Position numbers and translations under genes: made by a program
Assembly (NCBI RefSeq): GCF_000002985.6
Contig: NC_003282.8
Span: 7,750,001 to 7,814,000 of the forward strand
Origin: Caenorhabditis elegans
Lineage: Eukaryota > Nematoda > Chromadorea > Rhabditida > Rhabditidae
DNA: 64,000 bases
Direction: 5' to 3'
In this document: in pieces, positions 1-64,000 of the stretch
Position numbering within the stretch: the first letter of the stretch is position 1
How the letters are laid out: each line of letters begins with the position of its first letter
Notes under the pieces: model-generated
What the model was told of the DNA's origin: nothing
The model's database searches: none
Seen by the model: the letters and a program-made list of their open reading frames with translations, nothing else

Positions 1-3000
1 CTTCGTTGCCGATTCTGCAGAACTGAACGACAATCTCGTTCTTGATTTCCTTGAGGTAATGCTTCTTTATTAAAGCCTAAATCAGTGAAATTCAACTTTC
101 CATCACTGAACAATCTTAATTTGTTTGCTTCACACTGAGTCGATCCATAAATTGTTGAAGCATCAAGGAATGATGTCAATTGATTCAATTGATTACGGAA
201 ACCAAGTGATACTTGTGCTAAAAGACTTCTTGCAAATGGCATACATCTTGGACGTCCATCACTATGTTTTGAAGGGAAGAATGGATCATTTGCTTCGATT
301 TTAATAGGGAAGCAGTGAATTGAAAGTGTTTGAGCTGAATCACACGATGAACAATTAAGAATTGTATTCTTTGGTCCACGAGAAATTGGAGAATGCATCA
401 TATCATGATCAAGAATTTGGCCAAATTGCATAAGCATATGAGTAAACTTTACATGGAATTTTGGAGCATCACTATGCACAATATTTGAGATTTTTCGAGC
501 AGATGGAAGTTCAGATCCAAGTACAGAGCGAGTTCTTGGAGTATCAAAACCATCATCATAGGCTGGATCCAGAAGACGTCTCATTTGTGTGAAAGCGTTT
601 CCAAACTTTGGATTTTTCAAATTGTTACACCATCCAGAATATGTGCGATACTTTGAAGTGTGATCACAAGGCAGTGGTTCAGGGAGGCATTGCTCTTTTG
701 GAAGAGGATCTCGTGCTGAAGTTTGGTTATTGATAAATTTAAAAAATGCTACATATGACGTTTGGACTGCCATTTTGTGATATTTTTGGTATACATTTTT
801 TCCGATTGAAATAAAATCAACAAATGTTTTGTTTTCTTTGGTCTATTATTTTTAAAGATAGCTGTGATACTGGAAAAATGAAACCCACCTAAAAATGGAG
901 TGAAGTTCCCAATAACACTTCCAACATCAATTTGTGGCAGAATTTTCTGAAGTGTCCCTATGTCTAGATCTGGTAATCTTTCATCCTTATCTAGCCCATT
1001 TCCAGATATTAAAATATTTGTAGCTTCTCTAAGAACAGAAGCTGTTCTTGCAATATCGATTGATTCTTTTTTTGGAGCCATTAGAAGAGCATGAGACAAA
1101 AGTGCAGATGGTGAAGAATCAGATAATTGTGCACTTATTCTTCTACCTTCACCCTCTTCATAACGTTGCCATTGTCTTAGACCAAGACGAATAACTTTTT
1201 CAACAGTTTCTTTTGTAATTGGGAGGCTGGTAAGCTTCTCTTCGTCTTTAAATGCTTTTGGATCAAATACTTGAATAATGCCAGTAGAGTTGCAGCTCAA
1301 TGGGCAATTTCTGAAATTAATCAGTTAAGTAGACTTCTGGATATAGACTAAATTCTGAAACAGGACAATTTAATATAAAACATTATCATACCCATAATCA
1401 TCTGGCAAAGAGAAAGCGTGATGTTGTACATGAGTCACTGTATCGGTATTATCACAGATGATTCTGGCCATAGTTGTCTTTCTAATCTCATCTATTTGAT
1501 CCACAGTGAAGGCTGATGGAGATACAAAGTTTTCATACCAGAACCGATCCCCTCGTTTAGTTTGAGCCATTTGATGTGCGAAAAGACAGGCAAATGTTGG
1601 TCCCAGAAGCGATCCTTTTGTTGGTTGCTCGGAGAGTCCACCAACAAAAACATCAATATCTTCTGGAGATTCATAGAGACGTTCAAAGTCAGAAATGTTA
1701 ACAGATGGTTTGAACTGAAATATTATACTTGTTGCTTTTAGCTGTCATATTGTTGCTTACAATTGTTTGGAGAGCCAGGAAAGAACTGAAATCGTCGAGT
1801 TTGCAGAATGTTCTCCATTGCAAATAGCTCGGTAATCCATGATCTCTTCCCATTTGAATAACCATTGCAATTATATCTACTGAATCCGCAATGTCTTCTA
1901 AAAAATTTGAGCTTTCGATTTTCAAAAAAAAAATGTTTCAAAGAATTTTGAAATAGTAAATTTAATACAATTATTAGAATAAATCTTGTAAATTCTTATT
2001 TTTTTAAAACTAACTCACTTTTTTGAAAAGCAGTTCTCAATAATGGAGAACTATGAAGTCCTGGTTTTTCAATTGGAGCATTCAACAAAAATTTCAACAT
2101 TCCGTCGATTCGTCCTTTTTCATAAATAAGAGCCGGATCGTTGAAATGCTGAAAATATATCAGAATCATGTCACTCCACAATTTACGTTTCCCTACCTTC
2201 AGAAGAGACTCGCTTTTTGTCGAAAATCGTTTATCTTCAATGTTAAATTGACTTGGCAGAAGAGTCAAGAAAAACTGTCCGGCGGCCGAAGCAAACACAT
2301 TTGAAGCCGACGAATCAATGTTCTTTAAATTATTTTATGCTAGAAGTAAATGATTTTAAACTTACAATATCATAACCAGAATCATATCCATTTTTTTGCA
2401 ATTTAATTCCCATTACTCTCAACTGTTCTTTTCCTACCAAAACAGGTACCATTTCACTGGAAAAAATCAAAAACATTTTGAAATTGAATTAGAATCAACA
2501 AACTTGAAAGTAATGTGTTGAAACTGTGCAATTGTGATTCTCCGTGCCTCTTCAAATACTTTTTGATCATCCCAATGTGGATTTACTGATGCAAGTTTAT
2601 CAGCAATTACATTATGTTGTCGCATCCAAATTGTATAAATTGCACCAGAAGTTGGAAGAAAGTTTATTCTGAAGTAATGAAGAATTATATTATAACTTAT
2701 AATTTCTTACTTGTTATTTCCAGCCAATAAACACGGTTTCCCAGTGCTTGATCTACAAATTGAACTATCCAAGTTTGCTGGAGGCACTCCCAATTGATTG
2801 TTGAATCCGCCGACAGCTCGAAGTGCAAGTTTTCCATTTTTATGTAATCTCATCTTTTTAACAATTCCCTCTGTACTTCCATAAATTTGGCTGAGATCCA
2901 AATAAGAAGTTACCATATTTGCTTGCTGTCGCTGGCCAAATGAGCATTTCGGATTTGGAACAGGAAGAGAACGGGAGTATGGAAGACATTTCACATTTTC

Positions 3001-6000
3001 TGAAAGTTTGAAGTTAAGTCATGTAGTTTCAAATTTCAGTTTTACTTGATTGAAGAGTATCATCTTCGGGTACTGGAATTTCAAAGCATTCGGGATGGGA
3101 ATTGTCTCCTCTACAACATGGAAGAGGCATCGCCTTGTCATTTCCGTAAAAGTCGCCTGAAATGGTAAATATTTATTTATTTTTTTTAATTTCAGCTCGT
3201 ATTTCCAGAAAAAAAACAATTGTTATCAAAAATTTTCCTAGCTTTTTTTTCACATTTGACTTTCTCTACTACTAAAGGTACCTCAATAGTGTGAAGTGAA
3301 CAGGCTACCGTTTCAATAAGATATTACATCTTTTGAAGATACATAGACACTACGCAGTGACGGCATTTGCGCGGACGAGGTAGCGGAACGGATGAAAGTA
3401 TATAAGTATGGCAAAACGCGCACGTCTTCGACTGATTCTTCTTGCCAAATTGGTGTCTTTGTAAGTGGCTTCACCTTTTTCTTCTTCTTTTATTTCAACT
3501 ATTTTTGTTCGTTACAGGAAGATGTCTGACGAAAAAGAAAAAAGATCATTGAGGCCTGTTGCCTTTGTGGCTGTGGTGTTCTCAACTGTTGCCATTACAT
3601 CATGCCTTATCACTTTTCCATTAATTTTGCATTATATTCAAACTTTGGAATCTCAAGTTCAACTTGATCTTGAATTCTGCCAGGCTAGAGCTAGAGATAT
3701 GTGGAAAGAAATGTTGGATATTGAAACTGGAGGAAAGAAGGATTCAGCAAAATTGGCTAACATTGTTCTCAATCATAGAAGACTCGAGAAACGGTAAGTA
3801 CATTGACAATAAAATTAGAATCCTGAGCTTGTGTGCATTAATTAGTTAACATTTTCAAGATTAAAGAAACACTATTCAGACATTTCTTATCTGAGTATTT
3901 CAGTGACACTCTCCAAGACTTCTGGGCTCGCCGCCTTCACGACCAAGAACTCCGTGACCAACCGGTTGGATACGATAATCCATCTGTTGGAGTTGAATCA
4001 TTCAACTCCGAAGGTGGAGGGTGCTGCACTTGTCATCGTGGACCACCAGGACCAGCTGGAGATGGTGGACGTGATGGAGCCGATGGAGTGGATGGAACAC
4101 CGGGAGAGATTGGACCTCCAGGACCCCCAGCTCCACCAGGACCAGATCCACACTCACTCTTCCCACCACAATGTCCATGTGAGGCTCCACCAGGTGACGG
4201 TGGACCACCAGGACAACCAGGACCAGATGGACCACCAGGAGCCCCAGGAAATGCCGGAGAGGACGGGAAACCAGGAGATCAAGGACCACGTGGACCACCA
4301 GGAATTCCAGGAGCTCCAGGACAACCAGGACGTCCAGGACCACCAGGAGAGCCAGGAACCTACAAGACTGAAGTTGGACCAGCTGGAAGAGCCGGAGCTC
4401 CAGGAAGACCAGGACCACCAGGACAACCAGGACCAGCTGGACCACCAGGAGAAAATGGAAAGGGAGGTGGCCAAGGACCATCAGGGCTCCCAGGACCACC
4501 AGGGCAACCAGGACAAAATGGAGCACCAGGAGAAGTTGGACAACCAGGAGACAACGGAGCTCCAGGAAGTTGCGATCATTGTCCACCAGCTCGTTTGGCT
4601 CCAGGATATTAGATTCTTTTTTCTTTTTTACAATAAAATATTTTATGACTCAAAATTTCGTGTTTGTATCGAAAATCTGTAGGATAATTTTGATTTGTAT
4701 ACTTACGTTTGAAAATTCGATTGCTTGGAACATGAACAATATCATCATAAATAAATGATAAAAATGGAGCAATCAAAAGTGAACACGTGGCATGTCCAGA
4801 TGGCGATGGTGTAAAAAGAGCTGATAGAGCTCGAGAAGAAGGAAGAGGTTGACCAGATTTACTTGAACGAGGGGCAGATATTCCTGTAAATAATTTAGCT
4901 TATTTCAGATATGGTTAGATGTTTACATAGATTTGTGATTTTACGCTTTTATTGTAATCTACCATAGTGTTCAAATATATTTTTATTTTTGCATGAGTAC
5001 TAACTGATATTTATGGAAGCTTGGTCAAAAATATAATTTAACGTAAATACCGTAATCCAAAATATCTCACCATCGGAATAATCAGCGGGGAGAAACCGTT
5101 TCAATCGTTCGTAGGAAGCTCCATTCAATGGATTTTTCACGTTATTGCAATGTCCAGTATACGATCTGCAGTTTCTTTGTCGTCAGAGTTTCTTGTCAAA
5201 TAAAAATTTAAAAAATCTCAAAACTATATTTAAAAAAACGGACACGCAGTTTTTTTGATGGGCGACTTCCAAAGTGTGGCAAAATGTGATTAATTTTGAA
5301 AAATAAGCTTTCTATGGTTATAGACAGACTTCATGTGGTAATTTTGTATTACACAAATTAATTGCAAAGTTCAGGCAATGAATACACCAGGATGATCTAT
5401 CAAAACTCAAAAATGCATAACATTTTACCTATACTTTCCAATAACACATTCTTCGATCTGATTCACCGGACAAATTTCTTTCATTTTTGTATTTTCTGTT
5501 GGCAAGAACTGAATCATACTTTTCAAGGTTTTTGGAGATTTTCTGAAATTTAAATTGTCATATGAGAATGCGACTCCGTTCAAACTCGGAAATCATTTGT
5601 GAAGCAAGAGTCGAAGATATTGCAGAAAATGATAAATATTTTGCATATTGATCCGCGTATGTGTAATGAAGCCATGCAAGCTCTGATTGTTTGAATGAGT
5701 CTGAAATTTAAATATTTTTAATTTCGGATACTATGTCACAACATTTTTAGGGACCCCTTTATTTTCAAATTTCAGTTATTCCAGAGAAATAATAATTAAA
5801 TATAAAGTTGAATTTTAAGTTCGAACAGCCAATTTCCTAACTTACCATCAAATTTGTCGCTCATCAGCTTTTCAGTGTCATTGAACAATTTTTCAGTTAA
5901 ACGAACTGCTGAAGATGCTGCCGTTGTTATAATTTCCTGTTTCATCGATTTTTTAAATTCATTTTTCACTTTTTCACTGGGTTCCGAGTCGAAATGTTTT

Positions 6001-7336
6001 CCAAACTCTACTCCAAACTCTTTGTTGAATTGTTTATTCGGTGAATCTGAAAGTTATTTTCCTTTAATATTTAGACAACACAGACATATTTCATTAGAGA
6101 TAACAATCATTATATGTATATGTGACGCTATTCGCATAAAAAATCTCGTTTTGATTGATTGATGAAAGATTGAAAGAAGATGTCTAATGGGAACTCAGAT
6201 TTTTGAATTTTTGAATTCTGAAAATTACAAATGTTTGACTGCCACGTCAGAGTAGTATGTTTTTTTTTATCTCCCGAAATTTCTGTACATTTACATTTAC
6301 GCTGGGAAAAGTGACGTCACGTGTATTGGAACATAAACTTAGAAAGTGTTCTGAAGCTCTGACTATTCGTGTTACCGTAACCAAGGCTAAAAAACTGAAA
6401 ATTGGAGAACGCCTGTGTGAATCTATAATTCGACCTTGTGTAAATTTACCCAAATCGCGTACTACACGTGGATTCTCGAGAAGTGTGTATTTATTTTTTC
6501 TTGATAGGAATTTACAGTTTTAGCTCAAACTCTTGATTTCGAATCCATTTTGCGAATTGTTTCCATATTTAGCATCCAAATCATCAATTTTTTACAATTT
6601 TCTACAGATAAAATTTAGATAAAATTCAATGTAACTACCATTAGAAAATACTCGAAACAACTTGAAACTAAAGTTTTTCGATATTTACCGAATTGGCGAT
6701 TAAAGAAAAAATATGTGTTAAATACAAAACAAATCGGTGTAAATAGTTCAAATATTAGCCGAAAATTTCCAAAAATTTCTCCTTCAAAACTAAATCACCT
6801 CGTGAAAATAGCTCACTAATTGTAAAATTAAAATTAGTTCACTTTCAGCGTTCCATTCAAACCTTGTAGTAACAGAAAGGAACGTTCAAAAAACTAGAAG
6901 CTCTGAAGGAGAAACGAAAAATGGCCAATATGGGCGGGGCCTAATTCCAAATTCTAAATAATTCCTTCTCTTGATCGAACTCATTCACTTCTGAAAATCA
7001 ATATAACAGGATTTTTATTGTTTATTTTGTTCAACACAAGTTTTGAATAAACTAACAAAAATATACTGAAATAGGCTCCGCCCATTTCTTGGCTTCAATG
7101 GGTTCTCGCATCGATTTTTCTTGTTAATGGACCTAATTTGAATCAATTTCAAATATGTCGAAAGCTTTCTCAATGTGGAAAAAACAATATCATTGTCAAA
7201 AAAATCAGCATAACTTACGGATCAAACTGGAAAATGCTCTTTTCTGAGTACACGGTACGAAGCTTGGACCACATGGAAACGGGCTCGCTGAGCACGTGGA
7301 AAATAGAATAAGAAGGAATAAAAGGCGTTTTCTCAT
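1..7336 (-). CDS. Secreted two-domain animal heme peroxidase (3' end beyond the window)
   Basis: About 16 exons and roughly 1,100 visible residues. Exon 1 (7219-7336) encodes a clear signal peptide ([18 protein letters not shown]). It joins in phase to exons near 5847-6046, 5590-5701, 5410-5530, 5080-5165, 4710-4886, 3047-3158 and onward to 1-717. Domain 1 (residues ~190-735) has the peroxidase fold signatures [32 protein letters not shown], the proximal-His segment [12 protein letters not shown] and RGDRFWYEN. Its distal site is lost: the position of GQxxDHD reads SFIYDDI, and the catalytic Arg region reads GNNKINF. Domain 2 starts near residue 880 and keeps the distal motif ([15 protein letters not shown]); its proximal His lies beyond the window. 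Secreted nematode peroxidases of this type crosslink cuticle or extracellular matrix; that role is inferred here. The collagen gene col-14 lies antisense in the 3159-4709 intron. I believe this is C46A5.4, from memory. Confidence 0.88.
3399..3406 (+). promoter_or_regulatory. TATA box of the nested collagen gene
   Basis: TATATAAG lies about 120 bp before the collagen ATG and about 30 bp upstream of a pyrimidine-rich start region near 3430-3445. A 5'UTR intron (about 3461 to 3517, GTAAGT...TTACAG) separates this leader from the ATG. A strong TATA is typical of cuticle collagen genes. The promoter sits entirely inside an intron of the oppositely oriented peroxidase gene. Confidence 0.65.
3522..4612 (+). 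CDS. col-14: Cuticle collagen, nested in a peroxidase intron
   Basis: Two coding exons (3522-3793 and 3904-4612), about 325 residues. The N-terminal part has a membrane-anchor segment ([20 protein letters not shown]) and the nematode cuticle collagen N-terminal domain. A subtilisin-type site (HRRLEKR) spans the splice junction. Cysteine clusters (CCTC and CPC) flank Gly-X-Y blocks: a short one, then two longer ones separated by the GTYKTEV interruption, ending [13 protein letters not shown]. Such collagens are secreted by the hypodermis, trimerise, and are crosslinked in the cuticle. The start is chosen at MSDEKEKRS just after the 5'UTR intron; an in-frame upstream ATG lies in that intron. 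The symbol is recalled from C46A5.3. Confidence 0.93.
4632..4637 (+). terminator. Poly(A) signal of the collagen gene
   Basis: AATAAA lies 20 bp after the collagen stop codon, a usual distance for a nematode polyadenylation signal. It is only about 70 bp before the antisense peroxidase exon at 4710, so the collagen 3' end is tightly confined to the intron. Confidence 0.7.
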
Positions 7337-7664
7337 CTCCTTTTTTTAAGGAGAAATGAATGATGCTGGGCTTCGCGCTTATAACAATTATAATAAAGAT
7401 GATGCTTCGAGATTTGGACCGGTCTTGTTGAATTGTCCATCTCATAAGCTTATGCATACGATTACGTCATTTGTGATTAATGAGACATGTGAGAAAAATC
7501 AGATATTTTTTTAAAATAAACATTTAATCTGGGCAATTTTTGAAAAATAGTACATGATAGATAAACTAAAAGTTTTAAAAAGGTAACGGGAGCATGAAAA
7601 ATTCCAAAATTCTAGAACTGATAAAATACAAATGATGATAAAAACACTATTCATCAGATTATAA

Positions 7665-9627
7665 TCAATTGCTATATCTCTGTTGATTATCTAAAAACAT
7701 CACTCGATTAGCAAGAATTGTGTAGAAATGGTTGATCTGGGTTGCAGCATACGCCTTGAAGCTTTCATCATGTTCTTTGTATTCTAACGATTTCCGGTTG
7801 ACACTGAAAATGTTTTTTATTTTTTATATAGTACTTTTTGTGTTTTTCTTTTTCCGAATAACTATGCAAAATTCATGAAAATTCGGTAGAAATGAGTTTG
7901 AAATTACAGTACACTTTAAAGGCGCATACATTTTCCTGATTATCAAAAATTTGCCGTGTCGAGACCGGGTACCGTACTTTTGGTCCAGTCGGGGCCCAAA
8001 GTTAAAAAATGGTTGATGTTTTGAGAAAAATCGGAACATCGACACCCTTCATCTGTGTAATGAACTTATTTGTGGCCATTCCGATTTTATTAGCTAGTGC
8101 TTCTCGAGCACTAAAATAATGAATCAAAATCATTTTTCAGCAGAAACTTACTTAATTTGCATTTTACACAGCAGATCAATCAAGTCGTAAATTATCTCAG
8201 GAATCTCGATAATCGAAAGTAAAAGTTTGAAAATATTCTTTGTCTGGATCCAAGGTACATGAGTTGGAGACATCCACTTCGGAGTTGACAAATATTTTCC
8301 AAATACTTGTTCTAATAACCTCGAGAGATCACCTCCAACAGTCTGAAATGGACAAAACGATTAGTACATTTAAATTATTCATAAACTTACTATCACTCCA
8401 GTACGTAGAGCCACATCATAAGCCTTGTAAAGACTGACTATGAATCCAAGCATAAGTTGATGCGTTTCCTCAGTTCTAGGCTGAAAATGCCGAGTTATAA
8501 ATATCTAATTACTGAATAAATTTCTTCGAAAAATATACCCTGGCAGCCAGCATTGTGTTTTTCAAAGCGGAACATCCATTAACAAGAAAAATTTGAAACT
8601 TTGACTTCTCAAGGGATTTCGTATCAGAAATAAAGCTGAAAATAAGAATTGGGGTAAAAAATTAGATTTTATGAATCATACTTGAGAAATTCACACGAAG
8701 ATAAATGGAGATCCTCCCATACAGAAATATTACGCTTCCCGTTTTTGGTTTTTGCGTTTCCAACCAAACGGAAACATCGGAGAAGAGCTTGAGAAGCCTG
8801 AAAATATTGGATAAATCAATCAATAAAATACGCTTGGAGTACGGTAGCTATGATAATTTCCATTTGGAGCTATTTAGTTCGAAATTTCTAAAGGGTGCAA
8901 AATGCATTTTTGTTCCCACTTGGATTGGGAAAAAGGGACAAAAAAATGACAAAAATGCACTTGGATAACCTCTAAATAATATTTGAAAAATCACAAAATT
9001 TGAAGATGGAGATTAAAAAAATTCCCATACTGTGAATTTACTAAAAGGGAAATGAAGAGAATCAATTCAAGATCTACATAAACAGAGAAATTTGGAACAA
9101 TTGAATTTCAGTATCCCCAATAATTTATATTTTCAGCTGGCATTTCGTATGGTTAAAAATATATAATTTCATTATATTTGTGAAGGAAACCGAGTTCCCT
9201 AAACATTTATCTTTATTTTCACCTCTTCGATCTCGTTCCGTTGTTTACGAGTTTTCGCAGCTTGAATTGCATGCTTCTTCCGTTCTTTTGTTTTTTTAAT
9301 TTTCTGTCGTTTACTTTCTTCTTTCTTTTTCATGGCAGTTTCTTGTCTTTCTATTTCTAGAACAGCTAGTCTCATTGAACATCTTCTTGGCTGAAGAAAA
9401 TGATCATTCGAAAAATTCGGAGTTACGACATCTGCATCAATTTCTTCAGGTTCCTCATCGATTATCATTTGTTGAGTTTCAGATAGTTTGATATTAATCG
9501 GACTACTAAAATCCTCATCTACGGAAATCCGATCGTCAATATCACTATTTTTCTGGCGGACAACTTCAAGAGAAAACGCTAAGACACCGCAGTGGAACCA
9601 GTCCTCATCATCGGTAATTTCGATCAT
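7665..9627 (-). CDS. Unrecognised protein with acidic/basic N-terminus and helical C-terminal domain
   Basis: ATG at 9627 follows TTTTTAG directly, suggesting a trans-splice site. Exon 1 (~9210-9627) encodes about 140 residues: an acidic stretch (ITDDEDW, IDEEPEEIDAD), then a very basic coiled stretch (KKKEESKRQKIKKTKERKK). A GTGAAA donor in phase 0 leads to exons near 8797-8668, 8638-8540, 8482-8393, 8343-8150 and 8113-8041, which give a hydrophobic helical domain (for example TKNIFKLLLSIIEIPEIIYD). The last exon (7665-7808) ends with NQQRYSN, but its phase does not join cleanly to the previous exon, so the 3' end is uncertain. I recognise no family. A nuclear location is a guess from the basic region. 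A dispersed repeat lies in the last intron. Confidence 0.6.
7900..7983. repeat. Single copy of a dispersed TCTCG repeat
   Basis: The block reads TTACAGTACACTTTAAAGGCGCA followed about 35 bp later by GTGTCGAGACCGGGTACCGTA. The same two-part pattern forms both arms of the inverted repeat at 20125-20441. It lies in an intron of the leftward gene. Confidence 0.7.
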
Positions 9628-10129
9628 CTAAAAATATGAAATATTAGCGGTTATGCAGTGAAATACGATTTTTTATAAGGGTTTTTTTAATGTCAAAACT
9701 AGGTGATTCATTCGCGTGGTGTTTCAAAATTGACTAGCTCTTTATTTTTTGCAACGCTGAAATATCTTTTTTTATTTGAAACACGAGTTTTTTGTCATTG
9801 AGGTACATTTTCCATCATTTGAGGAGAAAATTTTAAAATACGCTTAATTAAAATTAAAATTGCCAAATTTGCTCACAAAGTGAATTAAGCTAATTAGTGA
9901 ATATTTCGAGAATCGTGTTTCGGGAAAAAATAAATCGATGCAAACTCAGAAATATATTGAAAGTATAAAACTCTTCTGAAATATTCAAAGAGAATAAAAT
10001 AGTAATACTAAGCATTTTATGCAAAAAAGAACAACAACAAAAAACTTTAAATAGACAGTCAAATTTAACAGAAACAACTACAACGTTGAAGAAAAACTAA
10101 CAGAGGATTAACAATTTTACAGAACAAAT
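9628..10129. other. Gap between two same-strand genes, no gene seen
   Basis: AT-rich sequence with no convincing exon on either strand. It separates the stop of the upstream leftward gene (10130) from the ATG of the downstream one (9627), which is preceded immediately by a splice-acceptor-like TTTTTAG. A two-gene trans-spliced unit is possible, but the 500 bp gap is long for one. Confidence 0.5.
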
Positions 10130-13100
10130 CTAAAGTCTGAATGTTCTATTTGTCTTTGCTTTTCTTGATGGCGTGTGTCTTCTCGTCATTGTTGGTGGTG
10201 CAGTTGGTGCTGAAAGTAAAACAGACTGATTTTTCAAAAAAAATATTTTCCACTAACTGGATGGATTTTCATTCTTATCTGCATCGAATGTCTCCGTCTC
10301 CTTTTGCTTTTCCTCTTTCTTTTTGGCAGAAGTACGACGAGAGGTCCTGCAATGAAAAATAATATTAATGGGTAATTGGATATGTTTAATACTCTAAGCT
10401 CGTAAAATATTTATTATTGGCTACTCTGAATGGTTCACAATGTGAAATACTATTAGTATTCGAAAATGGTAATCCAGATATCTCATCCGGTTTCTGGAAT
10501 TAATTTGAATTTATTATTTTTTAAGAATTGTAGCTGTGGTCATCAAACAGATCGTGAACGTGTAACGCATGCGGCTCGAAATATGTACATCATGAAACCT
10601 CCACCAGAAAACGAGGTTTTTATGTAAGTTTTTTTCCAACCAAATACTTGTAAAGGTGGAGTAGCGATTTAGTAATTGCTTACTAGATCCATAACTACCG
10701 AATTTAGTAATGAGACGTTCGAAAATTTCTCAAAAAAGTTATGGTTTTTTTTGCGAAATTTCAAGACATCATTATGTATGTCTCATTATGAAACCCGGTT
10801 TTTTTTGGATAATTTTGGTTCCAATAAAACAAAGAATCAAATTTACTACTCCATCTCCATATACAAAAATATTAGATCTCCCATCACACTGGCTTCCGTA
10901 AACACAACACAATATGAGGAAGCTTTGAAAATTGCACAATTTCATTGCAACTGTAAATATCTATGGCTTCGTGAGCTTCATGGTTTATCTGCTTTTATGA
11001 TGTCGAATTCATTAATGTCAAAAGTTTTCTGGGCAATTGTCATAATGGCTTGTGCAGGATGGTCTATTGGAAATACAATTTCCATTTTAAAACAATACGG
11101 GGATGAAGCTACAACTACACTTCTCACTATACTTCCAGTACACATTGAACTTACTGTATTAGTTTCAATACGAGTTTTTCATGATTTCAGACAAAACAGT
11201 TGAAGTTTCCAACAATGATTTTTTGCCCAAGAAATCCGGATTTTCTTAATTATTATAATGTTCTTGAGGATATGTATAATCACCTAGGCTACATGGAGAA
11301 TACCACAAATTTCCATATTCTACAGTACGCAATGACTGGATTCGGTTTTGATAATGCTAATGGTGATACATTTAATGAAACTTATAGGTTAGTAAACACA
11401 GATTATTAATCTAGAATGCTCAATTTTCAGAGAGCAGATTCATATATACTATTTGAAATGGCGCGGTGAGAGAACACAGTATGAAATGTTTGACTTTATG
11501 TTTAACAAAAATGGTTACACCTGCACAGACTTATTCCAAACTTGTTATGGAGGCAGTCAGACGTATAACTGTTGTGACATATTTCAACCAACATATGCTA
11601 TGCTACGTGGAAGATGTTTCAGATTAATTGATAGCTATTATCAGAACGATACAGATGAAGTTGCAAAGCTTTCAATTTTCTTCAACAATATGACTAGCCC
11701 GATTCTCAACACTGGAGTTTTGGTAATTTTTTAGATATTATAAATCTTCTTACATGTAGCCTTCTTTCAGCCGCAACTAGTTCTTTACAATGGTGATTCG
11801 AATGTTGAAATAGGAATCTATCCAAGATACTATTTGAACAGCAATGATTGGAACCGCGTTCGTTTTTATCAGAAATCAATGATACTACTTCCCAAGAGTG
11901 ATGGATGTTCAACAGATCCTATATATCAGGGAAAATTTACATGTTTTGTGTACAAATGGCTAATGCAATTGATTGAACAATACAATTGCACAGTTCCATA
12001 TTACAAGTATACGGTAATTCACAAAAGCTACAATAAATACATATACCATTTACAGTTATCTTATCTGAAAGATGTACCAATCTGTGAACCTGACGTAATT
12101 GTTAATAACTTCGAAAACATCAGTTTAACTCCATCAACAATAGGTTATAAATGCACTTCCGCGTGCTCCCGAATCGAGAACACTGTAACATTGGCGACGA
12201 GCATTGACACCGATCCGGACCCATCGTACATGTTTCGAATAGAAGCCAGTTTCACTTATTTGGAGTATGAGCAATATAAGGAGATACGAACTACAAGTAC
12301 AGCTGGTTTTATTTCTGAACTTGGTGGACAAGCTGGGTTATTTGTTGGAAGTTCTGTGATGAGCTTTGTGCAACTTTTCAATTCGGTGTTTATTCAAATC
12401 TATAAAATGTATGTGATAAACCAACAAACTTAATGTTTAATATTGATATTTTCCAACAGACTTCGGAACTACTGTAACAAAAAAGGGATTAGAGTTCGTA
12501 TCGGCCTTTACCAAACTCATCCAAGTGAACCAGCTGACAAATATTATGAGAGGGATGCCGCTTTATCTGATGAACCTCCGTATCCACTAGACACTATACT
12601 AGAAGTTGAAGAACCAAATACAATGGATGCAGATGGAATGCTTTTAGAAGCTGGTGACCCAATATCAGAAGTAGATGCTATTGAGCTTGAAACTTGGAGC
12701 TCAGTATCAGAAATTGAATCTTTTGATTCTTCTAACTATCTTCCAACACCATCATTCTCGTCAAGTGAGCAACATTCTACAATTTGTGAAGAACCGGAAG
12801 ATATCAGAACCGCCAAATTGATATGGATTCGAGAAAATCGCGAAATGGATCTATAAATAAACTTACGATAGTTTCTCGATGCGAACTGATGTTCCTCGTT
12901 TTCTTCCGCGTGTTTTCTGAAAATTAATAATATTAAAAAAAATAAAAATGCATATTTTTCAAGAAAAATACCTTTGTACTTTGTACCGGCTCTTTGAAAA
13001 CAATTTCGCCACCATCTCCAAGCTCAGATTTGGTCTTTTCATCTGTCTCTTGGTCATTTTCAATCGGCTGCAAAAACATAATTCTTGGAGAATGATTCGA

Positions 13101-13842
13101 AAGCACTTACATCATTTGTGGGAGACTTATCTTTTCTGAAAATCCAATCACCGGAAGCTTGATTTCTCTCATTTACATCAATGTCTCCGGCAATAGTTGT
13201 ATTGAAGAGTACGGTAGTGTCATCAAAAGAAGAGAAAAACAGTGGGAAATCTCTATTTTTCGGCGACTCTGTTATTTGTGATGTTCCTTCTCCATGGTTA
13301 CGATGGTCAATACGGAATGTTGAGTTAAGTAGATCTCCAGAACCTGCATCGCGAGGATAGTCAGTGTCGAAAAGCCAACTGAAAATCATTCATTAATTAT
13401 TTGTTTAGTTATCAAAATAAATAATACTTGAGTCCCAATGTCTCGTCACAATCTACCACTGGTTCTCCTGTTTTGATCATCACTTCAGTGTCATTTCTCT
13501 GAAATTTTCTTCGTCTTTCAGATAATTGAATTTTTGGCGTTTTTGCTGGAGTTGCGGTTTCAAGAACAGTGGACGAGCGTCTTTTTGCAACTTTCAGGAA
13601 CGTCGGAAGATCAACAAGCTGATCGGAAATATCAATGATAGACTGAAATAAATCAATTTGAATGGGTGACTTTTCATTTTCATCAATACCGATTGTGAAG
13701 GCGTATGAAACACCGACACTGGGGTCGTTGGGACTGATTCTTGAACTTCAATACTGTGACCGTCGACCATGTCGTAATCTGAACTTTCATCAGCTTCTTC
13801 TTCGGGGCCAACACCCAACATCCACCAAGGAAGCGGCAACAT
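10130..13842 (-). CDS. Unrecognised AT-hook-like, probably nuclear protein
   Basis: Start at ATG 13842 (MLPLPWWMLGVGPEEEADES), just after a CTCAG acceptor. Exons near 13842-13692, 13644-13430, 13380-13112, 13079-12984, 12918-12869, 10349-10246 and 10212-10130 join in consistent phase and give roughly 310 residues. The protein is polar and low in complexity. It has basic patches (VAKRRSS, SERRRKFQRND), an AT-hook-like core TRGRKRG and a C-terminus rich in Arg/Lys/Thr (TRRHTPSRKAKTNRTFRL). DNA or chromatin binding is inferred from these motifs only. The large intron between 12869 and 10349 holds the whole oppositely oriented DEG/ENaC gene. The gene is divergent from the PTP-like gene, whose ATG is 138 bp away. 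No family recognised. Confidence 0.65.
10583..12856 (+). CDS. del-7: DEG/ENaC (degenerin) cation channel subunit
   Basis: Exons near 10583-10622, 10876-11121, 11192-11388, 11431-11723, 11771-12012, 12056-12408 and 12461-12856, about 590 residues. The N-terminal HG gating motif is present (LWLRELHG), followed by TM1 (VFWAIVIMACAGWSIG), the post-TM1 motif FPTMIFCPRNP, and a Cys-rich extracellular domain with many N-glycosylation sites. The pre-TM2/TM2 region reads ELGGQAGLFVGSSVMSFVQLF with the GxS selectivity-filter pattern (GSS). The C-terminal tail is acidic. Members form Na+-selective, amiloride-type channels in neurons, muscle or epithelia; gating stimulus and partners are unknown here. 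The true start is uncertain because an upstream in-frame segment from ~10532 could be coding. The gene lies wholly in an intron of the leftward AT-hook-like gene. The symbol comes from memory of C46A5.2. Confidence 0.85.
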
Positions 13843-13979
13843 TTTACCCTGAGAATAAACTTTTAACGTGTTCACGATAAATTTGAAGAAAAGGACACAA
13901 AAAAAAGAGAATTATCAACGATATTAGTTTATTTCGTTTTTCATTTGAATACAAAATACTGCTTACGCAAAGCTTGAAC

Positions 13980-16900
13980 ATGAAAGCAGTAGATCAAGCT
14001 CCCAAAAAGAAATCTCACGAGAGGAAACGTAAGGAAAAGAGAGTTCATACTGGAAATGGCACGGCCAAAAAGCATCACAAACGAAAATCGAGAAGCAAAT
14101 CAAAGAATAAACCGAAAAACGGATTATCGTGTTGTCGGAAGAAGAAGAAGAAATCGAAGAAAAGCAAATCTAAAGTGACAAAGAAGCAACCGAAGAAAAA
14201 AGTTATAAAACCATTGGCACCGGTTCCAAATGAGGTAATTTATAGTAATCAAAAAATAACTGAATACAGCAATCTTCTAAATTTACCTAAAAAAGCATGC
14301 CAGAACATTTAATTTTGCAATGTCGGTGGGAATTCGTTCCTAAAATACAATTTTCTAATTCTCTTAATATATCTCTCTACCTAAACAGAAAAGAAAATCA
14401 ACTAAACTTTTGATTGACATTATTAACAATTGAAAATAGGAGAAAGTTACGAATAAATAAAAATAACAAAGCGACTTCAAAACAAACCGTAGCCACGTCG
14501 TGGCGAGACCTCCGCACAAAAATCTTACGCGTCCCTTGACAACGACCGTAACCTAATTCAATTTTTGAAATTGCAGCAGCTTGGAGAAGTCGTTCTCGTT
14601 AAAAATGTCAAACTTCCGGAAACACCACAAAAGCCAGAAAATGGTGAAATTTTAAGACAAAAAATGGTATTCGAAAACAAATAATTTTAAGATACCCCGG
14701 TAAAAGATGGCTTGAAACCACCGAGAACAACAAATTCTGTTGAAAAGATTAATCTCTCTAAAGAATCGTTTAACCTTTCCAACGAAAAAATCGCAAGTGA
14801 TAATGGAACAGAAGAAAAAATGGAAAAAAAGAACGTAGATTCTCCAGCAGACATTCAAGATGGTTTAAAAGGGAAAAGTAAACAGAAATCGGAAGAAAAG
14901 GTTCATCAGAAGGCTAAGGACGATGCGAAAAGAGGTTAGGATATCCTTTTTAACCCATTACTCGTTCTTTTTTCAATTTTAGAATTAGGCTATAGAGACG
15001 AGAATTTCCGCCTTTTCTTACAGGCGTGGGCCTCGCCACAAGGACAACGAGTTACTTTAATTCGTGTCATTTCATGGAATGATATTGTATTATTTATATT
15101 TCTATTTGAAAGATCTTTACAGCAATTTTTCATTTATTTTGAAAAGATGCTGCCATAGAAATTGGTCACGAGCTACAGTAACCCATTGTGCGCGTGGCGA
15201 GACCCATGCGCGTAAGATATGGCAAAAACTCTAATCTACGTAATACATATTTTACAGGTGACGAATGCAACAAATTCAAAATATCGGACGAAAAGTTGAC
15301 TAAATGGAAATTGGTAGCACAGGAAACTTTGAAGGATGATGCAAACATTGCTGTTGTACGTTTTTCTTTGTTTTGATATTGTGTCCACAGTTCCTCACCG
15401 CAATTTTATCGACACCAGCCGTACTCTCTGTCCCTCTGTCGTGAGTGAGCCAAATTTTATACTAATTTCAGAACGAATTCGAGAAAGTATCCGGGTACTT
15501 ACCACCACATATAAGCAAAAATCATTTTGTTTCTAACATGGATAAAAATCGATTTGTTGACGTCATTTGCATGGATCATTCACGTGTTAAGCTCACTGAT
15601 TCTTCATATATTCATGCTAATTGGGTTGATTTGAATAGTTCAAAAAAGGCAATATTGACACAATTACCGCTTTCTCATACTGCTTCTGATTTTTGGCAAA
15701 TGATTATCGATCAGAAAATCAAATGTGTTTTGTTGATTATGACCGACGGAGAATTTAATAAATTTGGTGGAAATTCGGTTTTTCCACAAAATCAGTAAGT
15801 TTTATTCATATATATTTGCATTCTGTCCACAGTTTAAGAAGACCTAATTCAGAGATTTTCTGAAATTCGAAGACCGATTCATTCGAGTTGGAGAATTCAA
15901 ACAGGTTGAGCTTGGAAAAGGATGGAATCTGAAAGTGTTGAGTGTTTCAAATGGAACCTACAAGACGTAAGTCTTTTTTTTCTTTTTGGCCCCTCCTCAG
16001 CACGTAGACATTCATATATGAGGTAGGTAATAAGGCAGGCGAACAGGCATGATGCAGACATGAAAAAGTCAGGCAATGAAACAAGTTGTTACGTAGGCAA
16101 GCAGGCTTGATTCAGACATGAAACAGGCTCATAGTCATGCATGAGGTAGGTACACCGGCAGGCATTAGATTAGATAATTTCCCTTCTCTCTGAGATTTGA
16201 ACAAAATATCGGCATTCGAAGAAGTCAAATAGGGGTCATCCGGAATCCGCTTCAAAAAAACCAAATATAATGTCTTATTTCATTATTTCTCGCTCAAACT
16301 CTTGTCAGATTCATTCATGTCCATCACTACAAAAACTGGCCTCATGGATCAATCCCGTCGGATGTAAAACAGATTTGGCAGGTACAATCGTATCTTCGAA
16401 AGTACACAGACGGTCATCCACCTGTTTATATGAGCATGTCTGGGTGTGGAAGAGCTGGAACATTTGCACTTTTTGAGACAGCACACATGTCATTGCACAA
16501 TGAGCAACCATCGTTAAATATGGTCAAATGTTTGGAAAATGTGAGATTTTTTGAAAGAAATTGGATTTTCCAAATGATAAGAACTAGTGGGATTGTCTTT
16601 TTTGTTATAAATTTAAGGCATTTCTCAATTCAACTTTTTTTTTGTTGTAGGTTCGCAATGGGAGACTTCACTCTGTTCAGAATTTGAGTCAATTTTCGGT
16701 AGTCTACACTTTGATTGCAGAGCATGTTCTTGGAAATGTAAGTTTTAATTTTAATTTTAATCTTCCTTTCAAATAATACGAGATATTTTTATTGAATTAA
16801 CTGAATTGAATTAACCTGTGAACATTTTCATATTGTTTTAGAATTGAGAGCTTATAGACTAAAATTAAATTTCTGGCATATACTACTTAAGTTTGTCCTG

Positions 16901-17025
16901 CATTGTTGTACAAAAGTTTTGAAACATTTTTATTATATCATTCCTTTCAGGGAATTGGCAAAAAGGATGTTGAAGAACAAGAGAACAGCATAGACAACAT
17001 TTTGAGACAACTGACAATTCAATGA
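13980..17025 (+). CDS. Tyrosine-phosphatase-like protein with degenerate active site (predicted pseudophosphatase)
   Basis: Nine or so exons, about 500 residues. The first ~200 residues are strongly basic and low-complexity (KKKKKSKKSKSKVTKK). A PTP domain follows: KNHFVSNMDKNRFVDVICMD, SYIHANWVD, and TASDFWQMIIDQKIKCVLLI. The catalytic sites are changed. The WPD loop reads NWPHGSIP (Asp to His), and the P-loop HCxxGxxR reads MSMSGCGRAG, so the nucleophilic Cys is Ser while the Arg stays. By knowledge of the fold this should abolish catalysis but could keep phosphotyrosine binding. Exon phases agree throughout and the reading frame is intact, so it is a maintained gene rather than a pseudogene. 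It is divergent from the AT-hook-like gene with a 138 bp gap. I believe this is C46A5.1. Confidence 0.85.
14480..15230. repeat. GC-rich dispersed repeat fragments in introns of the PTP-like gene
   Basis: Three fragments sharing a GTGGCGAGACC or GGGCCTCGCCAC core lie at about 14490-14530, 15020-15050 and 15185-15220, separated by coding sequence. They resemble the TCTCG(N)CACG core of repeats elsewhere in the window and stand out against the AT-rich introns. Confidence 0.45.
16000..16170. repeat. Degenerate AGGCAGGC-type repeat in an intron
   Basis: Short units (GTAGGTAATAAGGCAGGCG, CAGGCATGATGCAGACATG, TAGGCAAGCAGGCTTGA) recur imperfectly over about 170 bp inside the PTP-like gene intron that follows 15966. 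A shorter relative (GGCACGTGTGTAGGCATAGG) is at 56588. Only short imperfect units are visible and no terminal repeats, so I call a repeat but no element type. Confidence 0.5.
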
Positions 17026-18394
17026 ATGACATTTTAGATGGAAGATGATTTCAACTAATTTGTAATGAATATGATTGGTTGAATATGTGCAAGTAAACAA
17101 TTATTTCAATTCAAATTGACTATCTTATTCTCTCTGTTGATTTCGGCCAATTATCCTTTGTGACCACTCCCACTGTGTTGCAGATGCGGAGCACACATAT
17201 GGTTTCGAGTATTCTCGACACGTGCACAATTCTTTGTTTGTTAAATTGAGCTGGCAAGATATTATTTTTATTCAAAATGTTTAAACTGATATAAGCTATT
17301 TAATTTGGAATATTATTTAATGACTAACAAGTTTGGTTTGACATTTTATTCGCCTCTCACAAACTTGAAAATTCTCAAAGCGAACCCCCTAATTACTACT
17401 GTTTACAACGTTTGCATAATGACAACCATTTTTCATTGATCTACTTTACTCTACGTATTCTTCAAAAATTGCATTTTCCATCTTTTGATTGTTTTTCGAT
17501 GATGTTCGTTAAATCGGTATAAGCGAACCATTGTAAACAATCAAAGAATGGAGAATCAATTTATGATCTGGAAGATGTAAGTTTATAAAAAATGAAGGGT
17601 AACAAAACGTTTTCCATTATATGAATTCTTCAAAAAAGATTAAATCAAAGTTTTTGTCGGCGGAGGAGTATGAAAAGAGCAAACGCTTAACTGAAATACA
17701 TGTCTAGCAGTGTCGATTGCTCTACAACAATAAAAAAAAAACAGTTTTAAAAATTATTTTTCAAAAGTTCAATTTATTTTCGTTTTAAAAAAAACCTAAA
17801 AGAAAAATGTTCAGTCAAGGTTTTGAGAAACTCGGAACTTTAAATGAAAAGGATCGTCTGTGTCAATTTCCACCGATCGTGATTTTGGTGACGGCAAAAC
17901 GTTGTTGTAAAAGTTGCAAGAATGCTCGAAATTTCTCAAAAAAAAAAATTTTTTTTGGCAAGTTTGGCAACTTTCCAAAACTTTTGACAGATCTAAAGCA
18001 TTTTGTAAATAGTTGTTAAATTCATCATTTCGACTCGTTTTGAGTACATTTTGGCAAGATCCCATTTGGTTCACTTTCAAATACAGTAATTTTACCGTAA
18101 ATAAGAAACTTTCTGATTTGATCAGAATATGTCTTTCTATAATAGGATATGTGTAAATCAGTACACTAAGTTTTGTTTTCTTTTCGCCAGTTTAGTTGTT
18201 TGAACATCAACCTTATTTCAAATACATTGTTTCAAAATAAACTTTATTGGCATACAAATACAGTAATCACAATTTAAAAATGTATATTACAGAAGCAAAA
18301 CGAGCCGGAGTTGGTGAAGAACAAATATTTATAATCCAAAAATTGAATAAAAATTAAAAGTAATTTAGAAAAATAAGATATTGTCGGTTTATTT
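17026..18394. other. Intergenic region between convergent genes, no gene seen
   Basis: About 1.4 kb between the 3' ends of the PTP-like gene and the RD3-like gene. It contains homopolymer runs (near 17735 and 17938) but no open frame with coding character and no recognisable RNA gene. Confidence 0.5.
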
Positions 18395-20025
18395 TTATAC
18401 CATTTCTTGTAATTCAATGAATGAAAGTTCCGATATATTTCTTCCCGATCCGACACGTGGCAATTCTCCATGGCTCACCGTATGCAAACTTCCAGATCTT
18501 CCCGTCGCAAAATTTTTCAAAACTTCAGTGATTGTTGGCTCATGTTTTCTGGATTGAATTGTCTCGTGAGTGGCTATCACAAAATTCTCAATGATTTGAT
18601 CACGAGTACTTGGATTCTGAAATCAAAAAAATTGTTTTAATTTCAAATTTTGTTACTCTATTCACACATTGCCAAAATAATTAAATACACGTTCCCTCAT
18701 TAAAAAGTATTTTTCTAATTAATACCACCTCCGCCGCCTAATCTAAAAATTTTAATCCAGTGAAGCCCTTCAAAATCTAATTGAGATTGTCTTTTTGATT
18801 CGTTGACGAAATGAAAAAATAATGAAGTAAAAAGAAGATTATGACTAAGAAAATTCTAGCATCAAGGGGATTAAAAAGACTCTCAAATATATTTGAAAGT
18901 TACCTGTGTTTTTATTTTCCACGTGTCAATTGTTTTTGACCACTCACATGGTTTTAGACGTTCACATGCGTTTTCAATTCTGTTCTTCTCCTGAAATATT
19001 GGAATTTGATTACTAAAAGAAGGTTGATATTTTAAGAAAACTGATGGAAAAGAGGAAAAATTACGGATATGTTGTTATAAAAACTTATCAGATTTATTGA
19101 AATTAGTATTCAAAACTCCAAATCTAAATAATTTTTGAAAATCTGTATTGCAAAAAATATATTTGAGAACAAATGAAATATGCAAGAGTGTTTCACTATT
19201 TGTGCATGTGTTTCTTCTTTTCAAAACAATACAAGCTACTTTAAAATAAGAAATAGTTTCTTAACATACTCGTACTTTATAGAAAGATCTAACAATTAAC
19301 ACATAGCCTCAGTTTCACTTTTTCTACATAATTTTACACTGAAAATATAATATATCTGATTCAAAAAAATATGATTTCACAAAAGTTATTTCCCGAATTT
19401 TGTTGATGTCAATTTCCGATTTTTAGATATTCAATTTCATGGTGAATAATGAGTTACGTCAAGAGAACAAGTGGGTGATCAAATAAATCTATTATTAGAC
19501 TTTTATTTTCTTCGAGATATTATTATCACAAGATGTCGGCTTTTGAAATTATAACAACAACAACAGGTTATTCAGATTCGTATGATGAATTGTATGAGTT
19601 TTTGATAAAAAATGGTTTATGTAGATCTAGTAGCCGTGAAAAGACCCATATACAAATAAACATGAGCCTTTAAAGTAAAGTTAAAGTAAAGTTAAAGCAA
19701 AGTTTCCAGTTTTCACGAAATTTCGATAACTTGAACTTTCACTTACATTAATCGAAAGTTGTTTCCTTGCTCGATTCATATTTCCAGATATGAGCCATGA
19801 ATAATCGGGGCGTCTTTCTGCTTTTCTCTCGGCTTCTTCTTTTTCTTCTTTTTCAATTTCAAACCGAATAACAGCCATTTCAACTTCACCCATAACGAGA
19901 TCAAAAAGAAGAAAATTATCAGCATAATCTCCGATTGTTTTTCTGTCATCACGTGCACTTTGAGTTTCTGATGGTGTATCGAAACTTCTAGTGACACCCT
20001 CACTTTGGAACAACCAGCGGAACAT
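18395..20025 (-). CDS. rdl-1: RD3 (retinal degeneration 3) family protein
   Basis: Three exons (20025-19747, 18992-18905, 18617-18395) give about 196 residues, close to human RD3 (195). The family core is visible: DYSWL in RRPDYSWLIS, then after a variable stretch QLSINEKNRIENACERL with the LS..ER..LE..C pattern, and PCEWSKTIDTW in the place of the RD3 P..CG..I..F block. The N-terminal half has the Glu-rich helix (EIEKEEKEEAERKAE) that precedes this core in the family. RD3 proteins bind and traffic receptor guanylyl cyclases and inhibit their activity in photoreceptors; a C. elegans RD3-like protein, RDL-1, has been described in trafficking of sensory cyclases. Assigning that name here is from memory. 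Intron 1 is long (~750 bp). Confidence 0.78.
19675..19703. repeat. Small tandem repeat, TAAAGT units
   Basis: Three to four imperfect copies of TAAAGTAAAGT within the first intron of the RD3-like gene, about 45 bp from the donor site. Likely a microsatellite. Confidence 0.6.
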
Positions 20026-20124
20026 TTTTTTCTGGAAAATTGACTGGTTTAGCTGGAATTAGTAATTCTCAGTGAAAAGATAAACTATAAATATTACCCA
20101 GACGCGATATCTTCCGATTTTCCA

Positions 20125-20441
20125 CCAAAAATACGGTACCCGGTCTCGACACGACAAATTTTTGTTGAATAAAAGTGGTGTGCACCTTTGAGGAGTACTG
20201 TAATTTCAAACTTTCGTTGCTGCGAAATTTTCATCGATTTTTCATGAAATTGCATAGTTTTCCTTAAAAAATATTTTTTATTTATTAAAAACACCTAAAT
20301 TTTAACAAATTGTGAGAACTATGAGGAATCGATGAAAATTAAAGAAACGAAAATTTGAAGTTACAGTACTCTTTAAAGGCGCACAATTGTTTTACATTTA
20401 ACAAAAATGTTTCGTGTCGAGACCGGGAACCGTATTTTTGG
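20125..20441. repeat. Inverted repeat (palindromic MITE-like element)
   Basis: The left end reads CCAAAAATACGGTACCCGG then TCTCGACACGACA. The right end is its near-perfect reverse complement (TGTCGAGACCGGGAACCGTA then TTTTTGG). Arms of about 130-150 bp also share the GTACTCTTTAAAGGCGCAC block, with a short centre. A single-arm copy is at 7900-7983. It lies just upstream of the RD3-like gene, in its likely promoter region. Confidence 0.85.
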
Positions 20442-21205
20442 CGTAAAAATCGCAAAAACTCGTGTCTGGGTCTTACACAATTACTTGAAAACAATTAATA
20501 TGAATTAATCAACTTTTTTTAAAAATTTACTGTTGTTTATATAATAATTAAGATCTTGTTTACTAATAAAAAAAATTGAGAAATGTGAATGTGAGAACCT
20601 AGCTAGAGAAGAGCTCATAATAAAAACGAATGAGAGAGCAACCAAATCAAAGCGGATTATATTTTCATCTTTTTATATTCTCATATGAGAGAGTGAGTTG
20701 TGCATGGCACATTCACGTTGCTATAGTAATGATGAGAGGCGGGCGGAGCCTGTCAAGAGTATGATGATTCACTCCATGCATTTTATTCAGCTTTTTAAAG
20801 AGTATTATCAAGAACATTGAAGGAATGATAAATGAAGAATAAATAATGATTATGTGTTGTGCACGTTGGTTCCATGTGGCGGTGTGAACAACACATAAAA
20901 AGTAATTGTAAGAGTACAGAAAAGATTTAAGGGAATTCGGAGAATAGTTATTCAAAAAATGACAATTATTTAAGGCGGCAAAGTTGGAAAAGGTAGTGAA
21001 TGATTTGATCCGTTCAACTCAAAAGCATATAAAAGTGAAGAAATTTCTGGTTCCAGTTGTCCATTTTCAGGATGACCACAAAGCGGATTACATTGTAATG
21101 AAAGCGGAAGAAGAAACATCATAAACGGTAAGCAATATTATAATGAGTATCTGTTGATTGAGATTTAAAATCATAAATAAGAAAACGATCAGTCCATCCC
21201 ATGGT
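20442..21205. other. Intergenic region between the RD3-like gene and hcf-1 3' end
   Basis: AT-rich, about 760 bp. It must hold the hcf-1 3' end and part of the RD3-like gene's promoter. I see no coding exon and no recognisable RNA gene. Confidence 0.5.
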
Positions 21206-24200
21206 TTACTGATGATCGAAACGAGCTCTCTTTTGCTGACCACCGTGTTGTTGGTAGATGAATCCAGAGTTATTCGGATAATTTGTTCTGACTGGAATTT
21301 TTTGCTGATCCTGCAGCCATCTAACTTGAGTAGCCGGGCCATATCCCTGCAAATAATTGAATTACTATAAAAATTAATTATTTTAAAATTTTCAACTGTG
21401 GGATTTTTTCTGAAGTTGTTAACTAAAAAACAAATGTTAAATCTTGAATATCACAATTCGTGTATCATTATTATCAGAATTTATGAAGCACAAATAATTT
21501 GTAAAAAACTATTCAAAAAATTTGGTTGGAATTCTTTTTATATTTACTAAATATTTTAACTTTTTTCTTTCGAGAAAATGAACTAAACCTAATGATTGCC
21601 TAGGAACAACTAGTATTCATAAAACTTTGATGATTCTAGATATTCAGCAGTGATGTTTTTGTCACTTCTACCTTTAAATGGTAAAGTGAAAAACCACGGT
21701 GGTTTTTGTTCAAGATTTTTACAAAACAAAACTGTACCTTTTCATTTCTTGCAGCAATTCGGAAAATGATAGCTGGTTTGTTGGTCTGATCAACAAAAGC
21801 CGTTCCCAGGTTTGATTGTAGAACCTGGCAGTCAGCTTGCGGTCCACAGTAAACTCTCATAAAAGCGAGTTGACTATCAGCCGAATTTGCAGATTGATTC
21901 TTAACGGCCAAGTAAACGCTGTACTCAATTATCTTTCCAGAAATATTCGTGTTTGATGGAGGCTCCCAGGTGAGTTGTGCGCCTTCGTGTGACTTGGTAA
22001 TTCGAATCGATGATGGAGCACTTGGATATCCCGGGACGCATGTCTGAAAAATCAGTATAATTGTAGTTTTGTACTTTAAGAGAATATGCATTTGGAAAGA
22101 ACCGTGTTGGATTTTAAGTAGAGCGTAATCATTCGTTTCGAGATGTATTTAAATTTTTCAGTTTTTCAGATACAAACCTTGCACGATGCAGTCTCACTCC
22201 ATGCTCCTTTTCCTAAGCCATTGATTGCTGAAACACGGAATCGGTAAGATTGCCCATTGATCAGTGGAATTTTGTCCTCAGTAGTGAATACAGAATCGTT
22301 GACACATTTAAAGGCATTATGATCAATCAAATCATTCAGTTGCTTTTCGAGGGATTGCTGTCGATCATTGAAGTAATGAGTGACGTTGATTGTTGCTTTA
22401 TCTATGATTCCAACATCAAACCATGGCAAATCATCATCACCATTCTCTTCTTTCATCTCATCTGTTTCTCCAGCGTCTGAAGGTTTTTGATCTTTTTCAG
22501 AGTCTTCCTCCAATCCAGATTCATCAGTTTTTTTCTGCTCACACGTACTCGAGTCTGCACTCTGAGCATCATTTGATCTTTTTGGAGAGGCAGTCTCATT
22601 CTTTTCAGTGTCTTCAAATAAATCTTGTGGCAATCCGCCTTCGTCAGTGGCTGGTTTTGGATCCGCCGGTGCTGTGTAAGTTGTTCCCTGAGTTGAGATT
22701 ATCGAAGGGGCTGTTCCTTGTGGTTTCTTTGGAGACTGTTCTGTTTCTTTTTGTGATGGAGGAACAATGGATGGTTGCTTGCGAGGAGATGTTGTGGCAC
22801 GTTTAATCGGCGATACAGACTGCTCTTTAGCATCTCCGAATCCAATTTGTAAGAAATATCCTGACGCTCCTTGAACTATTGGCCATGATATCTTGAATAA
22901 ACGAATAATTATGTGATTTACTAGCGTTTTTTATAAAAAATATTACCTCAAGAGAATTGAATCCTGCACGTCCAAGTTGAACTTTTCCTGGTTGTTCAGG
23001 TAAAATAGTATCCAGAAGCCACATGTCACGACAACAGACTTGGTTACTCCAAGCCTTCCGATATCCATCTCTGCCCGACCAAATATACATACGATCTCCC
23101 ACTGCAGCAGCACAGTGTCCAGCTCTACCACGTGGAATAGTATCTTCATCGGAACAGTAGAGATGAAGTGGAACCCAGCGGTCTTCAGTAATATTCCAAC
23201 ATCCGAGAGAGCTCGTACACTTCCACTCTTTCTCAGTTTGTTGCTCAGTACTTGCGTGCTCAAGAAGTGGAACCCATCCTCCATATACAAACATTTTGTC
23301 TCCAATCAATACAGAACTATGAAGAGATCTCGGCATTGGAGGAATGCCAGTACGTGGATCATCAAACTTTATTTCAGTCCAATGGAGAGTGTTCAGATTC
23401 AAGTACCAAAGATCTCCGAGTCTTACACCATTCATTCCGCCATATACAACCATTCGAGAAATTGAATCCTTTTCGTAAATGACTGCAGTGTGTGATTCTC
23501 TTGAAATTGGTCCGGGTCCAGTGGCGTTCAGTTTTTCCCAAATTAAATGTTGAGGTCCAGAAAGGTTGATAACATATAGATCATCCAAGTAGTGTGGAAC
23601 ATTTCTTTTGGGATCATTCAGATCATTCGATAAACCACCAAAAACATAGGCTTTTTGTGATTTTTGAGAAACGACGAAGCTATGTCCAATACGTGGGCAT
23701 GGTAAATGGCCGTTTGAGTGGACTCTTGGATTCAATCGACGCCATTCCCAACGTGTTGACTGTAGTTCGTATAAATCATTGGTGTACTTCCCGTATTCAG
23801 TCATTCCACCGAATCTATAAATCTTATTGCCTAGGGAAATAGCACCAAAAGCTGCTGCTGGAGTTGGAACATCTCCACAACATTGCGGTGCGGTCCATTC
23901 ACGCTTTTCTGTAAGTTATTTTAATTTTTCAAATTTATCGAGAGCAAGCTTACGTGTATTGTACGCATGAAGTTCATCTATCATTCCTTCGTTTCCACCT
24001 CCAAAAATCACAATCAATTCTTTTAAAACAACCGCTCGATGTCCATGTCTCGGTCTTAAAATAATCAAATTAAAACGAGCATGAATTCGTCATTTAAAAC
24101 TTCGGATTGGGTCCCGTAGATTGTTGTACAATACGCCATCGAACGACATTTTTCTCCTGTTCCTCCGATCGGGATTCCTAAAATCAATATTAAATAAATG

Positions 24201-24270
24201 CATAACGAATCAAAATACTTACGTCTCCACGAGAATAATTTGTTGCCTCTAAACCGACATCTTCGTCCAT
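21206..24270 (-). CDS. hcf-1: Host cell factor 1 homologue
   Basis: ATG at 24270 ([13 protein letters not shown]). The N-terminal ~370 residues are six kelch repeats, with visible blades such as [46 protein letters not shown] and [10 protein letters not shown]. An acidic Ser/Pro-rich linker follows ([14 protein letters not shown]). Then come the paired fibronectin type III regions ([19 protein letters not shown] and [20 protein letters not shown]), and a basic tail ([10 protein letters not shown]) that looks like a nuclear localisation signal. It lacks the long central region with the proteolytic repeats of mammalian HCF-1. HCF-1 is a nuclear scaffold for histone-modifying complexes; in C. 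elegans it restrains the longevity factor DAF-16. Divergent from the WDR82 gene with 270 bp between ATGs. Confidence 0.95.
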
Positions 24271-24540
24271 TTTATCTTAAATTTATGAAATTTATTATTT
24301 TCAAAAGATCAAGCGTATAGAAATTACAAAATTTCAATAAAAAGCTTTTCAAGGAAAGAAAATATGAACATGGCGCGTTTCGTCTCTGTCTATGTAGCAT
24401 TTCACTTCTCAATAGAGCGCGTTTGCAGTCAATATTTTCGAACAAAAATTTTACGCTCTTCTTTTTTCGTTTGAAAGTTATTTTGTTAATTCCGGGTTTG
24501 CAACTTCAATTTCAGTCGATATTTAGATTGAAAATCAAAA
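24271..24540. promoter_or_regulatory. Bidirectional promoter of hcf-1 and swd-2.2
   Basis: Only 270 bp separate the two ATGs. At 24410-24428 is a GC-rich island in AT-rich DNA, CAATAGAGCGCGTTTGCAG. A close relative occurs at 35859-35877 upstream of the FAM98 gene, in the same orientation relative to the leftward gene. A GGCGCG-containing stretch near 24372 adds to the GC peak. No TATA box is evident. Confidence 0.6.
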
Positions 24541-25787
24541 ATGACTATGAAAGAAGTGGAAATAACAGCTGAATCTCTAGCTAAATTGACTCCAGCGAAG
24601 GTATGTTTGCCAAACGCGAGTTTTTGCATTGCCAAAAAATCACATTTTCTTTTCCAGCAACCAAATGACACAACAACAAGAGTCAATAGTCTTTCATATG
24701 GCTTAAAAGGAGATCACATGATTATGTCGACAGATGATGATTCTATGTTTCTGTACGATATGAACACCGGCTTACGCTCTCGCAGTGTTAACAGTAAAAA
24801 GTATGGATGCTCACATGTGAAGTTCGCATCAGATTCGATGTGCGCTCTTCACGGTTCAACAAAAGTTGACAGTAAGTTTTTTAAATTGAATTAACTTTTC
24901 TAAATATTTTCTAATTTCACTTTCAGACACTATCAGATATCTATCACTCACCGACAATAAATATATCCGCTATTTTCAAGGCCATGACAAGCTGTGAGTG
25001 AATAATTTCAGCAAATCTATATTTAAATTTAAATTTTTACAGCGTTACTGGAATAAACGTTTCACCAATGGACGATATGTTTCTCTCAGTTGCCGAAGAC
25101 AAAACCATTCGACTTTGGGATCTGAAAACTCATAATTGCATTGGATTAATGAATCTTTCGGCAACTCCTATAGCAACATTTGATCCAGAAGGACTTCTTT
25201 TTGCAGCAGGGCTTGACAATAACATTATCAAACTTTATGATTTACGATCTTTCGACAAAGGTCCATTTTCTAGTTTTGGTCCTTTGGAAAACGAAGACAA
25301 CGTGGAATGGACTGCAATGCGATTCTCGCCATGTGGAAAATATATAATGATTTGTACAAATTCATCACAGTTATTGTGAGTTATTACAAGAAATTTAGAG
25401 ATTATTCGCGAACTATTTATTTTAGACTTGTGGATGCATTCACGGGACTTATAAAGTTCACACTGGAGGAGCATCAAAACGCACAAAAAATTCCACTGAT
25501 GGCCTCATTCACACCTGAATCTTCTCATATTATGGTGGGAAGCTCCGATGGTTACATCTACTTCTATGACGTCGAAACTGGAGAAATTGCTCTGAAAACA
25601 TTAGCTCCAAACAATCAGACATGCCATATTGCTGAATTCAGCCCACAGCATTTCGTTGCTGCAACCGCTGATACAAAATTAGTTAGTTGAATTAGAACTA
25701 CGGTCCTAAGTTTGTTTTCATAATCTTTAATTTTAGACTCTCTGGTGTGCCTCCGATGAACTAAAAGCACAAGCACAACAATCGTAA
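24541..25787 (+). CDS. swd-2.2: WDR82/Swd2 WD40 protein (COMPASS subunit)
   Basis: Five exons: 24541-24600 and 24658-24871, an exon from about 24928 ([21 protein letters not shown]), 25043-25375, and 25426-25680 with a final short exon 25737-25787. About 320 residues of WD40 repeats, including [50 protein letters not shown] and [14 protein letters not shown], which are Swd2/WDR82 family signatures. WDR82 recruits the Set1 H3K4 methyltransferase to Pol II phosphorylated on CTD Ser5 and also acts in PNUTS-PP1 termination complexes. It is head-to-head with hcf-1 and in tandem with a paralogue 237 bp downstream. The 2.2/2.1 assignment rests on remembered cosmid numbering. Confidence 0.88.
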
Positions 25788-26024
25788 TCACTTGGATCTC
25801 AAGAAAATCTCTTTTTAACTATCTCATTACCTTATAAAAGGTGCCAAACTAAAATCATTCAATATTTTATTTATTGCTTTTTTATGAAACTGGTTCATTT
25901 TTCTTTGGATGTCTGTTAATGAATTTCATTAAAAAAAAGTTTTTTTCTGCTTTTAATACTAGTTTTTTCTCACTATTCGAATATTGTTACAATCAAATTA
26001 AACCGAAAAGTAACTTCAATTCAG

Positions 26025-27872
26025 ATGTACAATGATGAAGAGCTTATAACAGTTCAACCAGAAGCTTTTAAAGCATTAACACCTTCGAAGGTAAAATTCG
26101 ACGAAAAAAAGTTTATATGTTAATAAATTTCTTCAGAAATTCAACGAAACATCAAATAAACTTCTCGATTTAGCATATTCAGACGATGGAAATAATTTGA
26201 TTGTGTCTGCAGAAGATGTTGTACTTGTTTATGATCTTCGAGATGGATCTAAAGGAAAATCAGTGAGATATTTTATATTTTAATCGTATTAAATTATAAA
26301 TATCACAGATAGAGTGTAAGAAATATGGAGTCAATTGTTTGGAATACTTGGACACAGTTAAATGTGTTCACAGTGGTCCAAATGACACGACAATTCGATT
26401 ACTTCATCTACAAAAGAAATCATATGTCCGTTATTTTGATGGCCACCGTATGCCGGTTAATTTTATACGAACAAATCCGAAAGACCGTGAAAAGTTTTTG
26501 TCAAGTTCTGTGGATGGAGAAATACGAATGTTTGATACGAGAACTTTTGAGAACTATGTAAGTTAATTGTGGAGTGGAAGTGAATGGGGATTTTGCTTCA
26601 AAATATCTCAAATAGTCTCAAATTCAGAAATACCACTAAAGAAAAACGAAAAAAATCGCGAAAGAATCATTTTGGAGGAAAATAAAAAGGAGGATTAGCT
26701 AAAATTGAAAAATCGCGTTTTTAAAAGTTGGATTTATGTATCACTCTATCTCGATTTTTTCCGCTTTCTTTTACGGTATTTTTGGTTTTTTGGATTTCCT
26801 AACAGCAAAATATTTTGCTAAAATTTCCATTTAATCCAACTCAATATTTAAAAAAAACTATTTTTTGCAGTAAAAAATTCAATATATAAATAATCAATTA
26901 TTTATTTCCAGGGATGCCTTCTAGCTGGACACACTCCTCTAATTGCTTTTGATCCTGATGGAATTCTATTCGCTGTTGCAACAAAATCGGACACAATCAA
27001 ACTATTTGACATGAGATCATTCGACTTGGGTCCATTCCAATCATTTATCATTACTAAAACTGATAATGATGAATGGTCGGATATCGAGTTTTCTCCATGT
27101 GGGAAATTTATTTTAATTTCCACGACAGCTGGAAGTGTTAAATGGATTGATGCTTTCGATGGAACACTGATTCACAGCTTTTCCCAACACAAAAATCCAA
27201 ATGTCAGTTTTTTTTGATAAGCGAAAATTAAATGTTACTCAGTAGCGAAGTTTTGCGATTTTGAGCGAAAATGCGGGTTATATCTCTCGAAGGCATTTTT
27301 TTTTGTGAAACTTTAGTGAAAAATATCAAGAGTAAAATAAATACCTCAAAATCTAGATGAAAAAAAAAACAAAATGTGAAAAAGAAAAAAAAATTCAATT
27401 AAGGAGAGTTGGGTTACTGTAATCAGGACTGAATCCAATTTTTTTTTCGAAAACGAAAACGAAAATAGTTTTTTCGCCAACAATACGATTTTACAAAAAG
27501 ACGAAAAACATCAAGTTATGTCAATTATAAACGTTTCTTTAAACATTTTGAGCAAATATGAATTTCGAATGTTATTTTCTATAAAAAACTTGAAAAATTA
27601 TAATTTTTTAAACAAAATTATCTTTTCTATTTCAGAAAATCCCACTTCGAGCATCGGTCTCCACTGATTCTGGATTCGTAATGGTAGGAAGCGCAGACCG
27701 AAACGTTTATATCTATTCAACAGAAACGGGTGGAGTGACTTGCAAGCTTCCAACTCCTTATCCTGAACCGTCACATGTAGTTGCTTTCAATCAGAAACAA
27801 TTCCTGATGACATCTTTAGGACGAGAAGTTATATTATGGGCACCCAGTGAAGAATACACTCAGAATCTTTAA
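26025..27872 (+). CDS. swd-2.1: Second WDR82/Swd2 paralogue
   Basis: ATG at 26025 directly follows TTCAATTCAG, a likely trans-splice acceptor. Exons near 26025-26090, 26138-26261, 26310-26561, 26912-27202 and 27636-27872 give about 320 residues. Family landmarks match its neighbour: IRLLHLQKKSYVRYFDGH, SSVDGEIRMFDTRTFENY, TIKLFDMRSFDLGPFQSF, EFSPCGKFILIST. It is more diverged, with larger introns (350-430 bp). The gap to swd-2.2 (237 bp) and the acceptor next to the ATG fit a downstream operon gene. Expected role as for WDR82; redundancy or specialisation is an inference. Confidence 0.86.
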
Positions 27873-28020
27873 ACAAAAAGATGCAAATAGCACATTTCAA
27901 ATCATTCCCCATTGATCTCGATTCAACATTTTAAAATTACGATATTTATAATTTTTACTCACAAAAACAACAATATGAATGTAACAACAAGTTGAGATTC
28001 GAAATGAAGAAAGTTCAATA

Positions 28021-28963
28021 TCAGAAAGAATATCTTGATGACACCATTGCTGCTTCTTCTGGAACCATATAATCCAAGATTTCAGTAATAGTTGATTTCT
28101 GCTCTTCGGACATAAATGCGATTAAAAGATCAAAACGACTGAGTTCACTGATGATCATCATTCGTGCGGCGAGATGGGGAATCGTGCGACCAGTTTTCAG
28201 ATGAAAGTTGAGTGCCTTGAAGATTTGAACAGCATATACATCGTCTAGGAGTTCATCGAATAATTCTGAATATTTATCCATGCTGATATTCTGAAACAAA
28301 TTTCGATTAATTCTGAAACGTCACAGATTTCCAACTTACTAAGAAATATTCTGCAAGAGGAAGCAAACTTTGGGCTCTTTTCAACATATTCACAGCTCCA
28401 ACAAAATCTTGATAGTCCTTTGGGTGTGGTGGAAGCTTTGTTATATACTTTGGAACAATATTATCATTCTCTGGTTCTTCAGCGACAATGATCTCCTCGA
28501 TCTTCTCAATATTGTACGTAAAGTCGATTTTTGTGAATTTTTCATCTGATTGTAGATATTCGTCTCTTTCGATTGACGGAAGATCAATAACTTGCACATT
28601 TTTCTTTCCTTTCAGATCATTTGCTTGTCTCTCCATATTTGGATCATTCGAATATTTGAAACAAGTTTTCATATCTCTTTCAGCCAATTCATACAATTCC
28701 AGTGCTTTGAAGGCTTGAGCTCTTCTGTAGTAAGCTTTTGCTGCAGTTGAATCCAAATTTAGTGCAGCAGTACAATCGATTTGGGCAAGTAGAGGAAGAT
28801 CTGCGTTGAGCCCAGCTTGAGCTCGATTACTGAATACAATTGGATCAGGCCAATGTTCAAGACTTTTCGAATAGATTGTCATAGCCTTATGATACTTTTT
28901 CTTCTTAAAAGCTTCGTTTCCCTGCTCTTTCAGACGTTGTGCAATTTTTTTTTCTTCGTCCAT
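28021..28963 (-). CDS. RPAP3-like TPR cochaperone (R2TP complex)
   Basis: Two exons (28963-28338 and 28289-28021), about 300 residues. ATG at 28963 ([19 protein letters not shown]) is chosen because a TTTCAG acceptor lies 2 bp upstream. Residues ~8-115 form a three-repeat TPR clamp ([60 protein letters not shown]) of the HSP90/HSP70 EEVD-binding kind. The C-terminal ~110 residues ([18 protein letters not shown] onward) resemble the RPAP3 C-terminal domain that binds RUVBL ATPases. It has one TPR domain rather than the two in human RPAP3, nearer to the short yeast Tah1/fly type. Function inferred: assembly of Pol II, snoRNPs and PIKKs. Convergent with swd-2.1, with 148 bp between stops. Confidence 0.8.
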
Positions 28964-29551
28964 TTCTGAAACGAAATATTTTATTTCAAAATAAGGTAAT
29001 TCACAAGTAAGCTCTATCTCCAAGAATACTTTTTATTCATTCAAGACACGAAAAAACCTTTTACAAGTACAGTAACCCATTCATCAGTATTCTGAAATCT
29101 TATTAGATTTTTTGGGGTTTTTCGAATAAAAAAACAAAATTTAAAAATTTAAAGAAGAGAAAAAACAATTTTCTTGTTGGTTTTTTGGGTTTTAAAACAA
29201 TTAATTTCTTGTGTTTTGGGGTCAGCCCTAGCGCAGCCTTTATTTGAAAATTGTTTTCCGTGGTGAGAGCAGAAAGCGTTTTTTTTTTAAATAAAAGCAA
29301 CATTTCACAATTTGGTAACAACAAATAACAATGCGATGGAATTATCTACCAACTTGGGTAAAAACAGATATTAAAAAAAAAAAGCAAGCATTTTATTTAC
29401 AAGAATACCCGCAACGGTATTAAGTGTTAGTTTTTATTTAAAAAAATTTCAAGATTAAGTTTAAAAATCCAATCTATCACAAGAAAAAAGCATCTGGATA
29501 AGAAATAGACATTCACAAAAATCGAAAAAGGCAATAAATATATTTGAACAA
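28964..29551. other. Intergenic region, no gene seen
   Basis: About 590 bp between the 3' end of sec-10 and the RPAP3-like ATG. It is A/T homopolymer-rich (near 29280 and 29373). An open frame on the minus strand at 29103-29324 is Lys/Phe-rich low-complexity and not credible as a gene. Confidence 0.5.
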
Positions 29552-32499
29552 CTAAATTTGGAAATTTTTAATAGATCGGAAATCGGTTCGAAGTCGAACA
29601 AAATCATGAATCAATTGTCTATCAACATTTTCGAGCAACGAGGAGTGAGCTGTTTCATTAACTTGATCGGGAAGAACGGCGAGCAAATTGGTAAGAGCTT
29701 GAAGACTTTCCCATTGTGTCAGTGCATTTTGAACTCTCCATTTTGATACAAGAGTTCGAAGTTCTCCAACATCACAAAGAAGAAGTACAGCACCAGTAGA
29801 ATTATATGTGAACTGTTGAATATGTGTAAGCATGAATTTGAATAGCCGAGTTGCAAGATCAGATTGAAGTGCTTCCAAATTTTCGCCATCACATCCCAAC
29901 TCCATTGCAGCAACTTGGTTTGCAAGAAAACGAGATGCCAATTGACATTGTGGGGATACTCGAATATCAATTTGCTGAGAATCCGGACGGAAATCAGTTT
30001 TCTTTTGTTCGCTGAACAAGAATTTCACGTATCCTACGATTGAATTCAATTGCCGTTCCAATCCTAAACTCATTTTTGATTCCAAAGAACGCAGAGATTG
30101 TTGCCATTTCTTGGCAACAGATGGTTCGACAATTGTTTCTCTGAAATAAAATATATTTATTTGTTTTCTAATAAAAATTAAGCTCACTTGATAATAGGGA
30201 AAATGGGATCTTCAAATTGTTTAATCATAAGTAAAATGACACTGGTACATTTTGCAACAACCGAGAAAAAGTAGGCAGGTGGTTCAGTTTTTGATTCTGC
30301 AAGAGAAATTCCAGCCAAGCCTGTCTCCACAGCATAATCCAAATGTTCTCCGTAAAGATATTTTAATAGAACGTCTACGATATTTTCCACGTGTCTTGGC
30401 AGCTCTTCTTTGTCACATAACTGCAAAAAAGTTGAAATTTCGAATTTATTTTTGCAAAAATGCTAGGTTTTTTATACGTTAAAATTTTGAAAGAAGCTTG
30501 GAAAAAAATTCCGAATATTATTTCAAAACTCTCAATTTTTAGGAAATATACTCGGAAACTTGAATATTTTTTGAATATTCCTAAAGAAAAATTAAAACAA
30601 AATAATACAGTACCCCACCGTTTTATTGGTTTCTTTTGGAAAAAAAATGGGTTTCTTGGTTTTTTTCGAACCAATACAAATTTTATTGCAAAAATGTTGA
30701 TTTTTAGTCGGAAAAAGGAAAAATTTTGAATTTTTTCGTTTTTTGGTCGAAAAATTTTTGCTGAAAGCCACAGGTGACACTGAAAATCTCGTAAAAAGCT
30801 CAAAACGTTTTTTTTTCTTGAAAACTACAGTAACCCAGCACTAATATTTGAAATTTGGAATTGTTGAAAACTACTTTGAAATATCGAAAAATTCGGCGAG
30901 GCGGGTTTCAGACTTGAATTTGTATCAGTTTTTCGTGTTTGACGATATTTTTAAACCTTTTGCAAAAGAATCAAGTACCAAGAATTTATGCAAAATGTTG
31001 CAAAAAATCTTGTTACTTCATTATTGCTTTAAAAATTTCCGTTCGACGGTCTCGTCACGTAGGAGAGTACGGTAGATTTAGGTTATAACAAGAGAGCGTT
31101 CAAACTTTTTAAAATTTTCTTTCATTTTTTGCAGTTTCAAAACATCAAAATTCGTACCTGATTTGCCCGCCCAAACGCATTTTTGGTTTCTTGAAGAATC
31201 GAAATGGCGACATCTTCAGCGACAAAAGTCTCTCCTCCATAAGTTTCCACATTCATTAATCTTGCAGCCACATCTCGTTTCAACTCGTGTAATCCACCTC
31301 CAATTTGTTTCTTTACGTGTTTTTTTGATTCATAGAATCTTTGAAGGAGATTCGAACATTGATCATTCAAATATTTCAACTCTTCCGAGCAGTACGTAGC
31401 TATGTATCTTTGGAAAATAGAGTCAGTGAGAGTTGATAAAAATGCACTGTCTGGGCTGATATGAAGTTTTTCCAATTCTTTACACATTTTCAAAGTGCTC
31501 GAATAGAGATATGCCAAATCACGGAGATAATGTTCTTGATCATCTGTATCTTTACATTCTCTAAGTCTTGCAGTTATTGTTTCTTTCATTCGTCCTGTGA
31601 AAATATTCAGAACCAATTTCTGCATAACAGTGTGTGGAGATGGAAATATTGCAGATATTCTTGGTTGTTGAGTTCGACATAATTGCAAGCAATCCGCTAG
31701 AATTTCTCCACCATCGCCACGTGGATGAATTGATTGACACAAGAAATCGACGTATCGATCGACGCAACCCGAATAACCTTTGAACTCGCTCAAAATCTTC
31801 GCAACTTCTGCCATTTTCTTCTCATCTCGTTGAGATCTGACGAATTCTTCGATTAGCAAGTCTTCGACAACTTTATATCTTTGTCCAATTCTAGCTTGAA
31901 CATTTGCAAATTTGTCCTTATTGAGTTCCTGAGAAATTGAATAAAGCTTATGCACCAGATCGGCAGATTCGAGAAGCTTATCAGGATCAGTGAAAATCAT
32001 GGAATTGAGAGGTTGATCTGAGAGGAATTCATCGAAATGTTGCATCAATTGATGAGCATCATGAGCTCGTGAACGTGGTTGATCGACGGATTCAAGTTGA
32101 TCACCAAGATGAACAACTTTTGTAGAGACTGCTTGCATTGTATGATCTAATTGTTTCATTTTATCAATTGCTTCTCCATTTTTCTCGTGAAGACGGTGAA
32201 GTTTTTGTACATAATCCTTCTTTTCCTCGTTCATTTGCTTTTCAAGAGTATTGATTTTGTTCTAAAAATTTCCACTTTTTTTTAATGCGAACAGAAAATT
32301 GAAAAATAACCTGAAACTGATCACAAAGCATCTGTAAACTGCCAATTTCTTCCTCGAATCGCATTTTCAAAGAAACCGGATCGTTTATAGTCTGAGCACT
32401 TCCGGTCATTCTCCATGCCAGTTTTTCAACAAGATCAATTGCGTCGAACGGTTCCTGTTCTAGATCCTGTACATATGTCACATATTGTCCACCACTCAT
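29552..32499 (-). CDS. sec-10: Exocyst subunit Sec10
   Basis: Five exons, about 660 residues: 32499-32310, 32262-31155, 30423-30187 and 30139-29552, with a 730 bp intron in the middle. The Sec10 family pattern is visible: MSGGQYVTYVQDLEQEPFDA at the N-terminus, a coiled coil (EKNGEAIDKMKQLDHTMQAV), FANVQARIGQRYKVVEDLLI, then the all-helical body with AISILQETKNAFGRANQ and the C-terminal LVSKWRVQNALTQWESLQAL. Sec10 is one of eight exocyst subunits that tether secretory vesicles to the plasma membrane. It is 307 bp downstream of the TMEM65 homologue on the same strand. The large intron is AT-rich with no recognisable insert. Confidence 0.93.
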
Positions 32500-32805
32500 C
32501 TGTAATTATTTGTTCCTAAAGCATGAAAAACCACTTTTGAATATAAAATATACACGACGGCTATAAAGAACCAATTAAATAATCTATTCAAACCTTATCA
32601 GTTCTGATAGTTTTATACTAAAGAATAAAATAGAGTAAAGCACATTGAAGTTTGAGCAAATAACAGGGAATTTTTAAATGCAAATGGCATACAGGGAAAT
32701 AGAAATGATTGACTAGTATTGGCAGAGGGACAAGATTATGCAATATACAGAAACATTTAGGTATTTTGAACAAAAGTTAAATATTTACAATGAGAAATTC
32801 TAATT

Positions 32806-33843
32806 CTATTCAAGCTTAGTTGCTTTCAATTCTTTTTTCTTCTTTTTTTCATCGTCTTCGTCGTCGCTGAAGAAAAGTAATGGAAACATTCCGAGTAAGC
32901 ATCCGACTGTTAAACCAGCTGCTCTTGCAGCATTCGTTGTGAACCTGGCCTGAAATCATTTTTTTAAATTTAAAGAGTTAAAAATTCTAGAGTGTGAAAA
33001 AAGACGATTATTTTTCTCATTTTCGTTCAGTAGTTGAACATTTCTGGTAAAAAAACGTTCAAAAATTTATCGGCAATTTTCAACTTCATTATCAGATAAA
33101 ACAAATATTTTTCTAAATTCTATCACTAAATTTTATTGAAAAAAATTGAGAAAACATGCCACATTGGCACAATTTGTACCCCTGCTGCATGCAGCAGCTG
33201 CAGACTGAATTTATTCGGGCAGAAGTTCAGTGTGAATAAAATTTTTAACACTTTTTATCATTTTTTGAAAAACAATCAATAGATCCTTTTTCACCTTTCC
33301 ACTGTCCAATTGTTGAGATGTCAAAACAGGATGTTTAATTCCAACTCGTTGCACTGCAACCTCTACATAATGCGCGAGACCAACGCCAGCAATATCCGAG
33401 ATAAGATTTCCGAGTGCAGCGGCTGCCATAGTTGATATAGCTAGAACGGCCCCGAGTTTTTGATCAATATACTCGCCAGCTAGGATCATAATCATGTTGT
33501 CAAGAACACCGAATCCAATAAAAGGAATAGAATTGACTAGAAATATTCCTTTTACTTGCTCTTGAGTAAGTTCTTCTACTTTCCCATCTTCTTTCTTTGT
33601 CAAACAATCGTCTAACGCCGATTTCAACATCTGTTGTTCAATGATAGTCAGACGACTTGCAATTTCCATAGCATCATTTGGAGTTTCAATTATCAGTTTA
33701 TCAAGATGTTTGAAAGCTGCTGTAGTCGATAGACGGATACTTGTGACAGAATGGTTTGTTAGAAGCGTTCGAGAGCTCGCTCTGCCGATCATGGCAAAAG
33801 CCAGACGAGCTGGCGAGCTGATCATTTTTTTGCCTTTCGGCAA
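32806..33843 (-). CDS. TMEM65 homologue, mitochondrial inner-membrane protein
   Basis: Two exons (33843-~33288 and ~32948-32806), about 230 residues. The Arg/Ser-rich, acid-poor N-terminus (MISSPARLAFAMIGRASSRT) looks like a mitochondrial targeting sequence. The TMEM65 core follows: NSIPFIGFGVLDNMIMILAG, GLAHYVEVAVQRVGIKHPVL and the Gly-rich TM helices between them. The last exon gives TM helix AAGLTVGCLLGMFPLLFF and a charged tail (DDEDDEKKKKK). TMEM65 sits in the mitochondrial inner membrane and is linked to mitochondrial Na+/Ca2+ exchange. It lies 229 bp downstream of the FAM98 gene on the same strand, so operonic expression is likely. Confidence 0.88.
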
Positions 33844-34071
33844 GCCGTGGTCTGTAATTTAACTTATGAGAAGACCAATAAATTTAACGAATAATACATA
33901 ATTAATAACGAGTGAGAGGGATTTGACTGGAAAACAACCATTTTCAAAAAAAAGAAAAACATTCAATTTATAAACAGTTTTCATAAATTAAAACAAAAAG
34001 GAACTGTGAGCCCATTTTGAAAAAAACACCGAATGAATTGAAAAGAATAAGAAACGACAAAACATCAAATT

Positions 34072-35554
34072 TCAATGATATCCGCGTCCGCCTCCTCGTC
34101 CTCTGCCTCTTCCACGACCTCTTCCTCTCCAATTTTGTCCACTATTGTCTCGTGAAGTGTGTTGTTCGAGAACCTAGAAATGACAGTTGATAAGAGCAAT
34201 GTTTTAATGACGCCACAATGGCTAGAAAAAGATTGAACACAACAAACCTGCTCCTCGTGAGTTTTTGGACGGTCGAAAGTACTTTTTTGTCGATTTTGGG
34301 AATGTTGCCTATCTGAAAATAGTTATTTCAAGAAATTTTCCGCAATTAACAATGAGTAAACTTACCAAAAGTATGTTGTTGTTGTCTGAAAGATTCTTGT
34401 TTCACTCCAACCATTTCTTCTGTGCGTCCTCCACGATCTTTTGGAGCATCCATAATTGAAAGTGGATGTTGTTTGCTTTTTGTTCGTTCTCTGAAAATAC
34501 AATTTCATAGTTTTTACCATACATTTTTATAAAAATACCTTCTATCCATAGATGACGCTTTTTGAATATAGAGCAATGAAGAACTTGCAGAAAGAAGATG
34601 AGCTACGTCACTGTTCGCTTTAACTCGTCCAATTTCATCGACACGAGCAGAAAGAATTGATTGAATATTCTCTCTGTGCATCTTGAGGCGATCATTCCAT
34701 AAAAATGATTCAACTGTGACCTTGAGTCGACTGTTCAGAAGTAGAAGTCGATTGTAAAAATCACGAGAAAACGATTCACACTGTTTTTCAATTTCAGGAA
34801 GTGTATTTTCATCAAGAGTCGCTTTGAAAAGTGGATGTCTTTGACTTTGGGAAACGCGTCCATCTGTCTGAAAATAGAATTTGAGAGGGTTTCTTCAATG
34901 AATTATTAATACCTTTTGTCTCAAAGTTTCCAAGAGTTTCCATTCATTAGAATTTCCTGCTTGTTTAGGGAAGTTGAGTGTTCGAAGGGCAGAATCAATA
35001 AGTGGAGTCAGTTCGAGATCACGTTTTTCGGAGACCTTAATGAATTATTTAGGTCGAAGTGGAGGGACTTGAGACTAAAAAGCAAGAAAAAACAAAGTTA
35101 AATAGAAAATATAAAGCAAAAATTTGAGAAAATGTGATTAATGATAAATCCGAGATATTTCCAGTTGTGTTTTGGCAACTTAAATGCAATATTTCAAAAG
35201 AAAACTTACAATTTCACCCGATTCAATTCTTTGTCTAGTAATGAGACGAGCAGTTTTGACTTCTGAATCAAGAAAACTTTCAAGAAGCTTCTTTGCTGAT
35301 GAAGATTGGAAACGTGTTCTAATATCACCGCATGTCAGTTCTTCATGAGGACATTCTGAAAACGAAATAAATTAATTGTATTATCTTCATTCCTTACCTA
35401 ATTCAAGCAAAAAAGTACTGAGATCATAAAGAAACTCTAGTAAATTATGGTCATTCGGCTGTCGGACGTATTCTTCAATTTCGTACAATTCTCGAATTTC
35501 TGCACAATATTGGATAATTTGATTGGCAAAATCGAGAGTTATTCCATCTGACAT
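34072..35554 (-). CDS. FAM98 family protein with C-terminal RGG box
   Basis: Exons near 35554-35396, 35356-35210, 35075-34911, 34867-34540, 34493-34370, 34311-34247 and 34173-34072, about 360 residues. N-terminal calponin-homology-like FAM98 domain with the hallmark PPLRPK segment, followed by an SEKRDLELTPLIDSALRTL helix and a long helical stretch (EKQCESFSRDFYNRLLLLNS). The tail is Gln-rich then RGG-type (WRGRGRGRGRGRGGGRGYH). FAM98B is part of the human tRNA ligase complex with RTCB and DDX1, and FAM98A binds PRMT1; RNA binding here is inferred from the RGG box. ATG 35554 follows a TTTCAG acceptor. A short upstream ATG frame (~35688) does not splice in phase. Confidence 0.82.
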
Positions 35555-36197
35555 TCCTGAAAAATTGTCGGGATTTGGCTCAAGAGGGGTATTAGAGAAA
35601 ATGTGTTCAATGGAGTAAACAACAAATAAGTTTACACTAAATAATCGAATGGAAGGCTGGCACCAGTCACTGAAAACTGACGAAGTGGTGACATCTTATG
35701 AAATATTTGACAGCGGATTTTGCTGATATTATTAAAAAAATGTTTAATTAAATGTTACGTTAAAATCATTAATATATGCAAAGAACAAATAAAAACAGGA
35801 GAGAAATTGCCGAAAGAACTCAACACTAGAGTTCTCCGAGTGGAGTACATAGGTCGTTCGATAGAGCGCACTTGCGGGAACAGTTTTTGTGTCATTTTTT
35901 TATTTCTTCTCATGGAATTCCGATCGGAAGGAATATATTTCCGAAGAATACATTATGATCATCTTTACTGGATTATTTATGTTAAAAAAACCAACTAAAA
36001 ATCCGAGAATCATTTTATTTTAAGAAATAATTCATCAGAAAAAACGATGAATTAAAAATGGCAAGTGGAAATGTACCCTAGACGAAAAGTTATTGATCTT
36101 CACGGAAGTCAAAATAAACAATTTAAATACAGATATGAATATGAACAAGCATGTAGAAAAGTAAGATTATCTATTTACATTAATTTTGAATCGATTG
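35555..36197. promoter_or_regulatory. Promoter region of the FAM98 gene with GAGCGC motif
   Basis: About 640 bp between the imp-3 stop and the FAM98 ATG. At 35859-35877 lies CGATAGAGCGCACTTGCGG, nearly identical to the motif at 24410-24428 in the hcf-1/swd-2.2 promoter. No convincing gene within; the plus-strand frame 35720-35998 overlaps the motif and shows no family resemblance. Confidence 0.5.
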
Positions 36198-39100
36198 TTA
36201 GTGTTTAATCATAAATTTCCATAAGTCGTCGGTATGATTTGCAAATCCAATTGAAAAGATGATTGCAGAAATTGCTGGGAGAACCATAGCCGGAGTTGTT
36301 TTTGATCTGTTAAAAGAGTATTTTGTAAGAAGTAGAATTTAAAACAGTTTTTACCTCCATATAGAAAAGAAAACTGAGAAAACCAGTGATGCAAAGACTG
36401 CGGCAAACGTGATTGCAAAAAGATTTGTATCATACATTGAGCTGTACTTGAGAACAACATTTAGAAATACTCCAGGAACCATTATATCAAGTGCAGCGAG
36501 ACTTTGTTTATTTCCTTTTGTGTCTCGAGGTACAAGGATCATGAGAGGAGAACGATTTTCTTTGACTACTGTGCCTGAAAACATCTATATTAAAAAGTAA
36601 ACAATGTAAAAAATCGCAAAATCGAAAATTTTATTTCAGTCAGTCTCGTAAAACAATTTAAAAAATGTTTAGTACAGTTTATGAACACTTCAATTTTATG
36701 TATCGTAACTTCGCGAAATTTTGTCATGTCCGTTTAAAGGCACATGATGTTTTCCGCGTGGGTCTCGTCACGATATCAGGTGCTAATTTTTCAAAGTTGC
36801 TAATTTTTATACAGAGACTGAAGTTTATAAAGGCAAACATTCCAGCGTTTTCGTGGACGCAAGACTACGATTCCAGTAACTTACTCAAAAGATCCACCAC
36901 ATAAAGGAAGAAAAGATCAAAAAGCGACATTCCAATGACAAATATAATTGCAGTTTGATAGCTCACAGCTTGAATTCTTGAACACACGACGTAAATCGAT
37001 GCAAAAGCAAGAATGTCGTTAGAGATCCAATTACCAGAACATTCATGATAAAGTCCAAATGAGAGAGATACAAGAAGAGAAGCGTACATCATTGATTCTT
37101 CATGATAATAAAAGTAGAATGCTGTAAAATTATGAGATTAGAGTTTCAGCTTTAAAAATATTAACTTACACATATGCTGACTGAATGATTCCAAAAGAAT
37201 TATATGAATACATGCAACGGATGCCCAGATAGGCACATGAACAGCAAACAATTCAGCAATTATGTCGAGCAAACTGAACGTTTTTATTTTGAAGTTTTGA
37301 TAACAATAAAATAATTCAAATTTTTAGTTATTGATTGTATTTCATAAATATATATCCATGAAGCATCCTTTTTCAATTCTTTTTTTGCTCCAAAAGTGGG
37401 TATTCGCACAATTTTAAAATGAAATTTCCTGGTGTCTAGAGTTGGCAAAACATTTTGGATTTTTTTAGAATTTATTTTTTCTGCATAATAAAATTTTTGA
37501 GAAGTTGTCAGTGTCTGGAATAAAATGAACGTTTTCACATTATGAAATAAAAGTTTCGAAATTACAAGCTGCAAAAACCAATAATTAAGAAAAATGTCCC
37601 AATATATTCATCAAATCACGCTCCCAAGCCTGGTTAAGATGTTTTTTTTCAACACCAATTTATAAATATCTTCATTTGCACTTTTTGTTATTAGTTCAAT
37701 TTTCACTATTTGTTTTGCTCCTTATCAAATAAAAACTCACTCAAGTTGAATGTAAACTCTGGGTCCATCATCACTCCTCGGAAGTAGGCTCAACGCACTT
37801 AGTGAATAGGAAAATAGGTCAATCTGAAATAATATGATTTAAATTAAAATTTGATTTAAAAAAACAGAAAACTTACATCTCCGAGTTTTTTATAAATGTC
37901 ACATTTCTCGGCCGTCGTACCTTCTTCTCCGGTAGTCCATACAATTTGACTTTTATCTGGTGATCCACCCATTGAAGATTTTCTGCTTGATCGTTGACTT
38001 GCAGATATCCAATTGCTTGAAGATCCTCTGTGTGTTGTCATAAGATCATGAGTACTTTTTGAGTTAGTACGACTACGAACTTCTGGTGTAACAGATGACG
38101 ATTCTGAAAAAGTGATATGATTAAAATAATTATAATTAAAAAAAAACAAATTTCCATAAAAATTTAATTTATTGAAGATTTAGTTGCGGTAGTTTTTTTT
38201 AAATTACAGAGTTGATTGTCAATTCCACTTTTCGAGATAAAATATTTTTTCAAAAATATATATTTCGGATGTCAATATTATTTCCCTTTTTTAAAATTCT
38301 GAAGAGTTTTGAAAGCACTTGTATTGGTGGAATAATACCTGGTGGAATAATAATTTTACTGCCATCTTCTGCACTTTCTACTACAAATCTCGATTTTGTT
38401 AACTTTCTTGGAGGAGGTGTATCTTGTCCACTTTCATTATCATCCACATATTTCGGTGCAATATCTTCTTCCTCCATTCGTTGACGATGGCTTCGAACTG
38501 TATTTTCGATGTCTGCTTCTTCAATATCTGATAGCAATCCTAGAAAAATAACAATTATATATATATACGAATCAAATTTATAAGTAGGTCATTAAAGGAA
38601 ATTTCGAGCTCACTTGAAATTACTATCTACTAGATTTCTCTCACTGTAGAATGAACTTTTCTGAACACAAATGTGTATAATTTCGAAATAAATGAGAGAA
38701 ATTTGATATGATAGGACGATAAATTTATCAGTTTCCTTCAATTTTGATAATCTTACTTCGAATTCTTTGCTGTTGCTCTGCCTGTTCATCTCCTAATGAA
38801 ACGGAAGCACGCCTGCTGATCTCACGGGAAACCTTTCGAGAGTTGAATGAAGAGGATGTCTGAAACAATTTTCTGTTAAAGAAGAAACAAACAATCACAT
38901 CATGAAATGAATCGATTAATCAATCAAATCAAGGGGAATTACGCTGAACTGGTTGATTTTGATTACCAGACCGAGTTTAATTGACAAGAATGACAGTCTC
39001 AAGAAGTTTTCGAAAGATATTTTCAACAATTGAAAGGGAATTAGAGCGAAAAATTAACTATTTTACATAAAACTAGTGATTGTATTTTTTAAATTTTGAA

Positions 39101-39513
39101 TTAAATCAGCATTTTCCTAGTAGAATCACCTTGAGTTCTTTTTCAGCTTCTCTAGCAATTTCTCTGTCTCGTTCGATATTGGCGCTTCTTTTAGTTCCCA
39201 AATATACAAAATACAAGACTATAGAGAAAACGAATGGGAGAATCATTGCAGGAACCTGATCCATGAATATTACAGTTGTTGAATCGAGCTGCAATTTTTT
39301 AAAATTAATTTAAAGAAATATATTTTATTAAAAACTAACCTCGAAAAAGTAAATTGTAGATGCCCTTCGACAGGAGTGATAAAGTACAATCCATGAAAGA
39401 ATTAAAATGCTCGCCGATGCGGCAATCTTTGCCACGTCGTCTCGCATTTTTGGTGGCGAATCCTGAGCTTTTTTTGAATCAGTACACATACTTTTTCTTT
39501 CTGGGAATAGCAC
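36198..39513 (-). CDS. imp-3: Signal-peptide-peptidase-like intramembrane aspartyl protease
   Basis: About 12 exons from MLFPERKSMCTDSKKAQ (39513) to the stop at 36198, roughly 600 residues. TM1 (IAASASILILSWIVLYHS) and TM2 (MILPFVFSIVLYFVYLG) precede a long Ser/Arg-rich hydrophilic loop (38880-37875). The TM core follows, with catalytic-region matches FVIGMSLFDLFFLYV (YD motif, here FD), SLAALDIMVPGVFLN (GLGD-type motif, here AALD) and TPAMVLPA (PAL motif, here PAM). Both active-site Asp residues are kept. SPP/SPPL proteases cleave type II membrane segments in the ER or Golgi. The large loop insertion is unlike the compact SPP. Symbol from memory (C33H5.11). Confidence 0.85.
36715..36775. 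repeat. Dispersed TCTCG repeat fragment
   Basis: TTTAAAGGCACATGATG followed by GTGGGTCTCGTCACGATA, the same two-part arrangement as at 7900-7983 and 20125-20441. It lies in an imp-3 intron. Confidence 0.55.
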
Positions 39514-40103
39514 GTGCTAACTGTGAGACGATACGAAAACAAAAATGGCAAGAGACGAAGAGAAATCAAGTAGAACCGTACTATATAAAGACCTGTTTAT
39601 CCTTTGCCATACGAAACAAAAAAGAAACGTGCGTTGCTGCCGGTGGGACGACACATAAAGAGAAATAAAGAATGTGTGGGAAAATCAATCTTCTACTGCT
39701 GGCCGGTGACCAACATTTTTAAAGAGCACCACAAACACGTGCTGCTCTCTAGTTCTCCAAGCAGTTGTTTACACATTCGAAAACGCTCTCACAGAGCAAA
39801 AAGTCGCACAAAATAAGGTCTCCCTGGATTTCCCCGTTCACAAATTACCGAAATATTACTTTTATTTTCCGACAACAGTTTATAAAATGGATGAAAGTTC
39901 ACGATTTTAGGTTACAAAAAGAGGAACAAAATAAAAAAAGACAGAACAGTGAAAGGTAATAATGGTAAAATTCGGTTAAACAACAAAGAAATTAAATTTA
40001 GTGAAAACTTTTTTAAATCATTGATTCGAGATTCTTCGGAGGAATTAGGGTTGCAAATTGATGTTGTGGAGAAGATACTGTATGGTCTTGGATCTTCCAC
40101 AAT
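39514..40103. other. Intergenic region, imp-3 promoter side
   Basis: About 590 bp between the imp-3 ATG and the rsp-6 stop. Contains a CACGTG E-box-like site at 39737-39742. Plus-strand open frames (39604-39959) are low-complexity and unsupported. Confidence 0.45.
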
Positions 40104-41228
40104 TTAGTGCGGAGAAGCAGAACGGCTGCGAGAACGGCTTCGAGAGCGGGAGCGACTCTTCGAGTGAGAACGATCACGTTCTTGAGGAGATCGAGATCTG
40201 AAATTTCTCATTTAAATTTAAATAACTATATCCAAAACTCTTACCTTGAACGAGTACGTTCTCTTTCGCGACTGCGTTCACGACTGCGATCTCTGCTTCG
40301 GTCACGACTGCGATCACGGCTTCTGTCGCGGCTGCGATCACGTCCACGATCACGAGAGCGTGAACGGGAACGTCCACGGTCTCCTCGGTATGGCGATCTG
40401 AAATAAACAATGTTAAAACATTCCGAATATTGCATATTTGTCGAATACATCTTTCCTGCAGATGGCAGCATAAAGAAAGGTAGATGTAACTTTCTTACTG
40501 AATGGGAAGATTCAGCCGACGAAGGCATGATGAGACGATTTTGTCAGAAGCTCGATTCAGGAACTACTGCGGAGAATTAACTGATGAAAAGAGTCAAAAA
40601 CAATTCTGGTGCGATGATTTTGGGAGAAGTAAAGGGCGCGTAGCGATGTGGAAGAGAAGAATGTGTCGTGAAGACAGAAGACGGAGAGGAGTGGAAGATA
40701 GTGATGTTTGGGATGGCAGATGGGGACGCGGACGAGCGGAGTCCGCTAAAATTAAAAATTTGGTCCACGGTTTTACCGAATAAAATTTTTAATACAGCTC
40801 TCTTTTCCTTTAACTATCAAATTATTTTCAACTAACCTGTCTCTTCCGCCACCACCTCGGCCGCCGAAACCTCCACCACGACCGCCACCGCCACGTCTTT
40901 GTCCAGTTGAAAGTTCAACACGAGCACGGACACCACAGATTCTTCTATAATTTTGAAGCATTAAACGAATATCCAAAGCAAACAACTTACGATCCGTCAA
41001 GAGCGCGGACAGCATCTTCAGCGTCACGAACGTCGTCGTATTCCACGAACGCAAATCCAGGAGGGCGACGAGCTACCCAAACCTTACGGATCCTTCCAAA
41101 TCGATCAAAAATCTCTTCGAGCTGAAAAATGTATATTTACATAATTACTGTTAATGGCTCAAGATTGAACTCACTTCTTGTGATGTTGCATCACTCGGCA
41201 GACCGCCGACGTACACCTTGGCGTCCAT
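40104..41228 (-). CDS. rsp-6: SR splicing factor (SRSF3/SRSF7 type)
   Basis: Four coding exons: 41228-41176, 41121-40992, ~40948-40837 and, after a 440 bp intron, ~40397-40243 and 40199-40104; about 180 residues. A single RRM spans residues ~1-75 with RNP2 (KVYVGGLP) and RNP1 (PGFAFVEY). A Gly-rich hinge ([18 protein letters not shown]) and an RS domain follow, built of RDRS/RERS repeats and ending in [17 protein letters not shown] proteins bind exonic enhancers and promote spliceosome assembly, and the RS domain is phosphorylated. The RS repeat is a DNA-level minisatellite-like tract (CGTGAC units) at 40260-40380. The long intron before the RS exons is a candidate for regulated splicing. Confidence 0.93.
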
Positions 41229-41813
41229 ACTGAAAAATCAAATTAATTTATGAAGTTGCAAAAGAACGAAGTTTGAATATTCAAAAAATAATTATTGAGA
41301 AACAAAAATAAGTGTGAAACGGAGATAGCTCGAGAGCAACGCGCGCGAAATGATTTCAATAAACGCGACGCAGCTGCTCGCGATGCGTGTAGTACGGTAA
41401 CACTTGTTTCAGCTGTGCAGATTTCCTAATGTCGGGGTGAGATAACGGCGCGAATTCGAACGAAAATTTCAGTTGCAATTAATCTTTTTGATAAATGCAT
41501 TTTATAAATAAGCCGAATTTGTTGCACTGTATAACGGATACATGTATTAATACAGAAATTGTGCAATAAAAAGTAAACTCGAATGCATCACATTTACACT
41601 TAATTTTTTAAAGCATGCCTTGTTGCATGTTTCCACTAAAATATGTTTTATAAAAAAACCGAAATGATAACTATCTTCTGAAAATATACATACAAATGTG
41701 AAAGTAGAATTGTGCTGAATTTATTTCTAAGTAGAAATAGCAAAACCAGTCAAAGTTTCAATTGATTTTTATATATCAATTGCAAATTTATGAACCAGAT
41801 TATCAAATTAAAA
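41229..41813. other. rsp-6 promoter and intergenic region
   Basis: GC-rich patch at 41325-41400 (ACGCGCGCGAAATG, CGCGACGCAGC) just upstream of the rsp-6 ATG, probably its promoter. The rest is AT-rich 3' flank of the CYSTM-like gene. Confidence 0.5.
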
Positions 41814-42192
41814 TTATTTGCTCAAACACAAAAAACATAGACAAGCCATTAAACCAGCTAAGCAACACATTTCGCCTCCTCCTCCCCCGTGCTCCCGTTC
41901 ACGATGATGATGATGGTGATGGCAGTCGTCAACTCTGAAAGAAATAAGTCAATATTATTAATTTTTCGCGAAATATCGAATAGAACTCACATGACAGTTT
42001 GAGGCTGTTGATAATATACTGCATATGCTGGTTGAACGCCTTGTCCGATGGGAACACCGGGTTGTACTGTGTAGACACCTTGTGGAGGTTGTGGATATGC
42101 GTTATAAGCCTTGAATCATTTTCGGTTTAGTTTTTTTCAAAGATCGAACTCACTTGATTGTAAGGTGGCGGTGGTGGTGGTGCGCCGCTCAT
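41814..42192 (-). CDS. Small CYSTM-like cysteine-rich membrane protein
   Basis: Three small exons (42192-42155, 42111-41991, 41938-41814), phases consistent, give about 95 residues. The N-terminus is Pro/Tyr/Gln-rich (MSGAPPPPPPYNQ, PQPPQGVYTVQPGVPIGQG). A His run (CHHHHHHRER) follows, and the protein ends in a short Cys-rich hydrophobic helix, GEMCCLAGLMACLCFLCLSK. This layout matches the CYSTM module, a C-terminal Cys-rich tail-anchor linked to stress responses and palmitoylation in other eukaryotes. The His run suggests metal binding, unproven. It lies 232 bp downstream of ntp-1 on the same strand. Confidence 0.8.
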
Positions 42193-42423
42193 TGTCAAAT
42201 ACTGAAAATATAGTGATAAGAGAATGACGATTCAAAGACGACGAGTTTATAAAATACTCCTTTTCCTTATTTGCCTTTCGCTGATTCATCTAGAAGTGAA
42301 GTGACGAAACTTAGTTATCATTTTAATCGGGTTGAATATAAAGTAAAAGACCAGTCACACCTTTTTATTGCATTTGACATGAAAATAATGATAAATTATA
42401 ATTGTTATAAGTTAAATCATGCT

Positions 42424-44753
42424 CTACACATTTAGAAAATCCGGTTTAGAATCGGTTCGCAGAAAATTATATTTTTTGTACGTAGATTCAGATTGAAGTT
42501 GGCGATATAAAGCAACTGCCAGTACAATGATAAGAATGACAAAAAATGAGAAGAAATTTGATATTTGTTGGGTAGATTGCGCAACTTCAAGTTGTTCTAG
42601 TAGGTTGAATTTGAGATCCTTTGAGTGATAAAGCATTGCTCCTAGAGCCCATTGCATTTCTTCACCGGCTATTTTCAGAACACTCTGAAAATATTTATCT
42701 TGAATGTAAGATGTGTCTTTAAAAATTCATACCTGAAACAAATGCTTGGTTTTATCCACATTAAAACCGTCATGAAGTACACTGGTCACCCAAGCAGCTT
42801 TGAAACAGTTTGTTCCAAGTCGTTCAATGTCAGCGTTGGGAAATTCATTTCTTTTGAATCCATCTTGAATATCATTCCAATCTTTTTGGCAGTATTTTCG
42901 AACTTCGTCCGTAAATTTTTGATAATGATATTCGCCACCAGATCCGAAATTGCTTGTCGTATACCAGTATTCTGAGAAGCCATACAATTGAACAGTTGAT
43001 AGGTTAACTGATGGAGCAATCACGTTACGTAGGAAACATGTTGGGTTTGGACAAGAAGGTTGAGCTTTATCACCGATTAAAGATGATACTTGTGCAAGAC
43101 AAACGTCCCATTCTCCGGTACCCTGTAAATTTGAATAAATTTGAAAAAATAGTAGTTTCTAAACTTACATTAACTGTGAACTCTCCAATTAACCTGTTAA
43201 GACCTCTGGGAGAGCACGAATCATTTGAATTTCCAGATTTAACAAGCGAATTTTCATACTTTTTCAGGCCTTCATTTGCTCCATAACCAAGGAATGTGGT
43301 AGAATAAATCTTATACTTGTAGTCCTCATTGGTTTCAATCGATCCTAAATTGATCTCATACACATTTCCGCCGTTGTACGATTCCTTTTCATTTGCAATT
43401 TCAAATGCTATTTGAACGCTTGCACCGCCCATATCAATCATTCCAACTTTTGAATCATTCTCTTTATCAAATCTGCCTGAAACACAAAAATATATAAATA
43501 ATGTTTTAAAATTTCGAAAATATGTTTTATTCTTAAAATTTCAATCAGGAAAAAAAAACTAAATTATTATATTTCAATTATCATTTTTTTCAGTATTAAA
43601 GTGTTTTTTATAACTTGCTTTATAAATTTCAAGGAACGCTCATTTATTCGAAACGGTCTCGCCGCGCGCACTTCTTTTGAAATAAATATCTACAGTAACC
43701 TTGGAGTGTTTGCGAATTTGGGAACTTAGGTTCTTGGTGTTTTATGGGGAATCCTGATTCTTTTCACTGCATTCAGAATTTGAGATTTAATAAACTTCAG
43801 TTCCTACATCAAATGAACAAATTTGTGAAATATTGGACTATAGCTTATAGTAGCAAGCAAAATCGCTTTCGAGTGCCGCACAACCCTAATATGAGGCGCA
43901 AGACTATAATAGAATAAATTGAAAATGGAAACATACCAAGAATATAATTGACTGCAATCCAACTATATATACCTTCCCAAGCACCATCAATAATCCGTAT
44001 ATTTGAGTCACTAACTCTTAAAGCAGTGACACTTTTCAAGCCATTTTGCAAATTTTTGATAATCGCATCTTTTTGTCTGAAAAATTGAAACATTTTCAAT
44101 TCTATCTGGGAAAAAAATGCATACGCTTCTGGAAGGAGTCTCATTCCAGCGGTTGCAAAAATCAAAAGATCTGTTTCACCAAGTTGCTCATATGGAATAT
44201 GCTCCTCAGCGAATCGAAGTAATGGAGTCAAGTATTCTGAAAATATACACTTTAGGATTAATAAAAACAAATTTTAATTTGAAACTTACCTACAACCTGT
44301 TCAGGTTTATCACCGAAACTGCTCAATCCAGGAGTAACTTTCTTAACAACAGGCTCGGATTCATGTATCAATGTGTCAATATTAGTTAGTCCTCCACTCA
44401 ATGGTTTTAAAGTGTACACAAATAAACGTGTGCCACTTGACCCAGCATCACATATCACACCATACTTAATATCTAAAAAAAAAGTTATATTCTGGAATTA
44501 CCGTTTTCAGCTTACTATTCTTCGTCTCCACGACACTTCTCACCGATCTCTGAACTCTTTCAGAACTTCCTCCAGACATCGGAATAATTGTAAGTATTAA
44601 AAGAAGGCATGTACATGTGAGCAGGAAGCCGTACACATTGTAAGTGCGCATCGGCCACCTGAAAGTATTAGCTGTTTCTGAAGAAGTCAATCGATGGCAG
44701 TTGCTGCTTTCTTCAAACGGCGACTGGTCCCTTATCGTGTACCGCCATCTCAT
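42424..44753 (-). CDS. ntp-1: Ectonucleoside triphosphate diphosphohydrolase (GDA1/CD39 apyrase)
   Basis: Seven or so exons, about 550 residues. N-terminal TM anchor (YNVYGFLLTCTCLLLILTII) and C-terminal TM (ISNFFSFFVILIIVLAVAL) flank the catalytic domain. Apyrase conserved regions are visible in order: ACR1 DAGSSGTRLFVY, ACR2 FATAGMRLLPE, ACR3 GAWEGIYSWIAVNY and ACR4 MIDMGGASVQIAFE. The two-TM layout resembles NTPDase4/7 of the Golgi and lysosome. It hydrolyses nucleoside di- and triphosphates in the secretory lumen, supporting glycosylation. The intron at 43480-43930 is the longest and carries a repeat-like GGTCTCGCCGCGCGCA stretch at 43656-43671. Located 236 bp downstream of sgo-1 on the same strand. 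Confidence 0.92.
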
Positions 44754-44988
44754 GCCGCTTCTTTCGTCGGAATGGGAAAAACGTCAGAAATAGGGATTTT
44801 TGATGGAATGTTTCCTACTATTGAATAAAAAATTTCAAAATAAGAACAAAGCGTGAGGAAAAACATAATTCTATTGACAAGTTTACTTAATTTTCAGACA
44901 ATGCAAGCAAAACAATAATGTGTGATTAAAATGATATTTCAGAAAATAAATATATAATGGCGGTGACTTAGATCTTCAATGAAATTGG

Positions 44989-46266
44989 TCAGAAAAATGT
45001 ATTGATGTATGGCATTGGTTCATCATGCTTTCCAGGTCGACGGAGTTTGTCTTTTCCACTTGGTTCTTTCAATGATTTGATATTCATTTTCGCAGATCGT
45101 TGACGACGAACCTGAATCTTTGAGAAAATTGTTTTCATAATTGATTTCTATTAGTTTTTATGTGTCATTTACACCAGAAAAATAAACAATCTTGAAGTGC
45201 TCACCGTTGATGATAGTTCGGTGTCATCTGATTGTGGTGCAAGGGCGGGAGTTGATGGCTTTTTGAATCTTGGTGTTGGAGGTTTCCTAGCCGTTGGCTT
45301 AGAAGGGCCTGCAGGAGTTGATGATGGAGCAATGAGCATAGGTGCACGCCGATTTGTTGGAATTGTAGATGCTTCTTCGACAATAGATGAATCAGCTGAA
45401 AATTCATGAATAGTAATATTATATTAAAACTTTAAGTAATGAAAATTACCGTTAAAACTTTGGAACAGCTCACTTCTTCGACCCTTTCCGACGCTTTGTT
45501 TTTTTCGAGGAGTTCCATTTACAGCGTTTTGAATTGAAGACGTACTTTGAGATGAATTATTATCAAATCGAATTTCATTTTCATCAATTTCTCCTTGCAT
45601 AGAAGACTGACAAAATGGTATTTCGTCAACTGAAACATTACTCAAAAATGAAAATATATTCAAAATCATTTCATTCCTACCTCTTTCCAAATTTAACTCT
45701 AATTTTGGTGGCCGTCGCGTATTTAAGCCACTCGGTTCAGGTTCCAAATCTTTGAAAAGTCCATCTAATTCCAATCCTGTCTGTTGAATATTCTGTACTA
45801 ATTTTTTATGTAAAACTGCAGCATGTGCCAGGCGAAATTTCAACCTTTGCTCGACAATTAGCTCAATTCGCTGCTCAAGAGTTCCATCGATGAGCTCTTG
45901 ATTTCTGAAATATTTGAATAAAATATATAGTTTCCACATTAAAACAAGATTTACTTACTTTTGTCGTAAGGCGACATTTTCATTTCGTAGTTTTTCAATA
46001 GTCTTTGTGCATTGTACAACTTGTTGCTGAAAAATTATATACGTATTTCTGAGCAGCAGGAAATTGAGAAAAAAAACTCACTTTTAGCAGAAGATTCTTC
46101 TTAACAAGAGAATCGTTGGCGCTCTTGAAATTTATTGTTGGTTCAGGGACTGAAACATTTGTATTTTACACATAAACTTTGTAAATATAATAATACCTTC
46201 TTTAGATGGTCGTTTTTTTGCTGCTACAATTCCTCCAAAAATAGATTGTGCAGTTTTTGCATCCAT
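44989..46266 (-). CDS. sgo-1: Shugoshin
   Basis: About seven exons from MDAKTAQSIFGGIVAAKKRP (46266) to the stop at 44989, roughly 310 residues. The N-terminal coiled coil (LVKKNLLLKQQVVQCTKTIE, continuing LRQKNQELIDGTLEQRIELI) is the PP2A-B56 and dimerisation region of shugoshins. The C-terminal basic SGO motif is present (VRRQRSAKMNIKSLKEPSGK). Between them are Pro/Ser-rich linkers. Shugoshin protects centromeric cohesin and acts in meiotic chromosome segregation and germline structure in worms. It is the first gene of a same-strand run, sgo-1, ntp-1 and the CYSTM-like gene. Symbol recalled (C33H5.15). Confidence 0.9.
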
Positions 46267-47191
46267 TTATAATAAATCTTCACCAATCGATACAGTTTTG
46301 CCACAGGGTGATGAACAATTCAAACGTTCGCCGCTTTCACAATGACCACGGACCACACACCGAGACTGACGACAAGCTAAAAATTAAATGAATAATTTAT
46401 TTAGGAAGTATTTGTTGAATAATACGTTTTGATAGAAGATAGAATGTAAGTTATGAGAGTACAAATGAATTGAAGGCGAGCGGATGAGAATATATTATTT
46501 TTGCAAAAAACTCCACCATGGTGACACCGGTGTTTGCGGTCATTTTCGGCGCGAACCAAATTGTTTCAAATTTTATGCATTTTTTCTTCAACATGATTTT
46601 GAAGTATCTTCCTATCCACGAGACTAAAATTTGGAAAATTTTTCACTATTGGACGAGAATTCCTATTAGTGAAGTTTACAACGTAATTAGGAATATTTAA
46701 AAGCAAATTTCTTGCATTTACCTTACCGAAAGTGTTGCAAGTTATAATCTAGTGTACAAAAGAGTATTGAAGCTTTTGAAAATGTAGAAAACATGAATTT
46801 TTGCGCAAAAAAACATTAAAAAGAAAGCAACATCTGAAAACATTTTTATACCGTAACATTTAAAGGCACATAACTAAACATATTTCGGTCTCGTAGCGAA
46901 CGCGCGGAATCCGCCGCGGAGGCGCGAAATTTTGATTTTTTTTCTAGGTTTTGTCCTAAAAATATGAAAATTTTCATTTCTCTTGAATTTTTCTCAATTT
47001 TATGGTGATCCTTTTATTTTCCAGCTATAGATTTTTTTAAATTTTAAATTAGCGATGCCCGAAGTTCTTTAAATTTTTAAAATCTAGTCAATAGTACTAT
47101 TTTCTTCTTCGTGTTATTGATGATTTATTTTCCTTCTTTAATTATTCGCCCGTTTACTACTATTTAAGCTTTCAAATCTCTCATTTTCAGA
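46267..47191. repeat. Divergent intergenic region with a TCTCG repeat fragment
   Basis: Region between the divergent sgo-1 and klp-10 starts. At 46855-46925 is ACATTTAAAGGCACATAAC, followed about 15 bp later by CGGTCTCGTAGCGAACGCGC, another member of the dispersed family. The open frame at 46518-46700 shows no family resemblance. Confidence 0.5.
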
Positions 47192-50100
47192 ATGTCGCAG
47201 TACATCAAGTGCTACGGCAGGGTACGCCCGTCGGCACGGCTTGGAGCATCTTCCGAATCTCTCGTTGTGGGAGGACGCGTTGTTACGATTGATACTGATA
47301 ATGGATCCAAAAGATATGAGCTTCATCATATCTTTGATAGCTCTTCATCACAAGAGGACGTCTTTGGAACAGTCGCGAAGAAGATTGTCGAGGATTGTGT
47401 GGAAGGCTATAATGGGACCGTGTTCGCCTACGGACAGACAGGGTAAGTGCTTCCAGTTTAGTTTGAGAAATGAAAGTTCGATTTTCAGATCTGGAAAAAC
47501 CCATACAATGCTTGGTCCCTGCGATTCATGGACTGACCCAGAACTTATGGGGCTCATTCCTCGATCAGTGGAACACGTTTTCCAGCATCTGGACACGAAG
47601 GCTAAAAAGTGTCAAAAGTTGACGTTCTCCGTTTCTGTTGAGTTTGTTGAACTCTACAACGAAGTCATCTACGACCTTCTCAATGCGAAGAACAAAGTTC
47701 AACTCAGAGATTCGGGAAAAGACATTCAGCTTGTTGGAGCGTTGCCGAAAAACGTTGATAACCCGCTCGACTTGATGCATTTGGTCCAAAAAGGTTGGCA
47801 GGAAAGAAGCACTGGCTCGACTGCAATGAATGCCGAATCACACGCGCTGCTGATCATCAGGATCAAAACGCAGGAGCGAACAGGAGAGCTAGTCAAGGAA
47901 AGGTCATCTATCCTGAACCTTGTTGACTTGGCGGGATCGGAGCGTCAGACGCATACAAAATCAAGCGGAGATCGACTGAAAGAAGCGACAAATATCAACT
48001 CATCTCTGACAGTGCTCGGCCGTTGCATCCGTCTTCTCGCCGATCCTTCGAAAGCTAAAGGACACGTTCCATACCGCGATTCTCATCTCACTCATATTCT
48101 GAAGAACTCGCTTGGTGGCAATTCGAAGACGGCTGTTATCGTTAATATGCACCCGGATCGTGATTTTGCACAGGAAAGCAACTCCACCTTGATGTTCGCT
48201 CAGTCGTGCACGATGATCATGAACATTGCCACCCGAAATGAAGTTATGACCGGCGACCAGGAGAGCAGCTACAAAAAAGCTATCCAACAACTGCGCCAAG
48301 AGAAACGCGGGAAAAGGTTCGGACGGAATTCGCATCACAGTTGGACGAAGCCGAAGTTGAACAACTTCGACTGAAGACAGAAAACAACTCATTGAGATTA
48401 GAAAACGTCGATCTTCGTGCAAAGTATGACTTTGCTCTTCTGAAGTACACGATCGGATCAGAAAACGAACAGATTGTGAACGAGTTCAAGAAGATCATCA
48501 GTGAATTCAGTACCGCAAATAGCAGTTCTACATTCGAATGCATAGCTCTGAAGAATCAAACGGTATGTTAATTATTCTCATCATTTTGTGTAAATATGAC
48601 AATTTTCAGCTCCAATTGGAGATCGATGCCAGCGAGAAGCGATATCAAGAGCTGCAAAAGGAGACAAGTGCTCTGCGAAATCGCTATCAGGAAAATCTGG
48701 ATGCGACAATCCTGATGCAAACACCGTCGGCAAAGGAGAGGAGGAGCAGTTCGAGACCCAAACGCCGGGAGACCCAATACAGACCTTCACCTGCACGAAT
48801 GGCTTTGTTCGCTGAAGTCGAAACCTCGGAGGATGCCGTGCTCGACTTGCAATGTCAAAACGAGAAGCTCTGCTGTGAACTGAGCTCATTGAAAGACAAG
48901 CACGAAGAGGCAACGTCGAAGTCAACCGAGACGGAACGATTGCTCCAGGGAGAAATTGTCGCATTGCAAAAAGAGTAAGAATTATTTGATTTATATATCT
49001 TATGTTTTCCCTATTTTTAGAGTTTCCATTGTATCCGAGAGTCTGAGGAAGTCCGAAGCAGTGGCCGAGGGATACAAGGAGAAAGTGGCAGCAAACAACT
49101 TAACACTAGATAAGTTGCTTCTCCATATTGATGCTTCGAGAAAACGCATTGCTGAACTCGAGTTGAGCAGCAAGGAAAGTGAAAATCGATCCAGCGAAGA
49201 ATTGGAGGGTAAAATTTAATTTTTAATATTACTCAGTTTTTTCGGTTCTTGTTTCAGATCAACGGCTGTATTACGTCTCCATGATTGAAGATCTCGAAAA
49301 AATCTGTCGAGTATGCTGCTCTTCGTGAGGAGTTGAATCAACAGACGATGTCTTCAAATTCACTCCAAGTTCAAGTCGACGAGCTCCAACTCTCAAATGC
49401 CACAATCAAGAAGCTTAACGCTGATCTAAGCACCAAAGCCGGCCTCATTCGATCTCTCGAGGATTCCATCGAGAAAAAGTCTCAGATGATCACTCGGCTG
49501 GAAGAGCAGGCCGTCCTTGATAGCTCCGAGTTGAGCTCTACTAAGCGTCAACTGGAGCATTCAAGGCTGGAAGCGATTCAGTGGAGGGTTCGTCAATAAG
49601 TGAAATATTAGAGTTGTGTATTTATATAATTTACAGAAAATTTCCGATGAGACCACTTCTGCCATGCAAACACAGCTCAAAGATCATCAAACGGATATTG
49701 ATCAATGCAGGCACAAGAAGAAATCGGAGATTCAATCAATGCAACTCTCGCTGGACAATGCGAACGCTAGAGTGAAGGAATCCGAAGCCATGATGAAAAA
49801 AACTTCAGGATGACGAGAAACAGAAGTTAAACATGAAAATATCTGAAATTGAAAACACCTTCAAAGAGAAACTTTCCGTTAGCTTGAAAAAACAAGAAGA
49901 CACCATTCGAAGGCAGAGCCTGGCTGAGAATCAAGGAAAGCTAGAAGTAATGGAAAATATGAATCGCGTGCTTTCTGAGGCAATTGAATCTCTTCAATCG
50001 CAGCATTCCAAGGATACAGAGATCATTAAGGCAGGGCTGCGTACAAAAGGAGATCGGGTAAATCAATGATGGTATAAATAGAAGCTAATTCGATGTTTTC

Positions 50101-50252
50101 AGGTGACTTACGTGGATAATCTTCGCGTCGAGAAGAAAGCTCTCGAAGAAACCGTTTCTCAACTTCGCTCTGAGAATGATAAACTGAAGAAGATCATCAG
50201 AGGAGAATCGACCAATAAGCCAGTGCTTCGCAGTCGGACCACAAAACCATAG
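47192..50252 (+). CDS. klp-10: Kinesin related to KLP-18/KIF15, apparently decaying (frameshifts, damaged switch I)
   Basis: ATG at 47192 follows a TTTTCAG acceptor. Kinesin-12-like motor domain: [12 protein letters not shown]-loop GQTGSGKTHTM (split by an intron at 47442), [13 protein letters not shown], switch [12 protein letters not shown] and [17 protein letters not shown]. Switch I is damaged: NxxSSRSH reads NAESH, three residues short. A coiled-coil tail runs to RTTKP at 50252, for about 930 codons, near the length of KLP-18. The tail changes frame three times: at about 48306-48316, at an A6 run at 49297-49302 and at an A7 run at 49796-49802. Each time the next frame resumes good heptad sequence at once. 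KIF15-type motors act in spindle assembly; this copy probably cannot cycle ATP normally. Genuine mutations or sequencing errors are both possible for the homopolymer sites. Confidence 0.85.
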
Positions 50253-51915
50253 GACAAATCGTCCTAATTAATTTCTGTAAATATTAGCCCCCCCCTGCTT
50301 TCTTTCATATCGAAACCTCACTTTATTTTTACCATTGTCAAAGATTATTTTTTCTCCCCCATATTATTTCAAGTTCTAGTCCCCCCTATTATCATTTTGA
50401 CACTTACATTTTTAGTTAACTTGGAGTAAATTTTAAACTGCTATATTAAAAAACAACTCAACAGTGCTCATCCGACAACAGTGCTTCAATTCTTAATATG
50501 GACTTAAATACGGCTCACTTGTATTGGTTCAACTAGATTTTTAACAGAAAAATATAATCTTCACGGAATATTATCAACGAATATGTACAGTTGTAAAAAG
50601 GATTATTCAGATGTGCCCGTCGCTGAATACTTGTTTAAAAAAATGTATAGTGAGCTCCATGTTTCCGTTGGTTCCTGGTTTCAAACAAAATAGTTTTGTA
50701 ACAATAACATATGAATAGTGGTATTTATTGTTTATATATTTAGTTTAACAGTGGAGAAAACGTTGAAAACTACTCATGGTGCAAAAATGACCGAATAGCA
50801 GGATTTCAAAATTTTTTTTACTGTCAAAAGTGACAATTACTCAGTTTTTGCCATTCGTAATTTTGGAAGTCGACCAAAAAAAATTGTTTTTTTCCTACAT
50901 TTTTTTTCTGTAATTTTGTTTTAATTATTAATATTAAAACATTGTAGGGGTCGAAACATGCGACAATTACTTTCGATTTTCTCAAAAGCTCATATTTTCC
51001 AAAACTTTGACCGGAAATTATGAAAAATCTAAACAAAATTAGTGTTTTATTATGGTATTCGGTCAGTTTGGATCATTATAAGTGTATTCAGACAAAACAT
51101 TGTTAAAGACCACTCAAATGGTACTATAACGACGATGTCAAAGTAAAACATTTCAAAATTAAACAAAAAATTATAGCATCAATTTCTTAGTTTTTACTTC
51201 TCTTTTAGAAAACTATATTTAGCACTGTCGCATAAATGAAAATTCACAAAAAAACCAATGCCAACATGACCAAATATCAAAATTAAAAACCGAAAAATGT
51301 TCTACATTTTTCAGAACTTTAAGCCAAAAATGTGGTAAATTGGCAAACAATCTGGACTCTTGGAAAATTTTTGAGAATTGCTGCAGGTTTGAAAATATGT
51401 TAAAATAATCATTTACTATATTGTGACGTTACACCTACTAAGCCAATCTGTTTTGTTGAAGGGATATTGACTTGGAGTTAGTAGGTGGATATGGTCGGGG
51501 TACTGTAGTGGTACTGTAGGCTGGTTCAGAAATAGTCAGATTATAAAAGAAAACCACGATTTGTTCGACTTTCAAAACTATTATTTTTAAATTTACATTT
51601 TTTTTCTTGGTTAATGTAAATTTCTTGATCTTTTGGAAATTAACCTGAGTTCCCACGGAGAAAAATTATCTGTCCTTGATATCCTTGATATGAGTTTTTA
51701 TTTTCATTAGAGATTGGGCCCAAAGAGGTTGAGTGAAGTAGATCCCGTGTGTGTCTTGACTCGACTTCTTTGAATTCCTTCTATTCACAGATTCAAATGA
51801 AAATTCAACTAAAAAAAAGGAAATACAAATACTTTTATTCGAGACCAAGAAATTTGAAAATTGTTTAAAGAACTATTTTAAAAACTTCTCAATTGATTGA
51901 TATGACCAGGCGAAC
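50253..51915. other. Intergenic region between convergent genes
   Basis: The first ~150 bp is a C/T-rich 3' flank of klp-10 with several runs of five or more C. The rest is AT-rich with homopolymers. The minus-strand open frames at 50824-51036 and 51438-51656 are low-complexity and unlike any family. No RNA gene recognised. Confidence 0.5.
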
Positions 51916-53281
51916 TTAATGAACACATTTTTCATATTTATGCGTGAAATCAGCATGGGCTTTCTTGACTTCCTCGTCGAAGAGCTTCTTTTCCAGGAAA
52001 AAATTCATCATGACTTGGTGAACGAAGAGGTACTGGTGGTCCGTCTGAAGAAAATTTGATTTTTTTTTATAATAGAGCAATAAACAAACTTGAATTGAGT
52101 TGTTGCGTTGCTCACGAATCTTCTGCAAGATCTTGTCGGTTTCTTCAATTTGGTTTCCATTCAGAAGCTGCTCGCACATGTACTCAATCATCACGACTGA
52201 TCCAGTACGACCGATGCCGGCGGAGCAGTGCACAGCAATTGGACCTCTAGAAGAAATATATTGGTTTTTTAAAATAGATTTTCCAACTCAATTTAAAGGT
52301 CGTGCTTTGATCAATAGCTCGATGATAGACAAATCAGCAGGTGGGACACCACGATCCGGCCAATCGATCCAGTGATAGTGGGTTGTCTTTAGAACTTGAC
52401 CTCCAGGACCCTCGATAATGAGCACTGTCTCCTTCACCACTGCTTTCGTGGGCTTGACAAACTTCACCTGAAAATATCTGATGATTATTGTTTGACAATA
52501 TCAATTTACCGTTCCAGATGCCTCGTACTTCACTGTAATCTTCTGATCTTTCTCGTGAAATACCAATTCAGGCTTCTCCTTGGTAGCATAGTACTCGCTG
52601 CACTTCTTGGCTCCCTTCTCCATCAAATTGCATAGCATGAAGATTGCTTCAACACGTTCCTGAATTATTAATATTCTCTAGAGTTTCATAAACAACTACC
52701 AAAATCAAACCTGCAGGCACATGTACCAAAAATCGGCACATGTATTGTCGAGAGGCGCTTGAGCACAGATGAAGCGCTTCGCATTGGCAGGTGTCGAAAC
52801 AAAGTTTGCGTGGATATAGTCGTGTGGCCATGGTGGATGGGCCAACTTGACACGATTGTTGTCGAGACATCCCACGTCTTTGTACCGGTTTTTGTGGTGA
52901 TCCTGGGCCTTTTTGAAGGATTGCATCTTATCAAAGTCGTTGAATCGCTTCATGGCGTTGAATTCGTTTCGAAGGCCAATAGGTCCTTTTTCGAGAGTCG
53001 TCTGCACAAATTGAACAATCTGAAAAAACATTTTGATGTTAAAAAAGATTGGTTTAAAGGAAAATAGAGTAAATTGTACATCACAAGTTTATTATAATAC
53101 CTAAATATGATTTTCTTTCCCCATACCTGTTTCTTTTGCATTTTCTGCCTTTCGTCATTTGTACCTTTTTGGCTCTTCTCCGCCTTTTCTTTACTTTTCA
53201 AATTCGGTAATCTACGTCTCTCTGAAACGTGATAATATTAATTTAAGAGTACACAAACAATTGAAACTCACTTTGTGACAT
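51916..53281 (-). CDS. Cytosolic protein tyrosine phosphatase, active-site residues intact
   Basis: Six or seven exons, about 340 residues. Short start exon (ATGTCACAAA, 53281), then a basic N-terminal segment (RRRLPNLKSKEKAEKSQKG). The PTP domain follows: NRYKDVGCLDNNRVKLA, DYIHANFVSTP, ICAQAPLDNTCADFWYM, WPD loop DWPDRGVPPADLS and P-loop VHCSAGIGRTGSVVMIEYM, with the Q-loop region REQRNNSIQTDHQYLF. All catalytic residues (Asp, Cys, Arg, Gln) are present. It belongs to the large nematode family of small cytosolic PTPs with basic N-termini, many of them expressed in male germline; that expression is inferred. It contrasts with the inactive relative at 13980-17025. I believe this is C33H5.16. 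Confidence 0.9.
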
Positions 53282-53544
53282 TTTTGAAGATTTGATAATT
53301 TAAAAAGCTTCGAAAGTTGTCGAAGTAATTGATAAAAATTGCATAATGATTGGAATTTGAATTGATATTCATTACGGAGGTAGGAAAATTCACGCATTCA
53401 AATAAAAAGTGGAGAGGTCAAAGGCTGTTTCCACGCTTTGAAAACATTTTCTTACGTTGATGATTTGTGAAATAAACTCGAATTTCCAGGTTAATATGTT
53501 TATTTTGTTATAACACCCGATTTATTCAAAGAAAATGTTTAATA

Positions 53545-54660
53545 CAGTGCTCCACATAATGATACGGCCACCCCCAAATTTTGGTACAACTCAAAACTGG
53601 GTTGAGATAGCAAAACATAGTTTCTTGTGAAAATGTTCGCTGTACTGGCTAACTTTCAGATAAGTATTGGAAATATACCTGAACCGTTCGTAAAAAAGAT
53701 AAACCATTTTTTCATGAAAAACCATATTAAAAAATCCACAAAATGATACGGCCACCCTTGGTTTTTGTTTTCTTTTTTCGTTTTCTTTGCAATTTTTTTG
53801 CTAAACGTTAAGTTTCATGTTCGTTTGTGTTTTTACAGCTATGGGTCGTGGAATAACTTCAACTGACTACGAAAAAGGACAAATTGTGCCAAATTATCTC
53901 AAGGCTTCTCGAATCGTCAGATTTTTCGTGATTTGAAACTTTCGAGAGATATGATCACTCGATATGCTTCCAATCCTGCCGCTTATTGCACAAAAAAGTC
54001 TTCTGGTCGCACACCTTTTCTTTCTGTCAGACCCAAGCGAAAAATCGTTCGTCGAGCATCCAATTGAACTTTTTGACTTGCTCGAAAAGTAGGAGCGAGA
54101 TGAACCTGCCAGTGTCTGTTGAGGCCGTACGACATGTTCTTTTGAAGTCTCAGTTTAACAAAAGACGAAAATTAAGAAAGGCTCCATTCATTACCAAAAA
54201 ACCGCCAAAACCGTATTCAGTTTGCTAAAATGAGTCAGGGAACTAACTGAAGACAAGTGAGGATTACGGTATAATCATTCAAGCCCAGTTTTTGGTTTCA
54301 GTTCATCTTTTCTTTTCTCAAAGCGTGCCTAATCACGGTAGTAATCTGGTTCATCACAGTTAAACTTTTTCTCGTCACTGAATGAGAGTATGGATGGAAA
54401 ACGTTGACTAAGAAATGATGTGCCAAAAGTTTTTCATTCTTTGATCCATACCAGATACTATATATATGCTATTGTTTCAATTTCGCTGCTCAGAATCTTG
54501 GTTGTCTTTAGTTTTGACAAAAAGTTGTCAACTGAAATTGTTTTTTTATTCTCCTTAAAATCAACCAAGATATAATCTCATAGAGGGAACAATGGTGGTG
54601 CAGCACTAATAGAGACAATACAGTATTTAGTCTATGTAAGAATTTGGAAGAGTTGGACCA
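53545..54660. mobile_element. Rearranged Tc1/mariner-type transposon relic
   Basis: A TA dinucleotide (53543-53544) is followed by a terminal repeat beginning CAGTGCTCCACATAATGAT; an internal copy of its ATGATACGGCCACCC core is at 53746. A transposase start at 53842 (MGRGITSTDYEKGQIV) breaks after about 30 codons and resumes in another frame (SSGRTPFLSVRPKRKIVR at 53998-54055). Past 54190 a later transposase segment (SDEKKFNCDEPDYYRD, around DE of the DDE core) reads on the minus strand at about 54330-54395. Halves on opposite strands imply an internal inversion. No right terminal repeat was found, so the right border is uncertain. It cannot encode an active transposase. Confidence 0.75.
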
Positions 54661-55064
54661 AACTGTCGACTTCTAATGGGAATAGAATAAGCAAACTTTT
54701 TGGGCAAATTGAGCAAAAGTTATAGTTCTCTGTTTCAGATTTCAAATCATCGTTTTCACGTCGGTGCAGGCATTTAACTAAATGCTTGAGAGTTTTGAAC
54801 TAGTGACATCCAGAACTCAAACTTCTGTAATAAACGTTTCTAACTTTACATTCTAATAATGCTTCTCAGATAATTCCACAGAAAACACACCCCAAAATAT
54901 TTTATACATCGGACGAAACGCTCTCTACAAAATGTTCTTTGAGGAATCCCAGATTAAAGATGTAATCTCCAAAACAGGTGCCTTTGTGTTATCTCATTTT
55001 CATCCAGATTTCCCTTTCCGAAGTACATCGGTCTCGGTCAGTGTACATTTATTTCCACCTGAAA

Positions 55065-57948
55065 ATGTGTCGAAGAAATGTTATTTTAGTTTTTTGCGCA
55101 TCCTTCGCCTTATTCTTTACTTTTATTATTTTTGGTAGATATCCGGGCGGTCGATTTGCCGTTCTTTATGAAAATGCAACTGGACCATCTGAGACACGGC
55201 CATTGAAAGCATTTATATCTTCGTCTTATTTTTATCCAACTTCCAAAAGGTAAATAATTCCAAAAATAACTACTAGTCACAATTCGTCAAAATTAAAAAA
55301 AAAACAACTGAAATAAATAAATATCATCCCACCAATTTCTTAAATTTCTTAAAAACAAAATTTTATTTCTAAGCTTCTGAAAAAACCACAAGGTATTAAA
55401 AACCCTAGGGATTTGTTTAAATACACTCGTGAAATTTAACACGATCAAAAATAAAATAAAAACAATTTAAAGTTTTTAGACAAAAATTTGGTGAATTGCC
55501 CAACTTTCCAACAAAAAAATGTTATTTAAAATTTCGAGCAGCATTGCCGCAGGTTTCACTCCCTATAGTGTTCTAATAGTCAACGCATAGTCAGAATATG
55601 GCAAGCTGCCATTGGCAACCATAGAGACAGCATTTTTTTGGCCGACCAAAAAATTAAGGTTATACCATTTTTTGACTGTAAATAAGTAAGTTTCAAAATA
55701 TTTTTTAAAGTTTTACCACAGTATTTTGGCATTTTATTATAGGAATGCCTTTTAACATTTACAAATACGTAGAAAAGTTCAAATAACATGAAGGCGCTTC
55801 CATAACGCCTCGACAGGGTGAAATTTCTAGTTGTTTTTTAATTTATTTAAAAATCTAAACTAAAATCACCAATTTAATTTCAGTTTGGGTGACAATGCAC
55901 TGGCTCTCGTGATGAGTGTAAATCTTGTACAAACACCAAGTTTTCTCACTCCATACTTCCAAGAAATTGTAATTTCTGCAGAGAATGCAACGTCCAGTGC
56001 TGTAGTGAGTACGCCATTCTTTAGGTAAATGTTTTGAATTTTTTCTTAAAGTTTTCAAATAATTTCAGAATAATTCCCCATGAGCAATGTCAAATTATGA
56101 CCATCTTTGCCACGGCTCAATTATTGCCAAATGTGAAACGAATTCAAATGGTCTCACATGATGGTTTGACCGATGTAAGTATTTTATGATTATTTTAAAA
56201 AAATTAAGAATACAGTGAAATTAGATGTAGTAATTTCATAAATGCAATATAATTTCAGATTCCGTTCTCACCTCCTTCTGCAATAAAACGAGATGTAGTT
56301 ATGTGTATTGCTCCATTATTTGTCAGTGAACAATGGCAAAACTTTTTATTTGCAGTTCATATTTATAAAAAGTAAGTTGATTACTAAAATCTTGCTTGAA
56401 ACTATTTTTTAATTTACTGAAAATTGTTTCCGATTTCTTAGAACGTACGGAAATGTTTTGTCGCCTGCTTCTAGTTTTATCAATAATTCTTTAAAGTAGT
56501 TTCTGTGTTAGGTAGGCATTTATATTAATTCATATTAATTTTCTAAGAATTAACATGCGAATGAAATAAGCATGTCTGTTTGGTTGTAGGCACGTGTGTA
56601 GGCATAGGCAGACCGCCTAGGTAACCAAATTAAAAATAAACAAGCAACTGAACCAGTACTACAATTTTGCCAGTTTCAAAATTAAAAAATATATGTATCT
56701 TCAGATATGGTGGCTTCATGAATTTGTACCTAATCAGCACAATTAATACATTTTTTGCTGTTATGAAAGAATATGAAAAAGAGGTAAGCTAATAATTTTT
56801 TAATTCCATCAATTTTTCTTATTTTAGGGTTACATGAAAGTTCAACCATGGCCAAAAGTGAATTTCCCAGGAGTTCCAATGGATATTGCAGATACACACG
56901 GACAAATTGAATTTAGAAGTCAAACAGCAGCACAAACTGATTGTTTATTACAATACAAGGTTTTATCTAAAACTCTTTTGTTTTAATTATCAACTTGTTC
57001 AGGAATCTGCACAATACCTTGCTTTCTTGGATTTGGACGATGTTCTGATTCCGAGAATAGCTCCGACATATATTGAAGAATTTCAAAGAATTATTAAGGG
57101 AAAGAAACCTTTAGCTTATTTTCTGTATCACAAGGAAAATTACGAAGCTTTTGTGACACCAAATAGCTCTCAATTTTCATTGAAAAATATGTTCGGCAGT
57201 TTGAAATGCAGAAACTTTGTAAGTTTCATAATCTCTTTTATAAAAATATTATTTGGATCAGTGTTAATGTTTCAGAGAGAAACAGGAAAAAGTGTAATTG
57301 ATCCACAAAACGCCAATTACACGTGGCTTCATTATCCACCGGTTCTAGTGAATGGATTGGAAAAATATGAGGTTGAGGAGAATGTGATTACCCATTTGAA
57401 GACAATTAATTGGGTGAGTTTTTAAATCAATGTTTTTCTTTTTTTGTAGTTTTATTAATATGAGTCATGAAACTGTAAGAGTAGTAGAAGCACATAGACA
57501 ACACTTTTCATCAAATCAGAGATATTTTTTTCAGGTTGAAGACGAAGTAAAAACCGGAAATGGCACAATTATTGAGCCAATGTACTATGACAATTCATCT
57601 GCCACAATAATTTCTAGCAAAGATATCAAAGATATTGAAGATGATCTACAAAGAATGAGAAATAAACCAGAAATAAAGAAACTATTCGCAGAACTTCCAA
57701 AAATTCGATACTATTCGGATCTCGTTCTCAAATGCTACAACGAAAAGTTCTATGACTATTTTTATTCAGGAAGATATGAAAAAATCACTTGTCCTGGACC
57801 ACAGTATTGCGATTTCAAGCAGCATCCGGATATCACGTGTATGCGTGTAAATGCAACACATATTGAACGAGAAACGTTGTCTCCAGTCACTTATTATTAT
57901 GCAAAAGATCCTTATTTTACTGATAAAATGGGTTGTTATGCACATTAG
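55065..57948 (+). CDS. GT92 (DUF23) family glycosyltransferase, type II membrane protein
   Basis: ATG at 55065 gives a type II signal-anchor ([20 protein letters not shown]), then eight or nine exons to the stop at 57948, about 480 residues. GT92 features: [59 protein letters not shown], the block [20 protein letters not shown], and the Asp-rich metal-site motif [13 protein letters not shown]. Conserved Cys and NWV-like segments lie C-terminal, and the end is Cys-rich. GT92 includes C. elegans GALT-1, which adds galactose to core fucose; the acceptor here is unknown. The 620 bp intron at 55252-55880 is AT-rich and repeat-like. It follows the transposon relic and precedes the methyltransferase gene on the same strand. 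Confidence 0.86.
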
Positions 57949-59160
57949 AATATGTTTTGATATACATTTGTTTTAGAAATAAAGATTTTATTGAAATGCA
58001 TATTTTTTCAAAAGTCAAAAAAACTTGGGAGATAATTTGGAGATAACATTTTAAGATATATAACCAAATACCAGAACATCTAATGAATAGGCAACAAATG
58101 AAATAATTCTATACAGTAATCTCTAACTCCACATTGTTTGTAATACAGTGGACTTGGGACGTCATTTTTTCCTAAACGCTACGATATTATGGAACCAAAG
58201 AAAATTTGTAAAACTTCGTGTCTCAGAAACAGTAGGGAACGTCATGTTGGATTCCAGTCTTTTGGTAGGATTTCCATAAACAAAATTGGTTTTAAGTTAT
58301 ACGAAAATTCTGTACTTTTCTGGTAGTATTGATACGGTATCCACGACCAGGGAACAAAGGTGATCATGCCAGGCTGAAACTGGAAAATTTCTTATACAGT
58401 ACACAAGTTGCACTATAATTTGGTAATATTTTAATATGCACAGTTGCAAAATGAGAATACTAGATATCACACAGAAAACATGTTGAAGCTTTTGAAAAGT
58501 TATCTGTTCAATCACTTGCCAGATTTGTTACTGAGAAAATATTTTTAAAAATTTGGCATTTTTTGGTCTAACTCGGTATTTCACTGAATGTTGCTAACTG
58601 ATACCTGATTCATTAGCAGAAAATTGAAATCTCTGTCCCAATCTATTAATGTTATAAACAAGAATGTGTACGCAAAAAGAGAATTTCGTAGATCTCATAA
58701 ATCGAGTCTTCTCCACCTAACAAAGAACAATGAGTCCATCATCTACCGTATTTTTGTGTTCTTACCTGATGAGATCAAATCTATTCATCTCATCCTCTAC
58801 AAAACAGAAAAAAACCGATAAAATCTGTGAAGGAAAAGCACGGAGAGAACAACTTCTCCGTAGTTAGCGATGGGGTACGTATAAAAAGAAACAGATTCGA
58901 TCGAAAATCGCCCGAAATCACCTGAAATTCGTTTTTTCCGCTGAATTTGAAAGAGATGAGGATAACTTCAACATTCTACAATTCTTTTAGAGATGGTATG
59001 ATTTATTTTATAACATTCTAGTGGAGAACCCCTTGAAATTTAGTCCTGATAAAAGGTGTTGACACAACTTTTAACACTGAAAACAATAAATCTTAAAGAA
59101 GTTTTTTAAAAATTCGGTGAACTTCTATGTATTTCTGTTTATTTCTTTACAATTTCAGCA
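57949..59160. other. Intergenic region between GT92 and FkbM genes
   Basis: About 1.2 kb. I see no coding exon; the plus-strand frame 58624-58821 has no family resemblance. Probably decayed sequence plus the promoter of the downstream gene. Confidence 0.45.
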
Positions 59161-60681
59161 ATGCCACTCAATCGAAATTTGACAAAAAATATAGTGCTTG
59201 TCATGATTTTAATAAGTTCTCTTCTACTTATAATCAATTTTCTGAGTGATAGATATGAAGAAAGAAGACCACTTTTTGATGCATTTTATGAGTGTGCATA
59301 CCCAAAATATGCTGCACACAGAGGAGACTATGATCAGGTGAGTTTCCAGGAATATTCCTAGGAATTACAATAGAGTAGATGTTGTTTTGAAGCTAATCCA
59401 ATTAAACCGGCTACAGTATCATGTTGTTTTGATTTCCAGCAATACAATCTTTCTGAATATCGTATTTCTTAAATTAGTCTTGCTCCTTGTTACTCTATTA
59501 TGACAACTTATATTTTAACTGTATATACAGTTGTCAACGTTGAGTATTGTGGTTCAAGATCAATAGAGGATATGTAGTAATCTTTCTACATAGAAAGTTG
59601 TATTCCAAAGTTGCTATTTTTCAGTTTTGGGCAAGTTTTGTGAACTCAACACTAGCTTGTGAAGATCTGCCAGCATACAGACGTCTTGATATTCGCCCAG
59701 TTTCAAATAAGGATGAGATAAAATACGTGGCACTTCCAAATAAGAAGGATCATACTTTGACAATGGTCACGTTTGGTGTTGGGCACGATGTTACTGCTGA
59801 AATTGAAATGAAACAGGTAGAGATAATATTAATTTAAAAATTAAGAATTATGAAAATTTATATATCTGCTAGTTTGCATGTATTTAAAAAAATCAACAAT
59901 AGATAGAACAATAAAATATTTGGCAATTGATAATATTTTGATATGCCATGGTTACGTTATGGAGTACAAGTCTAATAGAAGTAGTATGGCACTTGAAATA
60001 TTAAATGATAATGATAGGACTTAAACTGAACGTTGTTAGTTGATTATTTCTATAATACATCCAGACTATGTTATATTGTTTTGGTGGTAGAATAATTATA
60101 AAATTTGAAGGTTTGGCGGAACACCAATTTCTATGGAGTTGATCCAAGTTCTGATGTGAACAAAGCTTTGTATGAAGGCAATCTTGGAGGAAAGTTTTTC
60201 GAATATGCAATCAGTGGACATTCTGGGAAACAAAAATCGTATATTTTGACAAGTAACCACAAAGCTTCAAAAAGACTCATTTGAAAAATAATTGAAACTT
60301 TCAGAAGAATACCGAAACGAAACAATAATGCACATCAGAGCCGATACATTTTTTGGAGACATTCTTCGAAAACCCATAGTTGATCTTTTATGGATGGATA
60401 CTGAAGGTTATGAGTTTCCAGTTCTAGAAATGATTCACAAAGAGGGACCATTGGATGACCAAGGAATCAAGTTATGCCAAATAAATGTAGAAATTCATAA
60501 AGATATAGAAAATGGGATAACTGGAGAACGAAAGATGTTCCATGACTTTGTTTGGAGGTTAATGGAAGATAAAAGATATATTATGATAAGACCGTTCAAT
60601 GTTTTCTGGTATCATGATTTTATTCGAATTGTTCTTATTAATGTTGCTGATAAGGAATGTACTGATTTGTATGTAAGATGA
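59161..60681 (+). CDS. FkbM-type methyltransferase domain protein, membrane-anchored
   Basis: ATG at 59161 directly follows a TTTCAGCA acceptor. Exons near 59161-59338, 59624-59816, 60110-60252 and 60304-60681, about 295 residues. An N-terminal TM helix (IVLVMILISSLLLIINFL) points to a type II Golgi or secretory protein. A Rossmann-fold methyltransferase of the FkbM (Methyltransf_21) kind follows: MVTFGVGHDVTAEIE (motif I position), FYGVDPSSDVNKALYEGN, and VDLLWMDTEGYEFPVLEMI. The nematode-specific C-terminus is INVEIHKDIENG then FVWRLMEDKRYIMIRPFNVF. Such domains commonly O-methylate sugars or glycans; O-methylated glycans are known in C. elegans. Substrate here unknown. Next to the GT92 gene in the same orientation. 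Confidence 0.85.
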
Positions 60682-60766
60682 AATAAAAAAATAATAGTAA
60701 TTCATTGTTTCTTTCATACATATTACCTTGTTTTAGGATTTTTATACGTGTCTGAAATGTTTACAT

Positions 60767-61120
60767 CAGGGTGTGCGGCAAAATTGCCGAGTTTGCCGTT
60801 TGCCGAATTTGCCGAGCACGGCAAATTTCGAAATTTGCCGCACACGTCAAAAATTTGACAGTACAATTTTGACTAAAATATTGATTTTTTAGCCAAAAAT
60901 TTAGTAAAATGACACAAAATTGAGCTATTTTGATGCTTAAACAGACATACTACGCGGAACTTATTCAGAAACCAGATGTGTGTTAAGAATTCAGTAGTTT
61001 TGGTGCTCCAAAAAACATAAAAAATATCAAATTTTTCCGAGTTTGTTAAGCACGGCAAATTTGCCGAATTTGCCGAATTTGCCGAGCCCGGCAAATTTTG
61101 AGATTTGCCGCACACTCCTG
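60767..61120. repeat. Inverted-repeat element rich in TTTGCCG units
   Basis: Ends are inverted: CAGGGTGTGCGGCAAA at the left, and TTTGCCGCACACTCCTG at the right. Inside are head-to-tail TTTGCCGAA units facing each other around an AT-rich core of about 180 bp. The length (~350 bp) and structure fit a non-autonomous element (MITE) of a TTTGCCG-rich nematode repeat class. Confidence 0.85.
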
Positions 61121-61233
61121 GTTTACATTGAACGATTTCAATTTAAAATAAATTATTTATTATTATTTTTAAACTTTCGAAAATTACAAAAAAAAACTTC
61201 AGTTGTATATTACAGTACATATTAAACAAACAT

Positions 61234-62809
61234 TTAAAATTCATTTTTTCTTTTGGAATTCCTCGAGCTTACTTCGCTTTGAATTCTATTCAACTTTCGA
61301 TTGATACTCTCTATCTTTGCATCGACTTCCCGTAGAGATTCACTCATTTTGGAAACTGTATTCTTATCACCACGATTCCGTTGAATTCCACTTTTTAATT
61401 TGTTCTGTTTTTCTTTCAATTGCTTTAGTTCTAATTCAAGATCCAGATTTTTTGCGCCAAGCGTTTTTGATGAATATCCAGCCATTTCCTGAGTCTCTTT
61501 ACGTACATCAGCAAACGTTCTTTCGTTTTTCTTCTGAAAAAAACCATTTTAGTAGGCAAGATTTATAATTTTTTTGTTAAAAACTCTATGAGCTAAATTT
61601 TTAAATCAAATAATATGTCTCTTATTACGAAAAAAAAAACGATACCTCCAATTTTCTGTTGATGAAAGCAAAAATATCCATTTCGGACTCATCAGTAGTC
61701 TTCAGCTTCTTGATGTTTTTGTTTTTTTGAACTTCTTTTCTATCAATAAATTTTCGTTTTCGTGTCATCACTTCATCAAGAGAAGCATCTGAATTTGAAA
61801 TGTTTTAAAGAAAATGTCTATTCTAGAAATTTAAAAATGAGCCTACTTTTCTTACAAATTCTTGCTTGAATTGCGTGTACAATTCCATCACTTCGTTTCC
61901 CAAGTCCTTCTCCAACTTTATAACCCATTTTCATCATTAACTTCATACCAACACCTCCTCCATTCCATTTCCCCAAATCTCCAACAGTAACATTTCCAAG
62001 TGTTTCTTGTTTTAATTCTTTCCATGATTCTGAGCTTTGTTCTTGTTTAGTCGGCTCTTCAACTTCCCCTATTGGTACCAAATCTTTCCGTTTCGATGAA
62101 ATCTCAATTCCACTTTTCAAAACCTTAACGGCAACATTCTGTGTATCGATTGCACTAATTCTACCCAACTCCCAAATATCAGACATTCCTTTCACAAGTA
62201 CTAATCCTTCTTCCACAATAAATGAATAGTCCGGCACTTGGTAATCTTGAATTCTTTCAAGCTCCACAGAATATCCATGACTAAATCGGCAGTTTTCATT
62301 GAATTTACATGAAGATGAGAGAAAATGTGTGCATGGTTTCATTGCAGAACATGTTGGATGAGAAAACAGTACACGAACACGCTTTGACGATTCAATTTCC
62401 ATTATGATGGCTGTATGAAGTGAAAGAGATCGATCCGAATCATATGGAACCATGCACCGAGAGCCGAGAAGAGAATCTGAAATCAATTATTTTTCCGAGT
62501 TTAAATTAATTTAAAACCCTGTTTTTTATAAAAGGTAATTCTTGAGAATAAGATTAGTTTTAGAAAAAAAACCAAATTTTTACCTGTCGATGTATCGTCA
62601 ATTTCAGCTGAATCTTCATCTTGTTCATCTATTTCATCATCATCTGGAGATTTTTGAGTTTTTTCTTCATCTTCTTCCATCAAAGAAACGAGTTCCTCTA
62701 AATCCATTTTAGTTTGTTCATATTCCACCCTAGTTTCTTCATTAGTCTCTTGAACAATCATTTCATCTATTCTTTTTATTTGATCTTTCAAATTTTCCAG
62801 CTCAGACAT
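61234..62809 (-). CDS. zgpa-1: CCCH zinc-finger and G-patch protein (ZGPAT homologue)
   Basis: Four exons (62809-62583, 62478-61850, 61790-61647, 61533-61234), about 430 residues. N-terminal helix with acidic stretch (SLMEEDEEKTQKSPDDDEID), then a CCCH finger (CTHFLSSSCKFNENCRFSH). A Tudor-like segment (GRISAIDTQNVAVKVL) and the G-patch (GVGMKLMMKMGYKVGEGLGK) follow. The C-terminus is a coiled coil (LDLELELKQLKEKQNKLKSG) with a basic end (SRNSKRKNEF). ZGPAT is a nuclear repressor or spliceosome-associated factor in vertebrates; G-patch domains activate DEAH helicases. The domain order matches ZGPAT. It lies 377 bp downstream of cdgs-1 on the same strand. Symbol from memory (C33H5.17). Confidence 0.92.
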
Positions 62810-63185
62810 CTATTCATGAAGATTATGATTAGGTTTGCATAAGCTATATTACAAAAAATCTAAATAACGTAAACTCAGTGAATACAACTGTAACTTCGAG
62901 AAAAATGTTTCAAAAAATAGGATAGTTTATTAGGTACACACAGCTAAAATAGCCTAAAAAGATGGTGGAATCTACAAAATTTGGGTTTATATAAGGCTCA
63001 CAACCATATTTTTGTTTGTCAATGGGAAGAAGTTGGTGGAAATTTGAACAAAAAAATGAAACAGGACTGGTTAAAGCGTAGGAACAGGACAGAGAATGGT
63101 AGTGAATGGGAAAAAGGAATGACTAGACAAAGAGAAATTCCATTTTTGAGATGCATATGGAATGAAATGATGCAGTTACAGATCT
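62810..63185. other. Short intergenic gap between cdgs-1 and zgpa-1
   Basis: 376 bp between same-strand genes. The plus-strand open frame (62981-63229) overlaps the cdgs-1 last exon and is not credible. A trans-splice site for zgpa-1 is possible but not clear. Confidence 0.4.
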
Positions 63186-64000
63186 CTAGATTAATCCAGT
63201 TTTCGATAGTTCTGATTGAAGAAGATTAAAGATGTTAAGTTGATCTTGTGGTTCGAGTGTCATGATTTGTTTAAGAAGTTTTGAAGCATCAGGAACACGA
63301 ATGAAACTATGAATATAAACCATTACAAATGTTCCCATTAAAAGTTGGCAATCGAATCGATCCATCAGTCCTCCATGTCCGGGAATGACATCTCCAAAGT
63401 CCTGAAAAGACTTTGATTAAAATTTTAATGTTAAAATCCAAAAAATGAAATAAAAACTCACTTTAATCTTGAAAGCTCTTTTGAATCCACTAGCAAAGAA
63501 ACCACCGAATGGTCCCAGAATCGAAGCGAACAAACTCAATGCAATACTGTGAAAAACGAATGGACACAGTTGGATAATTGGCTCTTTTCGTAAAATTTTA
63601 TAGACAAATGAGAATGGACGTGGAACTGGATAATCTTGAAGTTGGAATGCCAATGGAATTGTGCAATTTGAGCTATCAGTCTGATAGTGTTGTACTGGAC
63701 ACACGAAGAATGGACGATTGTAAAGAGCCAGGGAGAGCTGAAAATAAATAAAAAAATTCTTATAATATATTGAAGCTTTGTGTGCTTTTGTTGATGTATT
63801 TGGGTTATTAAAAAAAATATTTTTATCGAAAAACTGATGAATATTCAGCAACCTCGGTGGTTTGAAGTTACAGTAATTAAAAAAAAATTTCGGCTGGCAA
63901 TACAATTTTTTGTTGATATAATTTTAGAAATAAAAAAAACCTACGAGAATTCCGAAAACAACCGTTGAAAAAGCTCCTCCAATAAAACCTTCCCATGTCT
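63186..64000 (-). CDS. cdgs-1: CDP-diacylglycerol synthase, C-terminal part (5' end beyond the window)
   Basis: Three exons are visible (64000-~63942, ~63739-63461, ~63401-63186), about 185 residues of the C-terminus. The window edge carries [16 protein letters not shown], the conserved CDS membrane segment. It is followed by [39 protein letters not shown] and the CTP-transferase signature [18 protein letters not shown] then LMDRFD, split by an intron. The enzyme makes CDP-diacylglycerol from phosphatidic acid and CTP, the precursor of phosphatidylinositol and cardiolipin, in the ER membrane. The Asp residues of the signature are intact. Symbol from memory (C33H5.18). Confidence 0.95.

Follow-up and report, generated by a model that had tools for sequence, protein, structure and literature searches.

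Gene structure and domain layout

The window (the whole stretch of Caenorhabditis elegans DNA that was analysed, 64,000 nucleotides) carries a gene for a two-domain peroxidase at its left edge (Table 1). In the predicted splice model, all 15 placed junctions were GT-AG and in frame, giving 1109 residues with no stop. The whole 1109-residue protein matched the profile PF03098 in two stretches (E = 5.4e-226). The first of these, domain 1, covered the full length of the profile and is a member of the animal heme peroxidase domain family by homology. Lactoperoxidase (LPO) matched domain 1 in phmmer with an E-value of 9e-76, and seven of the 13 LPO cysteine positions were also Cys in domain 1.

Table 1. 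Features of the peroxidase locus, in window coordinates
Feature	Position	Strand	Remarks
Two-domain peroxidase gene	1..7336	minus	splice model, 16 visible exons; 3' end beyond the left edge of the window
Exons 1-8	7336-7219, 6046-5846, 5700-5586, 5542-5429, 5165-5071, 4883-4707, 3156-3046, 2999-2711	minus	
Exons 9-16	2668-2504, 2456-2366, 2322-2197, 2148-2019, 1897-1761, 1714-1392, 1310-889, 715-1	minus	
Domain 1	1412..5433, introns included	minus	residues 182-724 = PF03098 positions 1-530 of 530
Exon E, distal motif lost	4707..4883	minus	Gln to Ser 4758-4756, Asp to Tyr 4749-4747, His to Asp 4746-4744; calcium Asp kept 4743-4741
Calcium loop kept, T-x-Y-x-D-x-S	2890..2910	minus	alignment
RxxE lost	2659..2712	minus	Arg to Lys (codon split 2712/2668, exons G/H), Glu to Phe 2661-2659
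His of RQHN, kept	2614..2616	minus	aligns with LPO H273, not heme ligand
Proximal RxGH lost	2266..2277	minus	Arg to Gln 2277-2275; ligand His to Leu 2268-2266 (Leu511)
Asn partner of proximal His lost	1851..1862	minus	Asn to Val 1862-1860 (Val590); Arg to Met 1853-1851
Start of domain 2	1..715	minus	second PF03098 stretch; cut by the window edge

Loss of the heme site in domain 1

All seven textbook heme-site residues were replaced in domain 1. In LPO numbering, the changes were Q105S, D108Y, H109D, R255K, E258F, H351L and N437V. The same residue pairings were obtained from phmmer against LPO and from a MAFFT alignment with LPO and the best 80 of 542 bacterial relatives. Two more Arg residues, which we take to have heme roles in LPO, were also replaced (R348Q and R440M), and the loss of all seven holds without them. 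Five of the nine replacing residues were Tyr, Phe, Leu, Val or Met.

The observations of the initial annotation were partly confirmed by these results, which go further than it had stated, since the loss was complete at the heme-site positions examined. Its reading of the distal motif as SFIYDDI, with Ser for Gln, Tyr for Asp and Asp for His, agreed with the codons and with the alignment to LPO and the bacterial sequences; domain 1 thus has LSFIYDD at the position of GQxxDHD. The exon encoding this motif was present as described, but its coordinates, given as 4710-4886, were revised to 4883-4707. GNNKINF was likewise found in place of the catalytic Arg and ester Glu, with KINF at RxxE (Lys for Arg and Phe for Glu). 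In contrast, the claim that the proximal His remains, within RQHN, was not borne out. That His aligned with LPO H273, and the true ligand position, H351 in R-F-G-H, was occupied by Leu511, with Val590 at the position of the Asn partner. The proximal motif XGHSXI in the available text of PMC10579435 and the numbering in that of PMC3533774 also speak against RQHN as the proximal His.

It is very improbable that the missing heme site reflects a wrong gene model or an assembly error, with the real transcript using other exons that encode an intact site. One intron (5585-5543) has just 43 bases and a weak donor, GTTTGA, as such an error might produce; it is located upstream of the heme site. However, the nine changes sit in five separate exons (E, G, H, J and L). 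An alternative exon restoring DHD was looked for in bases 1-9000 and none was found, the sole DHD in six frames being that of domain 2. In the same bases, all ten open reading frames with an E-value of at most 1 against an HMM built with both domains overlapped modelled exons; this search covered unsplit motifs in frames of at least 15 residues.

The replacement of the proximal His (LPO H351) by Leu makes heme binding by domain 1 unlikely. The proposal that domain 1 was kept for heme binding is also hard to reconcile with the loss of the Asn partner and both ester-forming acids. Domain 1 might still bind heme weakly through another residue, in a changed redox or heme-sensing role, and the 15 His residues that it contains would offer candidates. 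Weak non-covalent binding in the absence of the usual covalent residues is described for human DUOX1 and DUOX2 in the accessible part of PMC6368334. Nevertheless, this role appears quite unlikely for domain 1, in which both active-site His residues and the catalytic Arg are replaced along with the Asn partner and the ester acids. The ligand position that was lost has no His close by; downstream of it, the first one comes after 24 residues. In addition, the DUOX1 peroxidase homology domain, which has no ligand His, showed no heme density in the structure described in the excerpted text of PMC7794343.

Conservation of the calcium site and other positions

The calcium site was retained in domain 1, with D, T, Y, D and S at LPO positions 110, 184, 186, 188 and 190. 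As references we used LPO and the best 80 of 542 confirmed bacterial matches, aligned with MAFFT, and counted a column as conserved when it was identical in at least 76 of the 80 relatives and in LPO. Six plasmid loci (L001-L006) were left out of these counts. Against the best 80 of 542, domain 1 kept none of the seven heme-site positions and 47 of the 71 other conserved columns (Fisher test, 0.001). With the two extra Arg residues included, the counts became 0/9 and 47/69 (0.0001).

The bacterial relatives had been found with two scan patterns, one for the distal motif and one for the calcium loop, drawn from an alignment in which domains 1 and 2 were themselves included. The invariance of the references in these stretches is therefore partly a product of selection. 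With both stretches left out, domain 1 kept 0/4 heme-site positions against 42/64 other columns (0.018), or 0/6 against 42/62 with the extra Arg residues (0.002), again for the best 80 of 542. Requiring identity in 80 of 80 of these best 80 of 542 gave 0/4 against 17/27 (0.032) and 0/6 against 17/25 (0.004). The contrast was weaker but still present once the selection stretches were left out.

Counts based on RQHN as the proximal His were also obtained. At 95% identity, one of seven heme-site positions was kept against 52 of 81 others (Fisher test, 0.015), and at 100% identity the counts were 0/6 against 22/36 (0.007). This assignment was dropped on the basis of LPO numbering.

The conserved columns outside the heme site were not all preserved. 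Measured against the best 80 of 542 relatives and LPO, 22 of the 69 were also changed in domain 1, which counts against a maintained pseudo-domain and would be expected of a domain decaying under relaxed constraint, with no function of its own. We regard such decay as quite improbable, because the reading frame is open across the domain 1 exons, the Pfam match is full length, and the losses cluster at the heme site while the calcium-site positions are kept.

Close relatives of domain 1 were not confirmed in the bacterial, archaeal and viral contigs scanned. Among plasmid records there were 22 matches to domain 1, all distant, and none to the portion of domain 2 that the window covers. A literature search for C46A5.4 together with peroxidase found nothing.

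The visible part of domain 2

Domain 2 is readable for its distal Gln, Asp and His and for its calcium site, while RxxE, the proximal His and Asn lie beyond base 1. The reported motif GQILDHD was present, with codons at 419-417 (Gln), 410-408 (Asp), 407-405 (His) and 404-402 (Asp). The calcium loop was also retained (T, F, D and S). Over this visible part, domain 2 kept 20 of 22 conserved columns and domain 1 kept 15 of 22 (best 80 of 542). The last residues of domain 2 fell on the Asn and Arg columns, an alignment artefact of the cut end that was not counted as retention. From the intact distal motif and calcium site, we infer that domain 2 would do the chemistry. The idea of a pseudo-peroxidase paired with an apparently active domain was supported for domain 1 and, as far as its N-terminal portion can be read, for domain 2.

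Proposed role of domain 1

Domain 1 is likely to be a pseudo-peroxidase that folds and is secreted but has lost the usual heme and peroxide binding, and it may act as a rigid partner to domain 2, the catalytic one. Its most probable role is that of a scaffold without heme, attached to an enzyme that works. The interpretation offered by the initial annotation was partly supported. Its suggestion that domain 1 was kept for folding fits better than heme binding, given that domain 1 retains its calcium site and some two thirds of the remaining conserved columns. A fold free of heme and stabilised by calcium, as in the DUOX1 peroxidase homology domain, would suit domain 1 better; the available text of PMC7794343 describes two cation sites in the DUOX1 domain and cation-site mutants that fail to assemble. 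The heme cavity of domain 1 may be closed or filled, and calcium may hold the fold. As a rigid partner, domain 1 could pack against domain 2 or dimerise; it might otherwise dock the protein to its substrate or to a hydrogen peroxide source. Domain 1 is presumably kept under selection.

Heme uptake is reported in the accessible text of PMC8533639 to be essential for the maturation of myeloperoxidase, and a heme-free domain 1 might therefore fail quality control. For the same reason, a domain that is complete but for its heme site, and that adjoins a domain with the distal motif intact, would be a natural test of what this fold does in the absence of heme.

The emptied cavity of domain 1 could instead be a site for another ligand or a protein partner, controlling in cis how active domain 2 is, or its secretion or its targeting to the cuticle. 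We consider this unlikely; if true, it would imply an intramolecular pseudoenzyme-enzyme pair among the matrix peroxidases.

Comparison with known systems

The existence of pseudo-peroxidase domains is already established, and the comparisons below draw on the available portions of the cited papers. The salmon louse protein LsPxtl-1 (peroxinectin-like 1) has been described as a peroxidase of two domains, the first of them degenerate (PMC10579435). Like the worm protein, it has two peroxidase domains; its classical GQxxDHD and RxxE are present only in the second, and calcium sites are reported in both. However, its first domain has GGxxAHD and RxxH and keeps the distal His and Arg, while the worm domain 1 lost both, plus the proximal His. 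Databases disagree on which LsPxtl-1 domain binds heme (PMC10579435). Proteins of such layout should not be annotated as two active peroxidases.

The peroxidase homology domain of DUOX resembles domain 1 in having the fold without the proximal His, in keeping its cation sites and in lying N-terminal to the catalytic part (PMC7794343, PMC4420034). Unlike domain 1, it is fused to an NADPH oxidase; in the visible part of the worm protein, to base 1, domain 1 was followed by the second PF03098 stretch and no NADPH oxidase. The insect double peroxidases, DBLPX, also combine two peroxidase domains in one protein, but carry a transmembrane segment at the N-terminus and a VWC domain at the C-terminus (PMC11673278). 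The former was not seen in the worm protein, whose C-terminus lies beyond the window. Human peroxidasin-like protein, PXDNL, is a relative that is likewise inactive, its Gln and ester Asp both being changed. It combines a single peroxidase domain with matrix domains of other kinds and has no active peroxidase in cis (PMC8533639).

Within C. elegans, HPX-2, BLI-3 and MLT-7 are comparable as nematode peroxidases of cuticle and defence, and the covalent heme residues are missing from them (PMC6368334, PMC6411640). The BLI-3 domain is described as inactive in PMC6411640, which proposes a docking role for it, and as collagen-crosslinking in PMC6368334. HPX-2 differs from domain 1 in keeping the two active-site His residues and the Arg, according to the same portions of text. 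The spacing between its Arg372 and His476, 104, equals that between Lys240 and Leu344 in domain 1.

Gene model and domain organization

In the splice model of the peroxidase gene, all 15 placed junctions were GT-AG and in frame, yielding a stop-free product of 1109 residues. Its N-terminal ~18 residues, judged by eye, look like a signal peptide. The only Pfam family recognized was animal heme peroxidase (PF03098); it matched in two stretches, with the strongest match (residues 182-724) spanning the entire profile. Domain 1 matched residues 13-566 of the 586 in lactoperoxidase (LPO) in phmmer (E 9e-76). Upstream of domain 1, the ~170 residues that follow the putative signal peptide (5429-7336, minus strand) had no Pfam match at E 0.001. 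Domain 2 begins in the exon at 715-1 and is truncated at the window edge; the visible part matched myeloperoxidase (E 3.1e-25) and LPO (E 6.6e-24). This visible third or so occupies that single exon, and domain 1 is spread over many exons (1-5433, minus strand).

Heme-site residues

The phmmer alignment paired LPO MQWGQIVDHDLDFAP with a 15-residue stretch of domain 1, and AGDSRASE with AGNNKINF. PMC4420034 and PMC3533774 describe heme-site roles for the Gln, two acids, distal His, Arg, proximal His and Asn. In the MAFFT alignment with LPO and 80 bacterial relatives, domain 1 had replaced them all (LPO numbering): Gln105 by Ser, Asp108 by Tyr, His109 by Asp, Arg255 by Lys, Glu258 by Phe, His351 by Leu and Asn437 by Val. 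Two further Arg residues, Arg348 and Arg440, which also have a role at the heme, were Gln and Met. The standard residue occupied all nine positions in LPO and in 80/80 relatives (the best 80 of 542 matches). The initial annotation was correct that domain 1 had lost its catalytic residues; in the 80-relative alignment 0/7 heme-site positions were intact (0/9 with the two Arg). On its sequence, domain 1 is without a heme site.

The proximal His, previously assigned to the RQHN motif and thought to remain, proved to be lost as well. The RQHN His aligned with LPO residue 273, only 18 residues past the catalytic Arg, and the true ligand position was Leu in both phmmer and MAFFT, which gave identical pairings. 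The numbering in PMC3533774 (Arg 239, proximal His 336, Asn partner 421) puts the ligand ~97 residues after the Arg; this spacing and the LPO alignment, where His351 lies in R-F-G-H, 96 past Arg255, ruled out the RQHN His. PMC10579435 also puts the proximal residue within an XGHSXI motif. In C. elegans HPX-2, the later active-site His, 476, comes 104 residues after Arg 372; PMC6368334 calls this His distal and gives the name proximal to the earlier one. Leu344 of domain 1 (protein Leu511) likewise sits 104 past Lys240. With Leu replacing the ligand, the main argument for heme binding by domain 1 is gone.

Conservation was examined in columns where LPO agreed with at least 76 of the 80 relatives (best 80 of 542 matches). 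Domain 1 kept 0/7 heme-site columns vs 47/71 others (Fisher 0.001), or 0/9 vs 47/69 with the two Arg (Fisher 0.0001); the stricter 80/80 columns gave 0/7 vs 21/32 (Fisher 0.002). Without the distal motif and calcium loop, the patterns by which the relatives were picked, the values were 0/4 vs 42/64 (Fisher 0.018), and 0/6 vs 42/62 with the two Arg (Fisher 0.002). Judged from these alignments, the loss is more than chance, focused on the heme site and not exclusive to it, with 22/69 other conserved columns altered as well. The calcium-site positions (LPO 110, 184, 186, 188 and 190) read D, T, Y, D and S; the Tyr, Phe in LPO, also occurs in 14/80 relatives. Cys was present at 7/13 LPO cysteine positions.

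Over the stretch visible in both domains, 20/22 conserved columns were kept in domain 2 and 15/22 in domain 1. That domain 2 retains its catalytic residues held for the distal Gln, Asp and His and the calcium residues; the Arg, Glu, proximal His and Asn positions lie beyond the window.

An alternative exon restoring the DHD motif was sought in bases 1-9000, covering unsplit motifs and ORFs of at least 15 residues, and none was found. Across six frames, DHD or Qxx[DE]H[DE] occurred at a single place, in domain 2. Ten ORFs reached an E of at most 1 with a family HMM whose source alignment contained both domains, and every one of them overlaps an exon of the model. When the motif region of domain 2 was compared with the window by tblastn, it recovered itself (E 6e-38), and the next best E was 0.98.

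Possible role of domain 1

Domain 1 is probably a heme-free scaffold, which is the best-supported model. Its heme cavity would be filled, because 5/9 positions now hold Tyr, Phe, Leu, Val or Met. The closest mechanistic parallel is the DUOX1 peroxidase homology domain, which lacks the ligand His and heme density and keeps its cation sites; when those sites are mutated, assembly with DUOXA1 fails (PMC7794343). A docking role towards MLT-7 has been suggested for the inactive BLI-3 domain (PMC6411640), whereas PMC6368334 has it crosslinking collagen. By these parallels, the role of domain 1 would be to brace domain 2, pair it or target it. Against a heme-free domain, PMC8533639, which also describes PXDNL as an inactive relative, reports that myeloperoxidase must take up heme in order to mature.

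Among the openly licensed papers listed, none dealt with this gene, or with any two-domain peroxidase of a nematode whose first domain is dead, which is weak evidence of absence. Mosquito double peroxidases are described with a degenerate first domain. Salmon louse LsPxtl-1 has two peroxidase domains with classical motifs in the second only (PMC10579435), insect double peroxidases likewise have two (PMC11673278), and two-domain forms occur in bacteria (PMC3396595).

Genomic surroundings

Features of the peroxidase region and its surroundings
Feature	Position	Strand	Pfam	Remarks
Two-domain peroxidase gene	7336 to window left edge	minus	PF03098	16 visible exons
Nematode cuticle collagen gene	3522-4612 (exons 3522-3793, 3904-4612)	plus	PF01484, PF01391	two exons, 326 aa
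Amiloride-sensitive sodium channel family exons	11744-12430	plus	PF00858	fragment
HCF-type kelch exons	22830-23915	minus	PF13854	
Sec10 exons	31140-32261	minus	PF07393	
Kinesin exons	47142-48371	plus	PF00225	

The collagen gene is nested, on the opposite strand, in the 1550-base peroxidase intron between the exons at 4883-4707 and 3156-3046. This nesting is suggestive, because members of this peroxidase family act in worms to crosslink the collagen of the cuticle, and is perhaps chance. The gene order resembles the C46A5 and C33H5 region of C. elegans chromosome IV; the peroxidase would be C46A5.4 and the nested collagen C46A5.3.
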